Source of the DNA: Deltaproteobacteria bacterium
GTDB taxonomy: Bacteria > Desulfobacterota > Syntrophia > Syntrophales > Smithellaceae
NCBI GenBank assembly: GCA_022710585.1
Contig: JAKLGV010000003.1
Span: 1-64,000 of the forward strand
Direction: 5' to 3'
DNA length: 64,000 bases
In this document: positions 1 to 64,000 of the stretch, one piece after another
Layout of the letters: each line of letters opens with the position of its first letter
Position numbering within the stretch: position 1 is the stretch's first letter
The notes under the pieces: model-generated
The model's input: the letters and a program-made list of their open reading frames with translations, nothing else
The model's database searches: none
Told to the model about the DNA's origin: nothing
Position numbers and translations under genes: made by a program

Positions 1-24
1 TTCTTCCTTCGACTTGGGACTCAT
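1..24 (-). CDS. 5' end of a gene running off the window
   Basis: Only the first eight codons (MSPKSKEE) are inside the window. An ATG on the minus strand at position 24 is preceded by a clear GGAGG Shine-Dalgarno sequence seven bases upstream, which is why I call it a start. The product cannot be identified from eight residues. It is divergent from the regulator gene at 266, so the region between them probably holds both promoters. Confidence 0.4.
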
Positions 25-167
25 AATTTAACCTCCGTTTCCGAATCTTTCTCGGTAACATCGGTTTATGAGTCAACGTATCCTTTTTATTCATCCCTTC
101 GGTAACATTTTATTTGAGGCAATTCGCGCCTAAAATAATTCTTGATCTTAAGACATTTTTCTTGCAT

Positions 168-192
168 AATTGGTCTAATGGTAGTACCAATT
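168..192. promoter_or_regulatory. FadR-type operator palindrome
   Basis: The arms AATTGGT (168-174) and ACCAATT (186-192) form a perfect inverted repeat. Within it, TGGTAGTACCA (179-189) matches the TNGTNNNACNA pattern typical of FadR/FCD-subfamily GntR regulators. It lies about 75-120 bp upstream of the GntR-family gene that starts at 266 or 311. It is therefore probably the autoregulatory site and the control point for the downstream glycyl radical gene. Function is inferred. Confidence 0.5.
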
Positions 193-265
193 TATAAATG
201 CATGGTTTAGATAGAGATTTGTATTTGCCTATCAGCAGGATAATTATCTTGAGTTTTCATCCTGG

Positions 266-1015
266 ATGGCAACGAAGAATATAGATTCCCGGAATGGAGA
301 TGAAGAACATATGGCCGCAGATTTGACACCCGTTGAAAAAATGAAAGCGCCGGAACAGATCGCTGAAATGCTCTTAAAATATATTTTAGGCGGCGCAGTA
401 AGCCCCGGTGATAAATTGCCGCCGGAGAGAACTCTGGCAACACAACTCAATGTGACCAGAGCAACACTGCGCGAAGCTCTGAAGAAACTCGAGCAATTGA
501 AATTAATTGTGATCCATCAGGGCAAAGGCATCATCGTGGAGGACTTTCACAAGGCATCGATTGACTTGATTTTCTCTCTGCTGGTCATTAACGATAAAAT
601 TGATCTGAAGATTCTGGAAAATATTCTGGAGGCGCGGGAGCTTTTCGGAACCGATGTCGCCAGATGTGCTGCCCGACGCGCCGACAAAAAAGATATCGAA
701 CAAATGAAAATCCTGATGGAAAAATTGGTTCAAACAGATGATCCGGCAAAACTGCAACAACTGGATTTTGAATTTTTCCGTCAACTGGCGACGGCAAGCA
801 AGAACATGGTTTATATTCTCCTGATGAATACCATCAAAACCATTCACGACCAGCATCTGAATCTTTTTCTACCGCTATCCACAAATCTGGACACCTCCCT
901 ACAGCAGGAAATATTGCAGGCCATCATCGATCGCGACGAGGAAAAAGCAGCAGAAAAAGCCCAGACATTTTTAAAAGCCGGCATGGAGTTATTAAAATTT
1001 TTAAAGTCTGTTTAA
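266..1015 (+). CDS. GntR-family (FadR/FCD) transcriptional regulator
   Basis: DNA-binding regulator of about 249 aa. The N-terminal part is a winged helix: 'GDKLPPERTLATQLNVTRATLREALKKLE' type residues sit around positions 50-80, and 'VTRATLREAL' is the recognition helix. The C-terminal part is an all-helical FCD-like ligand-binding domain with the usual E-AREL and R...AA pattern. The start is uncertain. The ATG at 266 has no good ribosome site, and the ATG at 311 (MAADLTPVEK) gives a more usual length. The glycyl radical gene follows 18 bp downstream, so the two are probably one operon, with the regulator sensing a substrate or product of that enzyme. A FadR-like palindrome lies upstream at 168-192. 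The effector is unknown. Confidence 0.88.
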   Translation: MATKNIDSRNGDEEHMAADLTPVEKMKAPEQIAEMLLKYILGGAVSPGDKLPPERTLATQLNVTRATLREALKKLEQLKLIVIHQGKGIIVEDFHKASIDLIFSLLVINDKIDLKILENILEARELFGTDVARCAARRADKKDIEQMKILMEKLVQTDDPAKLQQLDFEFFRQLATASKNMVYILLMNTIKTIHDQHLNLFLPLSTNLDTSLQQEILQAIIDRDEEKAAEKAQTFLKAGMELLKFLKSV

Positions 1016-1033
1016 TAATGAAAGGAGCCACAA

Positions 1034-4000
1034 ATGCAGACGGCCAGAATATTTGATGATGATCCGATTGAAAGCACGGAAAAATTTAACGTCCTGAACA
1101 TCCAGCGCACCTGTGTGCACGACGGTCCCGGGATCCGAACAACAGTTTTCTTTCAGGGATGCCGGTTGAGATGTCTGTGGTGCCAAAATCCGGAAGCGCT
1201 TTCCTTGAAGCCTGTCCGGACTCCCGACTGCGAATATTCCTTGGACAGAATCATGGAAATCGTTCTGCGGGATAAGGATTATTACTTCAAAACCGGCGGC
1301 GGAGTGACACTCAGCGGCGGTGATCCATTATTACAGGACCCGGATAATCTCATTCATCTTTTGAAATTATTAAAGAAGGAAAATATTCATGTTGCCGCCG
1401 AAACGTCCCTGCATGTGCCCTGGGATAATGTGAAACAAGTGGCACCGTATATTGATTTGTTTCTCGTGGATCTAAAAGTCGTCGGCGATGATGAACTTCA
1501 TAAAAAACTTACGAAGCAGGACAGCATTCTCATTCAAAGCAATATCAAAAAGCTGATTGAATTAAATGCTAACATTAAATTCCGGATGGTGATGGTTCCC
1601 GGTTATAACGATGGGGGTGAACAGACAAAAGCGGTTGCCGATTTTCTTAAATCCATCCATTACCAATCGATCGAACTTCTGAAATACCACAACCTGTATG
1701 AAGATAAGGCCAGGCGTCTTGGTCTGGTACGGAAATCGTTGAACATCACGCCGGAGGAAAGCCTTGCTTCAATCAAGAAGGCTTTGGCCGTATTCAAATC
1801 GCAGGACATCGCTGCCGTCTGTTATGATCTGGATTCCATCCGTCATCATGCCGTCTTTACCGATCGGGTTTATGAAATTCAGAAAGACATCCGGGAAAGC
1901 GATTATCACCTGTGCTTTGAAGTCTCCCGACTGAAAACAGAATTTTATAAAAAACAGGGTTTTAACCGGCCTGTTCATATTCACCGCGCGGAGCGTCTCG
2001 CGTATGTGTTGAAAAACAAGAAAGTCATTGTCTATCCCCACGAACTTCTCGTTGGCAATTTTACTTCCAAGAGGGTCGGAGGCCAGGTCTGGGAAGAACA
2101 CTATGGTATTCTCTTTGGTTCCATTCTCCATCAAATGCATCGACAAACGCCGGTTTCATTTCAATGTTCCTGGAAAGACAAGTTGTATTTTTATTGTAAC
2201 ATTTTACCCTTCTGGACCAAACACAGCCTGCTCATAAAAGTAAATAGAAAGCTTTCTGATTTATTTTTAAGCATTTCACGACTCTGTGAAATGAATGCGG
2301 GTTTTAATAACAACATGGCGGCCATCGCGCATTTTATCGTCAACTTCGAACGCCTGTTGAAACTGGGCACAACAGGAATGATCAAAGAAATTGAAGCAAT
2401 CCAAAAAGAAAAACCGGAAGACCATCAGAATTTCTACAAAGCAACCATCATTGCCCTTCAGGCATTGGAAGCTTTTGCTGAAAAATACGAGGATACGTTG
2501 TCGGAATTAATCACGACAGAAAATAATCCCGCGCGGCGCAGAGAACTTGAAGAAATGTCACGGATCTGCCGGCACGTTCCCAAGTATCCCGCCCGCACCT
2601 ATCACGAGGCTCTCCAGTCCATGCTGTTTCTGCAAATCGCACTTTGCATCGAATCCTACGAAAACGCGGTTTCCTTCGGACGTCTCGATCAGATTCTGTA
2701 CCCCTATTATAAAAATGATAAAGAGGCAGGCATCATCACCTACGAAAAAGCGAAGGAGTTGCTGGCCCTGTTTGTTCTAAAAATGGATGAAGCCGTTCTG
2801 GTCAATGACGGTGACACCTATCTGGGAATCGGTCGGCTTTTCGAAACACAATCCACCGATCAGGCTTTGACCTTCGGCGGCGTTGATCATGATGGCAAAG
2901 ACGCCACCAACGATCTGACCTATATGCTGGTGGATATCTGCGAACTCCAACCTTTAGCCGTAAATATGACGGCAAGAATTCATCAGGCCAGTCCCACACA
3001 GTACCTTGACCGACTTGCGGAGGTTTACATCAACGGCGCGCCCATGCCGGAACTTTTCAATGATGATATCTACATCAAGACTCTGCAAAGGCATTATCCG
3101 ATCACCGTACAGAATGCACGGGATTATGCGATTGTAGGATGCGTGGAGCCCAACGCTTCCGATGATCACTTCGGCAATACCGACTGCGCCAACATGAATG
3201 TCGTTCTGCCGTTGCTGCAGGCGCTCAAAGGTGAAGAAGATGATTTATGGAACTTCGGCCCTGCCGATCAGATGGAAAAGATCATCACCAAGTTCATCGA
3301 ATATAATTTCCGCGGCGGCAATAAATTTTCAAAGTTTGTTGCCGACCGATACAGCAAAGCCCTCTCTTCCTATAAAAAGGGAAGAACACCGTTGCCATAC
3401 CCTCCGGCAAGTATGGATGATCTGCTGGAACGTTATCAGAAACGTCTGAATCTTCTGGCGTCATCCATATTAACCGATCATCAGAAAATTGAAAAAGCCA
3501 TCTGTAAGAATTTTACGACGCCTCTGGCATCTTCACTTTCCAGGGGCTGCATCGACAGCGGGAAAGACGTCAACGAAGGAGGCTGCGCTTTCAACAGCTG
3601 CGGTATTCAGGCGGTGGGAATTACCGATGCCGCCGATTCTCTGCACGCGATCAACGAGGTGGTTTACAAGAAAAAAATGTTCTCGATTACGGACATCATT
3701 CATGCCATCGACAACGATTTTGGAGGCGATGATGATCGGCAAATCCGGGAGGCATTGCTGGCCGTACCGAAATTAGGTCGGGATGAATCACTGGAAGCGG
3801 TTGCCTGGGTCAATAAAACACTGGAAATTTATTGCAACGCTTTGAAACAGGTTCCCGACTGTCCGCGGGACGGCATTTATACTGCCGGATATTATGCCTT
3901 GAACGTCAGCGACGTTTATGGAAAGAAAACGCCTTCCCTCCCCTCCGGCAGACTCAAAGGCGTGCCGCTGGCCAACGGCGTCGCCCCTCATTACGGAATG

Positions 4001-4339
4001 CAGATGACGGATCTATTATCGTCGTTGAATTCTGTAGCGGGTGTTGACTTTGAAAAATACGCTCCCAACGGAACCACGGTAACCTTCACCATCGATTCCG
4101 CACTCTTCCAGGGACCTGACGGAGTTAAAAACCTATCCGGTATCTTCAGCACATACTTCAGGAAAGGCGGCATGCAGTTTCAACCCAATGTGATCAACAG
4201 GGAAATACTGCTGGACGCCTATCATCATCCGGAAAAATATCCGTATCTGCTGGTGCGGGTTGCCGGTTACTGCGCATACTTTAATCATCTGTCCGACGAT
4301 TTGAAGAAGGTGATCATTAACAGAACATGTTATTCATAG
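1034..4339 (+). CDS. Fused glycyl radical activase and glycyl radical enzyme
   Basis: A single chain of 1101 aa. Residues about 1-265 are a radical-SAM activating enzyme with the CX3CX2C cluster at Cys43, Cys47 and Cys50 and a GGD motif (SGGDPLL). It lacks the extra ferredoxin-like cysteine insert seen in many non-PFL activases. Residues about 275-1101 are a complete glycyl radical enzyme. The N-terminal part has the family pattern TE-YK...ELLVGN. The active-site loop GCVEP carries the thiyl Cys703 and Glu705. The radical site RVAGY has Gly1078. The C-x-E pattern is typical of dehydratase/lyase/decarboxylase members (choline lyase, glycerol and hydroxyproline dehydratases) rather than PFL or benzylsuccinate synthase. 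The substrate cannot be told from sequence. Activase and enzyme are usually separate genes; here they are joined in frame. A GAAAGGAG ribosome site precedes the ATG. The FadR-like gene upstream probably regulates it. Confidence 0.9.
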   Translation: MQTARIFDDDPIESTEKFNVLNIQRTCVHDGPGIRTTVFFQGCRLRCLWCQNPEALSLKPVRTPDCEYSLDRIMEIVLRDKDYYFKTGGGVTLSGGDPLLQDPDNLIHLLKLLKKENIHVAAETSLHVPWDNVKQVAPYIDLFLVDLKVVGDDELHKKLTKQDSILIQSNIKKLIELNANIKFRMVMVPGYNDGGEQTKAVADFLKSIHYQSIELLKYHNLYEDKARRLGLVRKSLNITPEESLASIKKALAVFKSQDIAAVCYDLDSIRHHAVFTDRVYEIQKDIRESDYHLCFEVSRLKTEFYKKQGFNRPVHIHRAERLAYVLKNKKVIVYPHELLVGNFTSKRVGGQVWEEHYGILFGSILHQMHRQTPVSFQCSWKDKLYFYCNILPFWTKHSLLIKVNRKLSDLFLSISRLCEMNAGFNNNMAAIAHFIVNFERLLKLGTTGMIKEIEAIQKEKPEDHQNFYKATIIALQALEAFAEKYEDTLSELITTENNPARRRELEEMSRICRHVPKYPARTYHEALQSMLFLQIALCIESYENAVSFGRLDQILYPYYKNDKEAGIITYEKAKELLALFVLKMDEAVLVNDGDTYLGIGRLFETQSTDQALTFGGVDHDGKDATNDLTYMLVDICELQPLAVNMTARIHQASPTQYLDRLAEVYINGAPMPELFNDDIYIKTLQRHYPITVQNARDYAIVGCVEPNASDDHFGNTDCANMNVVLPLLQALKGEEDDLWNFGPADQMEKIITKFIEYNFRGGNKFSKFVADRYSKALSSYKKGRTPLPYPPASMDDLLERYQKRLNLLASSILTDHQKIEKAICKNFTTPLASSLSRGCIDSGKDVNEGGCAFNSCGIQAVGITDAADSLHAINEVVYKKKMFSITDIIHAIDNDFGGDDDRQIREALLAVPKLGRDESLEAVAWVNKTLEIYCNALKQVPDCPRDGIYTAGYYALNVSDVYGKKTPSLPSGRLKGVPLANGVAPHYGMQMTDLLSSLNSVAGVDFEKYAPNGTTVTFTIDSALFQGPDGVKNLSGIFSTYFRKGGMQFQPNVINREILLDAYHHPEKYPYLLVRVAGYCAYFNHLSDDLKKVIINRTCYS

Positions 4340-4360
4340 GAGCCGATTAACGGAATAATA

Positions 4361-4397
4361 AAAAAACCGGATAAGGAAGTAAAATTTCAATATCCGG
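4361..4397 (-). terminator. Rho-independent terminator of the LysM gene
   Basis: On the minus strand CCGGATA (4397-4391) pairs with TATCCGG (4373-4367), followed directly by a run of T (4366-4361). It lies just past the stop of the minus-strand LysM gene and just past the stop of the plus-strand glycyl radical gene, so it separates the convergent units. Confidence 0.6.
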
Positions 4398-4426
4398 CTG
4401 TCATGACTATCTCTGCCGCAGGGGCA

Positions 4427-5422
4427 TTATTCCTGTTTGGTATCCGCGTCAGGAGTTTTTCCAGAGGGCTTCATTTCACTTTCATCTATCCTGGCGAAGA
4501 TATTGCCCGGCTCAATCGGATTGAGGCTGCTTTGAATGATCGCCGTCGCTGTATGATCTTTGCAACTGATGACCTGTATCATCCCGTTGGTTACCGCATG
4601 ATCATCAACGGCAATGGTTCTAAACACATCACCCCGTTCAATGCCGTCTTTACACCCCCTGTCGACGTAGATGAAGTCGAGCGAAGAGTGGAAGATCTTT
4701 GCAGGTCCCGCGGCAACAATCATTCCGTTGACATTCGGACTGCGGAATTCCGCGGCGGCCACAGGAGGTTTGATATCATAATAAATATCAAGAATATCGC
4801 CCCGTTCAATTTCTCCAAAACACTTATTGATCCTGGCCGTCGTATCACCGTCTTTCATTTTCACGATCTCCGCTATCCCGCTGATGGTGATGAGATAACC
4901 GATATTTTTTTTCGTGATCGGATGGATGACCGGTTCTGAAGCTTTAATCACGTAAAATTTATCGCCGACCTTCGCGGACTGATTCAGTTCAACAAAGAAG
5001 ATGTCGCCATTTCCAAAAAGCGTATGCCCCGAAGGAGAAGTGCCCACTCTGCCCACTCCCGGAATTGCATCGGCCAGGTAACCGCCTTTCATAATCATAT
5101 TTTCACCCACGATAGGATGTTTCTTTTCGAGAAGGGATGCTTTGGGGGCTTCCTCTTTTTTGGACTCCTGATCAGCGGCTGAAATCCGGGGAATCTTGAT
5201 GACCTGACCGGGATAGATCAGGTGCGGATTGTCGATCCAGGAATTTTCCTTCCAGATTCTTGGCCACAAAAACGGATCTTTCAATTCCGTGGCTGAAATT
5301 CCCCAGAGTGTATCGCCTTTCACTATTTTATATTCCTTCAAATCTTTTGTCTCCGCAAAAGAAAACGAGGATAAAAGCATCAATGCCGCTGCGGCCAGAA
5401 GGATATTTCTTATTTTCAGCAT
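4427..5422 (-). CDS. Secreted LysM-domain protein
   Basis: 331 aa. Residues 1-23 form a signal peptide (hydrophobic LLAAAALMLLSSFSFA, then a cut near AE). A LysM peptidoglycan-binding domain spans about residues 28-80 (YKIVKGDTLWGIS ... NPHLIYPGQVIKIP), with the long insert common in delta-proteobacterial LysM proteins. The remaining 250 residues are beta-rich and have no motif I recognise. The protein probably acts in the periplasm or envelope on cell-wall maintenance. An AGGAGAAC ribosome site precedes the ATG. It is a single-gene unit with its own terminator. About 290 bp upstream (to 5714) contain no gene I can support. Confidence 0.85.
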   Translation of the reverse strand: MLKIRNILLAAAALMLLSSFSFAETKDLKEYKIVKGDTLWGISATELKDPFLWPRIWKENSWIDNPHLIYPGQVIKIPRISAADQESKKEEAPKASLLEKKHPIVGENMIMKGGYLADAIPGVGRVGTSPSGHTLFGNGDIFFVELNQSAKVGDKFYVIKASEPVIHPITKKNIGYLITISGIAEIVKMKDGDTTARINKCFGEIERGDILDIYYDIKPPVAAAEFRSPNVNGMIVAAGPAKIFHSSLDFIYVDRGCKDGIERGDVFRTIAVDDHAVTNGMIQVISCKDHTATAIIQSSLNPIEPGNIFARIDESEMKPSGKTPDADTKQE

Positions 5423-5714
5423 GACTGTTCTCCTTTATTTATTTTTTCGTAAGCCAAACAATCGTGACCGTTCCAATCAGAAGAAAGATAAAATGAAAAC
5501 CCCGTTTCACGGATGGCATAATATATGAAGAATTCAGTTATCTGTCAATAAATTCTTAGGACATTTTGGAGGTTGCTTTAATAATCAAGTGGGCATCAGA
5601 CATTCAGAATAAAGATTCTCCCTGATTGAATGGATAATATTAAAGAACACGTTGATGTTCAGGATTCTTTCCTGATGCCAGCTATCCGTCTGCAATATGA
5701 ATCGGCCATTAAAC

Positions 5715-8327
5715 TCAGTTTGCCTTTTTTCTATTAACCTTCTCCAGGGCCGTCTTCATTTCTTCCAAGCGCTGTGACGACCCCGTGAACATATCTTCCG
5801 GGAATTGATAAAATCTGAGAATATCGGTGAGAATCCTTGTTTCCATATGGGAATTCAACGACATACCGGCAAGATATTGCAAACGCAGATTGCGGTCCGT
5901 ATTGATCTGTGCATCACGCATCCATTCCTGCATATCAGCAGCACGACCCGCATAGGTTGCCAGGAGAGAAATTCCTGCATCTCCCAACTCGTTGGCATTC
6001 CATTTGACTCTGGTAATATCAATCCCGTAACCCACTTCTAAAAGCGACGCCTTAACACGCGCATATTCCGGACTGTTAAGCTTTTCTCTCAACTTGTCCA
6101 GGTTTATTTGTGTTGGTTCAGCCTGACCTAATAAAATTGCATCATAACCTTTCTTGCCGTTTATATCATTACTGAAAAGAATACCATTCGGAAATACTTT
6201 AAAAAAGGTCGCAATGACACTTTTGATAGTTTCATTGTCGCTCTCATACAAAGGTATCCAGAGACTCATGATACCGCCCGGTTTTAAATGTTCCTTGCAC
6301 ATGCGATAATACTCCACCGTGTTCAAAGCAGCGCAGCCCTTAACCCACGGATCGATGGGATCGGAGGTGATGATATCGAATTTAATATCTTCAGGCAACG
6401 TGCGGATATAATGCCGTCCGTCGTCGTATACAACCTTGACCTCCTTTCCGTCTACTTTATGAGGATTCTGTTTGTCGATGTCGTCAACGATGTGATAGTT
6501 TTGTTTGCCGAACATCGGTGTCACGACCTTGGGAACCAGCGGCTCAATATCGCAGATGGTTATCCGTTCAATGTTCGGGTAGGGAATAAACGATCCTGCC
6601 GTGACCCCGGCTCCGCACGCCACAACAAGAACATCTTTTACGTTATCCGGATTTGACGCAGTCAGGACAGATAAATGCCCCAACATCCGCTGCAATCGCA
6701 TGTCCTTGGGAGCTGAGGAAGCCTGCACTTTGCCCGCACCATGAAAAAAGAGACTTCCCAAGTTTGATTTTGTCACGGCAACCGACACATTCATACCTTC
6801 GCCGACATAAATACAATAACTGATTGGTCTAGTTGTCGTAAATATAATCGGCACATCCTGTTCCCGCACCATGTCACGCACACAACGGTTAACAATAGAT
6901 GACGATTGCCGGCCGTAAGCAACGGCAACCCAGGGCACTGGAGAAACAGACATCACCAGGAATGCAATGATTGTCACTGCAGAAAAGACACCAGCCAATT
7001 TCCATCTGGAAAAAAGCAGATTCTGAGATGCTGCGCCTTGACCGGATTTGATGTAAGGCGCAAACGCAATCATGGCGGACAACGCAGCAAGAATAATTAA
7101 AAAACGTTGGCCCCATTGCGTTCCAAATTGGGGAATAATAATCATGCTGAATGCCAGCGCTCCGAATATCGCTCCCACCGTGTTAGCGGCATAAACACCT
7201 CCAACCATCCGGCCGGAATCCTGATCGCGCGACGCGACGGCCGCTAATGCCAGAGGAAAGCTTGCTCCCCATAAAATGGCCGCCGGCAACATGGCACAGG
7301 TTGCCAGGAGAAGATCGAGGGAAAACATGTACCACGGTCCACGCATTCTGGTTATTTCAATCGGATCAATCACCCAAAAGGGAATTCTATTTATCATGTA
7401 AGCTGCCCAGGCGGCTGCTCCAGCAATCAGTATCTGGCAAACGCCAAGGGCAATTCTGGCTCTTTCCGCTTTACGAGCAAGATAGGCACCGGCACTACTG
7501 CCGATCCCCAATCCTGCAAGAAAAACGGCCAGGATGATGGAAAAAGTGTAGACCGTTGCCCCAAGCATGAGGGATAAAAGTCGCGTCCATATCACTTCTG
7601 CTCCCAGGGCGCACAGCCCTGAGAAACCGATGGTAACATACACCCCCACTTTCCCGGTCTCCATTTGCACCGGTTCCTCATTTGTCCCAACGATGTCCGT
7701 CTGATGGGAAGTTTTTGACGCAAATACAAGCGCCAGCAGCGCTACCGTTGCGTTAATCGCGACCGCAACGTATGTTGCCGTCATCATGTCATACAGTCGC
7801 AATAAATAAAAACCCGCCAACAGGCAACCCAATACGGCTCCGGCAATATTCCCGGCGTAAAAAAGTCCCATCCATGATACGCCCTTCGGCGTCGATTTTA
7901 CCCATCTGGCTATTGCAGGCAGCGTTGCTCCCATCAACAGCGTCGGCGGCAGCAGACATAATGCAGCCACCATGGCACGATGCCAAACGCCATGGCCTGT
8001 AAATCTCTCGTACACATTTGCCAAAAAAGGTAGCCCAAACAAAATGGCCAGGCCGAAAAGTCCAATGCCGAGTTCAAGATATGCATATACTTTCAAAGGG
8101 TGATGCCCGGCGGATATCAGACGCGGCAACAGAAGACTCCCCAGACACATACCGCCCATAAATACCCCGAGCAGAACGCCTAAAGAGATACCGGACGAAC
8201 CAATTACCAGTTGCAGAAACTGCAACCAAACGATTTCATAGATAAGGGCAGCACAACCGCTTCCGACAAAAAGAAGCAGCAACCCAAGCAGATAACGTTT
8301 TGTAGCAAATTTGTTAATATTTTTCAT
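5715..8327 (-). CDS. Multi-pass membrane protein fused to a spermidine-synthase-like methyltransferase fold
   Basis: 870 aa. The first two thirds contain many hydrophobic helices (about 13-14) resembling an MFS-type arrangement, beginning with the pattern GSGCAALIYEIVWLQ that is typical of this family. From about residue 540 there is a soluble Rossmann domain like spermidine synthase (VVACGAGVTAGS as the SAM/dcSAM-binding loop, CDIEPLV acidic residue, DDGRHYI, SDPIDPW). Family members are commonly called fused MFS/spermidine synthase. Their real substrate is generally unknown and polyamine synthesis is not proven. The ARTP-like family motif is not needed for this call. The gene stands 54 bp downstream of uvrB on the same strand and may be read through from it. 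Confidence 0.82.
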   Translation of the reverse strand: MKNINKFATKRYLLGLLLLFVGSGCAALIYEIVWLQFLQLVIGSSGISLGVLLGVFMGGMCLGSLLLPRLISAGHHPLKVYAYLELGIGLFGLAILFGLPFLANVYERFTGHGVWHRAMVAALCLLPPTLLMGATLPAIARWVKSTPKGVSWMGLFYAGNIAGAVLGCLLAGFYLLRLYDMMTATYVAVAINATVALLALVFASKTSHQTDIVGTNEEPVQMETGKVGVYVTIGFSGLCALGAEVIWTRLLSLMLGATVYTFSIILAVFLAGLGIGSSAGAYLARKAERARIALGVCQILIAGAAAWAAYMINRIPFWVIDPIEITRMRGPWYMFSLDLLLATCAMLPAAILWGASFPLALAAVASRDQDSGRMVGGVYAANTVGAIFGALAFSMIIIPQFGTQWGQRFLIILAALSAMIAFAPYIKSGQGAASQNLLFSRWKLAGVFSAVTIIAFLVMSVSPVPWVAVAYGRQSSSIVNRCVRDMVREQDVPIIFTTTRPISYCIYVGEGMNVSVAVTKSNLGSLFFHGAGKVQASSAPKDMRLQRMLGHLSVLTASNPDNVKDVLVVACGAGVTAGSFIPYPNIERITICDIEPLVPKVVTPMFGKQNYHIVDDIDKQNPHKVDGKEVKVVYDDGRHYIRTLPEDIKFDIITSDPIDPWVKGCAALNTVEYYRMCKEHLKPGGIMSLWIPLYESDNETIKSVIATFFKVFPNGILFSNDINGKKGYDAILLGQAEPTQINLDKLREKLNSPEYARVKASLLEVGYGIDITRVKWNANELGDAGISLLATYAGRAADMQEWMRDAQINTDRNLRLQYLAGMSLNSHMETRILTDILRFYQFPEDMFTGSSQRLEEMKTALEKVNRKKAN

Positions 8328-8381
8328 GATATTCTATCGCTTGTTTAATATATGTCATAAGAAAAAGCAAATACCTGTTGA

Positions 8382-10376
8382 TCAACCTATATCCAGCAGA
8401 ATTTTATTCAATTCTTTTATCTCATCGCGTAGCTCGGCGGCATGTTCGAACTCCATATTCTTTGCCGCCTGTTTCATTTCCTTTGTCAGTTTCGCGATCA
8501 GCGCCGGCAGATCTTCTTCTTTCAACGGCGTGATTTTCTCATTAACCCCGCTGGGAACCGTGACGTAATCCGCCTCGTAAATGGAACCCAGCACATTACT
8601 GATGGATTTTTTAATAGATTCGGGCGTAATGTTGTTTTCCTCATTATATTGCTGCTGAATTTTTCGGCGGCGGCTGGTTTCATCCAGACAGGCCTGAATG
8701 GATTTTGTGATTTTGTCGGCATACATGATCACTTTGCCGGCCACGTTGCGTGCGGCGCGCCCGCTGGTCTGAATCAGAGAACGCTCGGAGCGCAGGAATC
8801 CTTCTTTATCAGCATCCAGAATGGCCACCAGCGACACTTCGGGAATATCCAGACCTTCCCGCAGCAGATTCACGCCGACCAGGACGTCGAACTCGCCCAG
8901 GCGCAAATCGCGAATGATTTCCACCCGCTCCAGCGTATGGATATCGGAATGAAGATAGCGCACCCGGATATCCAGACCGGAATAGTAATCCGTCAGATTC
9001 TCCGCCATGCGCTTGGTCAGCGTGGTCACCAACACCCTTTCATTCTTCTCGATTCTCTCCCTGATTTCAGCCAGCAGATCGTCAACCTGATGTTTGGCCG
9101 GCTTGACTTCAATTTCGGGATCCATCAAACCGGTGGGACGGATGATTTGCTCCACACGGGTACCTTGAGCTTTCTTGAACTCATAATCTGCCGGCGTTGC
9201 TGAGACATATATTCTCTGATTGGGCAGGGCTTCATATTCGTCAAAACGCAGCGGCCGATTGTCCAGCGCGGAAGGAAGGCGAAATCCATACTTCACCAGC
9301 GTTGCTTTGCGCGAACGGTCGCCGCGAAACATTCCTCCCAGTTGCGGCAGTGTCGCGTGGCTCTCATCAATGATAATCAGAGCATCTTCGGGCAGATATT
9401 CCATCAACGTCGGTGGCGGCTCGCCGGGCCTGCGTCCGGTCAGGTGGCGGGAATAGTTTTCAATGCCCTGGCAGTAGCCCATTTCTTCGATCATTTCCAG
9501 ATCGAAATTGGTGCGCTGCTCCAGTCTTTGCGCCTCGAGCAGTTTGTTTTGTTCTTTATATTCAGCCAGCGTCACCGCCAGCTCCGCGCGAATGTCAGCC
9601 ATCGCTCTTTGCAGATTCTCGCGCGAAGAAACATAATGACTGCCTGGATAAACAGCGGTTCTGGCTATCGCGCTGATTTTCTTCCCCCGTAACGGATCGA
9701 TCAGAGCCATCGATTCAATCACATCGCCGAAGAATTCCACGCGCAGCGCCTGCTCGTCCTCGTAGGGCGGAAAGATTTCCACAATGTCGCCGCGCACGCG
9801 AAACGTGCCGCGATGAAAATCAATGTCATTGCGCTCATACTGAATTTCCACGAGTCTTCTTAAAAGCTCGTCGCGCGGAAATTCGCTGCCCGATTCCAGC
9901 TGCACAATCATGCCCAGATAGGCATCCGGCGAACCCAGACCGTAAATACAGGAGACGCTGGCCACGATGATCACGTCCCGCCGCGTCAAAAGCGCATGGG
10001 TCGCCGCGTGACGCAGCTTGTCGATTTCCTCGTTGATGGCTGAATCTTTTTCAATATAGGTATCGGTGACCGGCAGATAAGCCTCCGGCTGATAGTAGTC
10101 ATAATAGCTGACAAAATATTCCACGGCATTTTCAGGAAAGAGTCCCTTGAACTCCTCGTACAACTGCGCTGCCAGCGTTTTGTTATGGGCGATAATCAAC
10201 GCGGGACGCTGAACGCGCGCGATGACGTTCGCAATCGTAAAGGTCTTACCGGAACCGGTCACCCCCAGCAGGACCTGATGCTCCCGGTCCTCTTCCAGCC
10301 CCCTGACCAGACTGTCAATCGCCTGAGGCTGGTCGCCCGACGGCTCAAAACCGGTGATCATTGAAAATTCTTCCAT
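8382..10376 (-). CDS. uvrB: Excinuclease ABC subunit B
   Basis: Damage-verification helicase of nucleotide excision repair, acting with UvrA and UvrC. Visible motifs are the Walker A site (GVTGSGKT), the beta-hairpin signature [12 protein letters not shown], the Walker B/DEAD-like DESH, helicase motifs near SATP and TSGRAARN, and a C-terminal UVR domain ([21 protein letters not shown]-type) that contacts UvrC. Total length is about 664 aa, as expected. An upstream in-frame ATG at 10421 would add 15 odd residues. I prefer the ATG at 10376 (MEEFSM). The ATG at 10361 (MITGFEPSG), with GGAAG eight bases before it, is equally possible. Confidence 0.97.
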
Positions 10377-10549
10377 AGCGTGTTTGACTATACATGCCTG
10401 CTGAAAAATGTCCAGCGGCAAGCAGATGCGATGTCCTTTTAATCACAAAGAACAGCACATGCGTCAACGGACGGGTTGCCGCCGATGATTAATAACCGGA
10501 TTTATGGATGATCCTTTGATTATGCTTTGATGAGATAACTTGATCCCTG

Positions 10550-12394
10550 TTATACGAGCTGATATCCTTTCTCTTCAAACAGGGTCAGGCAGGCATCGAC
10601 GACGTCTTCGTCGTATAGAATGCCTCTGTTTTTCCTGATTTCATCAAGGGCCGCGTCAATGCCCAGCGCCGGACGATAGGGACGGTGCGAAGCCATGGCT
10701 TCCACCACATCTGCGACGGCCATGATGCGGGACTCGATGAGAATGTCCTCCCCCTTCAGCCGGCCAGGATAGCCGGTGCCGTTCATCCTTTCATGATGCT
10801 GCTGAACAATTTTGGCCAGCGGCCAGGGCGATTCCACATTTTTCAGGATGTCGTACCCGATTTGCGCGTGTTCTTTCACCAGCGAAAATTCAAGGTTTGT
10901 GAGTCTGGTCGCTTTGGATAAAATTTCGGCGGGCACCGATAATTTTCCAATGTCATGAATCGTGCCAGCCATACGGATCCCTTCAATTTTATCATGGGGC
11001 AGCCCCTCTTCACTGGCAATAGCCCGGGCCAGATTGGCAACCCTCTTCTGGTGACCTGATACGTAGGGATCTTTGGCTTCCGACGCCATATTCAATACCT
11101 CTATGGTTGTTTTGATGGACTGCCTTAAATTTTCCAGAGTGGCCTTGAGTTTTTCTTCGGCCTGCTGGCGTTCGGTAATGTCCTGGTAAATCACATGAAA
11201 CTGCTTGATGCCGCTCCAGAAGATTTGTTTGCGAAAAACGTGCAGGTGTCTTATTTCGCCGGTTTTTCTCACGATATTGATATCATATTCGGATGGTCCG
11301 AAATCTCCGCGCTGCCTCTTGTACTTGCGAACCTGATATTCGGCATAACTCTCCGGCGTATAGCGATTTTTAATGGGGGTTGCCTTGAGTTCTTCAACGC
11401 TTTCATATCCGTATATATCCAGAATCGCCCTGTTGGCGTAAATGGTTTCGCCCGCCGCCGTGGATATGCGCACGCCCAGCGGCGATTCATCAAGCGAGCG
11501 GCGGAAATTCATTTCACTTTCGCGCAAAGCAGTTTCTATCTGTTTGCGCTTGGAAATATTCCTCCCCTCGCCTAAAATGTATATTGCTTGTCCGTCTTCG
11601 TTCCGGATGAGACTGAATTTGCATTCGCCCCATATTGTCCGGTCTTTTTTGCTGATAAATTCCAGTTCCAGCAGACCGGCCAGAAGGCCATTCAAAACAT
11701 CATCCCCGGTGGAGGGTGTCGAGGTGGAGAGCAGATCCCGGACAGCCTTACAGGATGCAGGCGTGATAATCTCATCCAGCAAGAGTTGCCCCTCCGCATC
11801 AAGTTTGCGCCCCAGCAATTTTTCCAGCGACGGACTGATGTAGGTGATCCTGAAGCCGGAATCCATCAGCCACACATAATCGCTCATGTGATCGGCAAGG
11901 AGACGGTATTGCTCCTCGCTTCTCTTGAGCTGTTCCTCCATCTTCCTGCGCTCGGTGACATCGCGAACATTCATGACATAGCCGGCAATGTCGGAATGGT
12001 TTAAAAAATTTCTTCCCAATCCTTCCAGATAAACGACTGACCCGTTCTTATGCGTAATGCGCAGGGTGTTCGGAAACAGGGTGTCCTCGTCTGTCAGAAC
12101 AGCTTGAGCGAAATCCTCGGCGGCGCGCTGAAGATCATCCGGATGAATAAAGGCAAAGGCGCTCTTGCCGACCAGTTCTTCGGGTTTATAGCCGAGAAAG
12201 CGTTCGACGGAGCGGCTGCAGTATTTTATCTCACCATGCCGATCTGCAATAATGATGATATCGGAAAAGTTATCTGTAATCTCCCTGAAGTAATGCGCGT
12301 TCTCCTGCAGCGCTTCCTCCGCCTGCCGGTTCCATCCGGGTTGCTTCCCGGGGATATTGCCGTTTTTTTCCCCGCCATCATTTTTGTCTGCCAT
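10550..12394 (-). CDS. PAS sensor protein with HD-GYP phosphodiesterase domain
   Basis: 614 aa and cytoplasmic, with no membrane helix. Three PAS domains lie in series (about residues 30-150, 155-285 and 290-410), each ending in the D-TER or N-SKR linker typical of PAS/PAC. The C-terminal HD-GYP domain (about 425-614) has HDIGK, the HH-E pair and a GTGYP loop (HHERMNGTGYP), so the cyclic-di-GMP phosphodiesterase site looks intact. The likely role is degrading c-di-GMP in response to a PAS-sensed signal. The start at 12394 is supported by GGAGAGGTGAT directly upstream; a further upstream ATG at 12433 lacks this. It lies downstream of cheW and the chemoreceptor, suggesting a shared motility/biofilm output. 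PAS 1 is closely similar to PAS 4 of the regulator at 15722. Confidence 0.9.
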   Translation of the reverse strand: MADKNDGGEKNGNIPGKQPGWNRQAEEALQENAHYFREITDNFSDIIIIADRHGEIKYCSRSVERFLGYKPEELVGKSAFAFIHPDDLQRAAEDFAQAVLTDEDTLFPNTLRITHKNGSVVYLEGLGRNFLNHSDIAGYVMNVRDVTERRKMEEQLKRSEEQYRLLADHMSDYVWLMDSGFRITYISPSLEKLLGRKLDAEGQLLLDEIITPASCKAVRDLLSTSTPSTGDDVLNGLLAGLLELEFISKKDRTIWGECKFSLIRNEDGQAIYILGEGRNISKRKQIETALRESEMNFRRSLDESPLGVRISTAAGETIYANRAILDIYGYESVEELKATPIKNRYTPESYAEYQVRKYKRQRGDFGPSEYDINIVRKTGEIRHLHVFRKQIFWSGIKQFHVIYQDITERQQAEEKLKATLENLRQSIKTTIEVLNMASEAKDPYVSGHQKRVANLARAIASEEGLPHDKIEGIRMAGTIHDIGKLSVPAEILSKATRLTNLEFSLVKEHAQIGYDILKNVESPWPLAKIVQQHHERMNGTGYPGRLKGEDILIESRIMAVADVVEAMASHRPYRPALGIDAALDEIRKNRGILYDEDVVDACLTLFEEKGYQLV

Positions 12395-12481
12395 ATCATC
12401 ACCTCTCCATAACGTCTGATTACGGGTTAGCAACTTCCGGCTTCATCTGGACTATCCGCGTTTGATACGCATTCTCCCGGG

Positions 12482-14650
12482 CTATTGGACGGGAGCATAT
12501 GATTCTCTCAGGATCTTGTTCTTTTTTAACACCAGGACTTTTTCGGGAGCCTTGTGTGCGAATTTTTCCGTGGACAGTGTCTTGCGCTGCTCACGATGAG
12601 GATGGGATGGTCCCCTCACGCCCTTCTCTTCAGCCAGCAAATGGGAGATCACGTTTTGCTCGTCACCATGGGTCAACAAGGGCTGCCGGAAATATCCTGA
12701 ACCGTTGAGCCTGAATCCGGCAACCATGCTGCGCATCTGTTCGGACTGCGAGGACATTTCTTCAGCGGCGCTGGCGGATTCTTCGGCATTGGCCGCGGTC
12801 TGCTGCGTCAACTGATTGAGTTGTTCCACCGCTTTATTGACCTGGCCGATCCCGTGATCCTGCTGATCGGATGAAGCGGCAATCTCCGCCACAACCTGGC
12901 TGACTTTGTTGATTTTCTGCGTAATTTCCTGGAAGTTATCCAGTACTTCATAATTGATGCTCACGCCGTTTTCCGAGTTTTTCACCGATTCTTCGATAAG
13001 ATTGGCTGTATTCTTTGCCGCTTCCGCGCAGCGCATAGCCAGATTTCTGACTTCTTCCGCGACAACGGCAAAGCCTTTTCCGGCATCACCGGCCCGGGCC
13101 GCTTCCACAGCGGCATTCAGGGCCAGCAGATTCGTCTGAAAGGCGATTTCATCGATGGTTTTCACAATCCTAGCTGTTGAATCCGACGAAATCTTAATCT
13201 TGCTGATCGCCGAAGACATCCGGTTCATGCTTTCGACACCCTTGTCGGCGCTTTCCCGGGCCTGATCGGCAATCTCCTTGGCCTCCCGGGCGTTACTCGC
13301 GTTTTGTTTGGTCATGGCGGACATCTCCTGCAGACTGCTCGATACCTCCTGTAAAGCGCTGGCCTGCAAACTGGCCCCCTGAGACAGGGACTGCCCGCCG
13401 CTGCTGACCTGCACGCTGGCGGAAGCGACCTGATCCGCCCCGATAGCCACCTGCTGCAGGGCGATTTCCAGATTTTCCACAGCCGAATTCAGCGATGCTT
13501 TGATCTTGGCATGATCGCCCTTGTAGGCGCCATTCATCCGGACAGTCATATCCTTGCCCGCGATCTTCTCCAGCGCTCCTGATGCTTCATTGATCGGAAC
13601 CAGCACCGCGTCCAGCGTTTCATTGACGCCCTGAACGATTTCCTGATACGCGCCTTTGAAATCATGTTCTTTGCCGCGTATATCGAGTTTGCCTTCCTTC
13701 GCCATTTTGGTGAGTTCGTTCATTTCCTTGATCAGATTTTTGATCGTTTCTGTGAGCTGCTTCAGGGCCGGTGAAATCTCATCCTTATCGTCTTCAACCT
13801 TGACATCCACACTGACATCACCTTCGGAAATCTGCCGCATCGTTCCAATCACGACGTGCTGGAGGGTGTCGGCAAAGGCATCCATTTCTCTGGCCAGTTC
13901 CCCGATCTCATCGCGGCTCTTGATATTCAACCGGTTGGAAACATGGCCTTTGCCCAGCTCCTTTAATCCCCAGACAATCTTTCGCATCGGCTTTAAGGAC
14001 CAGGAAACGACCAGCGCAATGGACACCGCTATGCCGACGATTAATCCCAGCATCGCCAGCGAGATCCACAGGATGGAGTTCCCGAAGATTTTGTCGATCA
14101 TCGTCACGACTTCGTTTCGTGGAATTCCGGAATATAAAATGCCGACCACCTCTCCCCGGCTGTTGAACAGAGGTTTATAGAGCGTTATATAGGATTTGCC
14201 CAGAATCTTGGCTTCTCCGGTATAACTGCGGCCATTGATGATACTCTGGTACGCTTTACTGTCGGTGCCCAGTTTCGTGCCGTCAGCCCGCGTGCCGTCA
14301 TCCTTTTTCACAGTCGTGACGACGCGGATAAAATCATTCCCTTCGCGGGCAAATATGGTCGCGGTGCTGGAGAAACGCTGCGATATTTTATCCACGACAT
14401 TATAGCGATTGGTCAGCGGTTCAGAATTCTGGTCCACCAGAATGCCGCGCTGCAATTCCATCCGGCCGTATTCCCGATCCGCATCGTACTGAAAATTTTC
14501 CATCGCTGCTGAAAGCTTCTGTTCGAGCACATGATTGGCAACGACCGTTGCGGTTGACCTCAACTTTGAATTGGCAATATAAAGAACAAGAGCGGTAAAG
14601 ACAATAATGGGAATCATGCTGAATAATATAATCTTGACACTGATACGCAT
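12482..14650 (-). CDS. Methyl-accepting chemotaxis protein with Cache sensor
   Basis: 722 aa transmembrane chemoreceptor. TM1 is at about residues 7-27. A periplasmic Cache domain of the Cache3/Cache2 type follows (about 35-185; [32 protein letters not shown]). TM2 is at about 190-215. HAMP or HAMP-like segments span about 215-400. The signalling hairpin has its conserved tip around [20 protein letters not shown] and [13 protein letters not shown]. Glu/Gln-rich adaptation regions flank the tip. I see no C-terminal NWETF-like CheR tether. The ribosome site is AAAGGAGGCATATT. It lies 99 bp downstream of cheW on the same strand, so receptor and coupling protein probably work as a pair. The Cache domain suggests sensing a small organic acid or similar solute, but the ligand is unknown. 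Confidence 0.93.
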
Positions 14651-14749
14651 AATATGCCTCCTTTCCGAACGTTGTAACGCTTGTCCAATGAACTTTTTCT
14701 TCGTTGACGCTTCCCTTTATTTATATTTTTTTGTTCCTCTGATAAAATT

Positions 14750-15271
14750 TCATGAATCCTGTCTTGATTCTCCGGCGGCATTTTTCATCATAATCACGTC
14801 GGAGGCGCCTAGCAATTTCTCGATGTCCAGCAGCAGGCGAACCCGGCCGCCGCTTCTGCACACCCCCAGCAGATAATCGGAATTCACATCCGCTCCGAAA
14901 GAAGGCGTGTTCTCGATTTCCCCCGGAAGCACATTCACGACCTCCATGACCCTGTCCACCAGAATCCCCATCATCCTGTCGGCCGTTCTGATGACAACGA
15001 TACAGGTCTCATCAGTCATCTCTGTGCTGTCCATACCGAACTTCACTCTAAGATCCATGACCGGATGAATCTTGCCGCGCAGATTGATCACCCCTTTGAT
15101 ATAGCCGGACGTCAGCGGCACCGGGGTAATCGGCATCCGTCCGATAATCTCCTGGACTTTGAGAATTTCCACACCGTATTCTTCACTGGCCAGAAAAAAG
15201 TCCAGATACTTGCCGGCTCTATAATCGACATTCGATGACGGGCTGTCTTGAAAACTGGTTGCTTTATTCAT
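14750..15271 (-). CDS. cheW: Chemotaxis coupling protein CheW
   Basis: 173 aa. The two-subdomain beta-barrel CheW fold is seen in LDFFLASEEYGVEILKVQEIIG, the conserved NLRGKIHPVMDLR segment and the IVIRTADRMMGILVDRV segment. It links chemoreceptors to the histidine kinase CheA, which is not in this window. A strong AAAGGAGATC ribosome site precedes the ATG. The adjacent chemoreceptor downstream is the likely partner. The 450 bp upstream contain a weak sigma-54-like promoter and a cluster of GGTGACCC repeats, consistent with control by the regulator at 15722-19117. Confidence 0.93.
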   Translation of the reverse strand: MNKATSFQDSPSSNVDYRAGKYLDFFLASEEYGVEILKVQEIIGRMPITPVPLTSGYIKGVINLRGKIHPVMDLRVKFGMDSTEMTDETCIVVIRTADRMMGILVDRVMEVVNVLPGEIENTPSFGADVNSDYLLGVCRSGGRVRLLLDIEKLLGASDVIMMKNAAGESRQDS

Positions 15272-15476
15272 GGTGGGATCTCCTTTGCGGAAATGTCAAA
15301 GCGAATAAATTTATAAAAGCCATTCGCTGCCGGGATAACGCTTGACTGACAAAAGACAGGTTGTGGAAAAACGCTTTTTCCACCGCATGGATGTGCTTGT
15401 TCAGCAATCGCTTGAGAACAGGAGACAGAGCAGAATATGATTCGTTTTCATATGAATGACCGGCGGCATCTTTTCA

Positions 15477-15492
15477 AGCAATCAACATGCAA
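15477..15492 (-). promoter_or_regulatory. Possible sigma-54 promoter of cheW (weak match)
   Basis: On the minus strand TTGCATGTTGATTGCT has the -12 TTGCT and the ten-base spacing of a -24/-12 promoter, but the essential -24 GG is TG here. It lies about 205 bp upstream of cheW. The other sequence between 15272 and 15650 shows no gene and no stronger promoter. I rate it only as a candidate. Confidence 0.25.
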
Positions 15493-15651
15493 CACCAGTT
15501 TGTCAACTATGAGTAACAAAAAACTTGATTAGCTTAATGCACAAAGTGAGCCAAGCGATAAAATACTTTTTAATCAAATTATAAGTATATGGAATACATA
15601 ATAAAAATAAAAAGATTTCGTTTGTTTATTAAGAATAGTTAATGAGGCAAC

Positions 15652-15712
15652 ATGACCCATTTGGTGACCCATATATCAATATATGGGTCATTTTGACTTT
15701 AAATGGGTCACC
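15652..15712. repeat. Cluster of four GGTGACCCAT-like inverted repeats, probable activator sites
   Basis: Four copies of a GACCCAT core lie within 61 bp: ATGACCCATTT (15652), GGTGACCCATATAT (15663), and the reverse-oriented ATATATGGGTCA (15679) and AAATGGGTCACC (15701). The two inner copies form a perfect 12-bp inverted repeat with a 2-base spacer. The cluster begins 10 bp after the stop of the sigma-54 activator gene and about 195 bp upstream of the candidate -24/-12 element of cheW, the usual distance for an enhancer site. There is no T run, so a terminator is unlikely. Confidence 0.5.
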
Positions 15713-15721
15713 ATGATACGA

Positions 15722-18700
15722 TTAGTTCTGTGATAAACCGAATCTTTGCATTTTCCGAAAAAGTGTTTTTCGGCTGATTCCCAAGGCTGACGCCGTACGG
15801 TGGCGATGCCAGTTATTCTCAGACAACGCCTTCATAATATGATCTCTTTCCAAACTTTTCAGATTCATTGCTGATTCATCAGCCCGCACATCATTGTCCT
15901 GCGCCAGAGGCAGGGGACGAACGTCCAGGACATTCTGAACAATATCTTTGGCGCGCTTATTTTCCGGCTGCGAAACTTCCGTCGCCGGCTGCGAAGGCTT
16001 GGCTGTCTGAAAGCCCGTGAATTCCAGTTTTTTGAGCGTCAGGTAGCGGTGCAGGACGTTTTGCAGCTCGCGGATATTGCCGGGCCAGTCGTAGCTGAGC
16101 AGCGCGTCATGGACGTGCTCAGGCAGAGGCTCGTGATTGATATCGTAAAGTTCAAGAAAATGAGCGATGAGGAGCGGGAGGTCTTCTTTTCTTTCCTTGA
16201 GCGAGGGAAGATAAATGGGCAGAATGTGAATCCGGTAAAAGAAGTCTTCCCGGATGAGGCCTTTCCTGACCATATCATGAATGTTGCGGTTGGTCGCCGC
16301 GATAATGCGCACATCCGGTTTCCTGACGATATTCCCGCCCACAGGCGTGTAGCCGTCGCCGGCAACGGCCCGTAAAAGCTTAACCTGCATGCTCAGGCTG
16401 ATTTCTCCGATTTCGTCCAAAAACATGGTCCCGCCGTCGGCTTCATCGAGATAACCGCGTTTGTCCATATGAGCGCCGGTAAACGCTCCCTTTTTGTAAC
16501 CGAAAAATTCGCTCTCCATCAGCGTTTCCGGAATCGCTCCGCAATGCACCGTGACAAATTTTCTTTCGCTTCTATTGCTCGTCTCGTGGATCGCTCTGGC
16601 CACCAGCTCCTTTCCTGTCCCCGACTCTCCATAAATGATGACATTGTCATTGGTGACCGCTGCCTGAAGGATAAAGTCATAAACTTCCTGCATCACCTGG
16701 CTCTTGCCGATGATATCACAGAACCGGTAGCGTTCCCGGATGTAGGAGCGCAGGCGGATGTTTTCTTTCTGAAGATGCTCCCGGCTTTCCAAAAGCGCGG
16801 CTTCCGCCCTTTTCCTGACTGTGATGTCGGTGAAGGAGGCAATATACTGGCCGGCCTCCGGAATGCGTCCGATGCGAACCAGAACGTCGAATTTGGTTCC
16901 GTCGCAGTGGGCGATCTGGCATTCATGTTCGACCGGCTTGTCTTCCCGGCGGCGTGAAAAACACTGCATGAGCGCGTGGCGATCCAGCGACGTAATGAAA
17001 TCCTCGAATTTCTTTACGCCTTCTATTTCATTTTTCCTGTAGCCGAGCATATCGGCAAAACGTTCGTTCACCATGAAAATCTGCTGGGATTCTTCCATAA
17101 TCATCATCGGAAGGCCCGCATTTTCAAAGACACTTCGATAACGCTCCTTGCTTTTTCTGAGATCGAGCTCCACCTCTTTTCTTTTGGCAATATTGACGCC
17201 CATGCCGATCACATAGGACCTCCCGTTATAGACCACCATGTTACCCGTTAGTAAATACGGGAAAACATCCCCCTTCCGGGACACCACGTTCATTTCAAAG
17301 GACACGTGCCCATTTTGCTTCAACTCCTCAATGATGCTTTGCAGGCGGGGATGATCGTTTTGGGCCACGATATCATAGGGTCTCATCTTGAGCAGTTCCT
17401 CATCCGTGTAGCCCAATCCCGAAGATAGCATTTTATTCCATCGGAAAAAATGGCCGCTTTCGGCGTCGAACATAAAGAACGGGACGGTCAGACTATCCAG
17501 CGCCGAGCGGCTGAATGCATATTCCTTCCGGGCCGCTTCCTCCGCCCTCCTGCGCTCGGTCACATCGCGGACATTCATGATAAAACCTTCGATATCCGGA
17601 TTGTTTAAGAGGTTTCTTCCAATACCGTCCAGGTAATATACCGATCCATCCTTATGGACAACACGAAAGGCGTTGTGAATGAGTGTGTCTTCGTCGGTTT
17701 GAATCGCCTGACTGAAATCCCTGAAAGCCCGTTGAACATCATCCGGATGAATGAAGGAGATCGTATCTTTACCAACGACTTCTTCCGGTTTGTATCCGAT
17801 AAAACGTTCAAATGTGTGGCTGCAGTATTTTATTTTTCCCTTTTTATCGGTAATAATAAGAATGTCTGAGGAGTTATCGGTAATCGCTCTGAAATATTTT
17901 TCGCTTTTTTGCAGTTTCTCGATGGCTGCATCACGCTGGGCTTCGGCAAGCTTGCGCTCGGTAACATCGCGCTGCCTGATAATGATCGCTTCGACAACAT
18001 TATCTTTAACCAGATTGCTGCCCACCGTTTCAGAAAAGCGCCAACTGCCATCTTTGGCTTTCAGACGCATTTCCCCCTGAAAAACGGGATTATTTGTCTC
18101 CGTAGCCAGTATTTTTAATTTATCGGCGGCCAATTCTAAATCATCCGGATGCACAAGCTCCAACCCACTGGCACCAATTCTTTCCTCAACCGTGTATCCC
18201 AGAATTTTCTCGACGGCTGGATTGATATAAGTCAAAACACCATTTGGATCCAAAACGATGATCATATCCAAAGAATGTTCCGCCAGAGCGCGGAATCTAT
18301 TTCCTTCAAGCACTATTTTTTCTTCAGCTTTTCTGCGCTCCGTAATATCGCGCAGATTAGCGATGGCCGATTCCACCTCATTGCCGCGCCTGAGCGCACT
18401 GGCCATGATCTCGAATAATCGCCAGCTTCCATCCGTGTGGCGAAGACGCACTTCCGATCGGAAAACAGGTGTGTTGACGTCGTTAAATATTTTATTGAAT
18501 TGATTTTTCATGGAATCCATGTCCTCAGGATGGACATTTTCAAAGGCGTTCGCGCCAAGTCTATCCTGAACACTGTATCCTTGCAGATGCGCCACCGGAT
18601 TGATATAAGTGATCAGCCCCTGCCGGTTCACCATCACGATGATATCGGAAGACTGATCCGCAAGAGCCTTGAAGCGCTGCTCTTCCTGAAGTATTTTTTC

Positions 18701-19117
18701 TTCCGCCTTCTTGCGTTCGGTGATGTCCTTGCCGACTCCCAAAACAGCGGGCTTGCCCTCATAATGAATGACCGCCAGACTGATCAGGGCATCCACCACG
18801 GTCACTCCGTCCTTTTTAATCAACCGCAAGTCGTATTGACCGGGGACATCTTCACCTTTCATTCTCCGGATATGGCGATCCCTCACCATTGCGAGATCTT
18901 CAGGCGCGATCAGTTCTTCAATGCCCTTCCCTGTCAGATCCACGGCATTGTAATCCAATATCCTGGCAAACCCTTCATTGGCGTAAAGTATTTTTCCGTC
19001 CCGGATAATAAAGATAGCATCCTGGATGATTTGAAGCAGCCCCCTGTATTTCTCCTCGAAGGCTCCATAAATATCTGGTTGGTTCTCACTTGCAGGAATG
19101 TTTAGATTATTTTTCAT
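15722..19117 (-). CDS. Six-PAS sigma-54-dependent transcriptional activator
   Basis: 1131 aa. Six PAS/PAC units follow one another (about residues 20-135, 145-265, 270-395, 405-525, 530-650 and 655-770). The sigma-54 AAA+ domain spans about 785-1030, with Walker A GESGTGKE, the intact GAFTGA loop that touches sigma-54, Walker B GGTMFLDEIGE, and the arginine-finger region. The C-terminus has a Fis-type HTH (ALSENNWHRHRTASALGISRKTL-like, about 1090-1125). There is no receiver domain, so activity is probably set directly by ligands or cofactors of the PAS domains rather than by phosphorylation. It is the likely regulator of cheW, the chemoreceptor and the HD-GYP gene downstream, and perhaps of the sigma-54 promoter at 21737. 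Six tandem PAS units is a high number. Confidence 0.93.
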   Translation of the reverse strand: MKNNLNIPASENQPDIYGAFEEKYRGLLQIIQDAIFIIRDGKILYANEGFARILDYNAVDLTGKGIEELIAPEDLAMVRDRHIRRMKGEDVPGQYDLRLIKKDGVTVVDALISLAVIHYEGKPAVLGVGKDITERKKAEEKILQEEQRFKALADQSSDIIVMVNRQGLITYINPVAHLQGYSVQDRLGANAFENVHPEDMDSMKNQFNKIFNDVNTPVFRSEVRLRHTDGSWRLFEIMASALRRGNEVESAIANLRDITERRKAEEKIVLEGNRFRALAEHSLDMIIVLDPNGVLTYINPAVEKILGYTVEERIGASGLELVHPDDLELAADKLKILATETNNPVFQGEMRLKAKDGSWRFSETVGSNLVKDNVVEAIIIRQRDVTERKLAEAQRDAAIEKLQKSEKYFRAITDNSSDILIITDKKGKIKYCSHTFERFIGYKPEEVVGKDTISFIHPDDVQRAFRDFSQAIQTDEDTLIHNAFRVVHKDGSVYYLDGIGRNLLNNPDIEGFIMNVRDVTERRRAEEAARKEYAFSRSALDSLTVPFFMFDAESGHFFRWNKMLSSGLGYTDEELLKMRPYDIVAQNDHPRLQSIIEELKQNGHVSFEMNVVSRKGDVFPYLLTGNMVVYNGRSYVIGMGVNIAKRKEVELDLRKSKERYRSVFENAGLPMMIMEESQQIFMVNERFADMLGYRKNEIEGVKKFEDFITSLDRHALMQCFSRRREDKPVEHECQIAHCDGTKFDVLVRIGRIPEAGQYIASFTDITVRKRAEAALLESREHLQKENIRLRSYIRERYRFCDIIGKSQVMQEVYDFILQAAVTNDNVIIYGESGTGKELVARAIHETSNRSERKFVTVHCGAIPETLMESEFFGYKKGAFTGAHMDKRGYLDEADGGTMFLDEIGEISLSMQVKLLRAVAGDGYTPVGGNIVRKPDVRIIAATNRNIHDMVRKGLIREDFFYRIHILPIYLPSLKERKEDLPLLIAHFLELYDINHEPLPEHVHDALLSYDWPGNIRELQNVLHRYLTLKKLEFTGFQTAKPSQPATEVSQPENKRAKDIVQNVLDVRPLPLAQDNDVRADESAMNLKSLERDHIMKALSENNWHRHRTASALGISRKTLFRKMQRFGLSQN

Positions 19118-19324
19118 TCTTTATTACCCTTAATTTAAGGTCACTGAAAAGATGACCGGTTGCTGTCCAAAGTTGCCGGAATATTGTTATATAGGATGGT
19201 AAAAATATATGAAGAATGATTTTTGTGTCAATACAATTCTGAAACAAGATTATAGAGCTGTGCCTAGACGTTGCAAAAAGGTGAGGCCGTATGAACATAC
19301 CGGAAGTGAACATCGTCCGTTAAA

Positions 19325-20539
19325 TCATATGATGTTCTCCTTTTTCAACGCCTCGACATCCGCTGCGGACATGCCGAGAATTTCCTGATAAACGTCCAGG
19401 TTATGCTGGCCCAAGTCGGGAGCAGGCGCGTTGATTTTTCCGGGTGTTTCGCTGAGCTTGATTGGAATGCCGGGCGTCGGTATCGAACCGTATTGCGGAT
19501 GCTCGATATCCAGATACATATCTCGCGAGGCCAGTTGAGGATCGCTGTTGACCTGCTCGATATTTTTCACGATGGAACAGGGTATCTTGCATTCTATCAT
19601 GGCTGCTTCGACTTCGGCGGCGGTGCGCTGCGAAAACCATTCCTTGAATAGCGCAAGATAATCATCCCTTGATTTGATGCGCTCGACAACGTTCGCAAAT
19701 TTTGGATTTTGGGTTGTGAAGTCCGGCTTATTCATAATTTTGAGCATCGCGTCGTCCCATTGCCTGTCAGTCAGCATCACAATGGCGACATATCCGTCTT
19801 TAACCGGATAGGAATACCAGCAGGGAAAGGGTCGTTGTTCACCGGTGATAACATCATCCATCGGTTCGCCGATCGTTTTTTCGATATAGTCCCGGATCGG
19901 TTCGGCGCTCTTGGCGTCCAACGCTCTAAAGTTGTGGAAGTACATTACGTCCTGCATCGAAATATCGATAAGCTGACCGCGGCCTGTTTTTTGCCGGGCG
20001 AGAATCGCTTCCAGTATGCCGATGGCGGCGTAAGCGCCGCTGACAAAATCTCCGAAAAATACACCCGGCGTCATGTGCGGCGTTTTCTGGGCAAACATAA
20101 TGCCGCCGCTGGCCTGCGCGATTAAATCAAACGCGACACGATCTTTATAGGGGCCGGTTCTTCCGAAACCCATAATCGAGCAGTAAATGATCCGCGGATT
20201 GCGCCGCTGATGCTCCTCCCACGTCAAACCGAATTTATCCATCATTCCCGGGGCGAAATTCTCAATGACGACATCCATCTTCTCAATCAGTTTCCAGTAA
20301 ATTTCTTGTCCCTTCGGGTTGCGCAGATCGAGGGTTATCCCCCGTTTATTGCGGTTCCAGTTCGACAGAGCGCGATCGAAACCGGCTATCGGCGACAGCA
20401 TCAGACGCATGGTTTCACCCCAAATAGGTGTTTCCAATTTGATCACGTCCGCTCCCATATCGCCGAGCAGTTGAGCACATCGGGGACCGGATAGAAATTG
20501 CGACAAATCTAAAACCTTTAATCCTTCCAGCGGTTGCAT
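19325..20539 (-). CDS. Class III (CaiB/BaiF-type) CoA-transferase
   Basis: 404 aa. Moves CoA between acyl-CoA and a free acid, or works with a racemase/hydratase partner in acid activation. Family signs are LEGLKVLDLSQFLSGP at the N-terminus, GADVIKLE, the N-RNKRGITLDLR segment, FDLIAQASGG, and the catalytic aspartate expected in the GDFVSGAYAAIG segment. The start is set at ATG 20539 (MQPLEGLKV), where family alignments begin; the open frame extends to 20623 with unlikely residues. No acyl-CoA dehydrogenase or ligase is adjacent, so the substrate cannot be told. In a syntroph this would let fatty or aromatic acids be activated without spending ATP. Confidence 0.92.
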   Translation of the reverse strand: MQPLEGLKVLDLSQFLSGPRCAQLLGDMGADVIKLETPIWGETMRLMLSPIAGFDRALSNWNRNKRGITLDLRNPKGQEIYWKLIEKMDVVIENFAPGMMDKFGLTWEEHQRRNPRIIYCSIMGFGRTGPYKDRVAFDLIAQASGGIMFAQKTPHMTPGVFFGDFVSGAYAAIGILEAILARQKTGRGQLIDISMQDVMYFHNFRALDAKSAEPIRDYIEKTIGEPMDDVITGEQRPFPCWYSYPVKDGYVAIVMLTDRQWDDAMLKIMNKPDFTTQNPKFANVVERIKSRDDYLALFKEWFSQRTAAEVEAAMIECKIPCSIVKNIEQVNSDPQLASRDMYLDIEHPQYGSIPTPGIPIKLSETPGKINAPAPDLGQHNLDVYQEILGMSAADVEALKKENII

Positions 20540-20650
20540 GATAAATTCTCTATTTCCTTTTCCTGAAGTTGTTCTTTGCGCAATATTATTGATCGGGGCT
20601 TCAATGACCGGTCCAGCCATCATCTTTCGATATTGCGGCCGCTGCTTCGT

Positions 20651-21550
20651 TTAAAATTCGCAGGCCACTCCGCCCGGTCTCATACAATCATCAACCGTAT
20701 CATAGGAGGGCTGTTTGAAAAAGAATCCGGTCACATCCGTGCCGTCTCCTTCATGATCTTCATAGTGATATTTTGAAGCAAAAATATACGAAAACAATTC
20801 ATTCTTGAAAGTAACAACCCTTGTCCCCGATCCCGTCTGCCTCAACAAAACACCATCGTTCTGTCCGGTGCCACTATCCATCAGCAGGGCGCTGATTCTT
20901 TTCATGGTATGCGTAACATTTCCGTTCACGTTCATGCTACCCAACTCAATATAGTTTAATTTCCGTGTGTCCGCGTTAGCTAAATTATCAAATCCCAAAT
21001 CCAAATAAATTCCACTGGCCGTTATCAGGGAGTCGTCCCCGGTCGCATTGATATTTCCGATCATAAAATTCTCGTGATCCTGATCCCACCCCCATTGCAT
21101 GACATCTACAGTGCCGCCCTGCCAACCATGGCGGTAACCGTGCCTTTGACCCTCGATAAACCCGGTGGCCGCGACATCCATATCCAGACTGATGCGGATA
21201 ACATTCGTGCTGCCGGTATTATAGTGCTGGTAAACATTATAATTGCCGGTATCAGCGGACCACCACCCACCAGTGTAATGCGTCGTACCCGGTATATCTG
21301 ATTGGGAGATCACCGTCGGCGTGGTCCAGAACAGATCTGTTGCGGCGAACTGCTCTATTTTGAAAAATGCCTGAGCGTCAATGTCAGCCAATTCGGCATC
21401 GGTCATTTTTTGGGGTTTCATACTGGGTTTTGCGGGCGCATAACCAACGAATAAAGAGAGCAATAAGAATGAGGCACATGCAAAAAAAGCAACAAATATT
21501 TTACTATACAATAAATACCGCACGATCGTCTGTATTAATAAAATTTTCAT
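20651..21550 (-). CDS. Unknown secreted protein under a sigma-54 promoter
   Basis: 299 aa. An N-terminal hydrophobic segment (about residues 16-37, IFVAFFACASFLLLSLFVGYA) is a signal peptide or anchor. Then comes KMTDAELADIDAQAFF, a pattern resembling the start of several beta-rich surface proteins. The rest is rich in Gly, Asp, Asn and aromatic residues with alternating beta-strand character. The end, DDCMRPGGVACEF, has two cysteines that could pair. I do not recognise a family. The ribosome site is weak (GGGGAG about 13 bases before the ATG). A good -24/-12 promoter lies 187 bp upstream and palindromes lie farther up, so it is probably made under specific conditions, like many sigma-54-controlled surface proteins. 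Confidence 0.75.
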   Translation of the reverse strand: MKILLIQTIVRYLLYSKIFVAFFACASFLLLSLFVGYAPAKPSMKPQKMTDAELADIDAQAFFKIEQFAATDLFWTTPTVISQSDIPGTTHYTGGWWSADTGNYNVYQHYNTGSTNVIRISLDMDVAATGFIEGQRHGYRHGWQGGTVDVMQWGWDQDHENFMIGNINATGDDSLITASGIYLDLGFDNLANADTRKLNYIELGSMNVNGNVTHTMKRISALLMDSGTGQNDGVLLRQTGSGTRVVTFKNELFSYIFASKYHYEDHEGDGTDVTGFFFKQPSYDTVDDCMRPGGVACEF

Positions 21551-21736
21551 GAAGAAATGAACTCCCCACTATGGTTCACTCGCAGCCAAAACAATTCCTG
21601 CCGTTAACATCCCATCTATTCAGGTCAAATTAAGAAACTGTAATACGCAGATCCCTATCAAATTCATTTTAATATCCTTAACTTATTGTGCGATACAGCA
21701 GCATCCGACATCATTAAGATAAATTGTTTTGCATTA

Positions 21737-21752
21737 AGCAAAATATGTACCA
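21737..21752 (-). promoter_or_regulatory. Sigma-54 (-24/-12) promoter
   Basis: Minus strand TGGTACATATTTTGCT: the -24 TGG-AC (consensus TGGCAC), a five-base spacer and -12 TTGCT, with exactly ten bases between GG and GC. It reads toward the secreted-protein gene and predicts a leader of about 175 nt. One mismatch (T for C) in the -24 hexamer. Confidence 0.6.
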
Positions 21753-21837
21753 TTTTCAAAATATGGACACAATCACTATAAGTAATTAAAATATAAGATA
21801 AATATGTATTGGACTACACAAAAAAAATTGCCACCAT

Positions 21838-21921
21838 ATGGGGCAAGTTTTTTCATATTGCCCCATCATTCATTAATTACCTTTTTTATCAATATCTTAT
21901 CAATGAGAATGATATGCCCCA
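21838..21921. repeat. ATGGGGCA palindromes upstream of the sigma-54 promoter
   Basis: ATGGGGCAA (21838-21846) and TTGCCCCAT (21858-21866) form a perfect 9-bp inverted repeat with an 11-base spacer. A third copy, TGCCCCAT, lies at 21914-21921, inside ATGCCCCATGTGAGGCAT. They sit about 85-170 bp upstream of the -24/-12 element, as expected of an enhancer-binding-protein site. The rest of the 21551-22207 stretch is AT-rich and shows no gene I can support. Confidence 0.5.
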
Positions 21922-22207
21922 TGTGAGGCATTTTATAGTTTAGCAATAAATAATTTCATGTTTTCAGACTTTTGTTATTTGTTTCGTGAATAGGCCCGGT
22001 TGCCAATTATCTTCAGAATGATGGATGAAGCAGGAAAAGGCTTTTGAGAAGAATGCGAGTAAGAAAAAAAGACATCAAGAACAGCAGGTGCGCATTAATT
22101 ATGACGCGCTGACCGCTCACCTAGATAAGGTAAGTGACGATTTGATCGGCAGCGCCATCTGCATCATATAAAGAAATGACGCTATGTTGATTGAGGATAA
22201 AGAAGAT

Positions 22208-22378
22208 TTACCAGAGTCCGAACCAGTGCTTACTGCCCGCCAGCCAAATAAGCGATATGATATACCCCACCAGGACTGCCGTGGCGATTTTCTCCGTCAT
22301 AGTCATTGGCTGATCCTGCTGTTCATTATTTTCGGCATTTTCGGCTGCCGGCTGCTGTTTTTGAGTATCGTCAGCCAA
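22208..22378 (-). CDS. Small single-span membrane protein with TTG start
   Basis: 56 aa if started at TTG 22378. GGAGG lies eight bases upstream of that TTG, whereas the in-frame ATGs farther up overlap the Shine-Dalgarno sequence itself. The protein has a hydrophilic N-terminus rich in Gln, Asn and Glu (MADDTQKQQPAAENAENN), then a membrane helix (IATAVLVGYIISLIWLAG). Function is unknown. It has the look of the small hydrophobic proteins that accompany transport or stress systems. A plus-strand frame over the same bases is a shadow. Confidence 0.6.
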   Translation of the reverse strand: MADDTQKQQPAAENAENNEQQDQPMTMTEKIATAVLVGYIISLIWLAGSKHWFGLW

Positions 22379-22497
22379 GTGATTCACCTCCATCATTTTA
22401 AACTTTTTTCCCATATATACGGAAACATGGATAATTGTCAACTTTTACGTGATTATCAAATTACCATTGCGAGAAAGTTTCCCTTTCAAATCAATGC

Positions 22498-22662
22498 CTA
22501 CTTTTTGATCAGCGCTTGATAGACATACCCATTAACGGGATTCATCGTAAGACCACCGACAGGCTCCCATCCATCTTTCATTAAATCATTCACTTTTTTC
22601 TCCAATACCTTAATAGCGGTTTCAGTTGTCCAGGCGTTGCTGGTAACAATCTTATACTCCAT
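22498..22662 (-). CDS. DUF1737-like small protein
   Basis: 54 aa. It starts MEYKIVTSNAWTTE and has LEKKVNDLMKDGWEPVGGL before ending YVYQALIKK. The pattern 'YKIV... LE-KVN-L...GW-PVGGL ... YYQA' is that of the DUF1737 family of small bacterial proteins with no known function. The start is supported by a long purine-rich ribosome site (AGGAGGGGGGAGGG) directly upstream. It lies upstream of the small membrane protein on the same strand, so the two may be co-transcribed. Confidence 0.72.
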   Translation of the reverse strand: MEYKIVTSNAWTTETAIKVLEKKVNDLMKDGWEPVGGLTMNPVNGYVYQALIKK

Positions 22663-22717
22663 CCCTCCCCCCTCCTATGGCTTGATGCTCAAAGTCAATT
22701 TAATGTTTCTTAATTGG

Positions 22718-22802
22718 TGCCTGGGGTCGGAATCGAACCGACACAGCCTCAAGGACCGAGGGATTTTAAGTCCCTTGCGTCTACCAGTTCCGCCACCCAG
22801 GC
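22718..22802 (-). tRNA. tRNA-Leu (anticodon TAA)
   Basis: Reads GCCTGGG ... CCCAGGC plus discriminator A on the minus strand, a perfect seven-pair acceptor stem. The anticodon loop CTTAAAA gives TAA. A long variable arm (CCTCGGTCCTTGAGG region) is typical of class II tRNA-Leu, and the T-arm GGTTCGATTCC is intact. CCA is not encoded. Confidence 0.95.
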
Positions 22803-22960
22803 ATATGAATTCAAATCGGGAAGCAGTGGGCTTATATTATTTTTGCCTGACAGTGTCAAGGTCTTACTGATGACTTCTTGTCATGACATTCTTTTTGTTT
22901 CTTGAAGACTTTGCGGCTTATATGATAAGCATAATCAATCAGTGAAAAAGGAAATGGATT

Positions 22961-24286
22961 ATGCAGGAAGTTGATTTAATCATCACCGGAGCAAAAGCGC
23001 TTTTACTCGATTCTCAAAACACCCTTCTGGACCGGGCTGCTGTCGTCAGTAACGCGGACCAGATCGTTGCTGTTGGTCAGTCTGATCAAATTTTAAAAAA
23101 ATATAAGGCAAAAAAAATGATTGCCGCTGATCATTCACTGATCATGCCCGGTTTCGTCAATTGTCACACCCATGCTGCCATGACCTGCTTTCGGGGCATT
23201 GCCGATGATCTGGAGTTAATGGACTGGCTCAATAATTATATTTTCCCCGCCGAAGCAAAAAATGTAAATCCGGAGTTGGCCTACTGGGGTTCGCTTCTGG
23301 GCGCTGCGGAAATGATTAAATCCGGCACGACCACTTTCTGCGATATGTATATTTTTGAAGATGAAACCGCACGCGCGGCTAAGGTTGCGGGCATCCGCTG
23401 TCTTATCGGCGAAGTGCTCTTTGATTTTCCCTCACCCAATTTCAAAACGCCCGAAGAAGGCCTCGCCTGCACAAAAATGCTCCTTGAAAAATGGAAGGGA
23501 GATTCTCTGGTGAACATCATCATTGAACCGCACGCGCTTTATACCTGTTCCAAGCCATTGCTGACAGAAGTGAAAAAGATGGCCGAAGATTATCATGTAC
23601 CGATAGGACTTCATCTTCTGGAAAACGCCGCCGAAAAAAAGCAGCTTGAAGAAAAATTCGGGAAAGGCGCCGTCTCCTTTCTGAAAGACATCGGCTATCT
23701 CGATGAAAAACTGATCGCGTTTCACTGCGTTTATTTTTCTGATGAAGACATGAAGATGTTCGCCGAACACGGCTGTAAAATCTCCCATAATCCGGCCAGC
23801 AACATGAAGCTAGCCAGCGGTGTGGCGCCGGTTCCTGAAATGCTCAAAGCCGGCATTACTGTGGGCCTCGGAACCGACGGTTGCGCGAGTAATAACAATC
23901 TGGATATGATCAAGGAAATGTCCACGGCGGCCAAACTGCACAAAGTCACCCGCCTTGATCCGACAGTCCTGGACGCGCAAACGGTTGTGCGCATGGCCAC
24001 CATCGATGGCGCGAAGGCGCTGGGGATGGACAGGAAAATTGGTTCTCTGGAAGCGGGTAAGAAAGCCGATATCATCCTTATCGATTTGAACAAGCCGCAT
24101 CTGACTCCGCTTTACAATGAATATTCACATCTTGCTTACGCGGCCAGCGGCGCTGACGTTGATACGGTGATCATCAACGGTAAGGTGGTCATGGAAAACC
24201 GCCGATTGCTGACCATTAATGAAGAAGAAGTGATGAGTAAAGTAAGGGAAATTGCTCAGAAGGTTAAAGAAAGCCTTAGAAAGTAA
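22961..24286 (+). CDS. mtaD: Amidohydrolase, 5'-methylthioadenosine/S-adenosylhomocysteine deaminase type
   Basis: 441 aa, cytoplasmic metal-dependent deaminase. Signs are LIMPGFVNCHTHAAM (the HxH metal site), the conserved GTTTFCDMY segment, the H-L-EN segment near residue 220, AFHCVY and SHNPASNMKL, and the GLGTDGCASNN metal-binding Asp. In this family these enzymes deaminate MTA or SAH, which recycles products of radical-SAM and methyltransfer reactions; some members act on other adenosine derivatives. A GAAAAAGGAAATGGATT stretch precedes the ATG. The DUF4139-type gene follows 10 bp downstream, an odd partner that may simply share a promoter. Confidence 0.9.
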   Translation: MQEVDLIITGAKALLLDSQNTLLDRAAVVSNADQIVAVGQSDQILKKYKAKKMIAADHSLIMPGFVNCHTHAAMTCFRGIADDLELMDWLNNYIFPAEAKNVNPELAYWGSLLGAAEMIKSGTTTFCDMYIFEDETARAAKVAGIRCLIGEVLFDFPSPNFKTPEEGLACTKMLLEKWKGDSLVNIIIEPHALYTCSKPLLTEVKKMAEDYHVPIGLHLLENAAEKKQLEEKFGKGAVSFLKDIGYLDEKLIAFHCVYFSDEDMKMFAEHGCKISHNPASNMKLASGVAPVPEMLKAGITVGLGTDGCASNNNLDMIKEMSTAAKLHKVTRLDPTVLDAQTVVRMATIDGAKALGMDRKIGSLEAGKKADIILIDLNKPHLTPLYNEYSHLAYAASGADVDTVIINGKVVMENRRLLTINEEEVMSKVREIAQKVKESLRK

Positions 24287-24296
24287 AGGAGACTCT

Positions 24297-25853
24297 ATGA
24301 AAGTCAGCCATTATCTTCAACTTAATTTGATCATTGCTTTGATCATGCTGATTCCTCTCATCTCCTTGGCAACCGTCAGGGAGGTAATCCTCTTTCCCCA
24401 TTCGGCAAAAATATCGGAAACAACCAAAATTCATCCTCAATGCGATAAAGGAAAATGTAAGGCCACTATCATGCTGCCACCTCAGTCTGATCCGGAGTCC
24501 CTGGTTGTTACACTTGCGCCGCAGAGTCCGTCAAAAATTGAAGACGTGCTGGTAAAATCGGTTCAGGTTCAGGATGAAGCGAGAATTACCGAATTACGCA
24601 AGCAACTGACAGCAGCCGAAAATGAAAGAAAAGCGATAAAGTCAAAATTGCAGGCTTTGGAAGCGCAGATTCAGTTCTGGGAGGCGCAAACCAAAACCAA
24701 AACAAAGACCATCGCGGATTCCTACAAATTGGCAGACGCTATCGGCAAAAATATTCAAAAAGCAGGGATGGACAAATTTTCAGCGGAAACGCAATTGGAA
24801 AAAGTTGAGAAAAACATCAAAAAACTCCAGGACGATTTAAATCAGGCCGCGGGCCATAAAGAAACGGCGTGGGAAATCACTTTATCGTTATCAGTCTCTC
24901 ATCAGAATGAAATATCCCTGTCCTACACTTATCTTCTGGCCGGCTGCGGCTGGCTTCCTCTTTACCGTCTTGAAGCTCTGCCCGCCAATAAAAGCGTTGC
25001 TTTTTCCTGGGAAGCAGACGTGTGGCAGTCTTCAGGCGCCGATTGGAAAAATGTGCAGGTGAGTTTGGCCACGCTCCAACCTGTCATCCATGTCAACCCT
25101 CCTGAGATGCCGGAATGGATTATCAAACCCCGCAGACTTTACAAAGCGGCGCGAAGCAAGGCAGAGAATGCCACCCCACTGGCGCAGACAGAAGCCGCCG
25201 CGGAAGAAGAATCCATCGCCTTAAGTGCGGCGCCCGTGGAAACCCCGAGCACAACCTATTCAACCTGGTCACTCGGACAGAAAAACATTACCGCCGGAAG
25301 CAAGCAGCGTTTGCAAATAAAAAATGAAACATGGCCTGCCGACTTTGTTTTTCTGGCGCGTCCGGCTCTGAATCCGCAGGCTTTCGTCCGCGCTCAAATC
25401 AAGCTGGATAAGCCGGCCGATATTCCTACCGGAAAGGCAATGTACGTTATAGACGGAGCGGTGTTAGACAAACGCGACTTTTCCTTTTCCGGTTCTGATG
25501 GAATGCTTTTTTTCGGAACAACCCCGCTTATTTCCGTTACCTCAACGACAATAGCAGACCAGTCCGGAGAAAAAACGATTTTACAGGACAAACAAACCCG
25601 CAGTTGGCAATGGCTGATTGAAGCAAAGAACTCCGGTAATACGGATGTTAAACTCCGCATCGAAGAACCGGTGCCCCAGGCGCGCAACAAAAAGATTAAG
25701 TTGAGTTTCCGGCATAATCCGGAACCATCAGAAAAAGACCATGCCAAATTTGTCTGGCTGCTGGATGTCCCCGCCGGACAGAAAAAAACCATTCAGAACC
25801 ATGTTGAACTGGAGGCGTCAGCTGACATGAACATCGATTTCGGCTGGCGGTAA
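24297..25853 (+). CDS. Secreted mucoidy-inhibitor-like protein (DUF4139 type)
   Basis: 518 aa from ATG 24297, chosen because AAAGGAGACTCT stands directly before it; a frame start at 24252 lies within mtaD. Residues 1-22 are a signal peptide (IIALIMLIPLISLA). An N-terminal beta domain of the DUF4140 type is followed by a long coiled coil (about residues 95-185, rich in Lys, Glu, Gln and Ala), then a large beta-rich DUF4139-like domain (SYTYLLAGCGWLPLYRLEA, SFSWEADVWQSSGADW). The usual length of the family fits. Members include the MuiA-like proteins, whose molecular role is unclear. Probably periplasmic or surface. Confidence 0.8.
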   Translation: MKVSHYLQLNLIIALIMLIPLISLATVREVILFPHSAKISETTKIHPQCDKGKCKATIMLPPQSDPESLVVTLAPQSPSKIEDVLVKSVQVQDEARITELRKQLTAAENERKAIKSKLQALEAQIQFWEAQTKTKTKTIADSYKLADAIGKNIQKAGMDKFSAETQLEKVEKNIKKLQDDLNQAAGHKETAWEITLSLSVSHQNEISLSYTYLLAGCGWLPLYRLEALPANKSVAFSWEADVWQSSGADWKNVQVSLATLQPVIHVNPPEMPEWIIKPRRLYKAARSKAENATPLAQTEAAAEEESIALSAAPVETPSTTYSTWSLGQKNITAGSKQRLQIKNETWPADFVFLARPALNPQAFVRAQIKLDKPADIPTGKAMYVIDGAVLDKRDFSFSGSDGMLFFGTTPLISVTSTTIADQSGEKTILQDKQTRSWQWLIEAKNSGNTDVKLRIEEPVPQARNKKIKLSFRHNPEPSEKDHAKFVWLLDVPAGQKKTIQNHVELEASADMNIDFGWR

Positions 25854-25870
25854 AGGCTTAATAAAAAGGA

Positions 25871-26557
25871 CTACTCGTACTCGTCCAGATATCTCTCGAT
25901 ATATTCGCTGACGCGTTCTTTGGGCTGAAAGATTCCGAAATGACCTTCGCAGAGAATATCGGCATCCAGAGCCAGTAATTTCTGCATGGATTTCTTCCAT
26001 GCTTTGATATCCGAATCAAAGTCTCTGTGAAACGGCCCGTGAATATCCTGCCCGAAAAGCACCCTCTTCCCCACCCTATCCAGATAAAGAGAAATTGAAC
26101 CGGGTGTATGGCCGGGAGTATGCAGGCAATGCAATTCTTCACCACCAAACTTTAATATCTCATGGTCGCCTTTGAGTTTTTGATCCACGGACGTCGGAGG
26201 GAAAGTCGTACTGTACCAGTTGGCCGCCGTTTTACGGGAATCGCCACGTTCCACAGCATTGGCATCCAGTTCGTGAATCATTATTTTTGTTCCGAATTGT
26301 TTTTTAAAGAAAGGCGCCGAGCCGATGTGGTCGATATGGCAATGCGTCAGAATTAAATTAGAAACACTGGCGGGATTCAAACCAAGCATCTCGATATTGC
26401 GGACAATCTGAGAGGAACTTCCTCCGGCACCGGCATCAATCAGAACCAGGTCTCCGGCAAAATCGATCAGATAAATCGCCGCATCGTCGGCTGCTGTTAT
26501 TCCCGGCCCGCCGATTAAATAAACGCCGCTGATGATTTCTTCCGTATTCTTTCTCAT
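25871..26557 (-). CDS. MBL-fold metallohydrolase
   Basis: 228 aa. The metallo-beta-lactamase signature HxHxDH is present (LTHCHIDHIGSAP), with a further metal-ligand His in HTPGHTPGSISLY, an Asp in LFGQDIHG and a last His in EGHFGIF. Such proteins hydrolyse glyoxylate-type thioesters, lactones or other substrates; nothing in the neighbourhood identifies which. No signal peptide, so cytoplasmic. It is convergent with the DUF4139-type gene (17 bp gap) and downstream of the broken nucleotidyltransferase gene. Confidence 0.88.
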   Translation of the reverse strand: MRKNTEEIISGVYLIGGPGITAADDAAIYLIDFAGDLVLIDAGAGGSSSQIVRNIEMLGLNPASVSNLILTHCHIDHIGSAPFFKKQFGTKIMIHELDANAVERGDSRKTAANWYSTTFPPTSVDQKLKGDHEILKFGGEELHCLHTPGHTPGSISLYLDRVGKRVLFGQDIHGPFHRDFDSDIKAWKKSMQKLLALDADILCEGHFGIFQPKERVSEYIERYLDEYE

Positions 26558-26589
26558 TAATTACCAATTATTGAAACGCAGTCGTTTTC

Positions 26590-27120
26590 CTAAAGTGTTT
26601 TAATAATATTTTCCAGTCTCTCTTTTATATCATTTTCCCCTGAAGCATCGGAAAAGTCATTCAACCACTGCCTGATATAAACAAAATCAAGATTTGGCAT
26701 CCTTAAAATTATGCTCCTGACATCCTCAAGGTCGCGCGATCTTCCGGCTACTATTTTATGGATAATGACATCCTCAGGCGCGGCAAAGCATACGTTTCGG
26801 TCAATTATCCTGACTCTCCTTGCCCTCGCTATGGCCTGACGTTCATAAGGAGAAAAAGAGAAAATAAAATCAATCCGGATTCCTGTTTCCTCATGTATGA
26901 CGGGCAAAACCATTGTTTTGCGGACAAATTCTTCTGTTTTTTCGGGCAATATTTTAAGCTGAAGATTATTGGCAAGAGTAATAATGTTTGTCAGCTTATC
27001 AATATCACGTGTTAATCTTGGCTCACCTTACAGCAACACCGCTTGACCGCCGATAAGCATGTAAGGAATTTCACAACGCTCAAGTTCCTCACTGATGGAA
27101 CAGATTATTTCTTCGAACAT
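26590..27120 (-). pseudogene. Nucleotidyltransferase (AbiEii/DUF6036-like), interrupted by a stop codon
   Basis: From ATG 27120 the frame reads MFEEIICSISEELERCEIPY, then MLIGGQAVLL, a TAA at 27030-27028, then GEPRLTRDIDKL and on in the same frame to the stop at 26590. The expected family text at the stop is GGQAVLLYGEPRLTRDID, so a Tyr codon (TAT/TAC) has become TAA. Right after DID the copy also seems a few residues short compared with the usual DID-TLG-D pattern. The nucleotidyltransferase signature (GG-A / R-T-D-D) is thus split, and the remaining ATG at 26949 leaves only the C-terminal half. It overlaps the 69-aa gene upstream by 16 bp. Family members are often toxin-antitoxin components. 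Translation by readthrough cannot be excluded. Confidence 0.7.
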
Positions 27121-27314
27121 AAATTCAATATCCTCACCATCTTGATATCCGTTTCTATTTCCGCCAGCGGATCTTTAAAAGGTATTACTCCCAGATTCAC
27201 GGCTTCCTGCCACAAGGCGGAAAAGATGTTGAAAGCCCTCTGCGGTGGAAGCGGGCCTTCCTTGCGAGATAATGCGTCCTCCAATTCTCTTACAATCTGA
27301 CTATTTTTTATCAC
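27105..27314 (-). CDS. Small protein paired with the nucleotidyltransferase pseudogene
   Basis: 69 aa, start MIKNSQIVRELEDALSRKEG, mostly helical, no cysteine cluster or membrane segment. The stop overlaps the start of the nucleotidyltransferase gene (ATG at 27120 inside TTTATGTTCG), the tight coupling seen when a small protein and an AbiEii-like transferase form a pair. I recognise no domain. Pairing suggests it could be an antitoxin- or adaptor-like protein; that is inference. Confidence 0.6.
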   Translation of the reverse strand: MIKNSQIVRELEDALSRKEGPLPPQRAFNIFSALWQEAVNLGVIPFKDPLAEIETDIKMVRILNLCSKK

Positions 27315-27341
27315 GACAATCTCTTTATTTTTTATTGTTCT

Positions 27342-28274
27342 TTACGGTTGAAACGTGCCGATTAATTCATTGACGTCTTTTATCTTACTGTCGATAAGAT
27401 AATCTTTTATTCCTGCGAGGATTTCCATTGTGGCGCGAGGATTGACAAAATTGGCTGTGCCGATCTGCACGGCCTTAGCCCCCACAATCAGAAACTCCAG
27501 CGCATCTTCAGCCGTCATAATGCCGCCGATGCCGATGACCGGCACGGAAACTTTCTGGACAACCTGCCAGACCATCCTCAGCGCCACCGGTTTGATTGCC
27601 GGTCCGGATAATCCGCCGGTAATGTTTTTCAGGTGAGGTCTTCTGGTTTTCAAATCAACGGACATTCCCGTCAGGGTATTGATTAATGATACGGCATCAG
27701 CGCCTGCTTTTTCGACTGCAAGAGCGATAGATGTTATATCCGTCACATTGGGGGTCAGTTTAACAATAACGGGCAAAGATGTTTCATTTTTGACGATGCT
27801 TGTCACTTTTGCGGCAATTTTCGGATCGGCACCGAAACTCAGTCCGCCATTTTTGACATTTGGACAGGAAATGTTCACTTCCAGCGCGTGCACGCCCTTT
27901 GCGGCACTGAGCCGTTGAGCCACCTTTTTATAGTCATCATAAGTTTCGCCGTAGATGTTGGCGATCACGGCCACATCGCATTTCCGCAGGAAGGGAAGCT
28001 TCTCATCGATAAAAGCATCGACGCCGACATTCTGCAAACCGACCGCGTTCAGCATGCCACCGGTAGTTTCCATAATGCGGGGCGGCGGGTTTCCCAAACG
28101 CGGTTTGAGTGAAAGACCTTTGACAACAATGGCGCCCAAGTTGTTTAAGTCGATATAACCGGCATATTCTTCCCCGTAACCGAAAGTACCCGATGCGGTC
28201 ATGACCGGATTTTTTAATTTTAACGGCCCGATCTGAACAGCCATTTTAGGAGATGTTTTTGCTTTCACGGTCAT
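27342..28274 (-). CDS. pyrD: Dihydroorotate dehydrogenase B, catalytic subunit
   Basis: 310 aa, class 1B FMN enzyme of pyrimidine synthesis oxidising dihydroorotate to orotate, with electrons leaving through PyrK to NAD+. Motifs are [26 protein letters not shown] (with the class 1 catalytic cysteine), [18 protein letters not shown] and [14 protein letters not shown] for FMN binding. It lies 6 bp from pyrK, which forms the other half of the heterotetramer. The N-terminal ten residues ([10 protein letters not shown]) precede the usual start [10 protein letters not shown]; a start at 28244 is possible but has no better ribosome site. Confidence 0.95.
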
Positions 28275-28280
28275 GATGAA

Positions 28281-29099
28281 CTAATCCCAGATAATATCAT
28301 TTAAATCGAAAACCGGTCCGTCGCTGCAAACCCGCTTATAACTCATAGCGCCTTCTTTATCTTTGATGGCTACCGCGCAGCCCATGCAGGCGCCGGTGCC
28401 GCAGGCCATCCGCTCTTCCAGCGAGACCTGACAAATGAACTTGCTTTTATTCAAGACTTCCGCCAGAGCTTTCATCATTCCCCGGGGGCCGCAGGCGAAA
28501 ATGGAGGTGTCTTCGGGCTTAAATTGCCTGATATCCTTTTTGAAAATCTGCGTGACAAAACCTTTTTCGCCAACGGTTCCGTCATCCGTGCAGACATTCA
28601 TGTCGCTGCACAGCCTGTCCACTTTTTCCAGTCCCACAACGGCTGAAATACTCTGAAACCCCGGATACATAATCATCTGCGAAGAAGAAATCTCGGATTT
28701 GCTGCTCAGACTTTCAATAAGCATCGAAAGAGGAGCGATGCCGATTCCTCCGGAAATGAAAACGATATTTTTTCTGACAGACGTTGTATCAAAGCCATTG
28801 CCCAGCGGCCCGTTGATTTCGACCTGAGAGCCTTCAATCAAGCCGGCCAGAATCTGCGTTCCCTTCCCCACAACACGGTAGAGCAGATCAATCGTGCAGA
28901 AAATTTCATTGCGGGAGAAAGAATAAATGCTGATGGGACGGGAAAGAAATGGATCATTCAATCCGGCGATGCGAATCATCACAAACTGGCCCGGCACAGG
29001 ATTGTCAAAGGAAGGCGCCGTGCGCAGCTTCATCAGGAAGCAGTTTTCCTGCACTTCCTCATTTTCAAGAACCTCTCCAATATAGATATTTCCGGCCAT
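28281..29099 (-). CDS. pyrK: Dihydroorotate dehydrogenase B, electron-transfer subunit
   Basis: 272 aa. Ferredoxin-reductase-like: FAD-binding segment (FLSRPISIYS), NAD-binding segment (FISGGIGIAPL and CGPRGMMKAL), and a C-terminal [2Fe-2S] site with the spacing C-X4-C-X2-C...C (MACGTGACMGCAV ... KRVCSDGPVF). Passes electrons from the PyrD FMN to NAD+. An AAAGGTGGCAG ribosome site precedes the ATG. Operon order is PTS genes, rimI, pyrK, pyrD. Confidence 0.95.
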   Translation of the reverse strand: MAGNIYIGEVLENEEVQENCFLMKLRTAPSFDNPVPGQFVMIRIAGLNDPFLSRPISIYSFSRNEIFCTIDLLYRVVGKGTQILAGLIEGSQVEINGPLGNGFDTTSVRKNIVFISGGIGIAPLSMLIESLSSKSEISSSQMIMYPGFQSISAVVGLEKVDRLCSDMNVCTDDGTVGEKGFVTQIFKKDIRQFKPEDTSIFACGPRGMMKALAEVLNKSKFICQVSLEERMACGTGACMGCAVAIKDKEGAMSYKRVCSDGPVFDLNDIIWD

Positions 29100-29111
29100 C
29101 TGCCACCTTTT

Positions 29112-29588
29112 CTAGTTGACATCCGCCCACATAATCAGGGCATCTTCACGGGTATCCGTATAATAATTCGGTCTGACCCCTTTTACTACAAAACCGCATT
29201 TCCGGTAAAGCTTTATTGCTGCGGCATTGGATTCTCTGACTTCGAGCGTCTGAAAGAGAACTTCATTTTGTCTGGCAATTTCCTTCATCGTCTCCATCAG
29301 CATCAAGGCCAGTCCTTTTTTTCGGTACTTTTTTTCCACAGCGAGATCATGTAGATGCGCTTCATCCGCCACCAGCCAGAAAATGATATAGGCGGCAACG
29401 ACCATCTTGCCATCATCATAAATGCGCGCGCAAAAACACCGGGAATGCTCACACGCCAGTTCTCTTTCGAACATCCCAATGGTCCAGGGCGTGGAAAACG
29501 ATTTCTGCTCTATCGCCAGGACGGCGGGAAGATCGGCCTTTTTGACAGGATCAATGGCAACGCGCGCGGGAACATTTTGCTCAGACAT
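29112..29588 (-). CDS. rimI: GNAT N-acetyltransferase, ribosomal-protein-S18-alanine type
   Basis: 158 aa. GNAT fold: the family begins with VLAIEQKSFSTPWT and has the acetyl-CoA loop R-x-x-G-x-A in KYRKKGLALML, followed by L-VRESN-AAIKLYRKCGF and a C-terminal YYTDTREDALIM. That set matches RimI, which acetylates the N-terminal alanine of ribosomal protein S18. The start overlaps the end of the PTS IIC gene by 8 bp, showing tight coupling with a seemingly unrelated transport gene. Confidence 0.92.
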   Translation of the reverse strand: MSEQNVPARVAIDPVKKADLPAVLAIEQKSFSTPWTIGMFERELACEHSRCFCARIYDDGKMVVAAYIIFWLVADEAHLHDLAVEKKYRKKGLALMLMETMKEIARQNEVLFQTLEVRESNAAAIKLYRKCGFVVKGVRPNYYTDTREDALIMWADVN

Positions 29589-30273
29589 GAAAATATTCCA
29601 GAATGGTCGCCACGATTAAAAATATGGCGCAGACGATGGGAATCGAACTGCGAAGCTTCAGCATGTTGATCGCCACGGCAATTCCGAGCAGCGGCAGAAA
29701 ATAATAGGTTAAGGAAAGGGCATTGAGCAATGTTCCATTGAAGCGCGGATAGATCCAGACAACCACAGGAACCAGAATCACCAGAAAGGTGAAAAGGCAT
29801 AAGGCATATAAGGAAAATATCTTCAGCAGGCCAAGATAACTTTTTCTTTCGATGGATTTGATGTTGTTTTGTTTCGCGTCTTCCAGCGCCTGATCGGAAA
29901 GCGCGTCGTTGGATTTGATCACCAGAATGCACGCCTGTTTGGCGACCATCCCGCAGGGAAGCGCTAAAAGAACGCTCAGAGCGATCAGCTGGGGAGGCGT
30001 CGTTCCCAGATGAGCTCCGGCAACGGCGGTGATGGCAACGGCCACAACAGCGGCGATGGAATCATTGGGAGGGATATAGGTTCCCAGCGGCAGACGATCC
30101 ACCCAGATCAGCTCGATGATCGCCCCGATGATCAATCCGGCGTAGAGATTATTCAGCAGGAGACCCATCACCGGAGCAATAATGACCGGCCGGGAAATCA
30201 TCGTTTGAACAAAAACGCGATCCAGACAAAGAAGACTTCCGCAGATGGCTATCAAAACAATTTCCGTAAACAT
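29581..30273 (-). CDS. Mannose-type PTS, membrane subunit IIC
   Basis: 230 aa with about six hydrophobic helices. The pattern LDRVFVQTMISRPVIIAPVMGLLL and the segment LNNLYAGLIIGAIIELIWVDRLPLGTYIPPNDS are typical of the AgaC/ManY-type IIC family. It forms the membrane channel together with a IID subunit, but no IID gene follows: the next gene is rimI, overlapping by 8 bp. IIA and IIB precede it with gaps of 6 and 37 bp. In many Desulfobacterota such PTS clusters act mainly in regulation. The sugar is unknown. Confidence 0.88.
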   Translation of the reverse strand: MFTEIVLIAICGSLLCLDRVFVQTMISRPVIIAPVMGLLLNNLYAGLIIGAIIELIWVDRLPLGTYIPPNDSIAAVVAVAITAVAGAHLGTTPPQLIALSVLLALPCGMVAKQACILVIKSNDALSDQALEDAKQNNIKSIERKSYLGLLKIFSLYALCLFTFLVILVPVVVWIYPRFNGTLLNALSLTYYFLPLLGIAVAINMLKLRSSIPIVCAIFLIVATILEYFHV

Positions 30274-30279
30274 GCGAAC

Positions 30280-30789
30280 CTATTTTTTAGGCCAGTAATC
30301 CTTCAGGGCTTCTCTTATATTGACCGGTCTGCCTTTCGGCACTACCTGCAGTTCGACAAACACGCCGGTCTCCTTCAGGAGGTCTTCCAGAATGGTGATT
30401 TCATTATCGCACAGAAAGACTGAAGAAGAACAGCAGACCTTGTAGTCGTTATTATGAACATTACCGATATTCAATCTGTCAAAACGGAATCCGCGTTTAA
30501 AAGCTTCGCAGGCATCGGCAATGCAGCTGAATAAAACGATCGTCTTCTTTCCGCTGCCGTGACTATATTTGTAATGCTGAATAAAATCATCCACTGAACT
30601 GATGATCACGTCAACGTCGCTGGGCACCGCCATTTTCATGACCGTTTCCAGAAAGGGATCAGCGGCCACCTTGTCATTGACAACAATGATGCATCTGGCG
30701 TTGATGAAAGGAACCCACGCTTCCAGTATCTGACCATGGATCAGTCGGCCGTCCACCCTGACCAAAGCTATATTTAAATCCTTCGCCAA
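30280..30789 (-). CDS. Mannose-type PTS, subunit IIB
   Basis: 169 aa. The phosphoryl-accepting His is in the family signature VDGRLIHGQILEAW near the N-terminus. I place the start at TTG 30789 because AAAGGAG lies six bases before it; the open frame extends to 30816, a TTG with no such site. The remainder has the usual alternation of VVNDKVAADPF and hydrophobic strands. Receives phosphate from IIA and passes it on to sugar through IIC/IID, unless the pathway has turned purely regulatory. Confidence 0.87.
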   Translation of the reverse strand: MAKDLNIALVRVDGRLIHGQILEAWVPFINARCIIVVNDKVAADPFLETVMKMAVPSDVDVIISSVDDFIQHYKYSHGSGKKTIVLFSCIADACEAFKRGFRFDRLNIGNVHNNDYKVCCSSSVFLCDNEITILEDLLKETGVFVELQVVPKGRPVNIREALKDYWPKK

Positions 30790-30826
30790 ATGGAGCTCCT
30801 TTACAACATCCTGCAAAACGCAACTG

Positions 30827-31237
30827 TTATCTGGCGGCTTTTTTGCTCAAAATCTCGCTGGCCAGCATAATATTTTTTTCGCCGTAACTTTTAATCAGAC
30901 AGGCAAAATCCCGCAACGTCATATTCTCTTTTGCCTCGGACAATTTCAGCATCATCGGCAAATTCACGCCGGTGAGCACTTCGACTTTCCCTTCTTTCAT
31001 AAAAGAAAGTGAAATATTGGAGGGCGTCCCGCCAAACAGATCGGTCAAGATCAATACGCCATGGCCTTTATCCAGTTTCTTAATCGCGCCGCTGATTTCT
31101 TTTTTCAATTCCTCAACGTCTTTCGTCTGGTCAATACAGATATGCATTATATTTTCCAGCCGGCCCTTGATCAGCTCGGCTGATTTGATCAGTTCGTCTC
31201 CCAGATTGCCGTGCGTGGTAATAAGTGTTCCAAACAT
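30827..31237 (-). CDS. Mannose-type PTS, subunit IIA
   Basis: 136 aa. The phospho-acceptor His is in TTHGNLGDELIKSAE close to the start, followed by the DLFGGTPSNISLSF segment and LTGVNLPMMLKLSE, all diagnostic of the ManX-type IIA domain. ATG 31237 is preceded by AAGGGGGATC, so I use it rather than the upstream in-frame start at 31285. It is the first gene of the minus-strand PTS-rimI-pyrKD cluster. HPr and enzyme I are not in the window. Confidence 0.9.
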   Translation of the reverse strand: MFGTLITTHGNLGDELIKSAELIKGRLENIMHICIDQTKDVEELKKEISGAIKKLDKGHGVLILTDLFGGTPSNISLSFMKEGKVEVLTGVNLPMMLKLSEAKENMTLRDFACLIKSYGEKNIMLASEILSKKAAR

Positions 31238-31301
31238 GATGATCCCCCTTCCAAACGCTTTGAGGCCATGGCGATGCCGCCTCAATCTTCAAATTGAATT
31301 G

Positions 31302-31330
31302 GTACTAATGGATTGCACCATAATTGTCAA
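31302..31330 (-). promoter_or_regulatory. Promoter of the PTS-rimI-pyrKD cluster
   Basis: On the minus strand TTGACA (31330-31325) is followed after 17 bases by TAGTAC (31307-31302). The -35 is perfect and the -10 weak. It lies 65 bp upstream of the IIA start and is back-to-back with the MarR promoter. Confidence 0.4.
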
Positions 31331-31358
31331 GGTTTATGGAAAGATCTGAAAAATCATC

Positions 31359-31398
31359 TTGACAGAACGGATTTTTTTCTTAATACTCGTACACAAGT
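31359..31398 (+). promoter_or_regulatory. Promoter and probable MarR operator
   Basis: TTGACA (31359-31364), a 16-base spacer and TAATAC (31381-31386) form a good sigma-70 promoter. The imperfect palindrome ACTCGTACACAAGT (31385-31398) overlaps the -10 end, the usual place for a MarR-type repressor to bind. It drives the marR gene and probably the downstream molybdopterin operon. Confidence 0.5.
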
Positions 31399-31418
31399 AA
31401 ATTGCATACAAGGATATT

Positions 31419-31868
31419 ATGATGCAGGAAACAGATTGTATCTTCTTTCAACTGGCCAAAGCCAATCAGCTCGCCAGCCGTTTTCTCTCTCAAAAGGTCT
31501 CCGAATTAAACCTCACCCCGGTTCAGGCCCTGGTCCTCGGATTTCTAAATCAGGAAGATCAGATCACATCCGCTGAACTTGGGAAAAAAACCGAGTTGGA
31601 CAGCGCGACGCTCACGGGCATTCTGGATCGTCTGGAGACGGCCGGCTTGATTGAACGTAAAAGCAATCCCGACGACCGGCGCTCCATTCATATTTATTTA
31701 ACGCCGAAAGGTAATGAGCTAAGCAGGGAAGCAATCGGGGCGATCGTGACCGCTAACGTTGAATTTTTACAGGTTTTAACAAAGGAGCAGAAGCGTCAGC
31801 TGTTCGAAATCATCAAAAAGCTACGTCTTACACCCCGCGCTGATAAAGGCGGAAGAAAGGAGGAGTGA
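31419..31868 (+). CDS. MarR-family transcriptional regulator
   Basis: 149 aa. A winged helix-turn-helix lies at about residues 30-100 (ITSAELGKKTELDSATLTGILDRLETAGLIER, with the DDRRSIHIYLT wing). Helical dimerisation segments sit at both ends. The start may be ATG 31419 or ATG 31422; AAGGA is seven bases from the second. The stop overlaps the start of the molybdopterin oxidoreductase gene by one base (TGATG), so the regulator is coupled to the operon it probably controls. MarR proteins commonly release DNA on binding aromatic or acyl-CoA-type ligands. Confidence 0.92.
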   Translation: MMQETDCIFFQLAKANQLASRFLSQKVSELNLTPVQALVLGFLNQEDQITSAELGKKTELDSATLTGILDRLETAGLIERKSNPDDRRSIHIYLTPKGNELSREAIGAIVTANVEFLQVLTKEQKRQLFEIIKKLRLTPRADKGGRKEE

Positions 31869-34114
31869 TGAGTACCATACATAAAACCGGGTGCGTTCTG
31901 TGCGCACAGAATTGCGGTCTGGAAGTCGAAGTGGAAGACAACCGCATCGTCAAGGTGAAGGGCGACAAGAGCAACGTCAAGAGCGAAGGCTATGTCTGCC
32001 GGAAGGGCATGAACATCGCCTATCACCAGCACAATGCCGACCGCCTGAAATATCCCCTGAAAAAAGTTGGCGATAAGTTTGAAAGGATCTCCTGGGAGCA
32101 AGCCATTGATGAAATCGCAGCGAAGCTCAAAGACATCGTCGGCAAGTACGGCCCCAAATCCTTCGCCTATATGGGTGGCGGCGGCCAGGGCTGCCACTTC
32201 GAGGCGGCCTTCGGCGTGCGCCTGATGCGCGGTCTGGGTTCTCGCTATCATTACAGCGCCGTGACTCAGGAATTCTCCGGCATGTTCTGGACGTTCGGCA
32301 GGATGTTCGGCCGCCAGCCCGTTTTCCCGGAAATTGATTCGCATGAGACGCACTATCTTCTGGTCTTCGGCTGGAACGGCATGGAGAGCAATCAGATACC
32401 CCAGGCGGCAAAAGAACTTCAGCGAATCGCCAAAGACCCGGAAAAAATGCTCGTGGTCATCGATCCGCGTCTCTCCGAGACAGCTAAAATAGCCAACCAA
32501 CACCTGCGCATCAGGCCGGGAACAGACGCCCTGCTCATGCGGGCGATGATCGCCATCATTCTTCAGGAGGGGTGGGAAAACAAAGACTACATCGCGCAGC
32601 ATACCTCCGGCTTTGATGAAATAAAAAATCTGTTCACGAATTTCGACGTCCGCGCGGCCGTCAAGACCTGCAACCTCGACTACGATCAGATACGGGAAAT
32701 CTGCCGTCAGTTTGCCACACGCAAATCTTGTCTGCGCTATGATCTGGGCCTACTGATGAACCGCCACAGCGCCGTTTCATCATATCTGGCCAATATACTT
32801 CTTGCCGTCTGCGGTCGGATCGGTGTTCGCGGCGGCAATGTGTTTCATGGAGTATTGATGCCGCTGGGCAGTCATTCCGATGAGCGTGATCCCAAAGCGG
32901 TGCGCACCGTGACAACGAACTTTCCTCCTGTCATGGGCTACTACCCGCCCAACGCCATTCAGGAAGAGATCCTCTCGGACCACCCGGAGCGCATCCGCGC
33001 AGTTTATGTATGTGGAGCAAATCCTCTGCGTTCCTATGCAGACACGACTGCTTATGAGCAAGCTTTTAAACGTCTGGATCTTCTCGTAACGGCGGAGATG
33101 GTTATGTCGGAAACAGCTGCCCTCTCCCACTACGTCCTTCCCTCCCGTTCGGGCTACGAATCCTGGGACGGCACCTTCTTCCCCATGACCTTTCCCGGTA
33201 TCCACTTCCAGATGCGGCGTCCCATTGTTGAACCGGAAGGCGAACCTCTGGAGCTCGGAGAGATCCATCTGCGCCTGGCGGACAAGCTCGGTCTGATCCC
33301 GCCCATCCCGGAAAAACTCTACAAAGCAGCCGAAGAAAGTCATGCCGCCTTCGGACAAGCTCTGATGGAATACGCAATGGCCGAACCGCAAGCCATGAAA
33401 GCCATGCCGTTTGTTCTGGGTAAGACACTGGGCAAAGCGATGGGCTCGGTACATCGGGCCGCTCTCTGGGGCATGCTCCAGACCGTGCCCAAACCCTTCC
33501 GCAAGAATGCCGCCCGCGCCGGATTCACGCCGGGCATGGAAATGGGCGAAGAACTGTTCCAGAAAATTATCGACCACCCCGAAGGGATTTGGATCGGGCT
33601 GATGGATCCGGTGGAGAACCTCGCCAATGTCCGGACAGAGGACGGAAAAATCAACCTCGTTATTCCCGAGCTCCGGGCGGAACTGGAAAATCTTGATTCG
33701 GAACACGAGGAAGTGGAACTCGCGCCAGATCCCGCGTATCCCTTTATCCTCATGGCCGGCAGGCATTTCAAAATGAACGCCACCACCCTGATGCGCAACC
33801 CTGCATGGAACGAGGGAAAACGCTATTCCACCTGCATGATGCACGCCGAAGACGCCGCGGCGCTGGGCGTTAAAGACGGTCAGATGGTGCGGGTAACTAC
33901 CGAGGCGGGTTCCGTGGAAATCGAAGTGGAAGTGACGGAAATGGCTCACAAGGGTCACGTCGTCATCCCACACGGATTCGGCCTCATTTATGACGGCAAG
34001 GCCTACGGGGTAAATGTCAACCGTCTGACGAAGAACACAAACCGCGACTGGATTGGAACACCCATGCACCGTTTCGTCCGCTGCCGGATCGAAGCTGTGT
34101 CACGAAACAACTAA
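31868..34114 (+). CDS. Molybdopterin-dependent oxidoreductase (DMSO reductase superfamily)
   Basis: 748 aa. Residues 7-50 hold the [4Fe-4S] site C-X2-C-X3-C...C (TGCVLCAQNCGL ... YVCRKG). Then come the Mo-bis-PGD domains (YMGGGGQGCHFE, FGWNGMESN, VVIDPRLSETAK, LRIRPGTDALLM, YVCGANPLRSYADT) and a C-terminal molybdopterin-dinucleotide-binding barrel from about residue 620 (FILMAGRHFKMNATTLMRNP). No twin-arginine signal, so cytoplasmic. The start ATG 31868 overlaps the marR stop and has GGAGGAG upstream. The substrate is not predictable. The Fe-S protein gene and acyl-CoA dehydrogenase gene that follow suggest it helps move electrons to or from a CoA thioester or fatty acid oxidation step, perhaps as a formate- or aldehyde-type enzyme. 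No Sec codon is seen. Confidence 0.9.
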   Translation: MSTIHKTGCVLCAQNCGLEVEVEDNRIVKVKGDKSNVKSEGYVCRKGMNIAYHQHNADRLKYPLKKVGDKFERISWEQAIDEIAAKLKDIVGKYGPKSFAYMGGGGQGCHFEAAFGVRLMRGLGSRYHYSAVTQEFSGMFWTFGRMFGRQPVFPEIDSHETHYLLVFGWNGMESNQIPQAAKELQRIAKDPEKMLVVIDPRLSETAKIANQHLRIRPGTDALLMRAMIAIILQEGWENKDYIAQHTSGFDEIKNLFTNFDVRAAVKTCNLDYDQIREICRQFATRKSCLRYDLGLLMNRHSAVSSYLANILLAVCGRIGVRGGNVFHGVLMPLGSHSDERDPKAVRTVTTNFPPVMGYYPPNAIQEEILSDHPERIRAVYVCGANPLRSYADTTAYEQAFKRLDLLVTAEMVMSETAALSHYVLPSRSGYESWDGTFFPMTFPGIHFQMRRPIVEPEGEPLELGEIHLRLADKLGLIPPIPEKLYKAAEESHAAFGQALMEYAMAEPQAMKAMPFVLGKTLGKAMGSVHRAALWGMLQTVPKPFRKNAARAGFTPGMEMGEELFQKIIDHPEGIWIGLMDPVENLANVRTEDGKINLVIPELRAELENLDSEHEEVELAPDPAYPFILMAGRHFKMNATTLMRNPAWNEGKRYSTCMMHAEDAAALGVKDGQMVRVTTEAGSVEIEVEVTEMAHKGHVVIPHGFGLIYDGKAYGVNVNRLTKNTNRDWIGTPMHRFVRCRIEAVSRNN

Positions 34115-34144
34115 ACGTTCTGTCTTTCAACATGGAGGATACCT

Positions 34145-35161
34145 ATGAACATGCCTGACGCGCTCAAGAAATATGCTGAAAGACTCGGATTCCCCGGCTC
34201 GGAGACAATGGCGAAGATATTCGCCATCCTTTATAACGATGCGGACAGCATCGCCGTTGCTGAAGCCTTGCCGGGCTCTGTGGCAGACATTGCAGCCAGG
34301 ACGGGCCTGAGCGAAGAACGGGTGCTTCAGGTCGCGCAGAAGCTGCTGCGCAAAGGAGCCATCAGCCGGGTGCTGGCCAAAGGAGACTATTACCGTCTTT
34401 TCCCGGCCATGATCGAGCTGCGCGATGCGGTGGTCATCGTACCGGACTGCCCCGAAGAGCTCTTCGCGCTTTGGGAGATCATTATCAAAGACGAAATGCC
34501 CGGGATCGTGGCCCTTTTTAACAAGCTGAAGCTGACGCCCATGCTCCGGGTCATTCCGATCGAGGAAACCGTGGAAAATTCCTCTCGCGTCCTCGACGTC
34601 GACTCAGCCCGGCAAATCATCCGCTCAGCCAAAGTCATCACGGCCATCCCCTGTCCGTGTCGCACGCAGGCACAGCGTTTAGGTAAAGCGAAGGACTGCA
34701 TCGCACCCAAAGGTGTGAATCTCTGCATGCAGATCAATGGTTTTGCCGAAGCGACCATCGACCGCGGCGTTGGAGAGGTGCTGAGCACCGAGGAAGCATT
34801 AAGACGGCTTGCCGTCGCGGAGGAAGCAGGCCTTGTTCATACGGTGCGCAACAACGTCAAGGAGGATATGTTCATGTGCAACTGCTGCTCCTGCTGCTGC
34901 ACGGCTATGTTCCTCCACAATCAGGTGGGCTACGATGCATCGTTTGCGCCCTCCCGCTTTCTGGCGCAGGTCGATGCGAGCAACTGCACCGGCTGCGGCG
35001 CGTGCGAAGAGAAGTGCGCATTTAAAGCCATCACCATCGAAGACACGGCCCTTATTGACCGCAACAAATGCATGGGATGCGGCAATTGCGTCATCGCCTG
35101 CCCGGTAGAAGCGATCGCCCTTCAGGAAGCCAGGCCGACTGAATTCATCAGGAGGACCTGA
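34145..35161 (+). CDS. Winged-helix and cysteine-rich protein with two [4Fe-4S] ferredoxin motifs
   Basis: 338 aa. A winged helix-like N-terminus (about residues 45-85, SVADIAARTGLSEERVLQVA) is followed by a middle domain with AIPCPCRTQAQ, KDCIAP and a CNCCSCCC cysteine cluster (about 247-254). The C-terminus is an 8Fe-type ferredoxin: CTGCGACEEKCA (about 283-294) and CMGCGNCVIACPVEAI (about 312-327). The role is inferred: an electron carrier between the molybdopterin enzyme upstream and the acyl-CoA dehydrogenase downstream, maybe with a DNA-binding or regulatory N-terminus. The gene sits 30 bp after the molybdopterin gene and is followed by a terminator at 35241. An ATGGAGGATACCT ribosome site precedes the start. 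Confidence 0.85.
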   Translation: MNMPDALKKYAERLGFPGSETMAKIFAILYNDADSIAVAEALPGSVADIAARTGLSEERVLQVAQKLLRKGAISRVLAKGDYYRLFPAMIELRDAVVIVPDCPEELFALWEIIIKDEMPGIVALFNKLKLTPMLRVIPIEETVENSSRVLDVDSARQIIRSAKVITAIPCPCRTQAQRLGKAKDCIAPKGVNLCMQINGFAEATIDRGVGEVLSTEEALRRLAVAEEAGLVHTVRNNVKEDMFMCNCCSCCCTAMFLHNQVGYDASFAPSRFLAQVDASNCTGCGACEEKCAFKAITIEDTALIDRNKCMGCGNCVIACPVEAIALQEARPTEFIRRT

Positions 35162-35240
35162 TCCCGAAGCGCTTTGTGCCGTAAAGGGCCGGGGTGGTGT
35201 GATACCGGGGAAAATGCCGGTGATTGACGAAAGAGATGTA

Positions 35241-35276
35241 AAACCGGGGTTCCTGGCCGCCCGGTTTGTTTGTTTA
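35241..35276 (+). terminator. Rho-independent terminator after the Fe-S gene
   Basis: AAACCGGG (35241-35248) pairs perfectly with CCCGGTTT (35260-35267), followed by TGTTTGTTT. It ends the marR-molybdopterin-FeS unit, so the acyl-CoA dehydrogenase at 35326 is probably made from partial readthrough or its own promoter. Confidence 0.55.
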
Positions 35277-35325
35277 GTCAAAACTGATCATATTGATAAC
35301 ATCGTTTTACACCGAGGAGGTGCTT

Positions 35326-36924
35326 ATGTCTTTTGCAGATCGAAACAATCCTTATTCCTTTAACGAATTCCTGGCCTGGCGAAAGTCGGTCGATTACTAT
35401 GCCGATGATCCGTTTATTCAAAAAGTGGTGCGCCACTTCACCGGCGATCTCTGGCAGACGGTGGATGCCGAAGCGCGCGCCTGCTCTCAAAAAGCCTCTT
35501 ACCGCTGGCGGGACATGTCCGACTGGATCGCCCGACCGGAAGAGCGCCCTTATATGCTCCATTACGACGGTCACCACAACCGCATCGACCGGATCGTGCG
35601 GCCCCACGACACGGAAATCATGGAAAAAGAGATTTTCTCAGAGGCATTCTTCGCGGATAAAACCCCGCCGTGGGTCAAGCTGATTAAAATGTATCTGATC
35701 TACCAGAACGGCGAAGCCTGCATCGGTTGCCCCATTACATGCACGGAAGGACTGGTGATGCTTCTCGAGAAGTACGCCGACACACCGGAAACCAGGGAAA
35801 TCCTCCGTCACTGTAAAGAAGGCATCGGCGGCGACTTCGCCATCGGCGCGCAATACCTATCGGAAATCCAGGGCGGATCGGATGTGCCGTCCAATGTCCT
35901 GGAAGCCGTCAACGATCACGGCATGTGGAAACTCTACGGAACAAAATTCTTCTGCTCCGCCACGCACGCGGATTACGCCGTGGTCACGGCCAAGCCCGTC
36001 GGGTCGGAAAAAGTCGGCCTGTTTGTCGTGCCGTCGTGGCTGCCGGGCAACAGGGAAAAAGAAATCCGCAACGGCTATACTATCGACCGGATCAAGTGGA
36101 AGATGGGCACCAGCGAACTGACCACGGCCGAACTGACCTTCAACGGCGCGGTGGCCTATCCGGTGGGGCCGCTGGACAAGGGTGTGTCCAACGTCGTCGG
36201 CATTGTGCTGACCTATTCCCGTCTGACCGTGGGGCTTTCCGCCGCGGCTTACATGACACGGGCCGCCCGGGAAGCTGAAAAATATGTCTCCTTCCGGGAT
36301 GCTTTTGGCCTCAAACTGAATCAGTTTCCCCTTGTGGCCATGCAGCTGTACAGGATCAGCCAGGCCGCACGCCGGACAACAGCCGGCGCCTTCAAACTCT
36401 ACCGGGACTTTTTGAAGCTCGAAGGCGGTCTGAAAGGAAGCCGGGGCGGTGATGAACCGCTGCCCGCACGCAAGCACCGCTTCAACATCCGCGAACTGAT
36501 CATGCTGCAGAAAATCGCCGCCTCCTGGGACTGCACCGACGTCATCCGCGAAGCCATGTCGCTCTTCGGCGGGCACGGCGTGATGGAGGATTTCTCTTCT
36601 CTGCCCCGCCTGTACCGCGATTCCGCGATTAATGAACTCTGGGAAGGCCCACGCAACGTCCTGCTCACGCAAATCCACCGCGACCTGCAGCAGGCCACTG
36701 TTTGGTATAAGCCGGAAGAATTTGTCGCCAATATTCTGGAAGGTCTCGATCCGATGGTGATCGATGAAGCAGTGGAGGAAATCAAGGCACTTGTCGCACA
36801 TCCGCATCTTTTCTCGATGGACGATGTTACCCTGGATGTCTGCAGAAGATGGGACGCCTTCTGCCATAAATTCTTTCACGCCTATCAGGATCTGGCGCTG
36901 CAGGAAATGGCGGGAAATGAATGA
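35326..36924 (+). CDS. Acyl-CoA dehydrogenase family protein
   Basis: 532 aa, longer than classic acyl-CoA dehydrogenases and closer to the AidB-like group, with an extra N-terminal region (about residues 1-110). The FAD-binding core follows: QYLSEIQGGSDVPSN, LYGTKFFCSATHAD, KMGTSELTTAELTF, RLTVGLSAAAYMTRAAREA and FGGHGVMEDFSSLPRLYRDSAINELWEGPRNVLL. The Glu in NELWEG is where the AidB group places its conserved residue. ATG 35326 follows GAGGAGGTGCTT, so I use it rather than the frame start at 35293. Oxidises an acyl-CoA or related substrate, handing electrons to a flavoprotein or the Fe-S protein. Convergent with the tetR gene, 19 bp apart. Confidence 0.9.
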   Translation: MSFADRNNPYSFNEFLAWRKSVDYYADDPFIQKVVRHFTGDLWQTVDAEARACSQKASYRWRDMSDWIARPEERPYMLHYDGHHNRIDRIVRPHDTEIMEKEIFSEAFFADKTPPWVKLIKMYLIYQNGEACIGCPITCTEGLVMLLEKYADTPETREILRHCKEGIGGDFAIGAQYLSEIQGGSDVPSNVLEAVNDHGMWKLYGTKFFCSATHADYAVVTAKPVGSEKVGLFVVPSWLPGNREKEIRNGYTIDRIKWKMGTSELTTAELTFNGAVAYPVGPLDKGVSNVVGIVLTYSRLTVGLSAAAYMTRAAREAEKYVSFRDAFGLKLNQFPLVAMQLYRISQAARRTTAGAFKLYRDFLKLEGGLKGSRGGDEPLPARKHRFNIRELIMLQKIAASWDCTDVIREAMSLFGGHGVMEDFSSLPRLYRDSAINELWEGPRNVLLTQIHRDLQQATVWYKPEEFVANILEGLDPMVIDEAVEEIKALVAHPHLFSMDDVTLDVCRRWDAFCHKFFHAYQDLALQEMAGNE

Positions 36925-36943
36925 TGCCCGGCAACGGTCTTCT

Positions 36944-37597
36944 CTATTTTGCAGCTATGGCGTCACGGGGTTCATCGTCAAAGATGTAGCGCGTCAGCAT
37001 ATCGGATAATTCGGCAATCAAGTCATCCGCCTTGATTTCATCCGGGGCCATCAGGATGTAATCGTGAATGACCGCCTGCACGGTTGCCCACATGATATGC
37101 ACGCCGATTTGAGGATTCCGGATGCGCACCCCGGGAAAATCACGGAATACCGCTTCCATCGCGGATTCAATATAAAGGCCCAGTTCCCGGCGTTTGTGGA
37201 GAATGGCATCGGGCAAACCGATCGGGCTGATGAACAAACGGTTCTGCACGTTCTTGACGCTGACCAGATCCAGAATGAGGCGCATCAGAACCGGGACAAT
37301 GCTTCGATCAATAAAACCCGTTCGCCGGATCTCCTGCTCCACCTGCTGCGTGATGGTTGAGATTTGATTCCAGTGCCTCTCCCATAAACCGTATAGAATG
37401 GCTTCTTTGCCCGAAAAATAATTGTAGAGCGTGCCAATGGCAACTCCCGCTTTTTCGGCGATCTGCTCGGTCGTTGCTTCCGCGTATCCCGTGTCGGCAA
37501 AGATATGGGCAGCAGCTTCATAGATCGCCGCCACGGTCTTGCGCGCCCGTTCCTGGGAAGGCATTTTACGTGGTTCAAGCAATTCTTTCCCGGGCAT
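36944..37597 (-). CDS. TetR-family transcriptional regulator
   Basis: 217 aa from ATG 37597. The N-terminal HTH (about residues 15-60) has the TetR pattern: AAAHIFADTGYAEATTEQIAEKAGVAIGTLYNYFSGKEAIL. The C-terminal helical ligand domain is the usual length. The start is chosen by AAGGGGACTATCT just upstream; the frame begins earlier at 37672. It lies tail-to-tail with the acyl-CoA dehydrogenase gene, so it may control that gene or the fatty-acid-related operon; related regulators respond to acyl-CoA. Inferred. Confidence 0.9.
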   Translation of the reverse strand: MPGKELLEPRKMPSQERARKTVAAIYEAAAHIFADTGYAEATTEQIAEKAGVAIGTLYNYFSGKEAILYGLWERHWNQISTITQQVEQEIRRTGFIDRSIVPVLMRLILDLVSVKNVQNRLFISPIGLPDAILHKRRELGLYIESAMEAVFRDFPGVRIRNPQIGVHIMWATVQAVIHDYILMAPDEIKADDLIAELSDMLTRYIFDDEPRDAIAAK

Positions 37598-37741
37598 AGA
37601 TAGTCCCCTTTGAAATCGGAACAATTTTTTTAACGTATGACTGCTTATAAAAAAAAGCGCCTGAACAGTCAAGCTGAAAAAAGATTAATATTTTCAAAAT
37701 ATTAAATCTTTTCCACTCTTCTCTTCAGCGCTGCTTCTCGT

Positions 37742-38878
37742 TTATTTTTCCAGGTCATTGAATTCCATCTTCAGAGAAAGCAGGGCCAGCATATCCTTCA
37801 GAGCAATGATTCCCTCCAGCTCATCGCCATTCACAACCAGCAAACGGCTGTTTCCGGTACGGTTCATAATTTCGAGCGCTTTGTCGGCATCTTCCTCCGC
37901 GCCGATTATGATATTCTGATCGCACGGCAGGGCAACCGCTCCCACCGTCTGGTGAGTCCATTCTTCCCGGGGAATGGACGCCAACTGCTTCAGGAAAATA
38001 CAGCCGGTCAACCGGCCGAACGAAAGCACGGGATAAGCCTGAAAATGATATTTGTAGACATAATCCCGGATAAAATCTTCCAGGGAAATGGAACGCGGGA
38101 CGGTTACCGGATTGGTCACCATCAGGTCTTTCACTTTCTTGTTGTGAAAAAGATTGCGCGCCAGAATCTGCCGGTAGGAACTCTGCGCCGCGGCGCGCAC
38201 AAACATACCGATGAGAAACCACCACAAACCGCCGACAAAACTTCCGCGGACCATGTAAATGATGCCCATAATAATGAGCAGAAGACCGAAACCGGAGCCG
38301 ATTTGCGAGGCAATATCCGTTGACCAGCGCATATCTTTCTTCCACCGCCAGAGAATCGAACGCAGGATTCTTCCGCCATCCAGGGGAAAGGCCGGAATCA
38401 GATTAAAAACAGCCAGAATCATATTCAGCCAGGATAAATATTTCAGAACACCGGTCATGGTCACAGGCCAGCCGCTGCCGACACCCACATGGTAGAGCAG
38501 AAAAAAAGAACCGGCCAGAAAGAAACTGGACAGAGGACCGACCACCGCGATCATAAACTCCGCCCTGGGACTGGGAGGGTCTTTTTCCATATGCGCCACG
38601 CCGCCGAAAATAAAAAGGGTGATTTCCTTCATGGAAACTCCGAATTTCCTGGCCACCAGCGAATGCGTCAATTCGTGAAAGATAATGGACAAAAAAAGTC
38701 CGATGGCTCCGGCAAGCCCCATCCACCAGTAAGCCGATTGGGGGAGGTCCTTATAATATTCCGGAAACAGACCCGTGGCCAGCGACCACGTAATCAAAGC
38801 CGCCAGAATGAGCCAGCTTACATCTGCCTTGATTTCAAATCCAAATAAAGTAAAAAGGCTGACCGGTTTTCCAAACAT
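37742..38878 (-). CDS. Site-2 protease-like membrane metalloprotease with CBS domains
   Basis: 378 aa. The zinc-binding HExxH lies in IIFHELTHSLVARKFG, with a second zinc ligand in NLIPAFPLDGGRILRS. Around them are about six transmembrane segments. The last 130 residues hold two CBS domains (LMVTNPVTVPRSISLEDFI ... and MNRTGNSRLLVVNGDELEGIIALKD), the layout of bacterial SpoIVFB/Rip-type intramembrane proteases. CBS domains may sense adenylate nucleotides. The start ATG 38878 has TCAGGAGACGTT directly before it; the frame extends to 38899. Substrate unknown. Confidence 0.88.
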   Translation of the reverse strand: MFGKPVSLFTLFGFEIKADVSWLILAALITWSLATGLFPEYYKDLPQSAYWWMGLAGAIGLFLSIIFHELTHSLVARKFGVSMKEITLFIFGGVAHMEKDPPSPRAEFMIAVVGPLSSFFLAGSFFLLYHVGVGSGWPVTMTGVLKYLSWLNMILAVFNLIPAFPLDGGRILRSILWRWKKDMRWSTDIASQIGSGFGLLLIIMGIIYMVRGSFVGGLWWFLIGMFVRAAAQSSYRQILARNLFHNKKVKDLMVTNPVTVPRSISLEDFIRDYVYKYHFQAYPVLSFGRLTGCIFLKQLASIPREEWTHQTVGAVALPCDQNIIIGAEEDADKALEIMNRTGNSRLLVVNGDELEGIIALKDMLALLSLKMEFNDLEK

Positions 38879-39040
38879 AACGTCTCCTGATTTTTTCAAT
38901 AATATAAAGGCATCGCATCGAATATCAATGACTTCATCATAAAATTATCATAAATATTTTACAAAATTCATATAATATATAGTATATTTAAGGCAATTCA
39001 AAAATAACTATTTTCAACATTTTCACTGGGAGGTGCTCAT

Positions 39041-39505
39041 ATGAAGAAATACATCGTATTTATGATTTTAACGTCCGTCTTTTTCTGCCAGTCGGCCTGG
39101 GCCGATTTCTACAAATGGGTGGACGAAAACGGGGAAACGCGCATTACCGATTATCCGCCCCCGCAAAATAAAGCCGCAAAAGACGTTGAAGTCCATAAAG
39201 CACAGACAGTCCCCCCGCCTGTTTCCGAACAGGCAGACGGCGCGGCGAAAAATAAACCCGCCAAAAAAGCAGACGTTTCGCTTTATACAAAGAATAACTG
39301 CCCGGATTGTGATAAAGCCAGGGAGTTCTTAACGTCCAAAAACATTGTCTTTACTGAATACAATATGGATGACGATGCCAATGCCGCAGCGAAAAGAAAA
39401 GAAATAGATGATGGAGACGATGTTCCCTTTGCCGTCATTAACAGAAGTCAGGTGCACGGATTCTCAGATAAAATTTATGAAAAAGTCTTGAAAACGGAAC
39501 AATAA
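39041..39505 (+). CDS. Secreted DUF4124-glutaredoxin fusion
   Basis: 154 aa. Residues 1-21 are a signal peptide (VFMILTSVFFCQSAWA). A DUF4124-type segment (DFYKWVDENGETRITDYPPP) is followed by a linker rich in Pro and Lys (about 40-75) and a glutaredoxin-like domain (VSLYTKNNCPDCDKAREFLTSK, active-site CPDC, then VPFAVINRSQVHGF). It would act in the periplasm on thiols or disulfides. A GGGAGGTGCTCAT ribosome site precedes the ATG. The Fe-S flavodoxin-like gene follows 9 bp downstream. Confidence 0.85.
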   Translation: MKKYIVFMILTSVFFCQSAWADFYKWVDENGETRITDYPPPQNKAAKDVEVHKAQTVPPPVSEQADGAAKNKPAKKADVSLYTKNNCPDCDKAREFLTSKNIVFTEYNMDDDANAAAKRKEIDDGDDVPFAVINRSQVHGFSDKIYEKVLKTEQ

Positions 39506-39514
39506 CGAATACAA

Positions 39515-40309
39515 ATGGAAACGACTATATATTGCTATACGGGAACAGGAAATTCCTTGTGGACAGCCAGAAAACTGGCCGAGTCGTTAAATAACTCCGA
39601 AACCGTCCCCATCGCGCTTCAGAGCGGAAAAAGAATTCAGACCGACGCGAAAACAATAGGTTTGATATTTCCTGTTCACATCTGGGGAATTCCCTCTCCG
39701 GTGATCGATTTTCTCAATCGTCTGGAAACCGGCACGGAAAAATATTGTTTCGCGGTGGCCGTTAACGCCGGTCAGGTGGCCGCAACCCTGCTGCAATTGA
39801 AAAATCTTCTTCAACAAAAAAATATCAAACTCTCATCGGGATTTTCGATCTGTCTGCCCAGCAACTACATTCCCTGGGGTGGAGCTGAAAAGCCGGACAA
39901 ACAGCAGCAGAAATTCAATGCCGCATTGGATAAAATAAGCCGCATTGCTTCAGCCGTCCGGGCAAAAGAAGAAAGGCCGCCGGAAAAAGGCCCTCTCTGG
40001 CAGAATATTCTTTTTTCAGCCATCTACCGCGGATCTTTTAATCGGGTTCCACAAATGGACAAACCCTTTCAGTCTGATGAGAAATGCACGAATTGCGGCA
40101 TCTGCGAAAAGATCTGTCCGGCTCAAAATATAGCCATGGTGAACGGGAAACCGGCGTGGCAGCATCATTGCGAGCAGTGTTTTGCCTGCATTCAATGGTG
40201 CCCTGAAGAAGCCATTCAGTATGGTAAAGGAACGGCAAAGAAAAAACGCTATCATCATCCGGAAATCACGTTAAAAGATATGCTGGCCTGCGTACCGAAA
40301 AGAAAATAA
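39515..40309 (+). CDS. EFR1-type flavodoxin with two [4Fe-4S] ferredoxin sites
   Basis: 264 aa. The N-terminal flavodoxin-like FMN fold begins IYCYTGTGNSLWTARKLAE. The C-terminus carries CTNCGICEKICPAQN and CEQCFACIQWCPEEAI, two [4Fe-4S] cluster motifs. Family members are annotated as EFR1 ferrodoxins, of unknown partner. A cytoplasmic electron carrier, perhaps serving the nitronate-monooxygenase-like enzyme next door (20 bp downstream). Confidence 0.88.
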   Translation: METTIYCYTGTGNSLWTARKLAESLNNSETVPIALQSGKRIQTDAKTIGLIFPVHIWGIPSPVIDFLNRLETGTEKYCFAVAVNAGQVAATLLQLKNLLQQKNIKLSSGFSICLPSNYIPWGGAEKPDKQQQKFNAALDKISRIASAVRAKEERPPEKGPLWQNILFSAIYRGSFNRVPQMDKPFQSDEKCTNCGICEKICPAQNIAMVNGKPAWQHHCEQCFACIQWCPEEAIQYGKGTAKKKRYHHPEITLKDMLACVPKRK

Positions 40310-40329
40310 TCTGAAACAGGAATACTCAT

Positions 40330-41466
40330 ATGAAAACAAAAATCACCGAATTGTTCGGCATCCAATACCCGATCATCCTTCCAGGAATGAGCTGGATCAG
40401 CGTGCCCGAGTTGGTTGCTGCTGTCTGCAACGCGGGCGGAATCGGCTATCTTGCCACCGGCCCGTTAAGCCCCGCCAGAACAAGAGAATCCATCAGACGG
40501 ATAAGAGAACTGACCAATAAGCCCTTCGCGGTCGGGGCCACTCTTTTAATGCCCGGCGCTTATGAAAACGCTCTGGTCGCCATTGAAGAAAAAGTCCCGG
40601 TTCTGAATATCTCTTTGGGAAAAGGCGGGGAACTCATCAAACAGGTGCATGCCTATGGCGGCAAAGTAATCTCCACCGTCACCACCGTTGAACACGCGCT
40701 GGCCGCCCAGAATTCCGGAGCGGACGCCCTGCAGGCCACCGGTCATGAAGCCGCCGCTCATGGCAGCCAGGTGACAACGCTGGTGCTTGTTCCGGCAATA
40801 GTAGACGCCGTAAAGATTCCTGTAGTGGCCATCGGAGGAATCGCTGACGGCAGAGGCATGGCGGCAGCTTTCGCTCTGGGGGCCGAAGGCGTCGGCATGG
40901 GCACAAGACTCTCTATGACCAAAGAAAGTCCCGTTCATCATTTATCCAAACAAAAACAACTGGAGCTGGGCGTGGAAGACACGATTTACTCCAACAGATT
41001 TGACGCTCTATACTGCCGCATCATGAAAACGCCTGCCGCCGAAAAAGCGGTTAAAGACGGCCGCAATCTGACGAAAGGACTGATGGCATCGTTTGACATT
41101 GCCAAATCGCTGGATTTATCCTGGACGAAACTGGCAACATCGATTCTATCAGGTTCCAAGGCGAAATCAGACAAGCCAAAAGTTCCCGGACAACAAACAA
41201 AATCAGGACAAAAGCCGAAGAATCAAGGCTCTGTATTCAGGAAAATGATGAAAGGCCCGGAAATGGGAATGAACCTGGCACATATGGCGCAGGCCTATGT
41301 TTCTATAAAAAAAGCGACGGAAGAAGGTGATCTGGAAAAAGGCGTTTATCTTTCCGGCCAAATTCAGGGCATCATCCATGACATCCCGACCGTGGCGGAA
41401 GTCATCAACCGCACCGTTGAAGAATTTACCAGAATTCAAAAAGATATGGCTGAGAAAACCGCCTAG
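40330..41466 (+). CDS. Nitronate monooxygenase-like FMN enzyme
   Basis: 378 aa TIM-barrel flavoprotein. The N-terminus FGIQYPIILPGMSWISVPELVAAVCNAGGIG, the phosphate-binding GGEL and the GHEAAAHGSQ loop mark the 2-nitropropane dioxygenase/FabK-like family. Oxidises nitronates to carbonyl compounds, or, in some relatives, reduces enoyl-ACP. The C-terminal region from about residue 280 is poorly conserved and Lys-rich. It overlaps the convergent gene at 41463 by 4 bp. In an anaerobe, true monooxygenase chemistry is doubtful, so a reductase or isomerase role is possible. Confidence 0.85.
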   Translation: MKTKITELFGIQYPIILPGMSWISVPELVAAVCNAGGIGYLATGPLSPARTRESIRRIRELTNKPFAVGATLLMPGAYENALVAIEEKVPVLNISLGKGGELIKQVHAYGGKVISTVTTVEHALAAQNSGADALQATGHEAAAHGSQVTTLVLVPAIVDAVKIPVVAIGGIADGRGMAAAFALGAEGVGMGTRLSMTKESPVHHLSKQKQLELGVEDTIYSNRFDALYCRIMKTPAAEKAVKDGRNLTKGLMASFDIAKSLDLSWTKLATSILSGSKAKSDKPKVPGQQTKSGQKPKNQGSVFRKMMKGPEMGMNLAHMAQAYVSIKKATEEGDLEKGVYLSGQIQGIIHDIPTVAEVINRTVEEFTRIQKDMAEKTA

Positions 41467-41984
41467 ATCGCCTTCATTGTGGCGATATATTTGCGGCAAA
41501 GGTCGCGATAATAATTGATGCCTTCTTTCGCCGTCAACTTCTGATCATCCGTGACATCACGTGTAATTTTTGCCGGATTGCCCGCAACAACTTTGCCGGC
41601 GGGAATATGCATTCCTCTGGGTACGATGGATCCCACGGAAACCAGAACATCTTCATCGCAAATCGCATTAAAAAGGATAATGGCTCCCATGCCGATCACG
41701 CATCTGGATTTGATGTGCACATCATGAAGGATTGCTCTGTGACCAATGATAACATCTTCTTCAATAACAACCCTGGAGCCGGCAAACACATGAATAACGC
41801 TATTGTCCTGAACATTGGAGCGGTCTCCGATCATGACCGGCCCTAAATCAGCGCGAATGGAGACACCCGGAGCAATTAAACACTCGTGACCGATTTCTAC
41901 ATCGCCGATCAATGCCGCCAGAGGATGAACAAAAGAATCATCCGGCACCCGCGGCCTTTTCCCGTCAAATTCATAAAGCGCCAT
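41463..41984 (-). CDS. Gamma-carbonic-anhydrase-like hexapeptide-repeat protein
   Basis: 173 aa. Left-handed beta-helix (LbH) repeats: IGDVEIGHECLIAPGVSIRADLGPVMIGDRSN, then VQDNSVIHVFAG and IGHRAILHDVHIK, whose three histidines would bind a metal. The start ATG 41984 is preceded by GGAGAATTGC; the upstream start at 41996 is less likely. Related proteins are carbonic anhydrases or carnitine-related thioester proteins of unknown activity. It overlaps the membrane glycosyltransferase gene by 14 bp, so the two are probably transcribed together. Confidence 0.88.
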   Translation of the reverse strand: MALYEFDGKRPRVPDDSFVHPLAALIGDVEIGHECLIAPGVSIRADLGPVMIGDRSNVQDNSVIHVFAGSRVVIEEDVIIGHRAILHDVHIKSRCVIGMGAIILFNAICDEDVLVSVGSIVPRGMHIPAGKVVAGNPAKITRDVTDDQKLTAKEGINYYRDLCRKYIATMKAI

Positions 41985-43206
41985 GCAATTCTCCACAAAT
42001 CTTTTTTGAATTATTATTCAGTTGATAAAGGACAAACATCAAAGAGGGCATTATTGGTAAAAAATATTTCTCCCACCAAAGATATGAAAACGGCTGTGTC
42101 AGGAAAAAGAAAAAGACACTGAGGATAAGAAATTGGTTTAAATCACCAATCATTTCTTTGAATGTTATCAAATATCTTACTATCAAATTTAATAAGACGA
42201 TGAATCCGATAAGAAAAGAAACAGCAAAAATAATGTTCACAATTTCTAAAGGAAATAAAACATTTAAAGTGCGGTGGAAATAGCCGTTTGTTGTATATTG
42301 TTTTCCCGCAAGAACGACAGGCGACACGCCTACAGGAAAAAACCAGTACCAGAGGACTCCAAACGGAATTGCAGAAAAGGTTAGAGAAGATCTGAAGATC
42401 TCTTTCGCGCGAACCAATATAAAAGGAAATAGGTATATCGCCACTTGTGCGATATAAAGCGTTGCTCCCACAGGATGATAGGATAGCCCGTCCGTTAAAT
42501 AAATCGAACGTAAGTTGCTATCGGGACATAATCCATTCCACAAAATTATGAGACCAGCAAGCGGCATACACGCAACACCTAAACTTACAAATTTATAAAA
42601 ATCAAATTTTTTATTTTTTATGGTGTATATCAACTCATGTACTATGAGGGCTAGAATCATGTACACGGTATATTGTCTGGATAAAAGCATTCCAGCACCC
42701 GCAACTGCAATAAGCCAATAGACTCTCTTCATCGCGCCATAAATAAATAAAATCACAAACAAAAAAGTCAGCATTTCAGTGAATATGAAAAGGGATGCCC
42801 CAATGTTATACGGGATAAGCGAAAAAAATATAACGAACAGGAGGGCATGCCATCTGCATTTGACAATCTCAAGGCTCGTTACATATAAAATAATATAAGT
42901 GATTGCTGCGACTATAAGTGAAAAAACTCTGAGCATTGGCAATTCGTATGAAAACAATTTGCCCCACAGTGCATAAAGAATGAAAGGAAGCGGCGTCGAC
43001 ATCTCTTTGTAGGTACGCAAAGTATCAAGTGTAAAGTTACTGCCAAATAGTTTTACGGTTTCAAAAAAGTGTTCTTCATCGCCCCATGCGGGCTGTTGTA
43101 TTCCCCAAATTGATAAAGCTGAAATATAGATGAATAAGTAGATTATCAAAAACAATTCTGTTTTGTAATCCTTTGCCTCAGTAATTACTTTATTGATTGA
43201 TTTCAT
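41971..43206 (-). CDS. GT-C-type membrane glycosyltransferase, ALG10-like
   Basis: 411 aa with about 10 hydrophobic segments. The N-terminal loop PAWGDEEHFFETVKLF has the acidic pair seen in GT-C fold polyprenyl-phosphate-sugar transferases, and the segment WWEKYFLPIMPSLMFVLYQ resembles the ALG10/DIE2 group. The likely role is adding a glucose or other sugar from an undecaprenyl- or dolichyl-like donor to a surface glycan. Codon usage is more AT-rich than the neighbours, a sign it may have been acquired. Function is inferred from the fold only. Confidence 0.7.
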   Translation of the reverse strand: MKSINKVITEAKDYKTELFLIIYLFIYISALSIWGIQQPAWGDEEHFFETVKLFGSNFTLDTLRTYKEMSTPLPFILYALWGKLFSYELPMLRVFSLIVAAITYIILYVTSLEIVKCRWHALLFVIFFSLIPYNIGASLFIFTEMLTFLFVILFIYGAMKRVYWLIAVAGAGMLLSRQYTVYMILALIVHELIYTIKNKKFDFYKFVSLGVACMPLAGLIILWNGLCPDSNLRSIYLTDGLSYHPVGATLYIAQVAIYLFPFILVRAKEIFRSSLTFSAIPFGVLWYWFFPVGVSPVVLAGKQYTTNGYFHRTLNVLFPLEIVNIIFAVSFLIGFIVLLNLIVRYLITFKEMIGDLNQFLILSVFFFFLTQPFSYLWWEKYFLPIMPSLMFVLYQLNNNSKKICGELHGAL

Positions 43207-43463
43207 CCGTCACGTGAAATTCTTATTTATAAGATTTTTGACATAATGTTGGATGCTGCTGAAAAAAAATAACAAATTTGGATCAACCAATAAGCATTTT
43301 ACCGATAATGTTGCTGTTATCGTATTAGCATTGAGGAGAAATGTAACCTGTTTTGAACAAAATTACGGGAAACACAGCATTTACTTCCTGGTCACAAGAT
43401 TAAATTCCCTGTACTTCTTGCGGCAAACGAATCCTGACTTTATCAGTTTATAATCGCATAGCA

Positions 43464-44453
43464 TCATGCAAGAGAAATATTGACCGAGCCGCCGCGGCCC
43501 AGAATATCATGCAGATGGATGTATCCCTTTAATTCTTTCTGCTCGTTGACCACAGCAAAGGACGTGATTTCCCTTTTTTGCATCAGCTCCATCGCCTGAG
43601 CCAGAGACATTTTTTCATCAATCGTTATGGGATCGGGGGTCATGATTTCATCGATGGTTTTCCCTTCAAAGGACATCCCCTTACTGATCAGACGGCGCAC
43701 ATCACCATCTGTTAAAATGCCCAGCAGTTTGTTTTTCCTGTCGATGACCAGAACAAATCCGACATTTTTCCGGTTGATTTCGTCTATCGCTTTCAGTACG
43801 GATGTTCCGGCGAAAACTTTGGGGATTTTTTTACCCGTAATCATGGCCTCTCCAACTGTTTCCCTCAGCCTCGAACCAAGACTTCCTCCGGGATGAAATT
43901 TATAAAAATCTTTCTCCTTGAATTGTTTTTCGGCCAGCAGCGCAATCGCCAGAGCGTCACCCACAGCCAGCGCGGCGGTGGAACTGGAGGTCGGGACCAG
44001 ATCAAAGGGACATGCTTCTTTTTCCACGGAAACATCGATGACAATATCGCTGGCCTGCGCGAGCGATGACGTCAAACCGCCCGTAAAGGCGATGATCGGA
44101 GCGCCGAGATGGCGAACGGAATTAATGACCGGCATCAATTCTCTGGTTTCGCCGCTGTTAGAAATGGCCAGAAAGATATCTTCTTTCGTGACAATGCCCA
44201 GATCGCCGTGCAGCCCTTCCACCGGATGCAGAAAAAGAGCCGGCGTTCCCGTGCTGGTCAAGGTCGCGACAATTTTTCGGCCAATCAGGCCGGACTTGCC
44301 GATGCCGGTGATGATCACCCTCCCCTTGGATTTGCAAATCAGATTGACGGCCCGCGCAAAATCGCTGTCAATGGTATCAACCAGCCGCAAAATGCTTTGC
44401 GCTTCAATCCTTAAAACGTCCTTTGCCCGTTTGATTATATTTTTGTTTTTCAT
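43464..44453 (-). CDS. kdsD: Arabinose-5-phosphate isomerase
   Basis: 329 aa. The N-terminal SIS domain (residues about 35-180; VIITGIGKSGLIGRKIVATLTSTGTPA, LHPVEGLHGDLG, SNSGETRELMPV) is followed by two CBS domains (about 205-325). Converts ribulose-5-phosphate to arabinose-5-phosphate for KDO of lipopolysaccharide. The length and domain order match KdsD/KpsF. It shows the cell has an LPS outer membrane. The gene stands alone, with 220-257 bp gaps on both sides without recognisable genes. Confidence 0.95.
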   Translation of the reverse strand: MKNKNIIKRAKDVLRIEAQSILRLVDTIDSDFARAVNLICKSKGRVIITGIGKSGLIGRKIVATLTSTGTPALFLHPVEGLHGDLGIVTKEDIFLAISNSGETRELMPVINSVRHLGAPIIAFTGGLTSSLAQASDIVIDVSVEKEACPFDLVPTSSSTAALAVGDALAIALLAEKQFKEKDFYKFHPGGSLGSRLRETVGEAMITGKKIPKVFAGTSVLKAIDEINRKNVGFVLVIDRKNKLLGILTDGDVRRLISKGMSFEGKTIDEIMTPDPITIDEKMSLAQAMELMQKREITSFAVVNEQKELKGYIHLHDILGRGGSVNISLA

Positions 44454-44677
44454 CGTGTTTTTGCCTTTATTGGAAATTAAAATTGTTATCTTTTTTTGTC
44501 AGACGTGCTGAAACTAGCAAAAAAACTGAGACAAAACAAGAATCAATTGGCTTTCGACGGATTCAACTTCTCGGAGCCATCCTCGCCGGACTTCCGCGAT
44601 GCCGGACTCACCGCAAGCGTTTGTTGACCTGACATAAGCTATCTGCTAAAGAATACGCATCAAAGTAAGGATGGATT

Positions 44678-45451
44678 ATGAAGGCTGTTTTTATTTCCGA
44701 TGCGCATCTCAGAAAGTCCACGGATGAACGCTATCAAAAAATGATGGATTTTCTGGAGGATATCAAGCGGGGAAATATTCAAGTGACCGTGAATGCAGCA
44801 ACAAACGAAACTGAAAAAAAATTGATCAGCGATCTTTATATTGCCGGGGATTTTTTTGATTACTGGTTTTGCACGAAAGAAGATATTAATCCTGAATTCA
44901 AACCGGTCATTGAAAAATTAATCGAACTACAGAAGGCGGGCATTCGCGTTCACTTCAGCGAAGGCAACCACGATTTTTTCATGGGAGAATACTTCCATGA
45001 TGTTCTGGGAATGGAAGTTCTTGAAGAAAACACAGAGGCCAAGCTGGACGGTTTGAATGTTTTGATTGCCCACGGCGACACTGCGGACCAGTCCAACACC
45101 ACCTATCTGTTCTTTCGCGGTCTTCTGCGCAGCAGGGCTTTCTACAATTTTCAGCGCCTGATCCCCGCGCCCGTGCGCTGGAAACTCGCCGGTCTGACGT
45201 CCACCGCCAGCAAGGAAATGACCGCACAAAATGGCAATGGCCTGGTCAAGAAAATGCATCCGTTCGTGATGGAAAAATTTAACGAAGGCTATGACGTGAT
45301 TATCCTCGGACACTGTCACGTGCCCGGCATCAATTATTATAAGATTCAAAACCGAAAGAAAACGTTTGCTACACTGGGCGACTGGATTCAATACTATTCG
45401 TTTTTATACTACGAAAATAATAATTTTTTTCTTCAGCACTACCGGCCATAA
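44678..45451 (+). CDS. UDP-2,3-diacylglucosamine diphosphatase-like phosphoesterase
   Basis: 257 aa calcineurin-like fold. Metal-binding motifs are all present: SDAH near the start, AGDFFDYW, SEGNHDFF, IAHGDTADQ and LGHCHVPG. This set, with the EGNHDFFMG arrangement, resembles LpxH, which splits UDP-2,3-diacylglucosamine in lipid A synthesis. The 20-residue insert after the first motif (DIKRGNIQVTVNAATN-like) is unusual. Lipid A genes and kdsD nearby fit. AAGGATGGATT precedes the ATG. Confidence 0.82.
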   Translation: MKAVFISDAHLRKSTDERYQKMMDFLEDIKRGNIQVTVNAATNETEKKLISDLYIAGDFFDYWFCTKEDINPEFKPVIEKLIELQKAGIRVHFSEGNHDFFMGEYFHDVLGMEVLEENTEAKLDGLNVLIAHGDTADQSNTTYLFFRGLLRSRAFYNFQRLIPAPVRWKLAGLTSTASKEMTAQNGNGLVKKMHPFVMEKFNEGYDVIILGHCHVPGINYYKIQNRKKTFATLGDWIQYYSFLYYENNNFFLQHYRP

Positions 45452-45503
45452 TGAAATGACCGGCGGAAAATATAAAAATTAATCAAGAGAAAGGATTAAA
45501 TTT

Positions 45504-46349
45504 ATGAACTTTGGCGGAATTTATCCCGCGCATACACTGCGCGAAGCAACCTTTGTCGTCGTCCCCGTTCCCTATGATCTGACGTCAACCTATCAGCCGG
45601 GCAGCCGTCGGGGACCAACGGCCATCATCGAAGCGTCCACCAACATGGAGCTCTACGATGACGAATTGAAGAAAGAAACCTATCTGGCCGGTATTCACAC
45701 GACGCTGCCGGTCGAGATTGACGCCCGCGGACCGAGGAGCATGGTCAATGCCGTGCGCAAGAAAATTTCCAAAATCGTTGCTCTGAATAAAATCCCGGTG
45801 ATGCTGGGCGGTGAGCACAGCATCACGTTTGGCGCCGTGCAGGCGGTTCATGAAAAATATCCGAAACTTTCCGTCCTGCAACTGGACGCCCACGCCGACT
45901 TAAGGGAAAGCTATCAGGGCAGTCCCTTCAGCCACGCCTCGGTGGCGCGCCGGATTTCGGAGATCTGTCCGCTCGTCCAGGTGGGCATCAGAAGTATGAG
46001 CAAAGAAGAAGGCGACTTCCTGCCGCAAAGCAAAGTCAAATCTTACAGCGCTGATTTTGTCGCCGAAAATAAAGACTGGTGCGAACGCGTGTGCAAAAAT
46101 TTAAAAGGCGATGTGTTTGTCACCATCGATCTGGACGTGTTCGATCCATCGATTATGCCTTCCACCGGAACGCCGGAACCCGGAGGGTTATACTGGAAAG
46201 ATGTGCTGCGGCTGCTGAAACGGGTTGCCGAGTCCTGCACCATTCGCGGCTTTGACGTTGTGGAATTGGCGCCAATTCCCGGCAATATCGGACCCGATTT
46301 CATGACAGCAAAACTCATTTACCGTTTTATGGGATATATGACAAAATAA
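45504..46349 (+). CDS. speB: Agmatinase
   Basis: 281 aa ureohydrolase. Manganese ligands and family signatures are visible: GGEHSITFGAV, QLDAHADLRESY, and VTIDLDVFDPSIMPSTGTPEPGG. Splits agmatine to putrescine and urea. The start is 53 bp downstream of the lpxH-like gene's stop. It is followed by tRNA-fMet. Length and motifs are typical. Confidence 0.93.
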   Translation: MNFGGIYPAHTLREATFVVVPVPYDLTSTYQPGSRRGPTAIIEASTNMELYDDELKKETYLAGIHTTLPVEIDARGPRSMVNAVRKKISKIVALNKIPVMLGGEHSITFGAVQAVHEKYPKLSVLQLDAHADLRESYQGSPFSHASVARRISEICPLVQVGIRSMSKEEGDFLPQSKVKSYSADFVAENKDWCERVCKNLKGDVFVTIDLDVFDPSIMPSTGTPEPGGLYWKDVLRLLKRVAESCTIRGFDVVELAPIPGNIGPDFMTAKLIYRFMGYMTK

Positions 46350-46399
46350 CTCCTTGACAAATGCGGGGGATAGTGGTGTAAAGTTACGGTTTTCAAGAT

Positions 46400-46476
<77 letters not shown>

Positions 46477-46484
46477 ATGATTAC

Positions 46485-46518
46485 AAGGGGTTAGTCATTT
46501 AAATGCTAATCCCTTTTT
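46485..46518 (+). terminator. Terminator after tRNA-fMet
   Basis: AAGGGGTTAG (46485-46494) pairs with CTAATCCCTT (46506-46515), one G-T pair, followed by TTTCTTTAT. A typical factor-independent terminator for the tRNA transcript. Confidence 0.6.
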
Positions 46519-46703
46519 CTTTATTTATACCCTATTTCTACCCTGAAACGAGAAATTGGGGGAAATATGGGGTAAACATCTCTTCATTATTCAAACCAGA
46601 TATCGTCTACACCCTGCCCAAATTAAATTATAACAAGATTGCTTTTTTGTATGAGCGCTGTATTATAAAGCCAATTTTACATTACATTCGTGGAGTATAT
46701 CTT

Positions 46704-48245
46704 ATGTCATTTCAGGAAAACATCAAATGGATTGTCCCTCCTGGTCTTGTGCCCACGCTTGAGCAATTTAAAGAACATTGCGATGCTGCTGTACAAGAAA
46801 TGATGCCGGTGCTTATATATGGAGATACAGGTATTGGCAAGTCGTTATTCCTTCGCATTTATGAAGATATTTACAAAAGACAATTTGGACAAAAGATCAA
46901 AATAATCCGTGTAAATTGCTCTCATTTTGCAGGAGCAGATCCAAGGATTGCTCAAACTGAACTTTTCGGAGCAGTGAGAGGAGTAGCAAGCGGCATTAAC
47001 AAAAATATTGATGGAATGGTTTTCGTGGCTAATGATGGGCTTTTAGTTCTTGATGAAATTGGAGAACTTCCACTTGAAGTGCAGGCGATGCTTCTCACAT
47101 ATATCGAAACCGGTGAATTCAGAAAGTTGGGTTCATCTGAAACAGAAAAATCTAATGCGTTGATAGTAGCTGCAACAAATCGTCCGGAAGAATTGAGAAG
47201 AGATTTTTATCAAAGATTTTTTCCATTCCAGATCCCGTCCCTATATAAAAGACGTTTTGATGTTCTTTATTATTTTGCCAGTATTTATCCCGAATTAGTC
47301 CACCGATTAACAACTCAACAAGTCCTCTCTTTGATTGCCTATAACTGGCCAGGTAATGTTCGGGAGATTAAACGAATGGGATTACTTCTTAAAAGAAATA
47401 TAGGTAAAGCTGTTCTTAGTGAATCGAAAATTGAAGGCCAATCCGAGTATAAGGAATTGTCTAATTATGATTATGGGTGGGGTGTTATCAGTTTTGGTTC
47501 TGCACTATCTGAACTGGAAGAACTTTCTGAAGAAGAGAGAAACCGTCCGTATTCAACTATTCCGCCAGTTAGTAATCTAGACCAAATAAATGATATTCTA
47601 GAACAGCATTTTGTAAATACCGAACCTTTACGTTCCGTAATGAAAAGTCCGTTTAATGGTTTTCAAGAAAAAGCGTTATATCTTAACTCTGTTGATGATT
47701 CAGGAATTCAAATACTTGCTGAATTTGAACCATTTGAAAAAGCGTATAAGGGCTATAAGATATTTTGCGCTCTTTTTTTGCAAAATGAAAATCAAAACAG
47801 CAATGCCCTGCGACTGAAGCGGTATACGTTAGAAACACCGTTTTTTACCGTTACAGAACGAAGAAAATTAAGCAAATTAACCAAGGACGTGGGCTTATCC
47901 ATTGTCAAAGATCTTGCTGGTTTAAATGATGATGATATTGATCAAAGAATGAGGGAAATCACGTTTTCCGATAATCGAATCAATTTATTGAAAAATCTTT
48001 ATGAACGAAATCCGGACAATCTTTTCTTTCTTAATCTTTTCGGTGCGAAGAAAGATGAAGAATTGCAGACAGAAAAAATTGATCTATCCGGTTATAGACT
48101 CGAAGATTTATTGAAATCTTATTATTCTCAGATTTTACGAAAAACCGGCGGTGTTGAAAAGGTAGCTGCCGGTTTAGTAGGAATGCCTTATACGAGTTTT
48201 CGTGACGATTTAAGAAGGCTTGGTATAAAAAGAAAAATAATATGA
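46704..48245 (+). CDS. Sigma-54-activator-like AAA+ regulator lacking GAFTGA
   Basis: 513 aa from ATG 46704, picked because GTGGAGTATATCTT precedes it; the frame opens earlier at 46503 with a poor start and no family similarity. AAA+ domain at about residues 15-250: Walker A YGDTGIGKS (40-47), Walker B LLVLDEIGE, sensor motif NALIVAATNRP, and NWPGNVREIKRM. At the position of the sigma-54-binding GAFTGA loop it has ELFGAVRGVASG, which does not match, so ability to drive sigma-54 polymerase is doubtful. The middle is unknown, and the C-terminus (about 475-510) is Fis-like (GGVEKVAAGLVGMPYTSFRDDL). It is the first gene of the AT-rich accessory region and may control the elements in it. Confidence 0.75.
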   Translation: MSFQENIKWIVPPGLVPTLEQFKEHCDAAVQEMMPVLIYGDTGIGKSLFLRIYEDIYKRQFGQKIKIIRVNCSHFAGADPRIAQTELFGAVRGVASGINKNIDGMVFVANDGLLVLDEIGELPLEVQAMLLTYIETGEFRKLGSSETEKSNALIVAATNRPEELRRDFYQRFFPFQIPSLYKRRFDVLYYFASIYPELVHRLTTQQVLSLIAYNWPGNVREIKRMGLLLKRNIGKAVLSESKIEGQSEYKELSNYDYGWGVISFGSALSELEELSEEERNRPYSTIPPVSNLDQINDILEQHFVNTEPLRSVMKSPFNGFQEKALYLNSVDDSGIQILAEFEPFEKAYKGYKIFCALFLQNENQNSNALRLKRYTLETPFFTVTERRKLSKLTKDVGLSIVKDLAGLNDDDIDQRMREITFSDNRINLLKNLYERNPDNLFFLNLFGAKKDEELQTEKIDLSGYRLEDLLKSYYSQILRKTGGVEKVAAGLVGMPYTSFRDDLRRLGIKRKII

Positions 48246-48391
48246 GTAATACGGTATTCATATTATAATACGAATACCGTATTACTATATAAAATATTCA
48301 TACTTATGTTTCGCAAATAAATAATTAACGCAAATAAATAATTATTAATAAATACGGGTTGTTATACATTATGTAACAACCCGTATTTATT
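48245..48391. promoter_or_regulatory. Control region with two long inverted repeats and iteron-like direct repeats
   Basis: Overlapping the stop of the AAA+ gene is a perfect 15-bp inverted repeat, AGTAATACGGTATTC (48245-48259) with GAATACCGTATTACT (48272-48286). Then come two 16-bp direct repeats CGCAAATAAATAATTA (48312-48327 and 48329-48344), and a perfect 18-bp inverted repeat AATAAATACGGGTTGTTA (48347-48364) with TAACAACCCGTATTTATT (48374-48391). Both palindromes share ATACGG. Just after, TTGGCACACAACTTGA (48392-48407) resembles a sigma-54 -24/-12 with a poor -12. Suggested role: operator or origin. No T run follows, so simple terminators are unlikely. Confidence 0.55.
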
Positions 48392-48444
48392 TTGGCACAC
48401 AACTTGATTTCATTAAAGACAATGAAACATAGGAGGCTGCGAAA

Positions 48445-48627
48445 ATGAAACCAGAGTATGTTAATGAGAAAGAAGCAGCGCGTATCACGGGACTGGCTGT
48501 GAAAACGCTGCAAAACTTTCGCTACCTGAAACGAGAAATCCCTTATGCAAAAATAGGTTCAGCGTGCCGTTATAAAGTTCAGGATTTGATTGATTATATG
48601 GAGTCCAAAAGGGTGCATGTAAAATGA
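48445..48627 (+). CDS. AlpA/excisionase-like small HTH protein
   Basis: 60 aa. A helix-turn-helix runs from EKEAARITGLAVKTLQNFR, with the usual wing and a trailing DLIDYMESKRV. This is the MerR/AlpA-type fold of small phage and island excisionase/activator proteins. The ribosome site ATAGGAGGCTGCGAAA is strong. It lies 54 bp after the palindromic control region and is followed 14 bp later by the next gene. It may promote excision or control the element's genes. Confidence 0.75.
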   Translation: MKPEYVNEKEAARITGLAVKTLQNFRYLKREIPYAKIGSACRYKVQDLIDYMESKRVHVK

Positions 48628-48640
48628 TGAGGGGATATAT

Positions 48641-49138
48641 ATGAGGAAGAATCTACAATTTGTCAATGGCGCGAATAAGCCAAAAGCTGAAAACCCCATA
48701 AAAAGTAAACGAGCCGAATTATCCGTAGTCCTTAATGATTTTATTGAAAGCCGTAACTGTGTTTCTGGTTTTGGCATTTTTGACGGAATTCCAGAAGCAA
48801 CTCAATATGCTGAAAAAGTCTCAAAAAATCAGCTTAGAAAATTGACCAGACAAGGCTTGGTTCCTGCTGCCTTTATCGATTTTTTGGTCACTTTCGGAAT
48901 AAAAATAGATAATCAATGCAAGCAAAATATAACAGAAGGACACCTAGCCTCGATGCTACTATACGGGAAATGTGTTTGTGGAGAAAAGGAAGCAGAGTCC
49001 ACTGATGTAAGGTACATTTACACAACTGAAGAAGCAAGATCCGCAGCCAATTATATTGCAAAAAAAATTTTAACAAGTTCTGTACCTGATTTAAAGAAAT
49101 CATTCAGATTGACAGCACAATATGGCAAGCAAAATTAG
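48641..49138 (+). CDS. Unknown protein of the mobile region
   Basis: 165 aa. N-terminus MRKNLQFVNGANKPKAENP, Lys/Asn-rich and mostly alpha/beta, with KCVCGEKEAESTD near residue 108 (two close cysteines) and KKSFRLTAQYGKQN at the end. No family I recognise. Probably co-transcribed with the HTH gene (14 bp upstream) and ended by the terminator at 49276. Confidence 0.6.
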   Translation: MRKNLQFVNGANKPKAENPIKSKRAELSVVLNDFIESRNCVSGFGIFDGIPEATQYAEKVSKNQLRKLTRQGLVPAAFIDFLVTFGIKIDNQCKQNITEGHLASMLLYGKCVCGEKEAESTDVRYIYTTEEARSAANYIAKKILTSSVPDLKKSFRLTAQYGKQN

Positions 49139-49275
49139 CATAAAGATATAACTACTTTTGTGAAAATTTAATATTCAATTACTTTTGACAGTGTCAGCAA
49201 AAGCGGTTTTTTTATTTCGAAAAAAGGGGGGCTGCATTATGAAAACATAAAAACGATCAAATCGCGGTGAAGTGG

Positions 49276-49309
49276 AGCCGACTCCAGGGCATGGGAGTTG
49301 GCTTTTTCG
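49276..49309 (+). terminator. Rho-independent terminator
   Basis: AGCCGACTCC (49276-49285) pairs with GGAGTTGGCT (about 49293-49302, one G-T pair), followed by TTTTCGTTTTT. It closes the transcript of the HTH gene and its neighbour before the SpoVG-like gene. Confidence 0.65.
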
Positions 49310-49379
49310 TTTTTACAAACATTTATTTTTTTTGAGATTGAAAGATGCTCATTTCGACCTCGAGAAAGATGGTTAAAAA

Positions 49380-49712
49380 ATGTTAATTGATAATCATGAA
49401 ATTGAAGTTCTGGAAATCAGGCCATTCGTCAGTAAATCCATGCAAGCTTTTATTGATGTCAGAATCGATTTTGTTATTGCTTACGGTATGAAAATTATGA
49501 AAAACGAAAACAGCGAACTTTGGGTGGCTTTTCCGAGCATTGAAAAAGATGGGAAATATTTTGATTGCATTGGTATCGACAGCCGAAGTTTTGAGCGCCA
49601 ACTTAAGGCTGAAATTTTGAAACAGTACAGGCAAAAAATTGGCAACAATGCAAATGACTTCAATACTGCAACCCCAATTCCAACTTTTGATACATCTGAC
49701 TGGAGGGATTGA
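49380..49712 (+). CDS. SpoVG-like protein
   Basis: 110 aa. The core IEVLEIRPFVSKSMQAFIDV, FVIAYGMKIMKNENSELWVAFPS, then IEKDGKYFDCI and RQLKAEILKQY follows the SpoVG pattern (short beta-sheet domain, ...IVEG--GLFVAMPS). SpoVG proteins bind nucleic acids and modulate gene expression. In mobile elements related genes lie next to primases, as here: the stop overlaps the ribosome site of the D5-type gene, which starts 2 bp later. Weak ribosome site of its own. Confidence 0.55.
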   Translation: MLIDNHEIEVLEIRPFVSKSMQAFIDVRIDFVIAYGMKIMKNENSELWVAFPSIEKDGKYFDCIGIDSRSFERQLKAEILKQYRQKIGNNANDFNTATPIPTFDTSDWRD

Positions 49713-49714
49713 AG

Positions 49715-52087
49715 ATGCTGGTCTCATTCGCCAAGACTGTCCGATCCAGTGCAGTAGAGCGCATTGATTTTGATAATATAATAACAATGATGCGAACTGA
49801 TGTACTGATTCAAAAAAAAATATTGCATTTACGCTCCTTAAATCGTGAGGATGAACTCCGACGATATAAATCGTCGGAGTTGCCTTATTTTACTTTCGGC
49901 GAATTTCGTAACAACATACGAAGCGACGTCAATTTATTAAAAATTAAATTTATTATCATTGATATTGACAATCTAACTACAGAACAGACTGTCAAATTTA
50001 AGACGACACTGAAGGATGATGAGGGCGTTTTTTGTGCCTTCATTAGCCCTTCGGGGTTAGGTATTAAAATTATTTACGAACTTGACACAGAACTTACCGA
50101 GAAAACAAAATATAACAGATTGTACAAGGCTTTTCTCGATTGGTTCCGGGAGAAGTACGGAGTGGAACCGGATGAAAAAACATCTGACCCCAGCCGGCCA
50201 TGCTTTGTTTCACACGATCCAGATTTGATACTGCATGAACAACATGAGTTAGTATCCGTTACCGGATGCTTAGAATATTGGGAAAATAAATACGGTAAGA
50301 AAGAAAGTGCGCCACCTGCTTCAAATCCCAGGCAGAAGGATACATTGCCATCGCAATCTCAGCGTTTCCCCAACAGTATTGACATGCACGCATTATTGTT
50401 GGCTGTTGATTTTTTAATTAAAAAAAATAACGAGATGAGTGGGATCTACGATTCATACAACACGTGGCAGGTACTCGGTTTGTCTCTTGCGGCAATCGGT
50501 GAGCAAGGACGAGAACCATTTATCCGGCTCAGCTTGGGTAATACAAAATTTCATGATAGCGAAACTGACCTTCATAACGAATTCAATAAGCTGATAAAAT
50601 ATTACGGACTGAATCCTAATCCTGTCAGAATAAACACGTTGTTTCACATCGCCAAGCAGCATGGGTGGCAGTCTCCCCATAGTGTTAACGAGAATGATAG
50701 CCCAGTATATGATGGAAGCGATGTCGACAACGCTGAAATATTCATCCGTCATCACCTCAATGAGATTCGCGCGTTTCATAACTTTGGTAGTGACGACAAG
50801 CATAATACATTTTTTCGATGGTTTCTCTGGGATGGCAAAAGATGGAAAACTGACAGCAAAGCAGCAATATTTGACCTTATCAGGAAGACGATCAAACGGC
50901 TCAAAAAAGATGCGTTGAAGTGTCAAGATCGGAAGCTTGCTGATCGCATGGACGATGCCTCAAATGGACTGAAAAAGCTGCATAAGCAACGGGCCTTGTT
51001 ATATCAGGTGTCGACCGACGTAAGAATAACATTGGAAAATAAAGAAATAGACAGCGATCCTGATTTGTTCAACGTTCTAAACGGAACTCTCGATTTTTCC
51101 GGTCATGAAATCGTTTTCAGAAATCATGACAGGCAAGACAATATTACAAAAATTTCAAACGTAACATATGACGCCGACGCATCCTGTCCGCAGTGGCTTG
51201 CCTTTCTTGATAAGGTATGCAGTTCCAATAAAGATGTAATTTTATTTCTGCAAAAAGCAGTTGGACTTTCTCTTACTGGCGATATTTCGCAGCAATGCGT
51301 TTTTTTTATTTATGGATCCGGTGGTAACGGTAAATCAGTTTTTTTTAAAGTTCTTATGTATATTTTCGGCAATTATGCCCAGAAAGCTCCGGCCAGTATG
51401 CTGACGCAGCAACGGTTTTTGCCAATTCCAATCGACATTGCAAGACTCAAGGGAAGACGCTTCGTTGTCGCCTCAGAGCTTGATGAAGGAGCGGCGTTTG
51501 ATGAGGCTCGATTGAAGGATCTGACAGGCGGGGATGTCCTTGTTGCCCGCTTAATGCGTCAGGATTTCTTCGAATTCGAGCCAGTCCATAAACTGTGGCT
51601 ATTCGGAAATCATCGGCCAACAATCCATGGTACCGACGAGGGTATCTGGCGTAGAATGAAGCTTATCCCTTTCACGGCGGTCATATCACCGCAGGAGCGA
51701 ATTCCAATGAACATACTGGTAGCAACTCTGAAAGCTGAGGCTAGCGGTATTCTAAATTGGGCCATTGCTGGTTTAATCGATTATAGAAAATATGGATTGG
51801 GTTCACCACAAATTATTCAGGAAGCAACTGACGAATACAAAAAAGACAGCAACTCCATCGGTCGATTCATTGATGATTGTTGTGTCTTGGGATCTTCTCA
51901 CAGTTGTCTGGCTAAAGATCTTTATAAAAGTTTTATTAAATGGTCGCAGGATAATGGTGAATTAATTATCAGTCAGAAAAAATTTCACGCGAAGCTGCGC
52001 GATGCCGGTTATATCTCTGTAATCGGAACCGCTAATAAGACCTTTTGGAGGAACATTGGTATAAAGGCCGATGCTCATATAATTTAA
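49715..52087 (+). CDS. D5-type primase/helicase (phage or plasmid replication protein)
   Basis: 790 aa from ATG 49715; a TTG at 49709 is possible but the GGAGG spacing favours 49715. The N-terminal region (about 1-180) resembles the BT4734/VirE-type AEP/primase-related domain (KFIIIDIDNL, FCAFISPSGLGIKIIYE). A middle helical region follows. The D5_N and SF3 helicase part begins about residue 430 (GSGGNGKSVFFKVLM Walker A at about 535, VVASELDEG Walker B, LWLFGNHRPTI motif C, then EGIWRRMKLIPF). SF3 helicases unwind replication origins of phages, plasmids and satellites. It is the main sign that this segment is a mobile element able to replicate. Terminator-like hairpins follow. Confidence 0.85.
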   Translation: MLVSFAKTVRSSAVERIDFDNIITMMRTDVLIQKKILHLRSLNREDELRRYKSSELPYFTFGEFRNNIRSDVNLLKIKFIIIDIDNLTTEQTVKFKTTLKDDEGVFCAFISPSGLGIKIIYELDTELTEKTKYNRLYKAFLDWFREKYGVEPDEKTSDPSRPCFVSHDPDLILHEQHELVSVTGCLEYWENKYGKKESAPPASNPRQKDTLPSQSQRFPNSIDMHALLLAVDFLIKKNNEMSGIYDSYNTWQVLGLSLAAIGEQGREPFIRLSLGNTKFHDSETDLHNEFNKLIKYYGLNPNPVRINTLFHIAKQHGWQSPHSVNENDSPVYDGSDVDNAEIFIRHHLNEIRAFHNFGSDDKHNTFFRWFLWDGKRWKTDSKAAIFDLIRKTIKRLKKDALKCQDRKLADRMDDASNGLKKLHKQRALLYQVSTDVRITLENKEIDSDPDLFNVLNGTLDFSGHEIVFRNHDRQDNITKISNVTYDADASCPQWLAFLDKVCSSNKDVILFLQKAVGLSLTGDISQQCVFFIYGSGGNGKSVFFKVLMYIFGNYAQKAPASMLTQQRFLPIPIDIARLKGRRFVVASELDEGAAFDEARLKDLTGGDVLVARLMRQDFFEFEPVHKLWLFGNHRPTIHGTDEGIWRRMKLIPFTAVISPQERIPMNILVATLKAEASGILNWAIAGLIDYRKYGLGSPQIIQEATDEYKKDSNSIGRFIDDCCVLGSSHSCLAKDLYKSFIKWSQDNGELIISQKKFHAKLRDAGYISVIGTANKTFWRNIGIKADAHII

Positions 52088-52115
52088 AACAATGTGATTT
52101 GATAATATTTAAATA

Positions 52116-52150
52116 AAAAATGGGTGGGTTTGATCCATCCATTTTTGGGG
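52116..52150 (+). terminator. Terminator after the D5-type gene
   Basis: AAAAATGGGTGG (52116-52127) pairs with CCATCCATTTTT (52135-52146, one G-T). The 3' arm ends in T's, followed by GGGG. The A/T-rich arms on both sides suggest it may work in either direction. Confidence 0.5.
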
Positions 52151-52283
52151 GTTAGGCAAATTATGTATTTTAGGTAAATTATATTTTACCCCTACTTTTT
52201 TTAAAAACACTAAACTTTATATGGAAATGCCTAAAATGCCTAAATCCCTAATTATTTCTAATTTTATGTAGATTGATTTTTTT

Positions 52284-52318
52284 GGCAAGGTCATTTTAAC
52301 GACCTTGCCAATCTTTTT
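52284..52318 (+). terminator. Second terminator-like hairpin before the RecD2-N gene
   Basis: GGCAAGGTC (52284-52292) pairs perfectly with GACCTTGCC (52301-52309), followed by AATCTTTTT. It lies 37 bp upstream of the next start codon, so it could act as a transcription attenuator or as a terminator for readthrough. The rest of 52150-52283 holds no gene. Confidence 0.5.
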
Positions 52319-52345
52319 AACAAAAAACTTAATGGAGGATAAACC

Positions 52346-52834
52346 ATGAATAATACGGAAAAGATTGAAGCAGAAATTATGCAAATCATTTTCTCTAAGG
52401 CTGAGTCAGGATTTGCAGTGATTAGAGCGAAAGATGTAAATATGAAAAATATTTTCACTGCAGTAGGAAAAATCCAGGGTGCAAAAGTCGGTGCAATAAT
52501 TGAAATGAATGGTTATTGGTTCAATAGTGAAAAATACGGGGTGCAGTTTAAAGTGATGGGTTCATCAATATCCGTACCTCAAAACCTTGCAGGCATAATT
52601 AACTATTTAGGCTCTGCTTTTGTGGATGCAGTCGGCCACAAATCAGCCAGGAGAATTGTCGATTTCTTTGGAGAACAAACTTTAGACATTCTGGAGAACG
52701 ACATCGAAAAGCTCGCATTGGTGCCTGGAATCGGTCCGGTACGAGTTCGCAACATCATTCTCGCGTGGAACGAGCAAAAAACATTCAACATCATAATTAA
52801 GAGGGATTTGCTCTCAAAGAATGAGCATCATTGA
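52346..52834 (+). CDS. Stand-alone RecD2 N-terminal domain (OB fold and HhH)
   Basis: 162 aa. The pattern IMQIIFSKAESGFAVIRAKD, FTAVGKIQGAKVGAIIEMNGYW and KYGVQFKVMGS matches the N-terminal OB-fold of RecD2 (YrrC) helicases. LAGIINYLGSAFVDAVGHKSARRIVDFFGE and LALVPGIGPVRVRNI form the helix-hairpin-helix part. The protein ends there, without the helicase motor. It is a natural stand-alone fragment, or a remnant, likely to bind DNA ends or junctions. Strong ribosome site TGGAGGATAAACC, so it looks like a functional gene. Terminator follows at 52903. Confidence 0.7.
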   Translation: MNNTEKIEAEIMQIIFSKAESGFAVIRAKDVNMKNIFTAVGKIQGAKVGAIIEMNGYWFNSEKYGVQFKVMGSSISVPQNLAGIINYLGSAFVDAVGHKSARRIVDFFGEQTLDILENDIEKLALVPGIGPVRVRNIILAWNEQKTFNIIIKRDLLSKNEHH

Positions 52835-52902
52835 CTGTGCTAAATTGTTAAATTCATTAGTCCGATAATAATCAACTAAAATAAATATAGATCAATCATT
52901 GA

Positions 52903-52938
52903 AAAGCCCGCTGTGAAAATATCTCAGCGGGCTTTTTC
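52903..52938 (+). terminator. Rho-independent terminator
   Basis: AAAGCCCGCTG (52903-52913) pairs with CAGCGGGCTTT (52925-52935), followed by TTCG. A strong GC-rich stem in AT-rich surroundings, separating the RecD2-N gene from the TGT-like gene. Confidence 0.75.
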
Positions 52939-52955
52939 GTTTCAGGAGAAATAAT

Positions 52956-54017
52956 ATGGGTGACGTTCGATATGTAGTATCGGGGTGTCGCAGTGCAGAT
53001 CTATTCCCAGTAAAAGGAAGAAACGCAGCGCTCATGCTGGCAATCCCCAATATATTAAAAAACAATTCATCGCTAAAGAATGCTAATAAATTATCTAAAA
53101 GAAGCAAAGAATTATATTTTGATTCAGGAGGAAGACAAATTTATGAAATCACCAACAATAAAAGTAAGAGATACAAGCGATTCACATCGGAAAGAAACAA
53201 ACCGGTTTATTTTGGTGATACTTTAAATATTCATGTTTCACATCTGGAACAGGCAGTAAAAATGTTTCGGCCAAAATATCTTCTCGGTTTGGACTTTCCT
53301 ATTCGATCAAGTTCTGATCCGCAGGAGCAGAACAGGCGATTTCACAAAACGCTTAATATAAATTATTCCTGGGCGAAAAGTACAATTGCCATTAGAGACA
53401 AACATTTCCCGTATCTGAAAGTGATTTTGCCATTGCAGACTCAAAATATTCAAAATCTTCTTCAATACTGGAATCAAATTAAACATCTAAAACCCGATGG
53501 TGTGGCTTTACCCATGAGATGTTTTAAAAATGACAACAGGTTAATAGAAGTTCTTTTGGAAATTCATAAACTGAAAATCAAGGAAGTCCATTTATTGGGA
53601 AGTTCCAGAATTGGAACAATTATTATTAGTTCATTTCTGGCAAGAAATAACTATTTTCAGAATATTACTCTGGACAGTGGAACATGGCGACAGGCCGCAG
53701 ATCGAGGGAAAGTGATAATACCCTATGACTTGCGGGAAGTCCACATTGGTGATAAAAATTGCATAATTACCGAAAGAACAAGTAAACTGCCGAAAGAATG
53801 GACATTAAAACTTATGAAAGTTATCGATGCTGCCGGGGGGAGTAATGAACATAAGAAGTTGAGGGAGTTTAATTTTGCTGCAATTCAAACAACGATTAAA
53901 GACATACAAAAAAATGCCGACACACCATTAAAAATAAAAACCTATTTATCCGAAAGATCAACAAGAACCGAAGATATTGAAAAAATCTGTCATCTATTAA
54001 ACAGAATACCGACCTAA
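52956..54017 (+). CDS. TGT-superfamily protein, DpdA-like
   Basis: 353 aa. Aligns by eye with tRNA-guanine transglycosylase: DSGG at residues 56-59 (substrate-base loop DSGGFQ, with Arg for Phe), LGLDFPI with Asp113 at the AFDECTP position, LPLQTQNIQNLLQ at the substrate Gln loop, DGVALPM at the GLAVGE loop, and ITLDSGTWRQAADRG with Asp240 at the catalytic aspartate. The TGT zinc site (CxCxxC...H) is missing. This combination is typical of DpdA-type enzymes, which put 7-deazaguanine bases into DNA; other TGT paralogs cannot be ruled out. No preQ0 synthesis gene is in view, so the base would come from the host queuosine pathway. Good ribosome site CAGGAGAAATAAT. It is the last plus-strand gene before 54128. 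Confidence 0.6.
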   Translation: MGDVRYVVSGCRSADLFPVKGRNAALMLAIPNILKNNSSLKNANKLSKRSKELYFDSGGRQIYEITNNKSKRYKRFTSERNKPVYFGDTLNIHVSHLEQAVKMFRPKYLLGLDFPIRSSSDPQEQNRRFHKTLNINYSWAKSTIAIRDKHFPYLKVILPLQTQNIQNLLQYWNQIKHLKPDGVALPMRCFKNDNRLIEVLLEIHKLKIKEVHLLGSSRIGTIIISSFLARNNYFQNITLDSGTWRQAADRGKVIIPYDLREVHIGDKNCIITERTSKLPKEWTLKLMKVIDAAGGSNEHKKLREFNFAAIQTTIKDIQKNADTPLKIKTYLSERSTRTEDIEKICHLLNRIPT

Positions 54018-54127
54018 AAGACCAGATTTAAATAAGCTCTATTGATGCTATGAGAACAGTTGGGATGCTGACCGTGACGCCAATGGAATATTTCAAAGGA
54101 ATACATCAAAGGAAGGATTTTACTGTT

Positions 54128-54412
54128 TCAGTCTCTGTCTTTGTTTGATACCCGGTCTTCCAATAATGCCCTTATTGCCGGTTTTACATAGACATCACTC
54201 AGGTCGAACTGCTGTAATGCCTTTATTGCCACCTGAATCTTTCCCTGCACAGTGGTCTTGGAATTGAGAATCAGAATATATTTACCTTCAACAAAACATA
54301 GACCGCCGGAACTGGAAACGTCATCAATGTTTATATTTTCATCACGGACAAGTATCCCGAGTCGGTCCGCAAGTTCCTCCAGGTGACGTAAAGTGATTTC
54401 GTCATCAACCAT
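54128..54412 (-). CDS. Small conserved protein coupled to the YvlD gene
   Basis: 94 aa from ATG 54412, which overlaps the stop of the YvlD-like gene (TAATG). It has LRHLEELADRLGILVRDENINIDDVSSSGGLCFVEGKYILIL, then KIQVAIKALQQFDLSDVYVKP. I take it for a conserved protein of delta-proteobacterial genomes of unknown function, seen in this coupled arrangement. The frame upstream of this ATG to 54526 only reads the YvlD gene out of frame. Confidence 0.6.
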   Translation of the reverse strand: MVDDEITLRHLEELADRLGILVRDENINIDDVSSSGGLCFVEGKYILILNSKTTVQGKIQVAIKALQQFDLSDVYVKPAIRALLEDRVSNKDRD

Positions 54413-54750
54413 TAATCGAGCAAATAATTTAATGCAATTGAGAAAATTGAAAAGACCAGTGCAGCTAAAAACGCCGGCCAGAAGCCAGAAATCTGAAATC
54501 CTTTCACGAGTGCGGAAACAAGCCAAAACATCAATCCGTTAATTACTAAAATAAATAATCCCAGTGTCAGTATATTAATCGGCAAAGTTAACAGTATCAA
54601 TATCGGTTTGATTAAAGCGTTTACAAAAGCAAGAATCAAAGCCGCTACCAGAGCTGTGCCAAAATTCTTAACCGATACTCCAGGAACAACATAAGGGATG
54701 AGCATTAATAAACCTGCATTAACAACCCAACGAAGTATAGTGTTTAACAT
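54412..54750 (-). CDS. YvlD/phage-holin-4-type membrane protein
   Basis: 112 aa and very hydrophobic, with about four membrane helices. The text ILRWVVNAGLLMLIPYVVPGV, LVAALILAFVNALIKPILILLTLPINILTLGLFILVINGLMFWL and GFWPAFLAALVFSI is typical of the YvlD family (phage holin family 4 by name). Envelope-stress-related in some bacteria; no lysis function is implied. It may be host-derived rather than part of the element. The ribosome site TAGGAGGCCTT is strong. Confidence 0.85.
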   Translation of the reverse strand: MLNTILRWVVNAGLLMLIPYVVPGVSVKNFGTALVAALILAFVNALIKPILILLTLPINILTLGLFILVINGLMFWLVSALVKGFQISGFWPAFLAALVFSIFSIALNYLLD

Positions 54751-55174
54751 AAGGCCTCCTATAATTTATTTTATTATAACCAATTTATCATTAATCGTAC
54801 ATCTGATAATACTCTATGGTCAAATCCAGCAGATTTAAATAATAATTTGAGTCATCCAGACATTCGATCCGCAGCATCCTGCTCCTTTCCGGTTCAAATA
54901 CATTGACACTCTCTCTAAAAAACCTGTCCACCAACCTTTCATATTTAATGAGGTAAATACAGAAATTTTGAATGATAGAACAAAAATAAATTTTTATATG
55001 GGAAAATAAAAAAAAGAGAGACAGCTTCTGAAACGCCATGAGCTGCATGGAAAGAATAAAATTAGGAATCTATTTAAGATAACGGAATTGATAATAATCT
55101 AAAACTGGTACTTTTGGATTAAGAACTGTATAATAGAAACTAAAAGATTGTGTAAAATATCAGGAGGTATTAAT
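54751..55174. other. Intergenic stretch without a supported gene
   Basis: A minus-strand frame (54791-55048) ends LVDRFFRES...LDLTIEYYQMYD and reads like a real C-terminus, but its N-terminal half is unlike protein and has no ribosome site. It may be a gene remnant. Nothing else is seen. Confidence 0.4.
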
Positions 55175-55759
55175 GTGGATGCACTTGATGAGCTAAGAAC
55201 ATATGTAAAGACATTACCTGAAGGTAGAATTACAGATGCAAAAGTCAAACTGTTAATTTCACACTGCTGGGATCTATTAGAAGGTTCTAGTGACCATTCC
55301 ATGAACATGTTCAAGGTTCATCGTGCTGAGGATCTTATGTTTAATCCTCCTGCAACAATATTATTTAATATTGAGCGTCATGGGCAAACGGTACAAGGCA
55401 GTATTTATGCCAGCGTCCAGAAGTGGCAAATTAATTTAATTGAAGGTACTGCAACCAGCAATCCATTCGATGAAGAAAAAAGAATCGTCGGGAAAAGAGA
55501 TGCTCCTCTAAAAGTAAATCCTATTGCAGAAAAAGTAGTAAACGATATTGTCAATTTGAATAAAAAATCAGAGTATCTTCAGTGGAAATCCGATAGAAAA
55601 GTCCGAATTCTTATTCAACATATTATTCCAGAAACGGTACAACAAACAACAACTGCGCGCAGAAGGCGGTTTAGAGAAAAGCTTAAAGAATTACTCACAA
55701 GTAAAGGGTGGAACGGAACGACTGTTTATTATGTTTATGAGAAAGAAGAATCTACTTGA
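55175..55759 (+). CDS. Unknown protein with GTG start
   Basis: 194 aa. AGGAGG with a seven-base spacer precedes GTG 55175 (MDALDELRTYVK), better supported than the upstream TTG at 55148. Text such as LPEGRITDAKVKLLISHCWDLLEGSSDHSM, ILFNIERHGQTVQGS and RKVRILIQHIIPETV, and a C-terminus rich in Arg and Lys (ARRRRFREKLKELL), suggest a mixed alpha/beta protein. I do not recognise a family. A terminator-like hairpin follows at 55881. Confidence 0.55.
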   Translation: MDALDELRTYVKTLPEGRITDAKVKLLISHCWDLLEGSSDHSMNMFKVHRAEDLMFNPPATILFNIERHGQTVQGSIYASVQKWQINLIEGTATSNPFDEEKRIVGKRDAPLKVNPIAEKVVNDIVNLNKKSEYLQWKSDRKVRILIQHIIPETVQQTTTARRRRFREKLKELLTSKGWNGTTVYYVYEKEEST

Positions 55760-55880
55760 TCAACAGTTGTGTCAAATTCTTAAGCATGGCAAGAACACAC
55801 TGTGATGATTTGGACACAAGAAATAATCAACATTGCAAACGTCATTCCGACTCTTGCCTTTGATTAACAAGACATAAAAA

Positions 55881-55932
55881 TATCCTTTCCTTTTTCCCAT
55901 AAGGGTAAAATAGGAAAGGATAAATATTTTTA
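55881..55932. terminator. Bidirectional terminator-like hairpin
   Basis: TATCCTTTCCT (55881-55891) pairs with AGGAAAGGATA (55912-55922), with an inner TTTTCCC/GGG-AAAA pairing. A's precede and T's follow, so it could end transcripts in both directions. It lies after the gene at 55175. The stretch 55760-56505 otherwise has no supported gene apart from the structured element at 56230; a minus-strand frame (55772-56071) reads poorly. Confidence 0.5.
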
Positions 55933-56229
55933 AAATATGATCTACTTGTAATAAACAGACATAAAAACTTTTCTTGAGCTGCTCCTGCGTTAAAAAATGA
56001 TGGTCAGGGGCAGGAATGACAATCATGATAGTTTTATGAATATCAGTGTCAGTACCTGTGGAAGCTCGCAAACCGCAGCAAAATCCCCTTGGCCATCAAA
56101 ACCAATTTTGTTTATCTTCAAAATGGACTGTGCATAAGTAATGCATCAGTAAACGCCAAACAGCAACTTCCATCAGTTCATGAAACTGACTCTGCCGCTG
56201 CAGAAAAAAAACAGAACTGGGTGTAAAAT

Positions 56230-56317
56230 TGGGGCAACGCCGTCATCGAGTTTAAAGTCTTCAGCCGTGGAAGACTAAATTTTTTTAACGGCAGGCGGCG
56301 TTGTCATTTTGTCCCCA
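56230..56317. ncRNA. Possible structured RNA element
   Basis: Outer arms TGGGG (56230-56234) and CCCCA (56313-56317) flank GCAACGCCG (56234-56242) and CGGCGTTGT (56296-56304), giving a long compound stem. Inside, AGTCTTC (56256-56262) pairs with GAAGACT (56270-56276), followed by AAATTTTTTT, a terminator-like sequence. This may be a small RNA or just a nested terminator. No reverse transcriptase lies nearby, so a retron is not supported. The strand is not certain. Confidence 0.35.
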
Positions 56318-56505
56318 TTAATATAGTTAAAAAATAAAATATTATAAAAATTAATAAAGGGATTTCATTTTGGGGATACTGCCAGCGATATTGTTGATGT
56401 TGGATTCGTCATCTGCTCCTGATTTCTTGCCGGTCACAAAAACATGAACATGCTTACCGAAATATCAAGACAAGTAGAACATAACAATAAAATGAAATTG
56501 ATGGA

Positions 56506-56880
56506 TCAGCTCTGATTTCTTTTTAGGATCTGCTTTTCCAGCTTAAGAAGCGTGACGTAATGTTCGATTATATGATCCGGCATACTATTCAAGAGTGACA
56601 GAAGTTCTTTTTTGTAATGCTTTTTATCGGCAATATCTTTTTTTCGCTTCTTCGGGTTTTCAGGTTTGACATCCGCTTCATGGAATAATCTGATCATCGG
56701 TGTAGAGAGGGCATCAGCGATCATTTCCAGAGATTTCTGGGTATAGAGCCTTTTCCCGTTTTCCAGTTGATTAATATACCCCTGGGAGAGACCACTTTCC
56801 AGGGCAAGAGCCTCCTGAGTTATCCCCTTCTCCGTCCGTATGATTCGGATGTTGTTCCCCACAATGTTTTTTCTTTTCAT
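56506..56880 (-). CDS. XRE-family HTH regulator
   Basis: 124 aa. The Cro/C1-type HTH is at the N-terminus: IRIIRTEKGITQEALALESGLSQGYINQLENGKR (about residues 12-45). The C-terminal half is charged and helical with the segment LLNSMPDHIIEHYVTLLKLEKQIL. It lies next to repeats of TGCTATTA, its probable operator, and divergent from the genes at 57240 onwards, so it may repress them. Related proteins are common in islands and phages. Confidence 0.85.
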   Translation of the reverse strand: MKRKNIVGNNIRIIRTEKGITQEALALESGLSQGYINQLENGKRLYTQKSLEMIADALSTPMIRLFHEADVKPENPKKRKKDIADKKHYKKELLSLLNSMPDHIIEHYVTLLKLEKQILKRNQS

Positions 56881-56887
56881 GGAGACA

Positions 56888-56992
56888 TGCTATTACAAGC
56901 TGCTATTATCGACAAATACAGGTAGCAATAATCTTATTGAGTTAAATATTGCAACGTGCTATTATTCCCAGGCAAATCATCAGGTATTATTG
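56888..56992. promoter_or_regulatory. TGCTATTA operator repeats
   Basis: TGCTATTA occurs at 56888-56895, 56901-56908 and 56958-56967 (as TGCTATTATT). An inverted copy, TAGCAATAAT, lies at 56923-56932, and a related GGTATTATTG at 56983-56992. The two first copies are 13 bp apart. They lie directly upstream of the XRE gene, the usual place for its operator and divergent promoters. The gap to 57239 contains only a short peptide frame (see 57074). Confidence 0.5.
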
Positions 56993-57073
56993 TTGGGGTA
57001 AATATAAAAAACTGGCTTTTACGTTGAAGGAGGGCACCGATCCCGATAAATTAACAAAATTGAGGTGATTTAA

Positions 57074-57130
57074 ATGAAAGTAATTTCTAATACTGGTGCG
57101 CTTGTAAGTAGAATGCACCATTTATGTTAA
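57074..57130 (+). pseudogene. Short remnant resembling a PIN-domain start
   Basis: An 18-residue frame MKVISNTGALVSRMHHLC with a good ribosome site (GAGGTGATTTAA). The first residues look like the beginning of VapC/PIN-domain toxins (M-VSNT-PL). It stops after 18 codons and the following DNA does not continue in any frame as a PIN domain, so it is probably a gene remnant or a leader peptide. Confidence 0.3.
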
Positions 57131-57239
57131 TGGCGTTAATTTCGAACGCTTAATGGAAGAACAACAAAAAGTCTTATATCAAATTGGACTTCAAAAATTG
57201 TGTTATTTTCATTATTAACAGCGTTTTGAAAGGAGCAAA

Positions 57240-57647
57240 ATGAATATTGCAAAAGTTATTTTTTGTTGTTTGGCATTTCTTTTCTTTAGTCTTTTTATTA
57301 CTGATGTGTGCAAGGCTCAAGAAAATAAAATAACTGTAGAACAAGAGCAGTGGATAAGTAAAAATACATTTACACTTTTAGTTTCAGCCGAAGACAACAA
57401 AAACTCATTTATTAGAACAAAAGCTAATCAATATCATTCATGGTCAAAAAAACTCTATGTAAATAGTTCCGTATTATTCAATGTGTTTTGGCAAATATTG
57501 GATTTTTTTATTGGAGGTTTTATTTGGTTTATAGTTTTCATTGCTGATGTTTTTTCTGGAAGATTTGCTGGTGCCATTGGCGGTTTTATCGACATAATCT
57601 GTTATCGTATTATAAGTGTATTCGCGATATTTCATATTTATTTATAA
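57240..57647 (+). CDS. Small membrane/secreted protein of the TerY-P-like cluster
   Basis: 135 aa. Residues 1-26 are a signal peptide (IFCCLAFLFFSLFITDVCKA). A short charged middle part follows, then two or three membrane helices (VFWQILDFFIGGFIWFIVFIADVFSG and ICYRIISVFAIFHIYL). Function unknown. A GAAAGGAGCAAA ribosome site precedes it, and the VWA gene follows 24 bp downstream, so it is probably the first gene of that operon. Confidence 0.6.
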   Translation: MNIAKVIFCCLAFLFFSLFITDVCKAQENKITVEQEQWISKNTFTLLVSAEDNKNSFIRTKANQYHSWSKKLYVNSSVLFNVFWQILDFFIGGFIWFIVFIADVFSGRFAGAIGGFIDIICYRIISVFAIFHIYL

Positions 57648-57671
57648 CTAAAAAAAGGAGACGAAAATATT

Positions 57672-58388
57672 ATGGATAGCGAACCAAGGAAAAGACCGGG
57701 TGGAGAGCTGGCGACGAGACCTCTACATTTCATTTGGATTTGTGATTGTTCCGGTTCGATGAGTACTGACGGGAAAATACAGTCACTGAATAATGCAATC
57801 AGAGAAGCGATTCCGCATATGAAAAGTGTAGCGGATGAAAACCCAAATGCGCAAGTTCTTGTTCGGGCAATATGTTTTTCAAATGGTGCTCAATGGCACA
57901 TATCTCAACCGACACCGGTCGAAGACTTTAAATGGAGCGACCTGAGCGCTGATGGCGTTACCGATCTGGGAAAAGCGTTAAATATGGTTGCGGAACAGCT
58001 TAAAATTCCTCCAATGACAGATAGGGCATTGCCGCCCGTGTTAGTTCTCCTTTCAGACGGGCAACCGACGGACGATTATGCCAATGGATTAAAGGCCCTA
58101 ATGAATGAACCCTGGGGTAAAAAGGCGGTGAGGGTAGCCATTGCAATTGGAAGCGACACCGATATTGATGTATTGCAAAAATTTATCGGAAATCCGGAAT
58201 TAAAACCACTACAGGCAAATAATGCCGAGGCTTTAGTTAAATACATCAAATGGGTATCTACAGCAGTTCTTAAGTCGGCATCTTCTCCTGCCAGTCAAAC
58301 CAAAGATTCACAACTACAAAACTCAAATGTTCCAATTCCGAAGATTGATGATTCTGCCAATCCATCTTCTGCCGGTGATATATGGTGA
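57672..58388 (+). CDS. TerY-like VWA-domain protein
   Basis: 238 aa. An intact metal-ion-dependent adhesion site: DCSGSMS (DxSxS) near residue 26, GVTDLGKAL (the T) and LLSDGQPTDD (the D). The N-terminus RPLHFIWICDCSGSM is typical of TerY proteins. The C-terminal 40 residues are a low-complexity Ser/Gln/Pro tail. In TerY-P systems the VWA protein is thought to be an assembly or sensor partner of the phosphatase and kinase that follow (gaps of 7 and 39 bp). Cytoplasmic. Confidence 0.85.
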   Translation: MDSEPRKRPGGELATRPLHFIWICDCSGSMSTDGKIQSLNNAIREAIPHMKSVADENPNAQVLVRAICFSNGAQWHISQPTPVEDFKWSDLSADGVTDLGKALNMVAEQLKIPPMTDRALPPVLVLLSDGQPTDDYANGLKALMNEPWGKKAVRVAIAIGSDTDIDVLQKFIGNPELKPLQANNAEALVKYIKWVSTAVLKSASSPASQTKDSQLQNSNVPIPKIDDSANPSSAGDIW

Positions 58389-58395
58389 ATAAAAT

Positions 58396-59289
58396 ATGCG
58401 GGCGAATAATGAAACAATATTATGGCAATATATTGGAAACTCTGTAAGAGGTGCTTCGCACATAAGAAATGGTCTGGTCAATCAGGATGCCCTTAAATCA
58501 TCCCTTGCAGAAGCAGAATTTGGACAGGTATTGTGCATCGCGGTTGCCGATGGGCATGGCGGCAATAAATATTTTCGCAGTAACGTTGGCGCAAAATATG
58601 CTGTTGACATTGCATTGGATACGCTGACCCTAATTAATAAGGAGATGAAAGATTTATCTTCTGTCAAGCGAACTCTCGAAGAACAGCTTCCCAAAATACT
58701 TGTGCAAAAATGGATAGAAGCCATCAATGAACATTTGGTTCAAAATCCTATAAGCGATGATGAATTGTCTGCGCTTGAAACAAAGGAAGGCAAGTCTTCC
58801 CTTGATGCGATTAAAAAAAATAATCTTCTCATATATGGTGCGACACTCCTCAGTGTTTTATTGACCGAATCTTATGCCATATATTTACAGATCGGAGATG
58901 GGGATATTCTCATTGTTGATCAGGAGGGCGAAGTAAACAGGCCTTATGAAAATGACGACAGGCTTATTGCAAATGAAACGACTTCCCTGTGTTCAAGAGA
59001 TGCATGGCGGGATTTCCGTTCTGCTTTTCAGGTATTTTCGGGAAAACCACCGGCGCTAATTTTAATTTCAACTGATGGCTACGCCAATTCATTTCAAAGT
59101 GAATCTGAATTTAAGAAAGTCGGTACGGACATATTAGGTATGATCAGGGCCGAAAGTATAGAAAAAATTAATAATGAATTGGAACAATGGCTTAATGAAG
59201 CTTCGGAACAGGGCAGTGGCGATGACATCTCACTGGCCTTGGCGTATTGTGTGACCGGGCGTAATGAATCATTGGCGGAAAGCAGATGA
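58396..59289 (+). CDS. PP2C-family protein phosphatase
   Basis: 297 aa. PP2C metal-binding motifs: VADGHGGNKY (motif 2), IYLQIGDGDI (motif 5), LISTDGYANSF (motif 8) and QGSGDDISLA (motif 11, with DD for DN). The N-terminus has GASHIRNGLVNQDA, the RNG-NQD form of this domain. Dephosphorylates Ser/Thr targets, probably of the kinase encoded next. The ribosome site is weak. Part of the triad with the VWA gene upstream. Confidence 0.88.
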   Translation: MRANNETILWQYIGNSVRGASHIRNGLVNQDALKSSLAEAEFGQVLCIAVADGHGGNKYFRSNVGAKYAVDIALDTLTLINKEMKDLSSVKRTLEEQLPKILVQKWIEAINEHLVQNPISDDELSALETKEGKSSLDAIKKNNLLIYGATLLSVLLTESYAIYLQIGDGDILIVDQEGEVNRPYENDDRLIANETTSLCSRDAWRDFRSAFQVFSGKPPALILISTDGYANSFQSESEFKKVGTDILGMIRAESIEKINNELEQWLNEASEQGSGDDISLALAYCVTGRNESLAESR

Positions 59290-59328
59290 ATTAATCGAGT
59301 TATAGAACAAGTATTGGGGAGAACAAGC

Positions 59329-60648
59329 ATGAATCAGTTGCTTCAACCAAAACAAAAAGTAAAGACGGTAACATCCAATATGGATTGCGAAGTAGAAAAA
59401 TTTCTTGGAGGCGGTGGTCAAGGAGAGGTCTATCGCGCAGACCTGAATGGCGCAAAAGTAGCACTTAAGTGGTATTACCCCGCGCAAGCAACAGAAAATC
59501 AAAAAACTGCATTGGAAGCACTTATTAAGAAGGGGTCTCCGAGCGATCGGTTCCTGTGGCCAATTGACTTAACAACTTCAAAAGATATTCCAGCATTTGG
59601 ATATATTATGGGGTTGCGGGAGCCTCAGCACAAAAATATTGTCGATTTGATGAAGGGCCGCACCAATCCAACTTTTTTTGCACTTGCAACCACAGGCATG
59701 CAATTGGCACACAATTTCCTGCTGCTCCATTCAAACGGGCTTTGTTATTGCGATATTTCATTCGGCAATGTTTTTTTTGATCCTATCACAGGAGATATAC
59801 TCATTTGTGATAATGACAATGTCGGCATTGATGGCCTGGCTCCCATCAGTGTACTGGGGACACCCCGTTTTATGGCTCCTGAAATTGTTCGCCGTGAAGC
59901 TTTGCCTAGTACCCGGACTGATTTATTCTCTTTATCCGTATTATTATTTTATATGATGATGATTCATCACCCTTTGGAAGGTGCCAGGGAAGCTTCGATT
60001 AAATGCCTGGACGCTCCAGCGATGAATAAATTATATGGTACGGAACCTCTTTTTATCTTTGATCCTGATGACGACTCAAATCATCCTATTAAAGGATATC
60101 ACGATAATGCTCTCACTTATTGGAATATTTATCCGACATTTCTGAAAAACCTTTTTATCCAATCTTTTACTCAAGGTATACGTGACCCTATAAACGGGAG
60201 GGTCAGGGAAAGCGAATGGCGAAAAGCCATGGTTCGGCTAAGGGATAGTATCATTATCTGTCAACATTGCGGTTCTGAAAATTTTTATGATGAAGAAGTA
60301 CTCAAAAACAGTGGAAAACTAAATTCCTGCTGGCAATGCAGGAAAGACTTTCAAATACCTCCGCGTATTCGCATAGACAAGAGAATCGTCATGCTTAATT
60401 CCAACACGAAGCTGTATCCGCATCATGTCGACAGAGATAAACGATACGATTTTTCAACACCGGTTGCCGAGATTGCCCGTCATCCTCAAAATCCAAACAT
60501 ATGGGGTTTAAGAAACATTTCCTCAGAAAAGTGGAATACAACAGGTAAGGATGGATTATTGAAAGATATCGAACCGGGTAAAAGTGTTACTTTAACAAAT
60601 GAAACGAAAATCAATTTCGGCAAAGCCGAGGGAGAAATACGAAGCTAA
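59329..60648 (+). CDS. Ser/Thr-type protein kinase with zinc ribbon, TerY-P triad
   Basis: 439 aa from ATG 59329; GGGGAGAACAAGC precedes it, and the frame opens slightly earlier at 59314. Glycine loop GGGGQGEVY, ATP-lysine in VALKWYYP, catalytic loop YCDISFGNVFFDP in place of the common HRDLKPxN, metal-binding DNDN in place of DFG, and the APE-equivalent MAPEIVRRE. The catalytic Asp is kept in CDIS-GN, so it is probably an active but divergent kinase. After the kinase domain there is a zinc ribbon (CQHCGSENFY ... CWQCRKDF, about residues 304-340), then a beta-rich tail. It probably phosphorylates a partner in the operon, reversed by the PP2C. Confidence 0.85.
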   Translation: MNQLLQPKQKVKTVTSNMDCEVEKFLGGGGQGEVYRADLNGAKVALKWYYPAQATENQKTALEALIKKGSPSDRFLWPIDLTTSKDIPAFGYIMGLREPQHKNIVDLMKGRTNPTFFALATTGMQLAHNFLLLHSNGLCYCDISFGNVFFDPITGDILICDNDNVGIDGLAPISVLGTPRFMAPEIVRREALPSTRTDLFSLSVLLFYMMMIHHPLEGAREASIKCLDAPAMNKLYGTEPLFIFDPDDDSNHPIKGYHDNALTYWNIYPTFLKNLFIQSFTQGIRDPINGRVRESEWRKAMVRLRDSIIICQHCGSENFYDEEVLKNSGKLNSCWQCRKDFQIPPRIRIDKRIVMLNSNTKLYPHHVDRDKRYDFSTPVAEIARHPQNPNIWGLRNISSEKWNTTGKDGLLKDIEPGKSVTLTNETKINFGKAEGEIRS

Positions 60649-60685
60649 CTAAAAGCGATGCCTGTCCTTACATTGAGGGAGTTCA

Positions 60686-61042
60686 ATGGAAAAAAACAAA
60701 GTAGTAATTGTTCTGTCCAAATGCAGTAATAAAAAAGAATTATTTGGAATAAGAGTGGAGGAAAAATCTCCGGGTAAATGGTCCGCCGACTGGGCTTTTA
60801 AAATTCAGGACGCAATGGCCAAGAAGGAAGGTTATGCCGAAATCAAGATACCGGTCTTTGAGATTGAAAGCGCCTATCCCGGTTGTCCATACTGCAAAAA
60901 CAGAAGTTTCTTCCAATGTACCTGTGGTTTTAAACTCTCGTGCTGGAATGAAAGGGATAAAACCGTTACTTGTGGTTGGTGCGGTCATCAATCTGAATTG
61001 AATGGCAATATTGAAAATATCACCGCCGGTGAAGATAGATAA
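60686..61042 (+). CDS. Zinc-ribbon TerY-C-like protein
   Basis: 118 aa. The first half is ELFGIRVEEKSPGKWSADWAFKI-like, the second a double zinc ribbon: YPGCPYCKNRSFFQCTCGFKLSCWN and TVTCGWCGHQSE. Separate proteins with this form accompany TerY in the TerY-P systems, where the TerY C-terminal domain has the same ribbons. It probably binds a metal or a protein partner. GAGGGAGTTCA precedes the start. Confidence 0.75.
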   Translation: MEKNKVVIVLSKCSNKKELFGIRVEEKSPGKWSADWAFKIQDAMAKKEGYAEIKIPVFEIESAYPGCPYCKNRSFFQCTCGFKLSCWNERDKTVTCGWCGHQSELNGNIENITAGEDR

Positions 61043-61115
61043 GAACACTTTTTGCAGATAACATCTAAATCCATCCATCTCTTAAAATATTCGGATCACT
61101 CCAAGAGGACTTGAT

Positions 61116-62504
61116 GTGAATAACTATCCAAGGCAAATACTAATAGATTTAATAACAAAATATAGCTCAACCATTACGGAAGATCCCTCTAAATGCAAGG
61201 CATTGCTACTAGATTATTGCGGGAAATATCAGCAAGAAGTAAATGTTCTGCATACTGCTTTAACAACGAAGACGGTTCAGAAAATGCTAAATCCCAGCAG
61301 TAAGCTTCCTGTTAAAGTCGTGCTGGCAACACATACAAGAGCCCTTGTCGATCAAGTCGGCTTATCAGAGAAAGCAGCACAGTGGGCTGTGGAGTCCTGG
61401 TTACTGGCTCTCGGAATAGCTTCCGATAAAGATCTGTTCGTAACAATGACTTCAGAAATGCCGAATGCACCTTCTGAAAGTGAGGCGGCAAGAAATAACG
61501 GAGTCATTGATCCCCGTGACCCGTCTTTCAAGAATCAATCCGGCGTAACCACGGAGACAAAGCAATGTCCCTTTTGCGCGGAAGAAGTCAAAAAAGATGC
61601 AAAAAAATGCAAGTATTGCAGTAGTGATATCTCCGATGATGCCATGGCCAAAAGTTATAATGATAGTGGTGTTGAATATCATAATCGTGGCAACTACAAA
61701 CAGGCAATTGCGGATTTCGACAAATCCATTGGGTTAGACCCGAAAGATGCAATAATCTATTTCAACCGTGGGTTGGCCTATCATCAACTTCGCAACTACA
61801 AACAGGCAATTGCGGATTACGACAAAGCCATTGGGTTAGACCCGAAAGATGCAATAATCTATAACCACCGTGGAGAGGCCTATTATCAACTTGGAAATCA
61901 CAAACAGGCAATTGCGGATTTCGACAAATCCATTGAGTTGGACCCGAAAGATGCAATAATCTATTTCAACCGTGGGTTGGCCTATCATCAACTTCGCAAC
62001 TACAAACAGGCAATTGCGGATTACGACAAAGCCATTGGGTTAGACCCGAAAGATGCAATAATCTATAACCACCGTGGAGAGGCCTATTATCAACTTGGAA
62101 ATCACAAACAGGCAATTGCGGATTTCGACAAAGCCATTGGGTTAGACCCGAAAGATGCAATAATCTATAACCACCGTGGAGAGGCCTATTATCAACTTGG
62201 AAATCACAAACAGGCAATTGCGGATTACGACAAATCCATTGGGTTAGACCCGAAAGATGCAATAATCTATAACAACCGTGGAAAGTCCTATTATATCCTT
62301 GGAAATTATAAACAGGCAATGGCGGATTACGACAAAGCCATTGAACTGGACCAGAAAAATGGAAGAATCTATTTCAACCGTGGAGATGCCTATACTCAAC
62401 TTGGCAACTACCAACAGGCAATTGCGGATTTCGACAGAGCCGTTGAGTTGGACCCGAAATTGGAAGATGAGCGAAAAAAAGCGGTGAAAAATATTAGATG
62501 TTAA
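61116..62504 (+). CDS. Zinc-ribbon and TPR protein with near-identical repeats
   Basis: 462 aa with GTG start (GAGG before it, seven-base spacing). Residues about 1-115 form a helical domain (RQILIDLITKYSSTITEDPSKCKALLLDY and AAQWAVESWLLALGI); I recall this form from many bacterial kinase and conflict proteins but no name. A zinc ribbon (CPFCAEEVKKDAKKCKYC, about 150-168) is followed by eight TPR units of 34 residues (about 180-455). The TPR DNA repeats are 102 bp and nearly identical, so units can expand or contract. TPRs mediate protein contacts, probably with the phosphatase/kinase proteins upstream. Confidence 0.85.
   Translation: MNNYPRQILIDLITKYSSTITEDPSKCKALLLDYCGKYQQEVNVLHTALTTKTVQKMLNPSSKLPVKVVLATHTRALVDQVGLSEKAAQWAVESWLLALGIASDKDLFVTMTSEMPNAPSESEAARNNGVIDPRDPSFKNQSGVTTETKQCPFCAEEVKKDAKKCKYCSSDISDDAMAKSYNDSGVEYHNRGNYKQAIADFDKSIGLDPKDAIIYFNRGLAYHQLRNYKQAIADYDKAIGLDPKDAIIYNHRGEAYYQLGNHKQAIADFDKSIELDPKDAIIYFNRGLAYHQLRNYKQAIADYDKAIGLDPKDAIIYNHRGEAYYQLGNHKQAIADFDKAIGLDPKDAIIYNHRGEAYYQLGNHKQAIADYDKSIGLDPKDAIIYNNRGKSYYILGNYKQAMADYDKAIELDQKNGRIYFNRGDAYTQLGNYQQAIADFDRAVELDPKLEDERKKAVKNIRC
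61692..62500 (+). repeat. Tandem 102-bp TPR-coding repeats
   Basis: Eight copies of a 102-bp unit, each encoding one TPR. Copies start at about 61692, 61794, 61896, 61998, 62100, 62202, 62304 and 62406. Units 1-2 and 3-4 form a 204-bp double unit that is almost the same twice. The last units (from 62304) differ more. Such near-identity shows recent duplication or slippage. Confidence 0.8.
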
Positions 62505-62781
62505 TATCGTCGGAAGTCTAATCTGACAAGCGTTTCCGAGATTTTAAAGATTTTTTGATTTCAACTTTTTAAAAAAAGTAGACTGTGCAAATTCAAATAC
62601 TTGAAATCACTTTTAACAATTTTCAGCAGTCGTTGAGACACGAGGGATGACAAAATAGAAGAACATACTATGGGAATATAACGTCGCTTGTTGAGCTAGG
62701 AGGTTAATCCAATCTGTCTAACCGCAGGGGTGCAGTCCATTTCCTGTTGCTTATTAAATTTATTCTTAGAGGGGGTTGCTC

Positions 62782-63468
62782 ATGATTAGATCCAGAAATT
62801 TAATATTATTAGTTGCAATCACATTAATATTGATCATTGGATGTGGCCCAAGTGAAAAGGAAAAATTTGATAAAATGAAGAATGAAATTATAAGCAATAT
62901 TAAATCTTCGTATGATACTAATTCAAACGTACGGGAACTTCAAAATAAAATATGGATTGTATATCCAGAAAAAACATTCTCAATAAAAAATTTTGCATTC
63001 TCTATAAATATGAAAGCGCTTGAAAAGCCAGATTTTTATACAGAGGAATCAATCTTTGGGAGAAAATTTATCGATCCAAAAGATAAAAATGCGGTTAACG
63101 CATTAGAGGATGCAATGGCCTATAAGAATGTATCGACAGGTATACTTATCTTCCCGGTGATTAACTCTAATATGACATCCAATGATTTTTTGAATGTGAC
63201 AGTATTTGATGCAAAAAATAAAAATGAAATTCATGAAATGTCAAAGTCGACAACGGGTGTGATAGGTACAGCTGGAACCATAATAGCTGGTTTACTCGGT
63301 CATGCAGGTGAAGCGGTTGATATTGGTGATGCGTCAAGGATGGAACATGAAAGAAATCAGAACATATTACCTGATGAGAAATCCGGTATTATTATAGGGC
63401 TCAATCTAGAAAAACTTACTTCAGCATTGAACGATTTTGTCGATAAGCAACTGCAGAGTAGCCGGTAG
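62782..63468 (+). CDS. Lipoprotein of unknown function
   Basis: 228 aa from ATG 62782, which follows GAGGGGGTTGCTC. Signal segment LILLVAITLILIIGC ends in a lipobox-like IIGC, so Cys would carry the lipid. The mature protein has charged and amphipathic stretches, and a Gly/Ala-rich segment TTGVIGTAGTIIAGLLGHAGEA near residue 160 that may enter the membrane. I do not recognise a family. It lies 277 bp after the TPR gene, with no gene in between, and may belong to the same cluster. Confidence 0.7.
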   Translation: MIRSRNLILLVAITLILIIGCGPSEKEKFDKMKNEIISNIKSSYDTNSNVRELQNKIWIVYPEKTFSIKNFAFSINMKALEKPDFYTEESIFGRKFIDPKDKNAVNALEDAMAYKNVSTGILIFPVINSNMTSNDFLNVTVFDAKNKNEIHEMSKSTTGVIGTAGTIIAGLLGHAGEAVDIGDASRMEHERNQNILPDEKSGIIIGLNLEKLTSALNDFVDKQLQSSR

Positions 63469-63498
63469 GAACAAGAGGCCTATGTCTATTTTCAAAGT

Positions 63499-63801
63499 GT
63501 GCATGCCAACCTTTCTAATGGCAACAGAAACAAGGCAATTATGGTTCAATTGTTTGTGAAAACGGAAGGTTCATCACGACCATGCCGACGCGATGTTCCT
63601 GATGACATGTTTTGTCTCAATATCATTGTGAAATGGTATTTATTACTCCGGCAACAAAATATGGCCAGAAGAAACATTGAATTGTCGCAAATACAATCAT
63701 TAAAAAAAGCTATGGTTATGTTTAATTGCCGGAGAAATAAATTACATTTAGATAAGTCAACCGGGTATTTTTATGCTACCTTGGCACGTTATAGAGATTA
63801 A
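63499..63801 (+). CDS. Weak hypothetical frame
   Basis: A 100-aa open frame without a good ribosome site or family similarity. The residue mix (many Arg, Asn, Met) is unlike a well-kept protein. The last 45 residues (MARRNIELSQIQSLKK...) read somewhat better and may be the remnant of an older gene. Reported as uncertain. Confidence 0.25.
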   Translation: MHANLSNGNRNKAIMVQLFVKTEGSSRPCRRDVPDDMFCLNIIVKWYLLLRQQNMARRNIELSQIQSLKKAMVMFNCRRNKLHLDKSTGYFYATLARYRD

Positions 63802-63847
63802 ATTTTACCTGCCACACCATCGAACCGATTAAAAAAGGAGGTTTATC

Positions 63848-64000
63848 ATGAGTACAACTTCAGTATTGGTTAAAGACAAGAAATGCGGAACATGTGAATA
63901 CTGGGCGGGAGAAAGAGTGATTAGCCGTATGATCGATAATAAACCACATTCTATCAGCGTTGTATCAGGCAGCTATTCATGTGCTGTCCAGGCAAAAAAA
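63848..64000 (+). CDS. Small Cys-containing protein, cut by the window end
   Basis: The start ATG at 63848 follows a strong AAGGAGGTTTATC. The first 51 residues read MSTTSVLVKDKKCGTCEYW, then AGERVISRMIDNKPHSISVVSG and SYSCAVQAKK. The C-x2-C-x-YW-G-R pattern with a later Cys resembles short zinc-binding proteins of bacterial islands. The 3' end is outside the window. Confidence 0.6.
   Translation, partial: MSTTSVLVKDKKCGTCEYWAGERVISRMIDNKPHSISVVSGSYSCAVQAKK

Follow-up and report, generated by a model that had tools for sequence, protein, structure and literature searches.

The gene considered here lies in a 64,000-nucleotide stretch of DNA, referred to below as the window. It occupies positions 52956..54017 of the + strand and encodes a TGT-like protein of 353 amino acids, designated P0001; the initial annotation of this DNA had given the same position and strand. 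The open reading frame is intact, starts with ATG, ends with TAA and is open across the full length of the protein family described below. An AGGAGA ribosome-binding site stands immediately 5′ of it, and the opposite strand is closed. The gene is found in single copy in the host genome.

A strong GC-rich hairpin followed by a run of T residues, similar to an intrinsic terminator, is present at 52901..52937 (+) and ends ∼10 bases before the ribosome-binding site. The 121-nt leader of the gene folds at -27.2 kcal/mol (z -4.05). No riboswitch was found before the gene, and an Rfam scan of the leader returned no family at the gathering threshold. The terminator-like hairpin makes expression of P0001 uncertain, and as it leaves no space for a promoter, expression may require read-through or antitermination.

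The integrated element and its genes

P0001 is part of an integrated element of ∼53.7 kb with tRNA-Met attachment repeats and a tyrosine integrase, of which the window holds the left third only. The left attachment repeat lies inside tRNA-Met(CAT) and comprises its 3′ 48 bp (46429..46476, +), 44 of which are identical to the right copy at C23:100120-100167. This right repeat adjoins the tyrosine integrase (C23:98741-99961, - strand), which is similar to integrases of elements that carry relatives of P0001; both are found beyond the window, ∼35-36 kb past its right end. The GC content is 0.40 within the element and 0.48 and 0.47 outside it. On related contigs, the right flank of the integration site was not present. 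Detached copies of the tRNA-Met 3′ end, 45-48 bp long and 98-100% identical, are found in four other genomes of the genus (G034, G030, G037 and G038), which suggests that tRNA-Met is a common integration site in this genus.

Several genes of the element lie upstream of P0001, all on the + strand. A sigma-54-type AAA+ protein (46503..48245) is related to one in an element of genome G189 (L014; blastp E 3.5e-11), and a small HTH_17 protein of the excisionase type follows at 48445..48627 (PF12728, E 1e-8). A PrimPol plus P4/D5-type primase-helicase is encoded at 49709..52087 (TIGR01613, 288 bits; PHROG DNA primase, E 5e-116), and its helicase part is homologous to the helicase beside the TGT-like gene of G154 (L017_11233 at locus L017, blastp E 6e-49). 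The immediate upstream neighbour of P0001, at 52346..52834, encodes a stand-alone OB plus helix-hairpin-helix protein of 162 amino acids (PF23139, E 2e-14; PF14520, E 3e-7). It resembles the N-terminus of RecD2/YrrC without the helicase and matches the N-terminal 141 positions of TIGR01448. Further genes of the element encode SSB-, RadC-, UvrD- and HU-like proteins, a PD-(D/E)XK nuclease and a dynamin-like GTPase. No phage structural genes were noticed in the ∼53.7-kb element.

Other loci were observed in passing. VWA, PP2C-like and protein-kinase-like genes stand in a row inside the element (window 57672-60648), and G540 has a similar-looking VWA/PP2C/kinase trio (L061:4236-7245) within a few kb of its own TGT-like gene. 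A 244-amino-acid protein at L041:1387-2121 (C23:84186-84920, - strand) appears by eye to be a uracil-DNA glycosylase relative and has no Pfam match. At window positions 1034-4339, a 1101-amino-acid open reading frame displays an apparent fusion of a radical-SAM activating enzyme at the N-terminal end with a glycyl radical enzyme at the C-terminal end, which are normally encoded by two genes. The G540 trio, this fusion and several of the element gene names were read from sequence alone.

A diverged TGT family in mobile elements

Direct profile scans of P0001 against Pfam, PHROGs, PADLOC, NCBIfam and PDB sequences gave nothing usable; a PRC-barrel match (E 0.017) was weak, below the cut-off and was rejected. 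A six-frame search of 155 genomes of the order detected relatives in G020 (E 1.6e-25) and G154 (E 7e-25). In the phylum, a profile search brought in G341 and, with two copies, G189; G540 (two copies), G661, G662, G768, G851 and G875 (three copies) came from a search within the class of G189. Members are sparse: matches occurred in three of the 395 phylum genomes sampled and in seven of the 389 from the class of G189. No relatives were found in viral contigs or in phage and plasmid collections. The proteins range from 353 to 428 amino acids.

The initial annotation considered the protein TGT-like, and homologues, profile-profile comparison and fold all agree on this. Five relatives score 41, 30, 41, 60 and 59 bits against Pfam TGT (PF01702), the cut-off of which is 26.3 bits, and the two proteins at 59-60 bits match nearly the entire domain. 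By hhalign, the match between the family profile and that of ordinary Tgt spans 243 columns (probability 97, E 7e-11); among PDB sequences, the solved protein nearest to it is archaeosine TGT (1iq8, E 5e-11). An AlphaFold model of P0001, built from three sequences (P0001 and two homologues), has a pLDDT of 74 and a pTM of 0.79, residues 60-91 and 114-119 being the less confident parts; P0001 alone gave a pLDDT of 37.5. The best 50 Foldseek rows for the model are TGT only (E 1.6e-10), and comparison with human TGT yields a Z of 21.3 across 313 residues, nearly the full extent of the protein. P0001 as a highly diverged member of the TGT superfamily with a TGT fold is thus well supported.

That P0001 could instead be an unrelated TIM barrel with a chance likeness to TGT is very improbable. 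The thought arises from the missing direct matches to Pfam TGT, PHROGs, NCBIfam and PADLOC, but homologues exceed the Pfam TGT cut-off, all top fold matches are TGT, and neither sequence nor fold comparison places the protein with another TIM-barrel family. The absent Pfam match itself means little, because the verified DpdA of phage 9g also misses Pfam TGT. As neither Pfam TGT nor the NCBIfam DpdA model detects P0001, current family models can miss DNA modifiers of the TGT type.

Across the alignment of 13 family proteins, eight positions never vary: D56, D113, P115, R188, H212, L214, D240 and N306. Q161 is kept in 12 of the 13. The initial annotation had assigned Asp56, Asp113, a Gln loop and Asp240 to TGT catalytic places, and the alignments bear this out. 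DSGG (D56), LGLD (D113) and Q161 are in register with TDSGGFQ, MCLD and IIQGG of Tgt in the profile-profile alignment, and D240 aligns with the aspartate of DSASY in archaeosine TGT (residue 249 of chain 1iq8), the nucleophile of that enzyme. The catalytic Asp and the two base-binding Asp (D240, D56 and D113) are present in all 13 proteins. P0001 retains every residue that is invariant in the 12 other members, these three and R188/H212 included, and its catalytic centre is, as judged from such residues, intact.

Two further features had been proposed, a changed base-recognition loop and a lost zinc site. The loop is indeed changed, but not chiefly at DSGGRQ; the clearer change is from FDGYALGG in Tgt to DGVALPMR, whereby the LGG of Tgt is replaced in the family by A-L-P-x-R, the Arg being the invariant R188. 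The zinc site, CxCxxC...H, is absent in P0001, L014, L015 and L062 and present in the nine other aligned relatives. In a maximum-likelihood tree, P0001 groups with the zinc-bearing relatives (96/99), its own branch being unusually long (1.88); the nine clade relatives all carry the motif and P0001 has none of its four ligands, so that loss of the site is confirmed. Of 28 columns invariant in these nine, P0001 keeps 20, and the eight losses include the four zinc ligands. The losses are therefore, as far as aligned columns indicate, concentrated on the zinc site, with 20 of the 24 non-zinc columns kept (hypergeometric p ∼0.003, by hand calculation). Absence of zinc does not exclude membership of the TGT superfamily, because phage DpdA also lacks the site.

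In the same tree the TGT-like family forms a single group (94/92) separate from both Tgt and phage DpdA, at a depth that is unreliable because long branches meet there. Weak sub-threshold matches to DUF6610 (PF20314) were seen in three family members (L017:9811-10920, L058:9380-10663 and L056:9399-10682), and DUF6610 may itself be related to TGT.

Neighbouring genes and the supply of preQ0

Relatives at L013, L014 and L016 are near tyrosine integrases, and so, as judged by reading the sequence alone, are those at L055-L058 and L063. A conserved neighbour of ∼370-505 amino acids stands beside the TGT-like gene at L013, L016, L017, L055, L060 and L061, and a second partner group at L015, L062 and L063; the two groups are interrelated (hhalign probability 83, E 9e-6). 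These partners are termed ParB-like on the basis of GxRR-type motifs and weak matches; they have no Pfam ParB match, and a match to a solved ParB is weak (E 0.8). A ParB-like gene thus adjoins the TGT-like gene at nine of 14 loci. L056-L059 are without it, and there a primase-like gene comes immediately after the TGT-like gene, with a one-base overlap in L059.

No homologue of the ParB-like partner is found anywhere in the 53.7-kb element of P0001, no dpdC-K genes were recognized near P0001, and no preQ0 genes are in the element. The earlier remark that the gene stands alone without dpd partners holds for this element but not for the family, given the neighbour at nine of 14 loci. The element of P0001 has either lost the ParB-like partner or does without it.

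The initial annotation had proposed a search of the genome for queuosine genes, and the host does carry them: queC scores over its cut-off and stands in tandem with queE- and queD-like genes after it, so the host should have a supply of both preQ0 and its precursor CDG. Archaeosine TGT uses preQ0, and phage DpdA is likewise a preQ0 enzyme. The genome also has a separate ordinary Tgt gene with a queA-type gene beside it. This genuine Tgt already covers the housekeeping role in tRNA queuosine, for which P0001 is unnecessary.

Possible function and relation to known systems

Phages and dpd islands are known to carry bases of the 7-deazaguanine type in their DNA. The family described here is perhaps best explained, by a modest balance of the evidence, as a new TGT subfamily of mobile elements that puts 7-deazaguanine into element DNA. 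In mobile elements, genes for these enzymes repeatedly neighbour replication genes and ParB-like genes, so DNA is the most likely target. This proposed substrate is argued by analogy with phage and bacterial DpdA, from the mobile elements, the primase neighbours and the ParB-like partner of the relatives. That the enzyme is active, that preQ0 is its base and that protection is its purpose are likewise inferred, preQ0 from the genomic setting and the likeness of motifs.

P0001 would exchange guanine in the DNA of its own element for a 7-deazaguanine of the preQ0 type. By analogy with TGT, Asp240 would attack the nucleotide and form a covalent intermediate, with Asp56 as acid/base; Asp56, Asp113 and Gln161 would hold the guanine-like face, and the changed loop with the invariant Arg188 may read the C7 substituent. 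The base would come from the host queC-queE-queD pathway. The modification might protect the element against restriction or label its DNA during replication, and the ParB-like partner encoded alongside in most relatives would work like DpdB.

Against a DpdA-like reading are the long branch of P0001, its missing zinc site and ParB-like partner, the lack of preQ0 genes and of a recognized dpdC in the element, and the terminator-like hairpin before the gene. A less probable alternative is an active TGT that, like archaeosine TGT and Tgt, modifies RNA instead, whether tRNA of the host or of the element or some other RNA. It would fit a sequence profile that is closest to these two enzymes and a zinc site kept in most relatives. 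P0001 itself lacks that site, however, the genome already has a Tgt, and the neighbours are DNA-replication and ParB-like genes, not tRNA genes or a queA-type gene. The family proteins are also much shorter than archaeosine TGT, which has 582 residues and C-terminal domains that recognize tRNA.

Loss of catalysis in P0001 is similarly improbable. The protein would then be a scaffold or regulatory paralogue, comparable to QTRT2 in its relation to QTRT1, or the product of a decaying gene in an element that lacks its partner; the long branch, the lost zinc site, the missing ParB-like gene and the terminator-like hairpin in front could all be read in this way. A frame open over the full family length, the retention of all residues invariant in the other members and the concentration of losses on the zinc site speak against it. 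Rather less likely still is that the family forms a separate, replication-coupled base-exchange system of integrative elements, in which Arg188 would read a non-cyano C7 group such as the carboxyl of CDG and the ParB-like partner would help to mark element DNA during copying.

If modification of element DNA is correct, 7-deazaguanine in DNA would extend to mobile elements other than phages; integrative elements would then have a distinct TGT subfamily, with a partner of its own and a changed base pocket. D240, R188 and H212 are defined residues for testing which base is inserted.

Resemblance to DpdA, as put forward in the initial annotation, stands in part. H212 and LDSGTW of P0001 align with H196 (VHGFG) and CDSSSW of 9g DpdA, but these motifs are also in archaeal TgtA, and the curated DpdA model NF041059 (200 bits) matches neither P0001 nor the eight family proteins scanned. 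In 19 genomes of the phylum NF041059 gave sub-threshold matches, which were set aside; most of those inspected are ordinary Tgts. Sequence similarity to TGTs that act on tRNA exceeds that to DpdA. As the curated model gives no match and the partner is absent, P0001 is not classed as a DpdA, although it most likely works like one.

Bacterial Tgt, the queuosine enzyme, has the same fold (Z about 20-21) and the D56/D113/Q161 motifs in register, but after the core the host Tgt displays RYLMGVG and FDCVIPTR in place of the VHLLGSS and LDSTTW of the family. Archaeosine TGT (TgtA/ArcTGT), the best sequence match, is closer here with VHLFG and DSASY, and most relatives share its CxCPxC zinc site. The family differs in having no C-terminal tRNA-binding domains, in its invariant base-loop Arg and in its occurrence in bacterial mobile elements, and P0001 also in its absent zinc ligands.

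The 9g DpdA shares DSG, LD, VH-x-x-G and DSSSW motifs with the family, its Asp72, Asp114, His196 and Asp215 being in matching places, and like P0001 has no zinc site. Its whole-length similarity to the family is weak (probability 42, E 2.6e-4), and it keeps the GG base loop, which the family does not. His196 is described as conserved in DpdA (Hutinet et al., PMC6884629); such a residue does not alone separate DpdA from TGT, because archaeosine TGT also has it. Phages also usually supply preQ0 genes themselves. Mycobacteriophages have a cluster of a ParB-like gene, a dpdA-like gene and preQ0 genes, and some phage DpdAs are without a ParB-like neighbour. DpdB is described as a ParB-family partner of DpdA (PMC6392294, PMC12839542, PMC11888242). 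Compared with the DpdA and DpdB of bacterial dpd islands, the present family differs in giving no match to NF041059 and in that no dpdC-K genes were recognized near P0001; it resembles them in the genomic-island setting and in its ParB-like neighbour (PMC12839542, PMC11888242).
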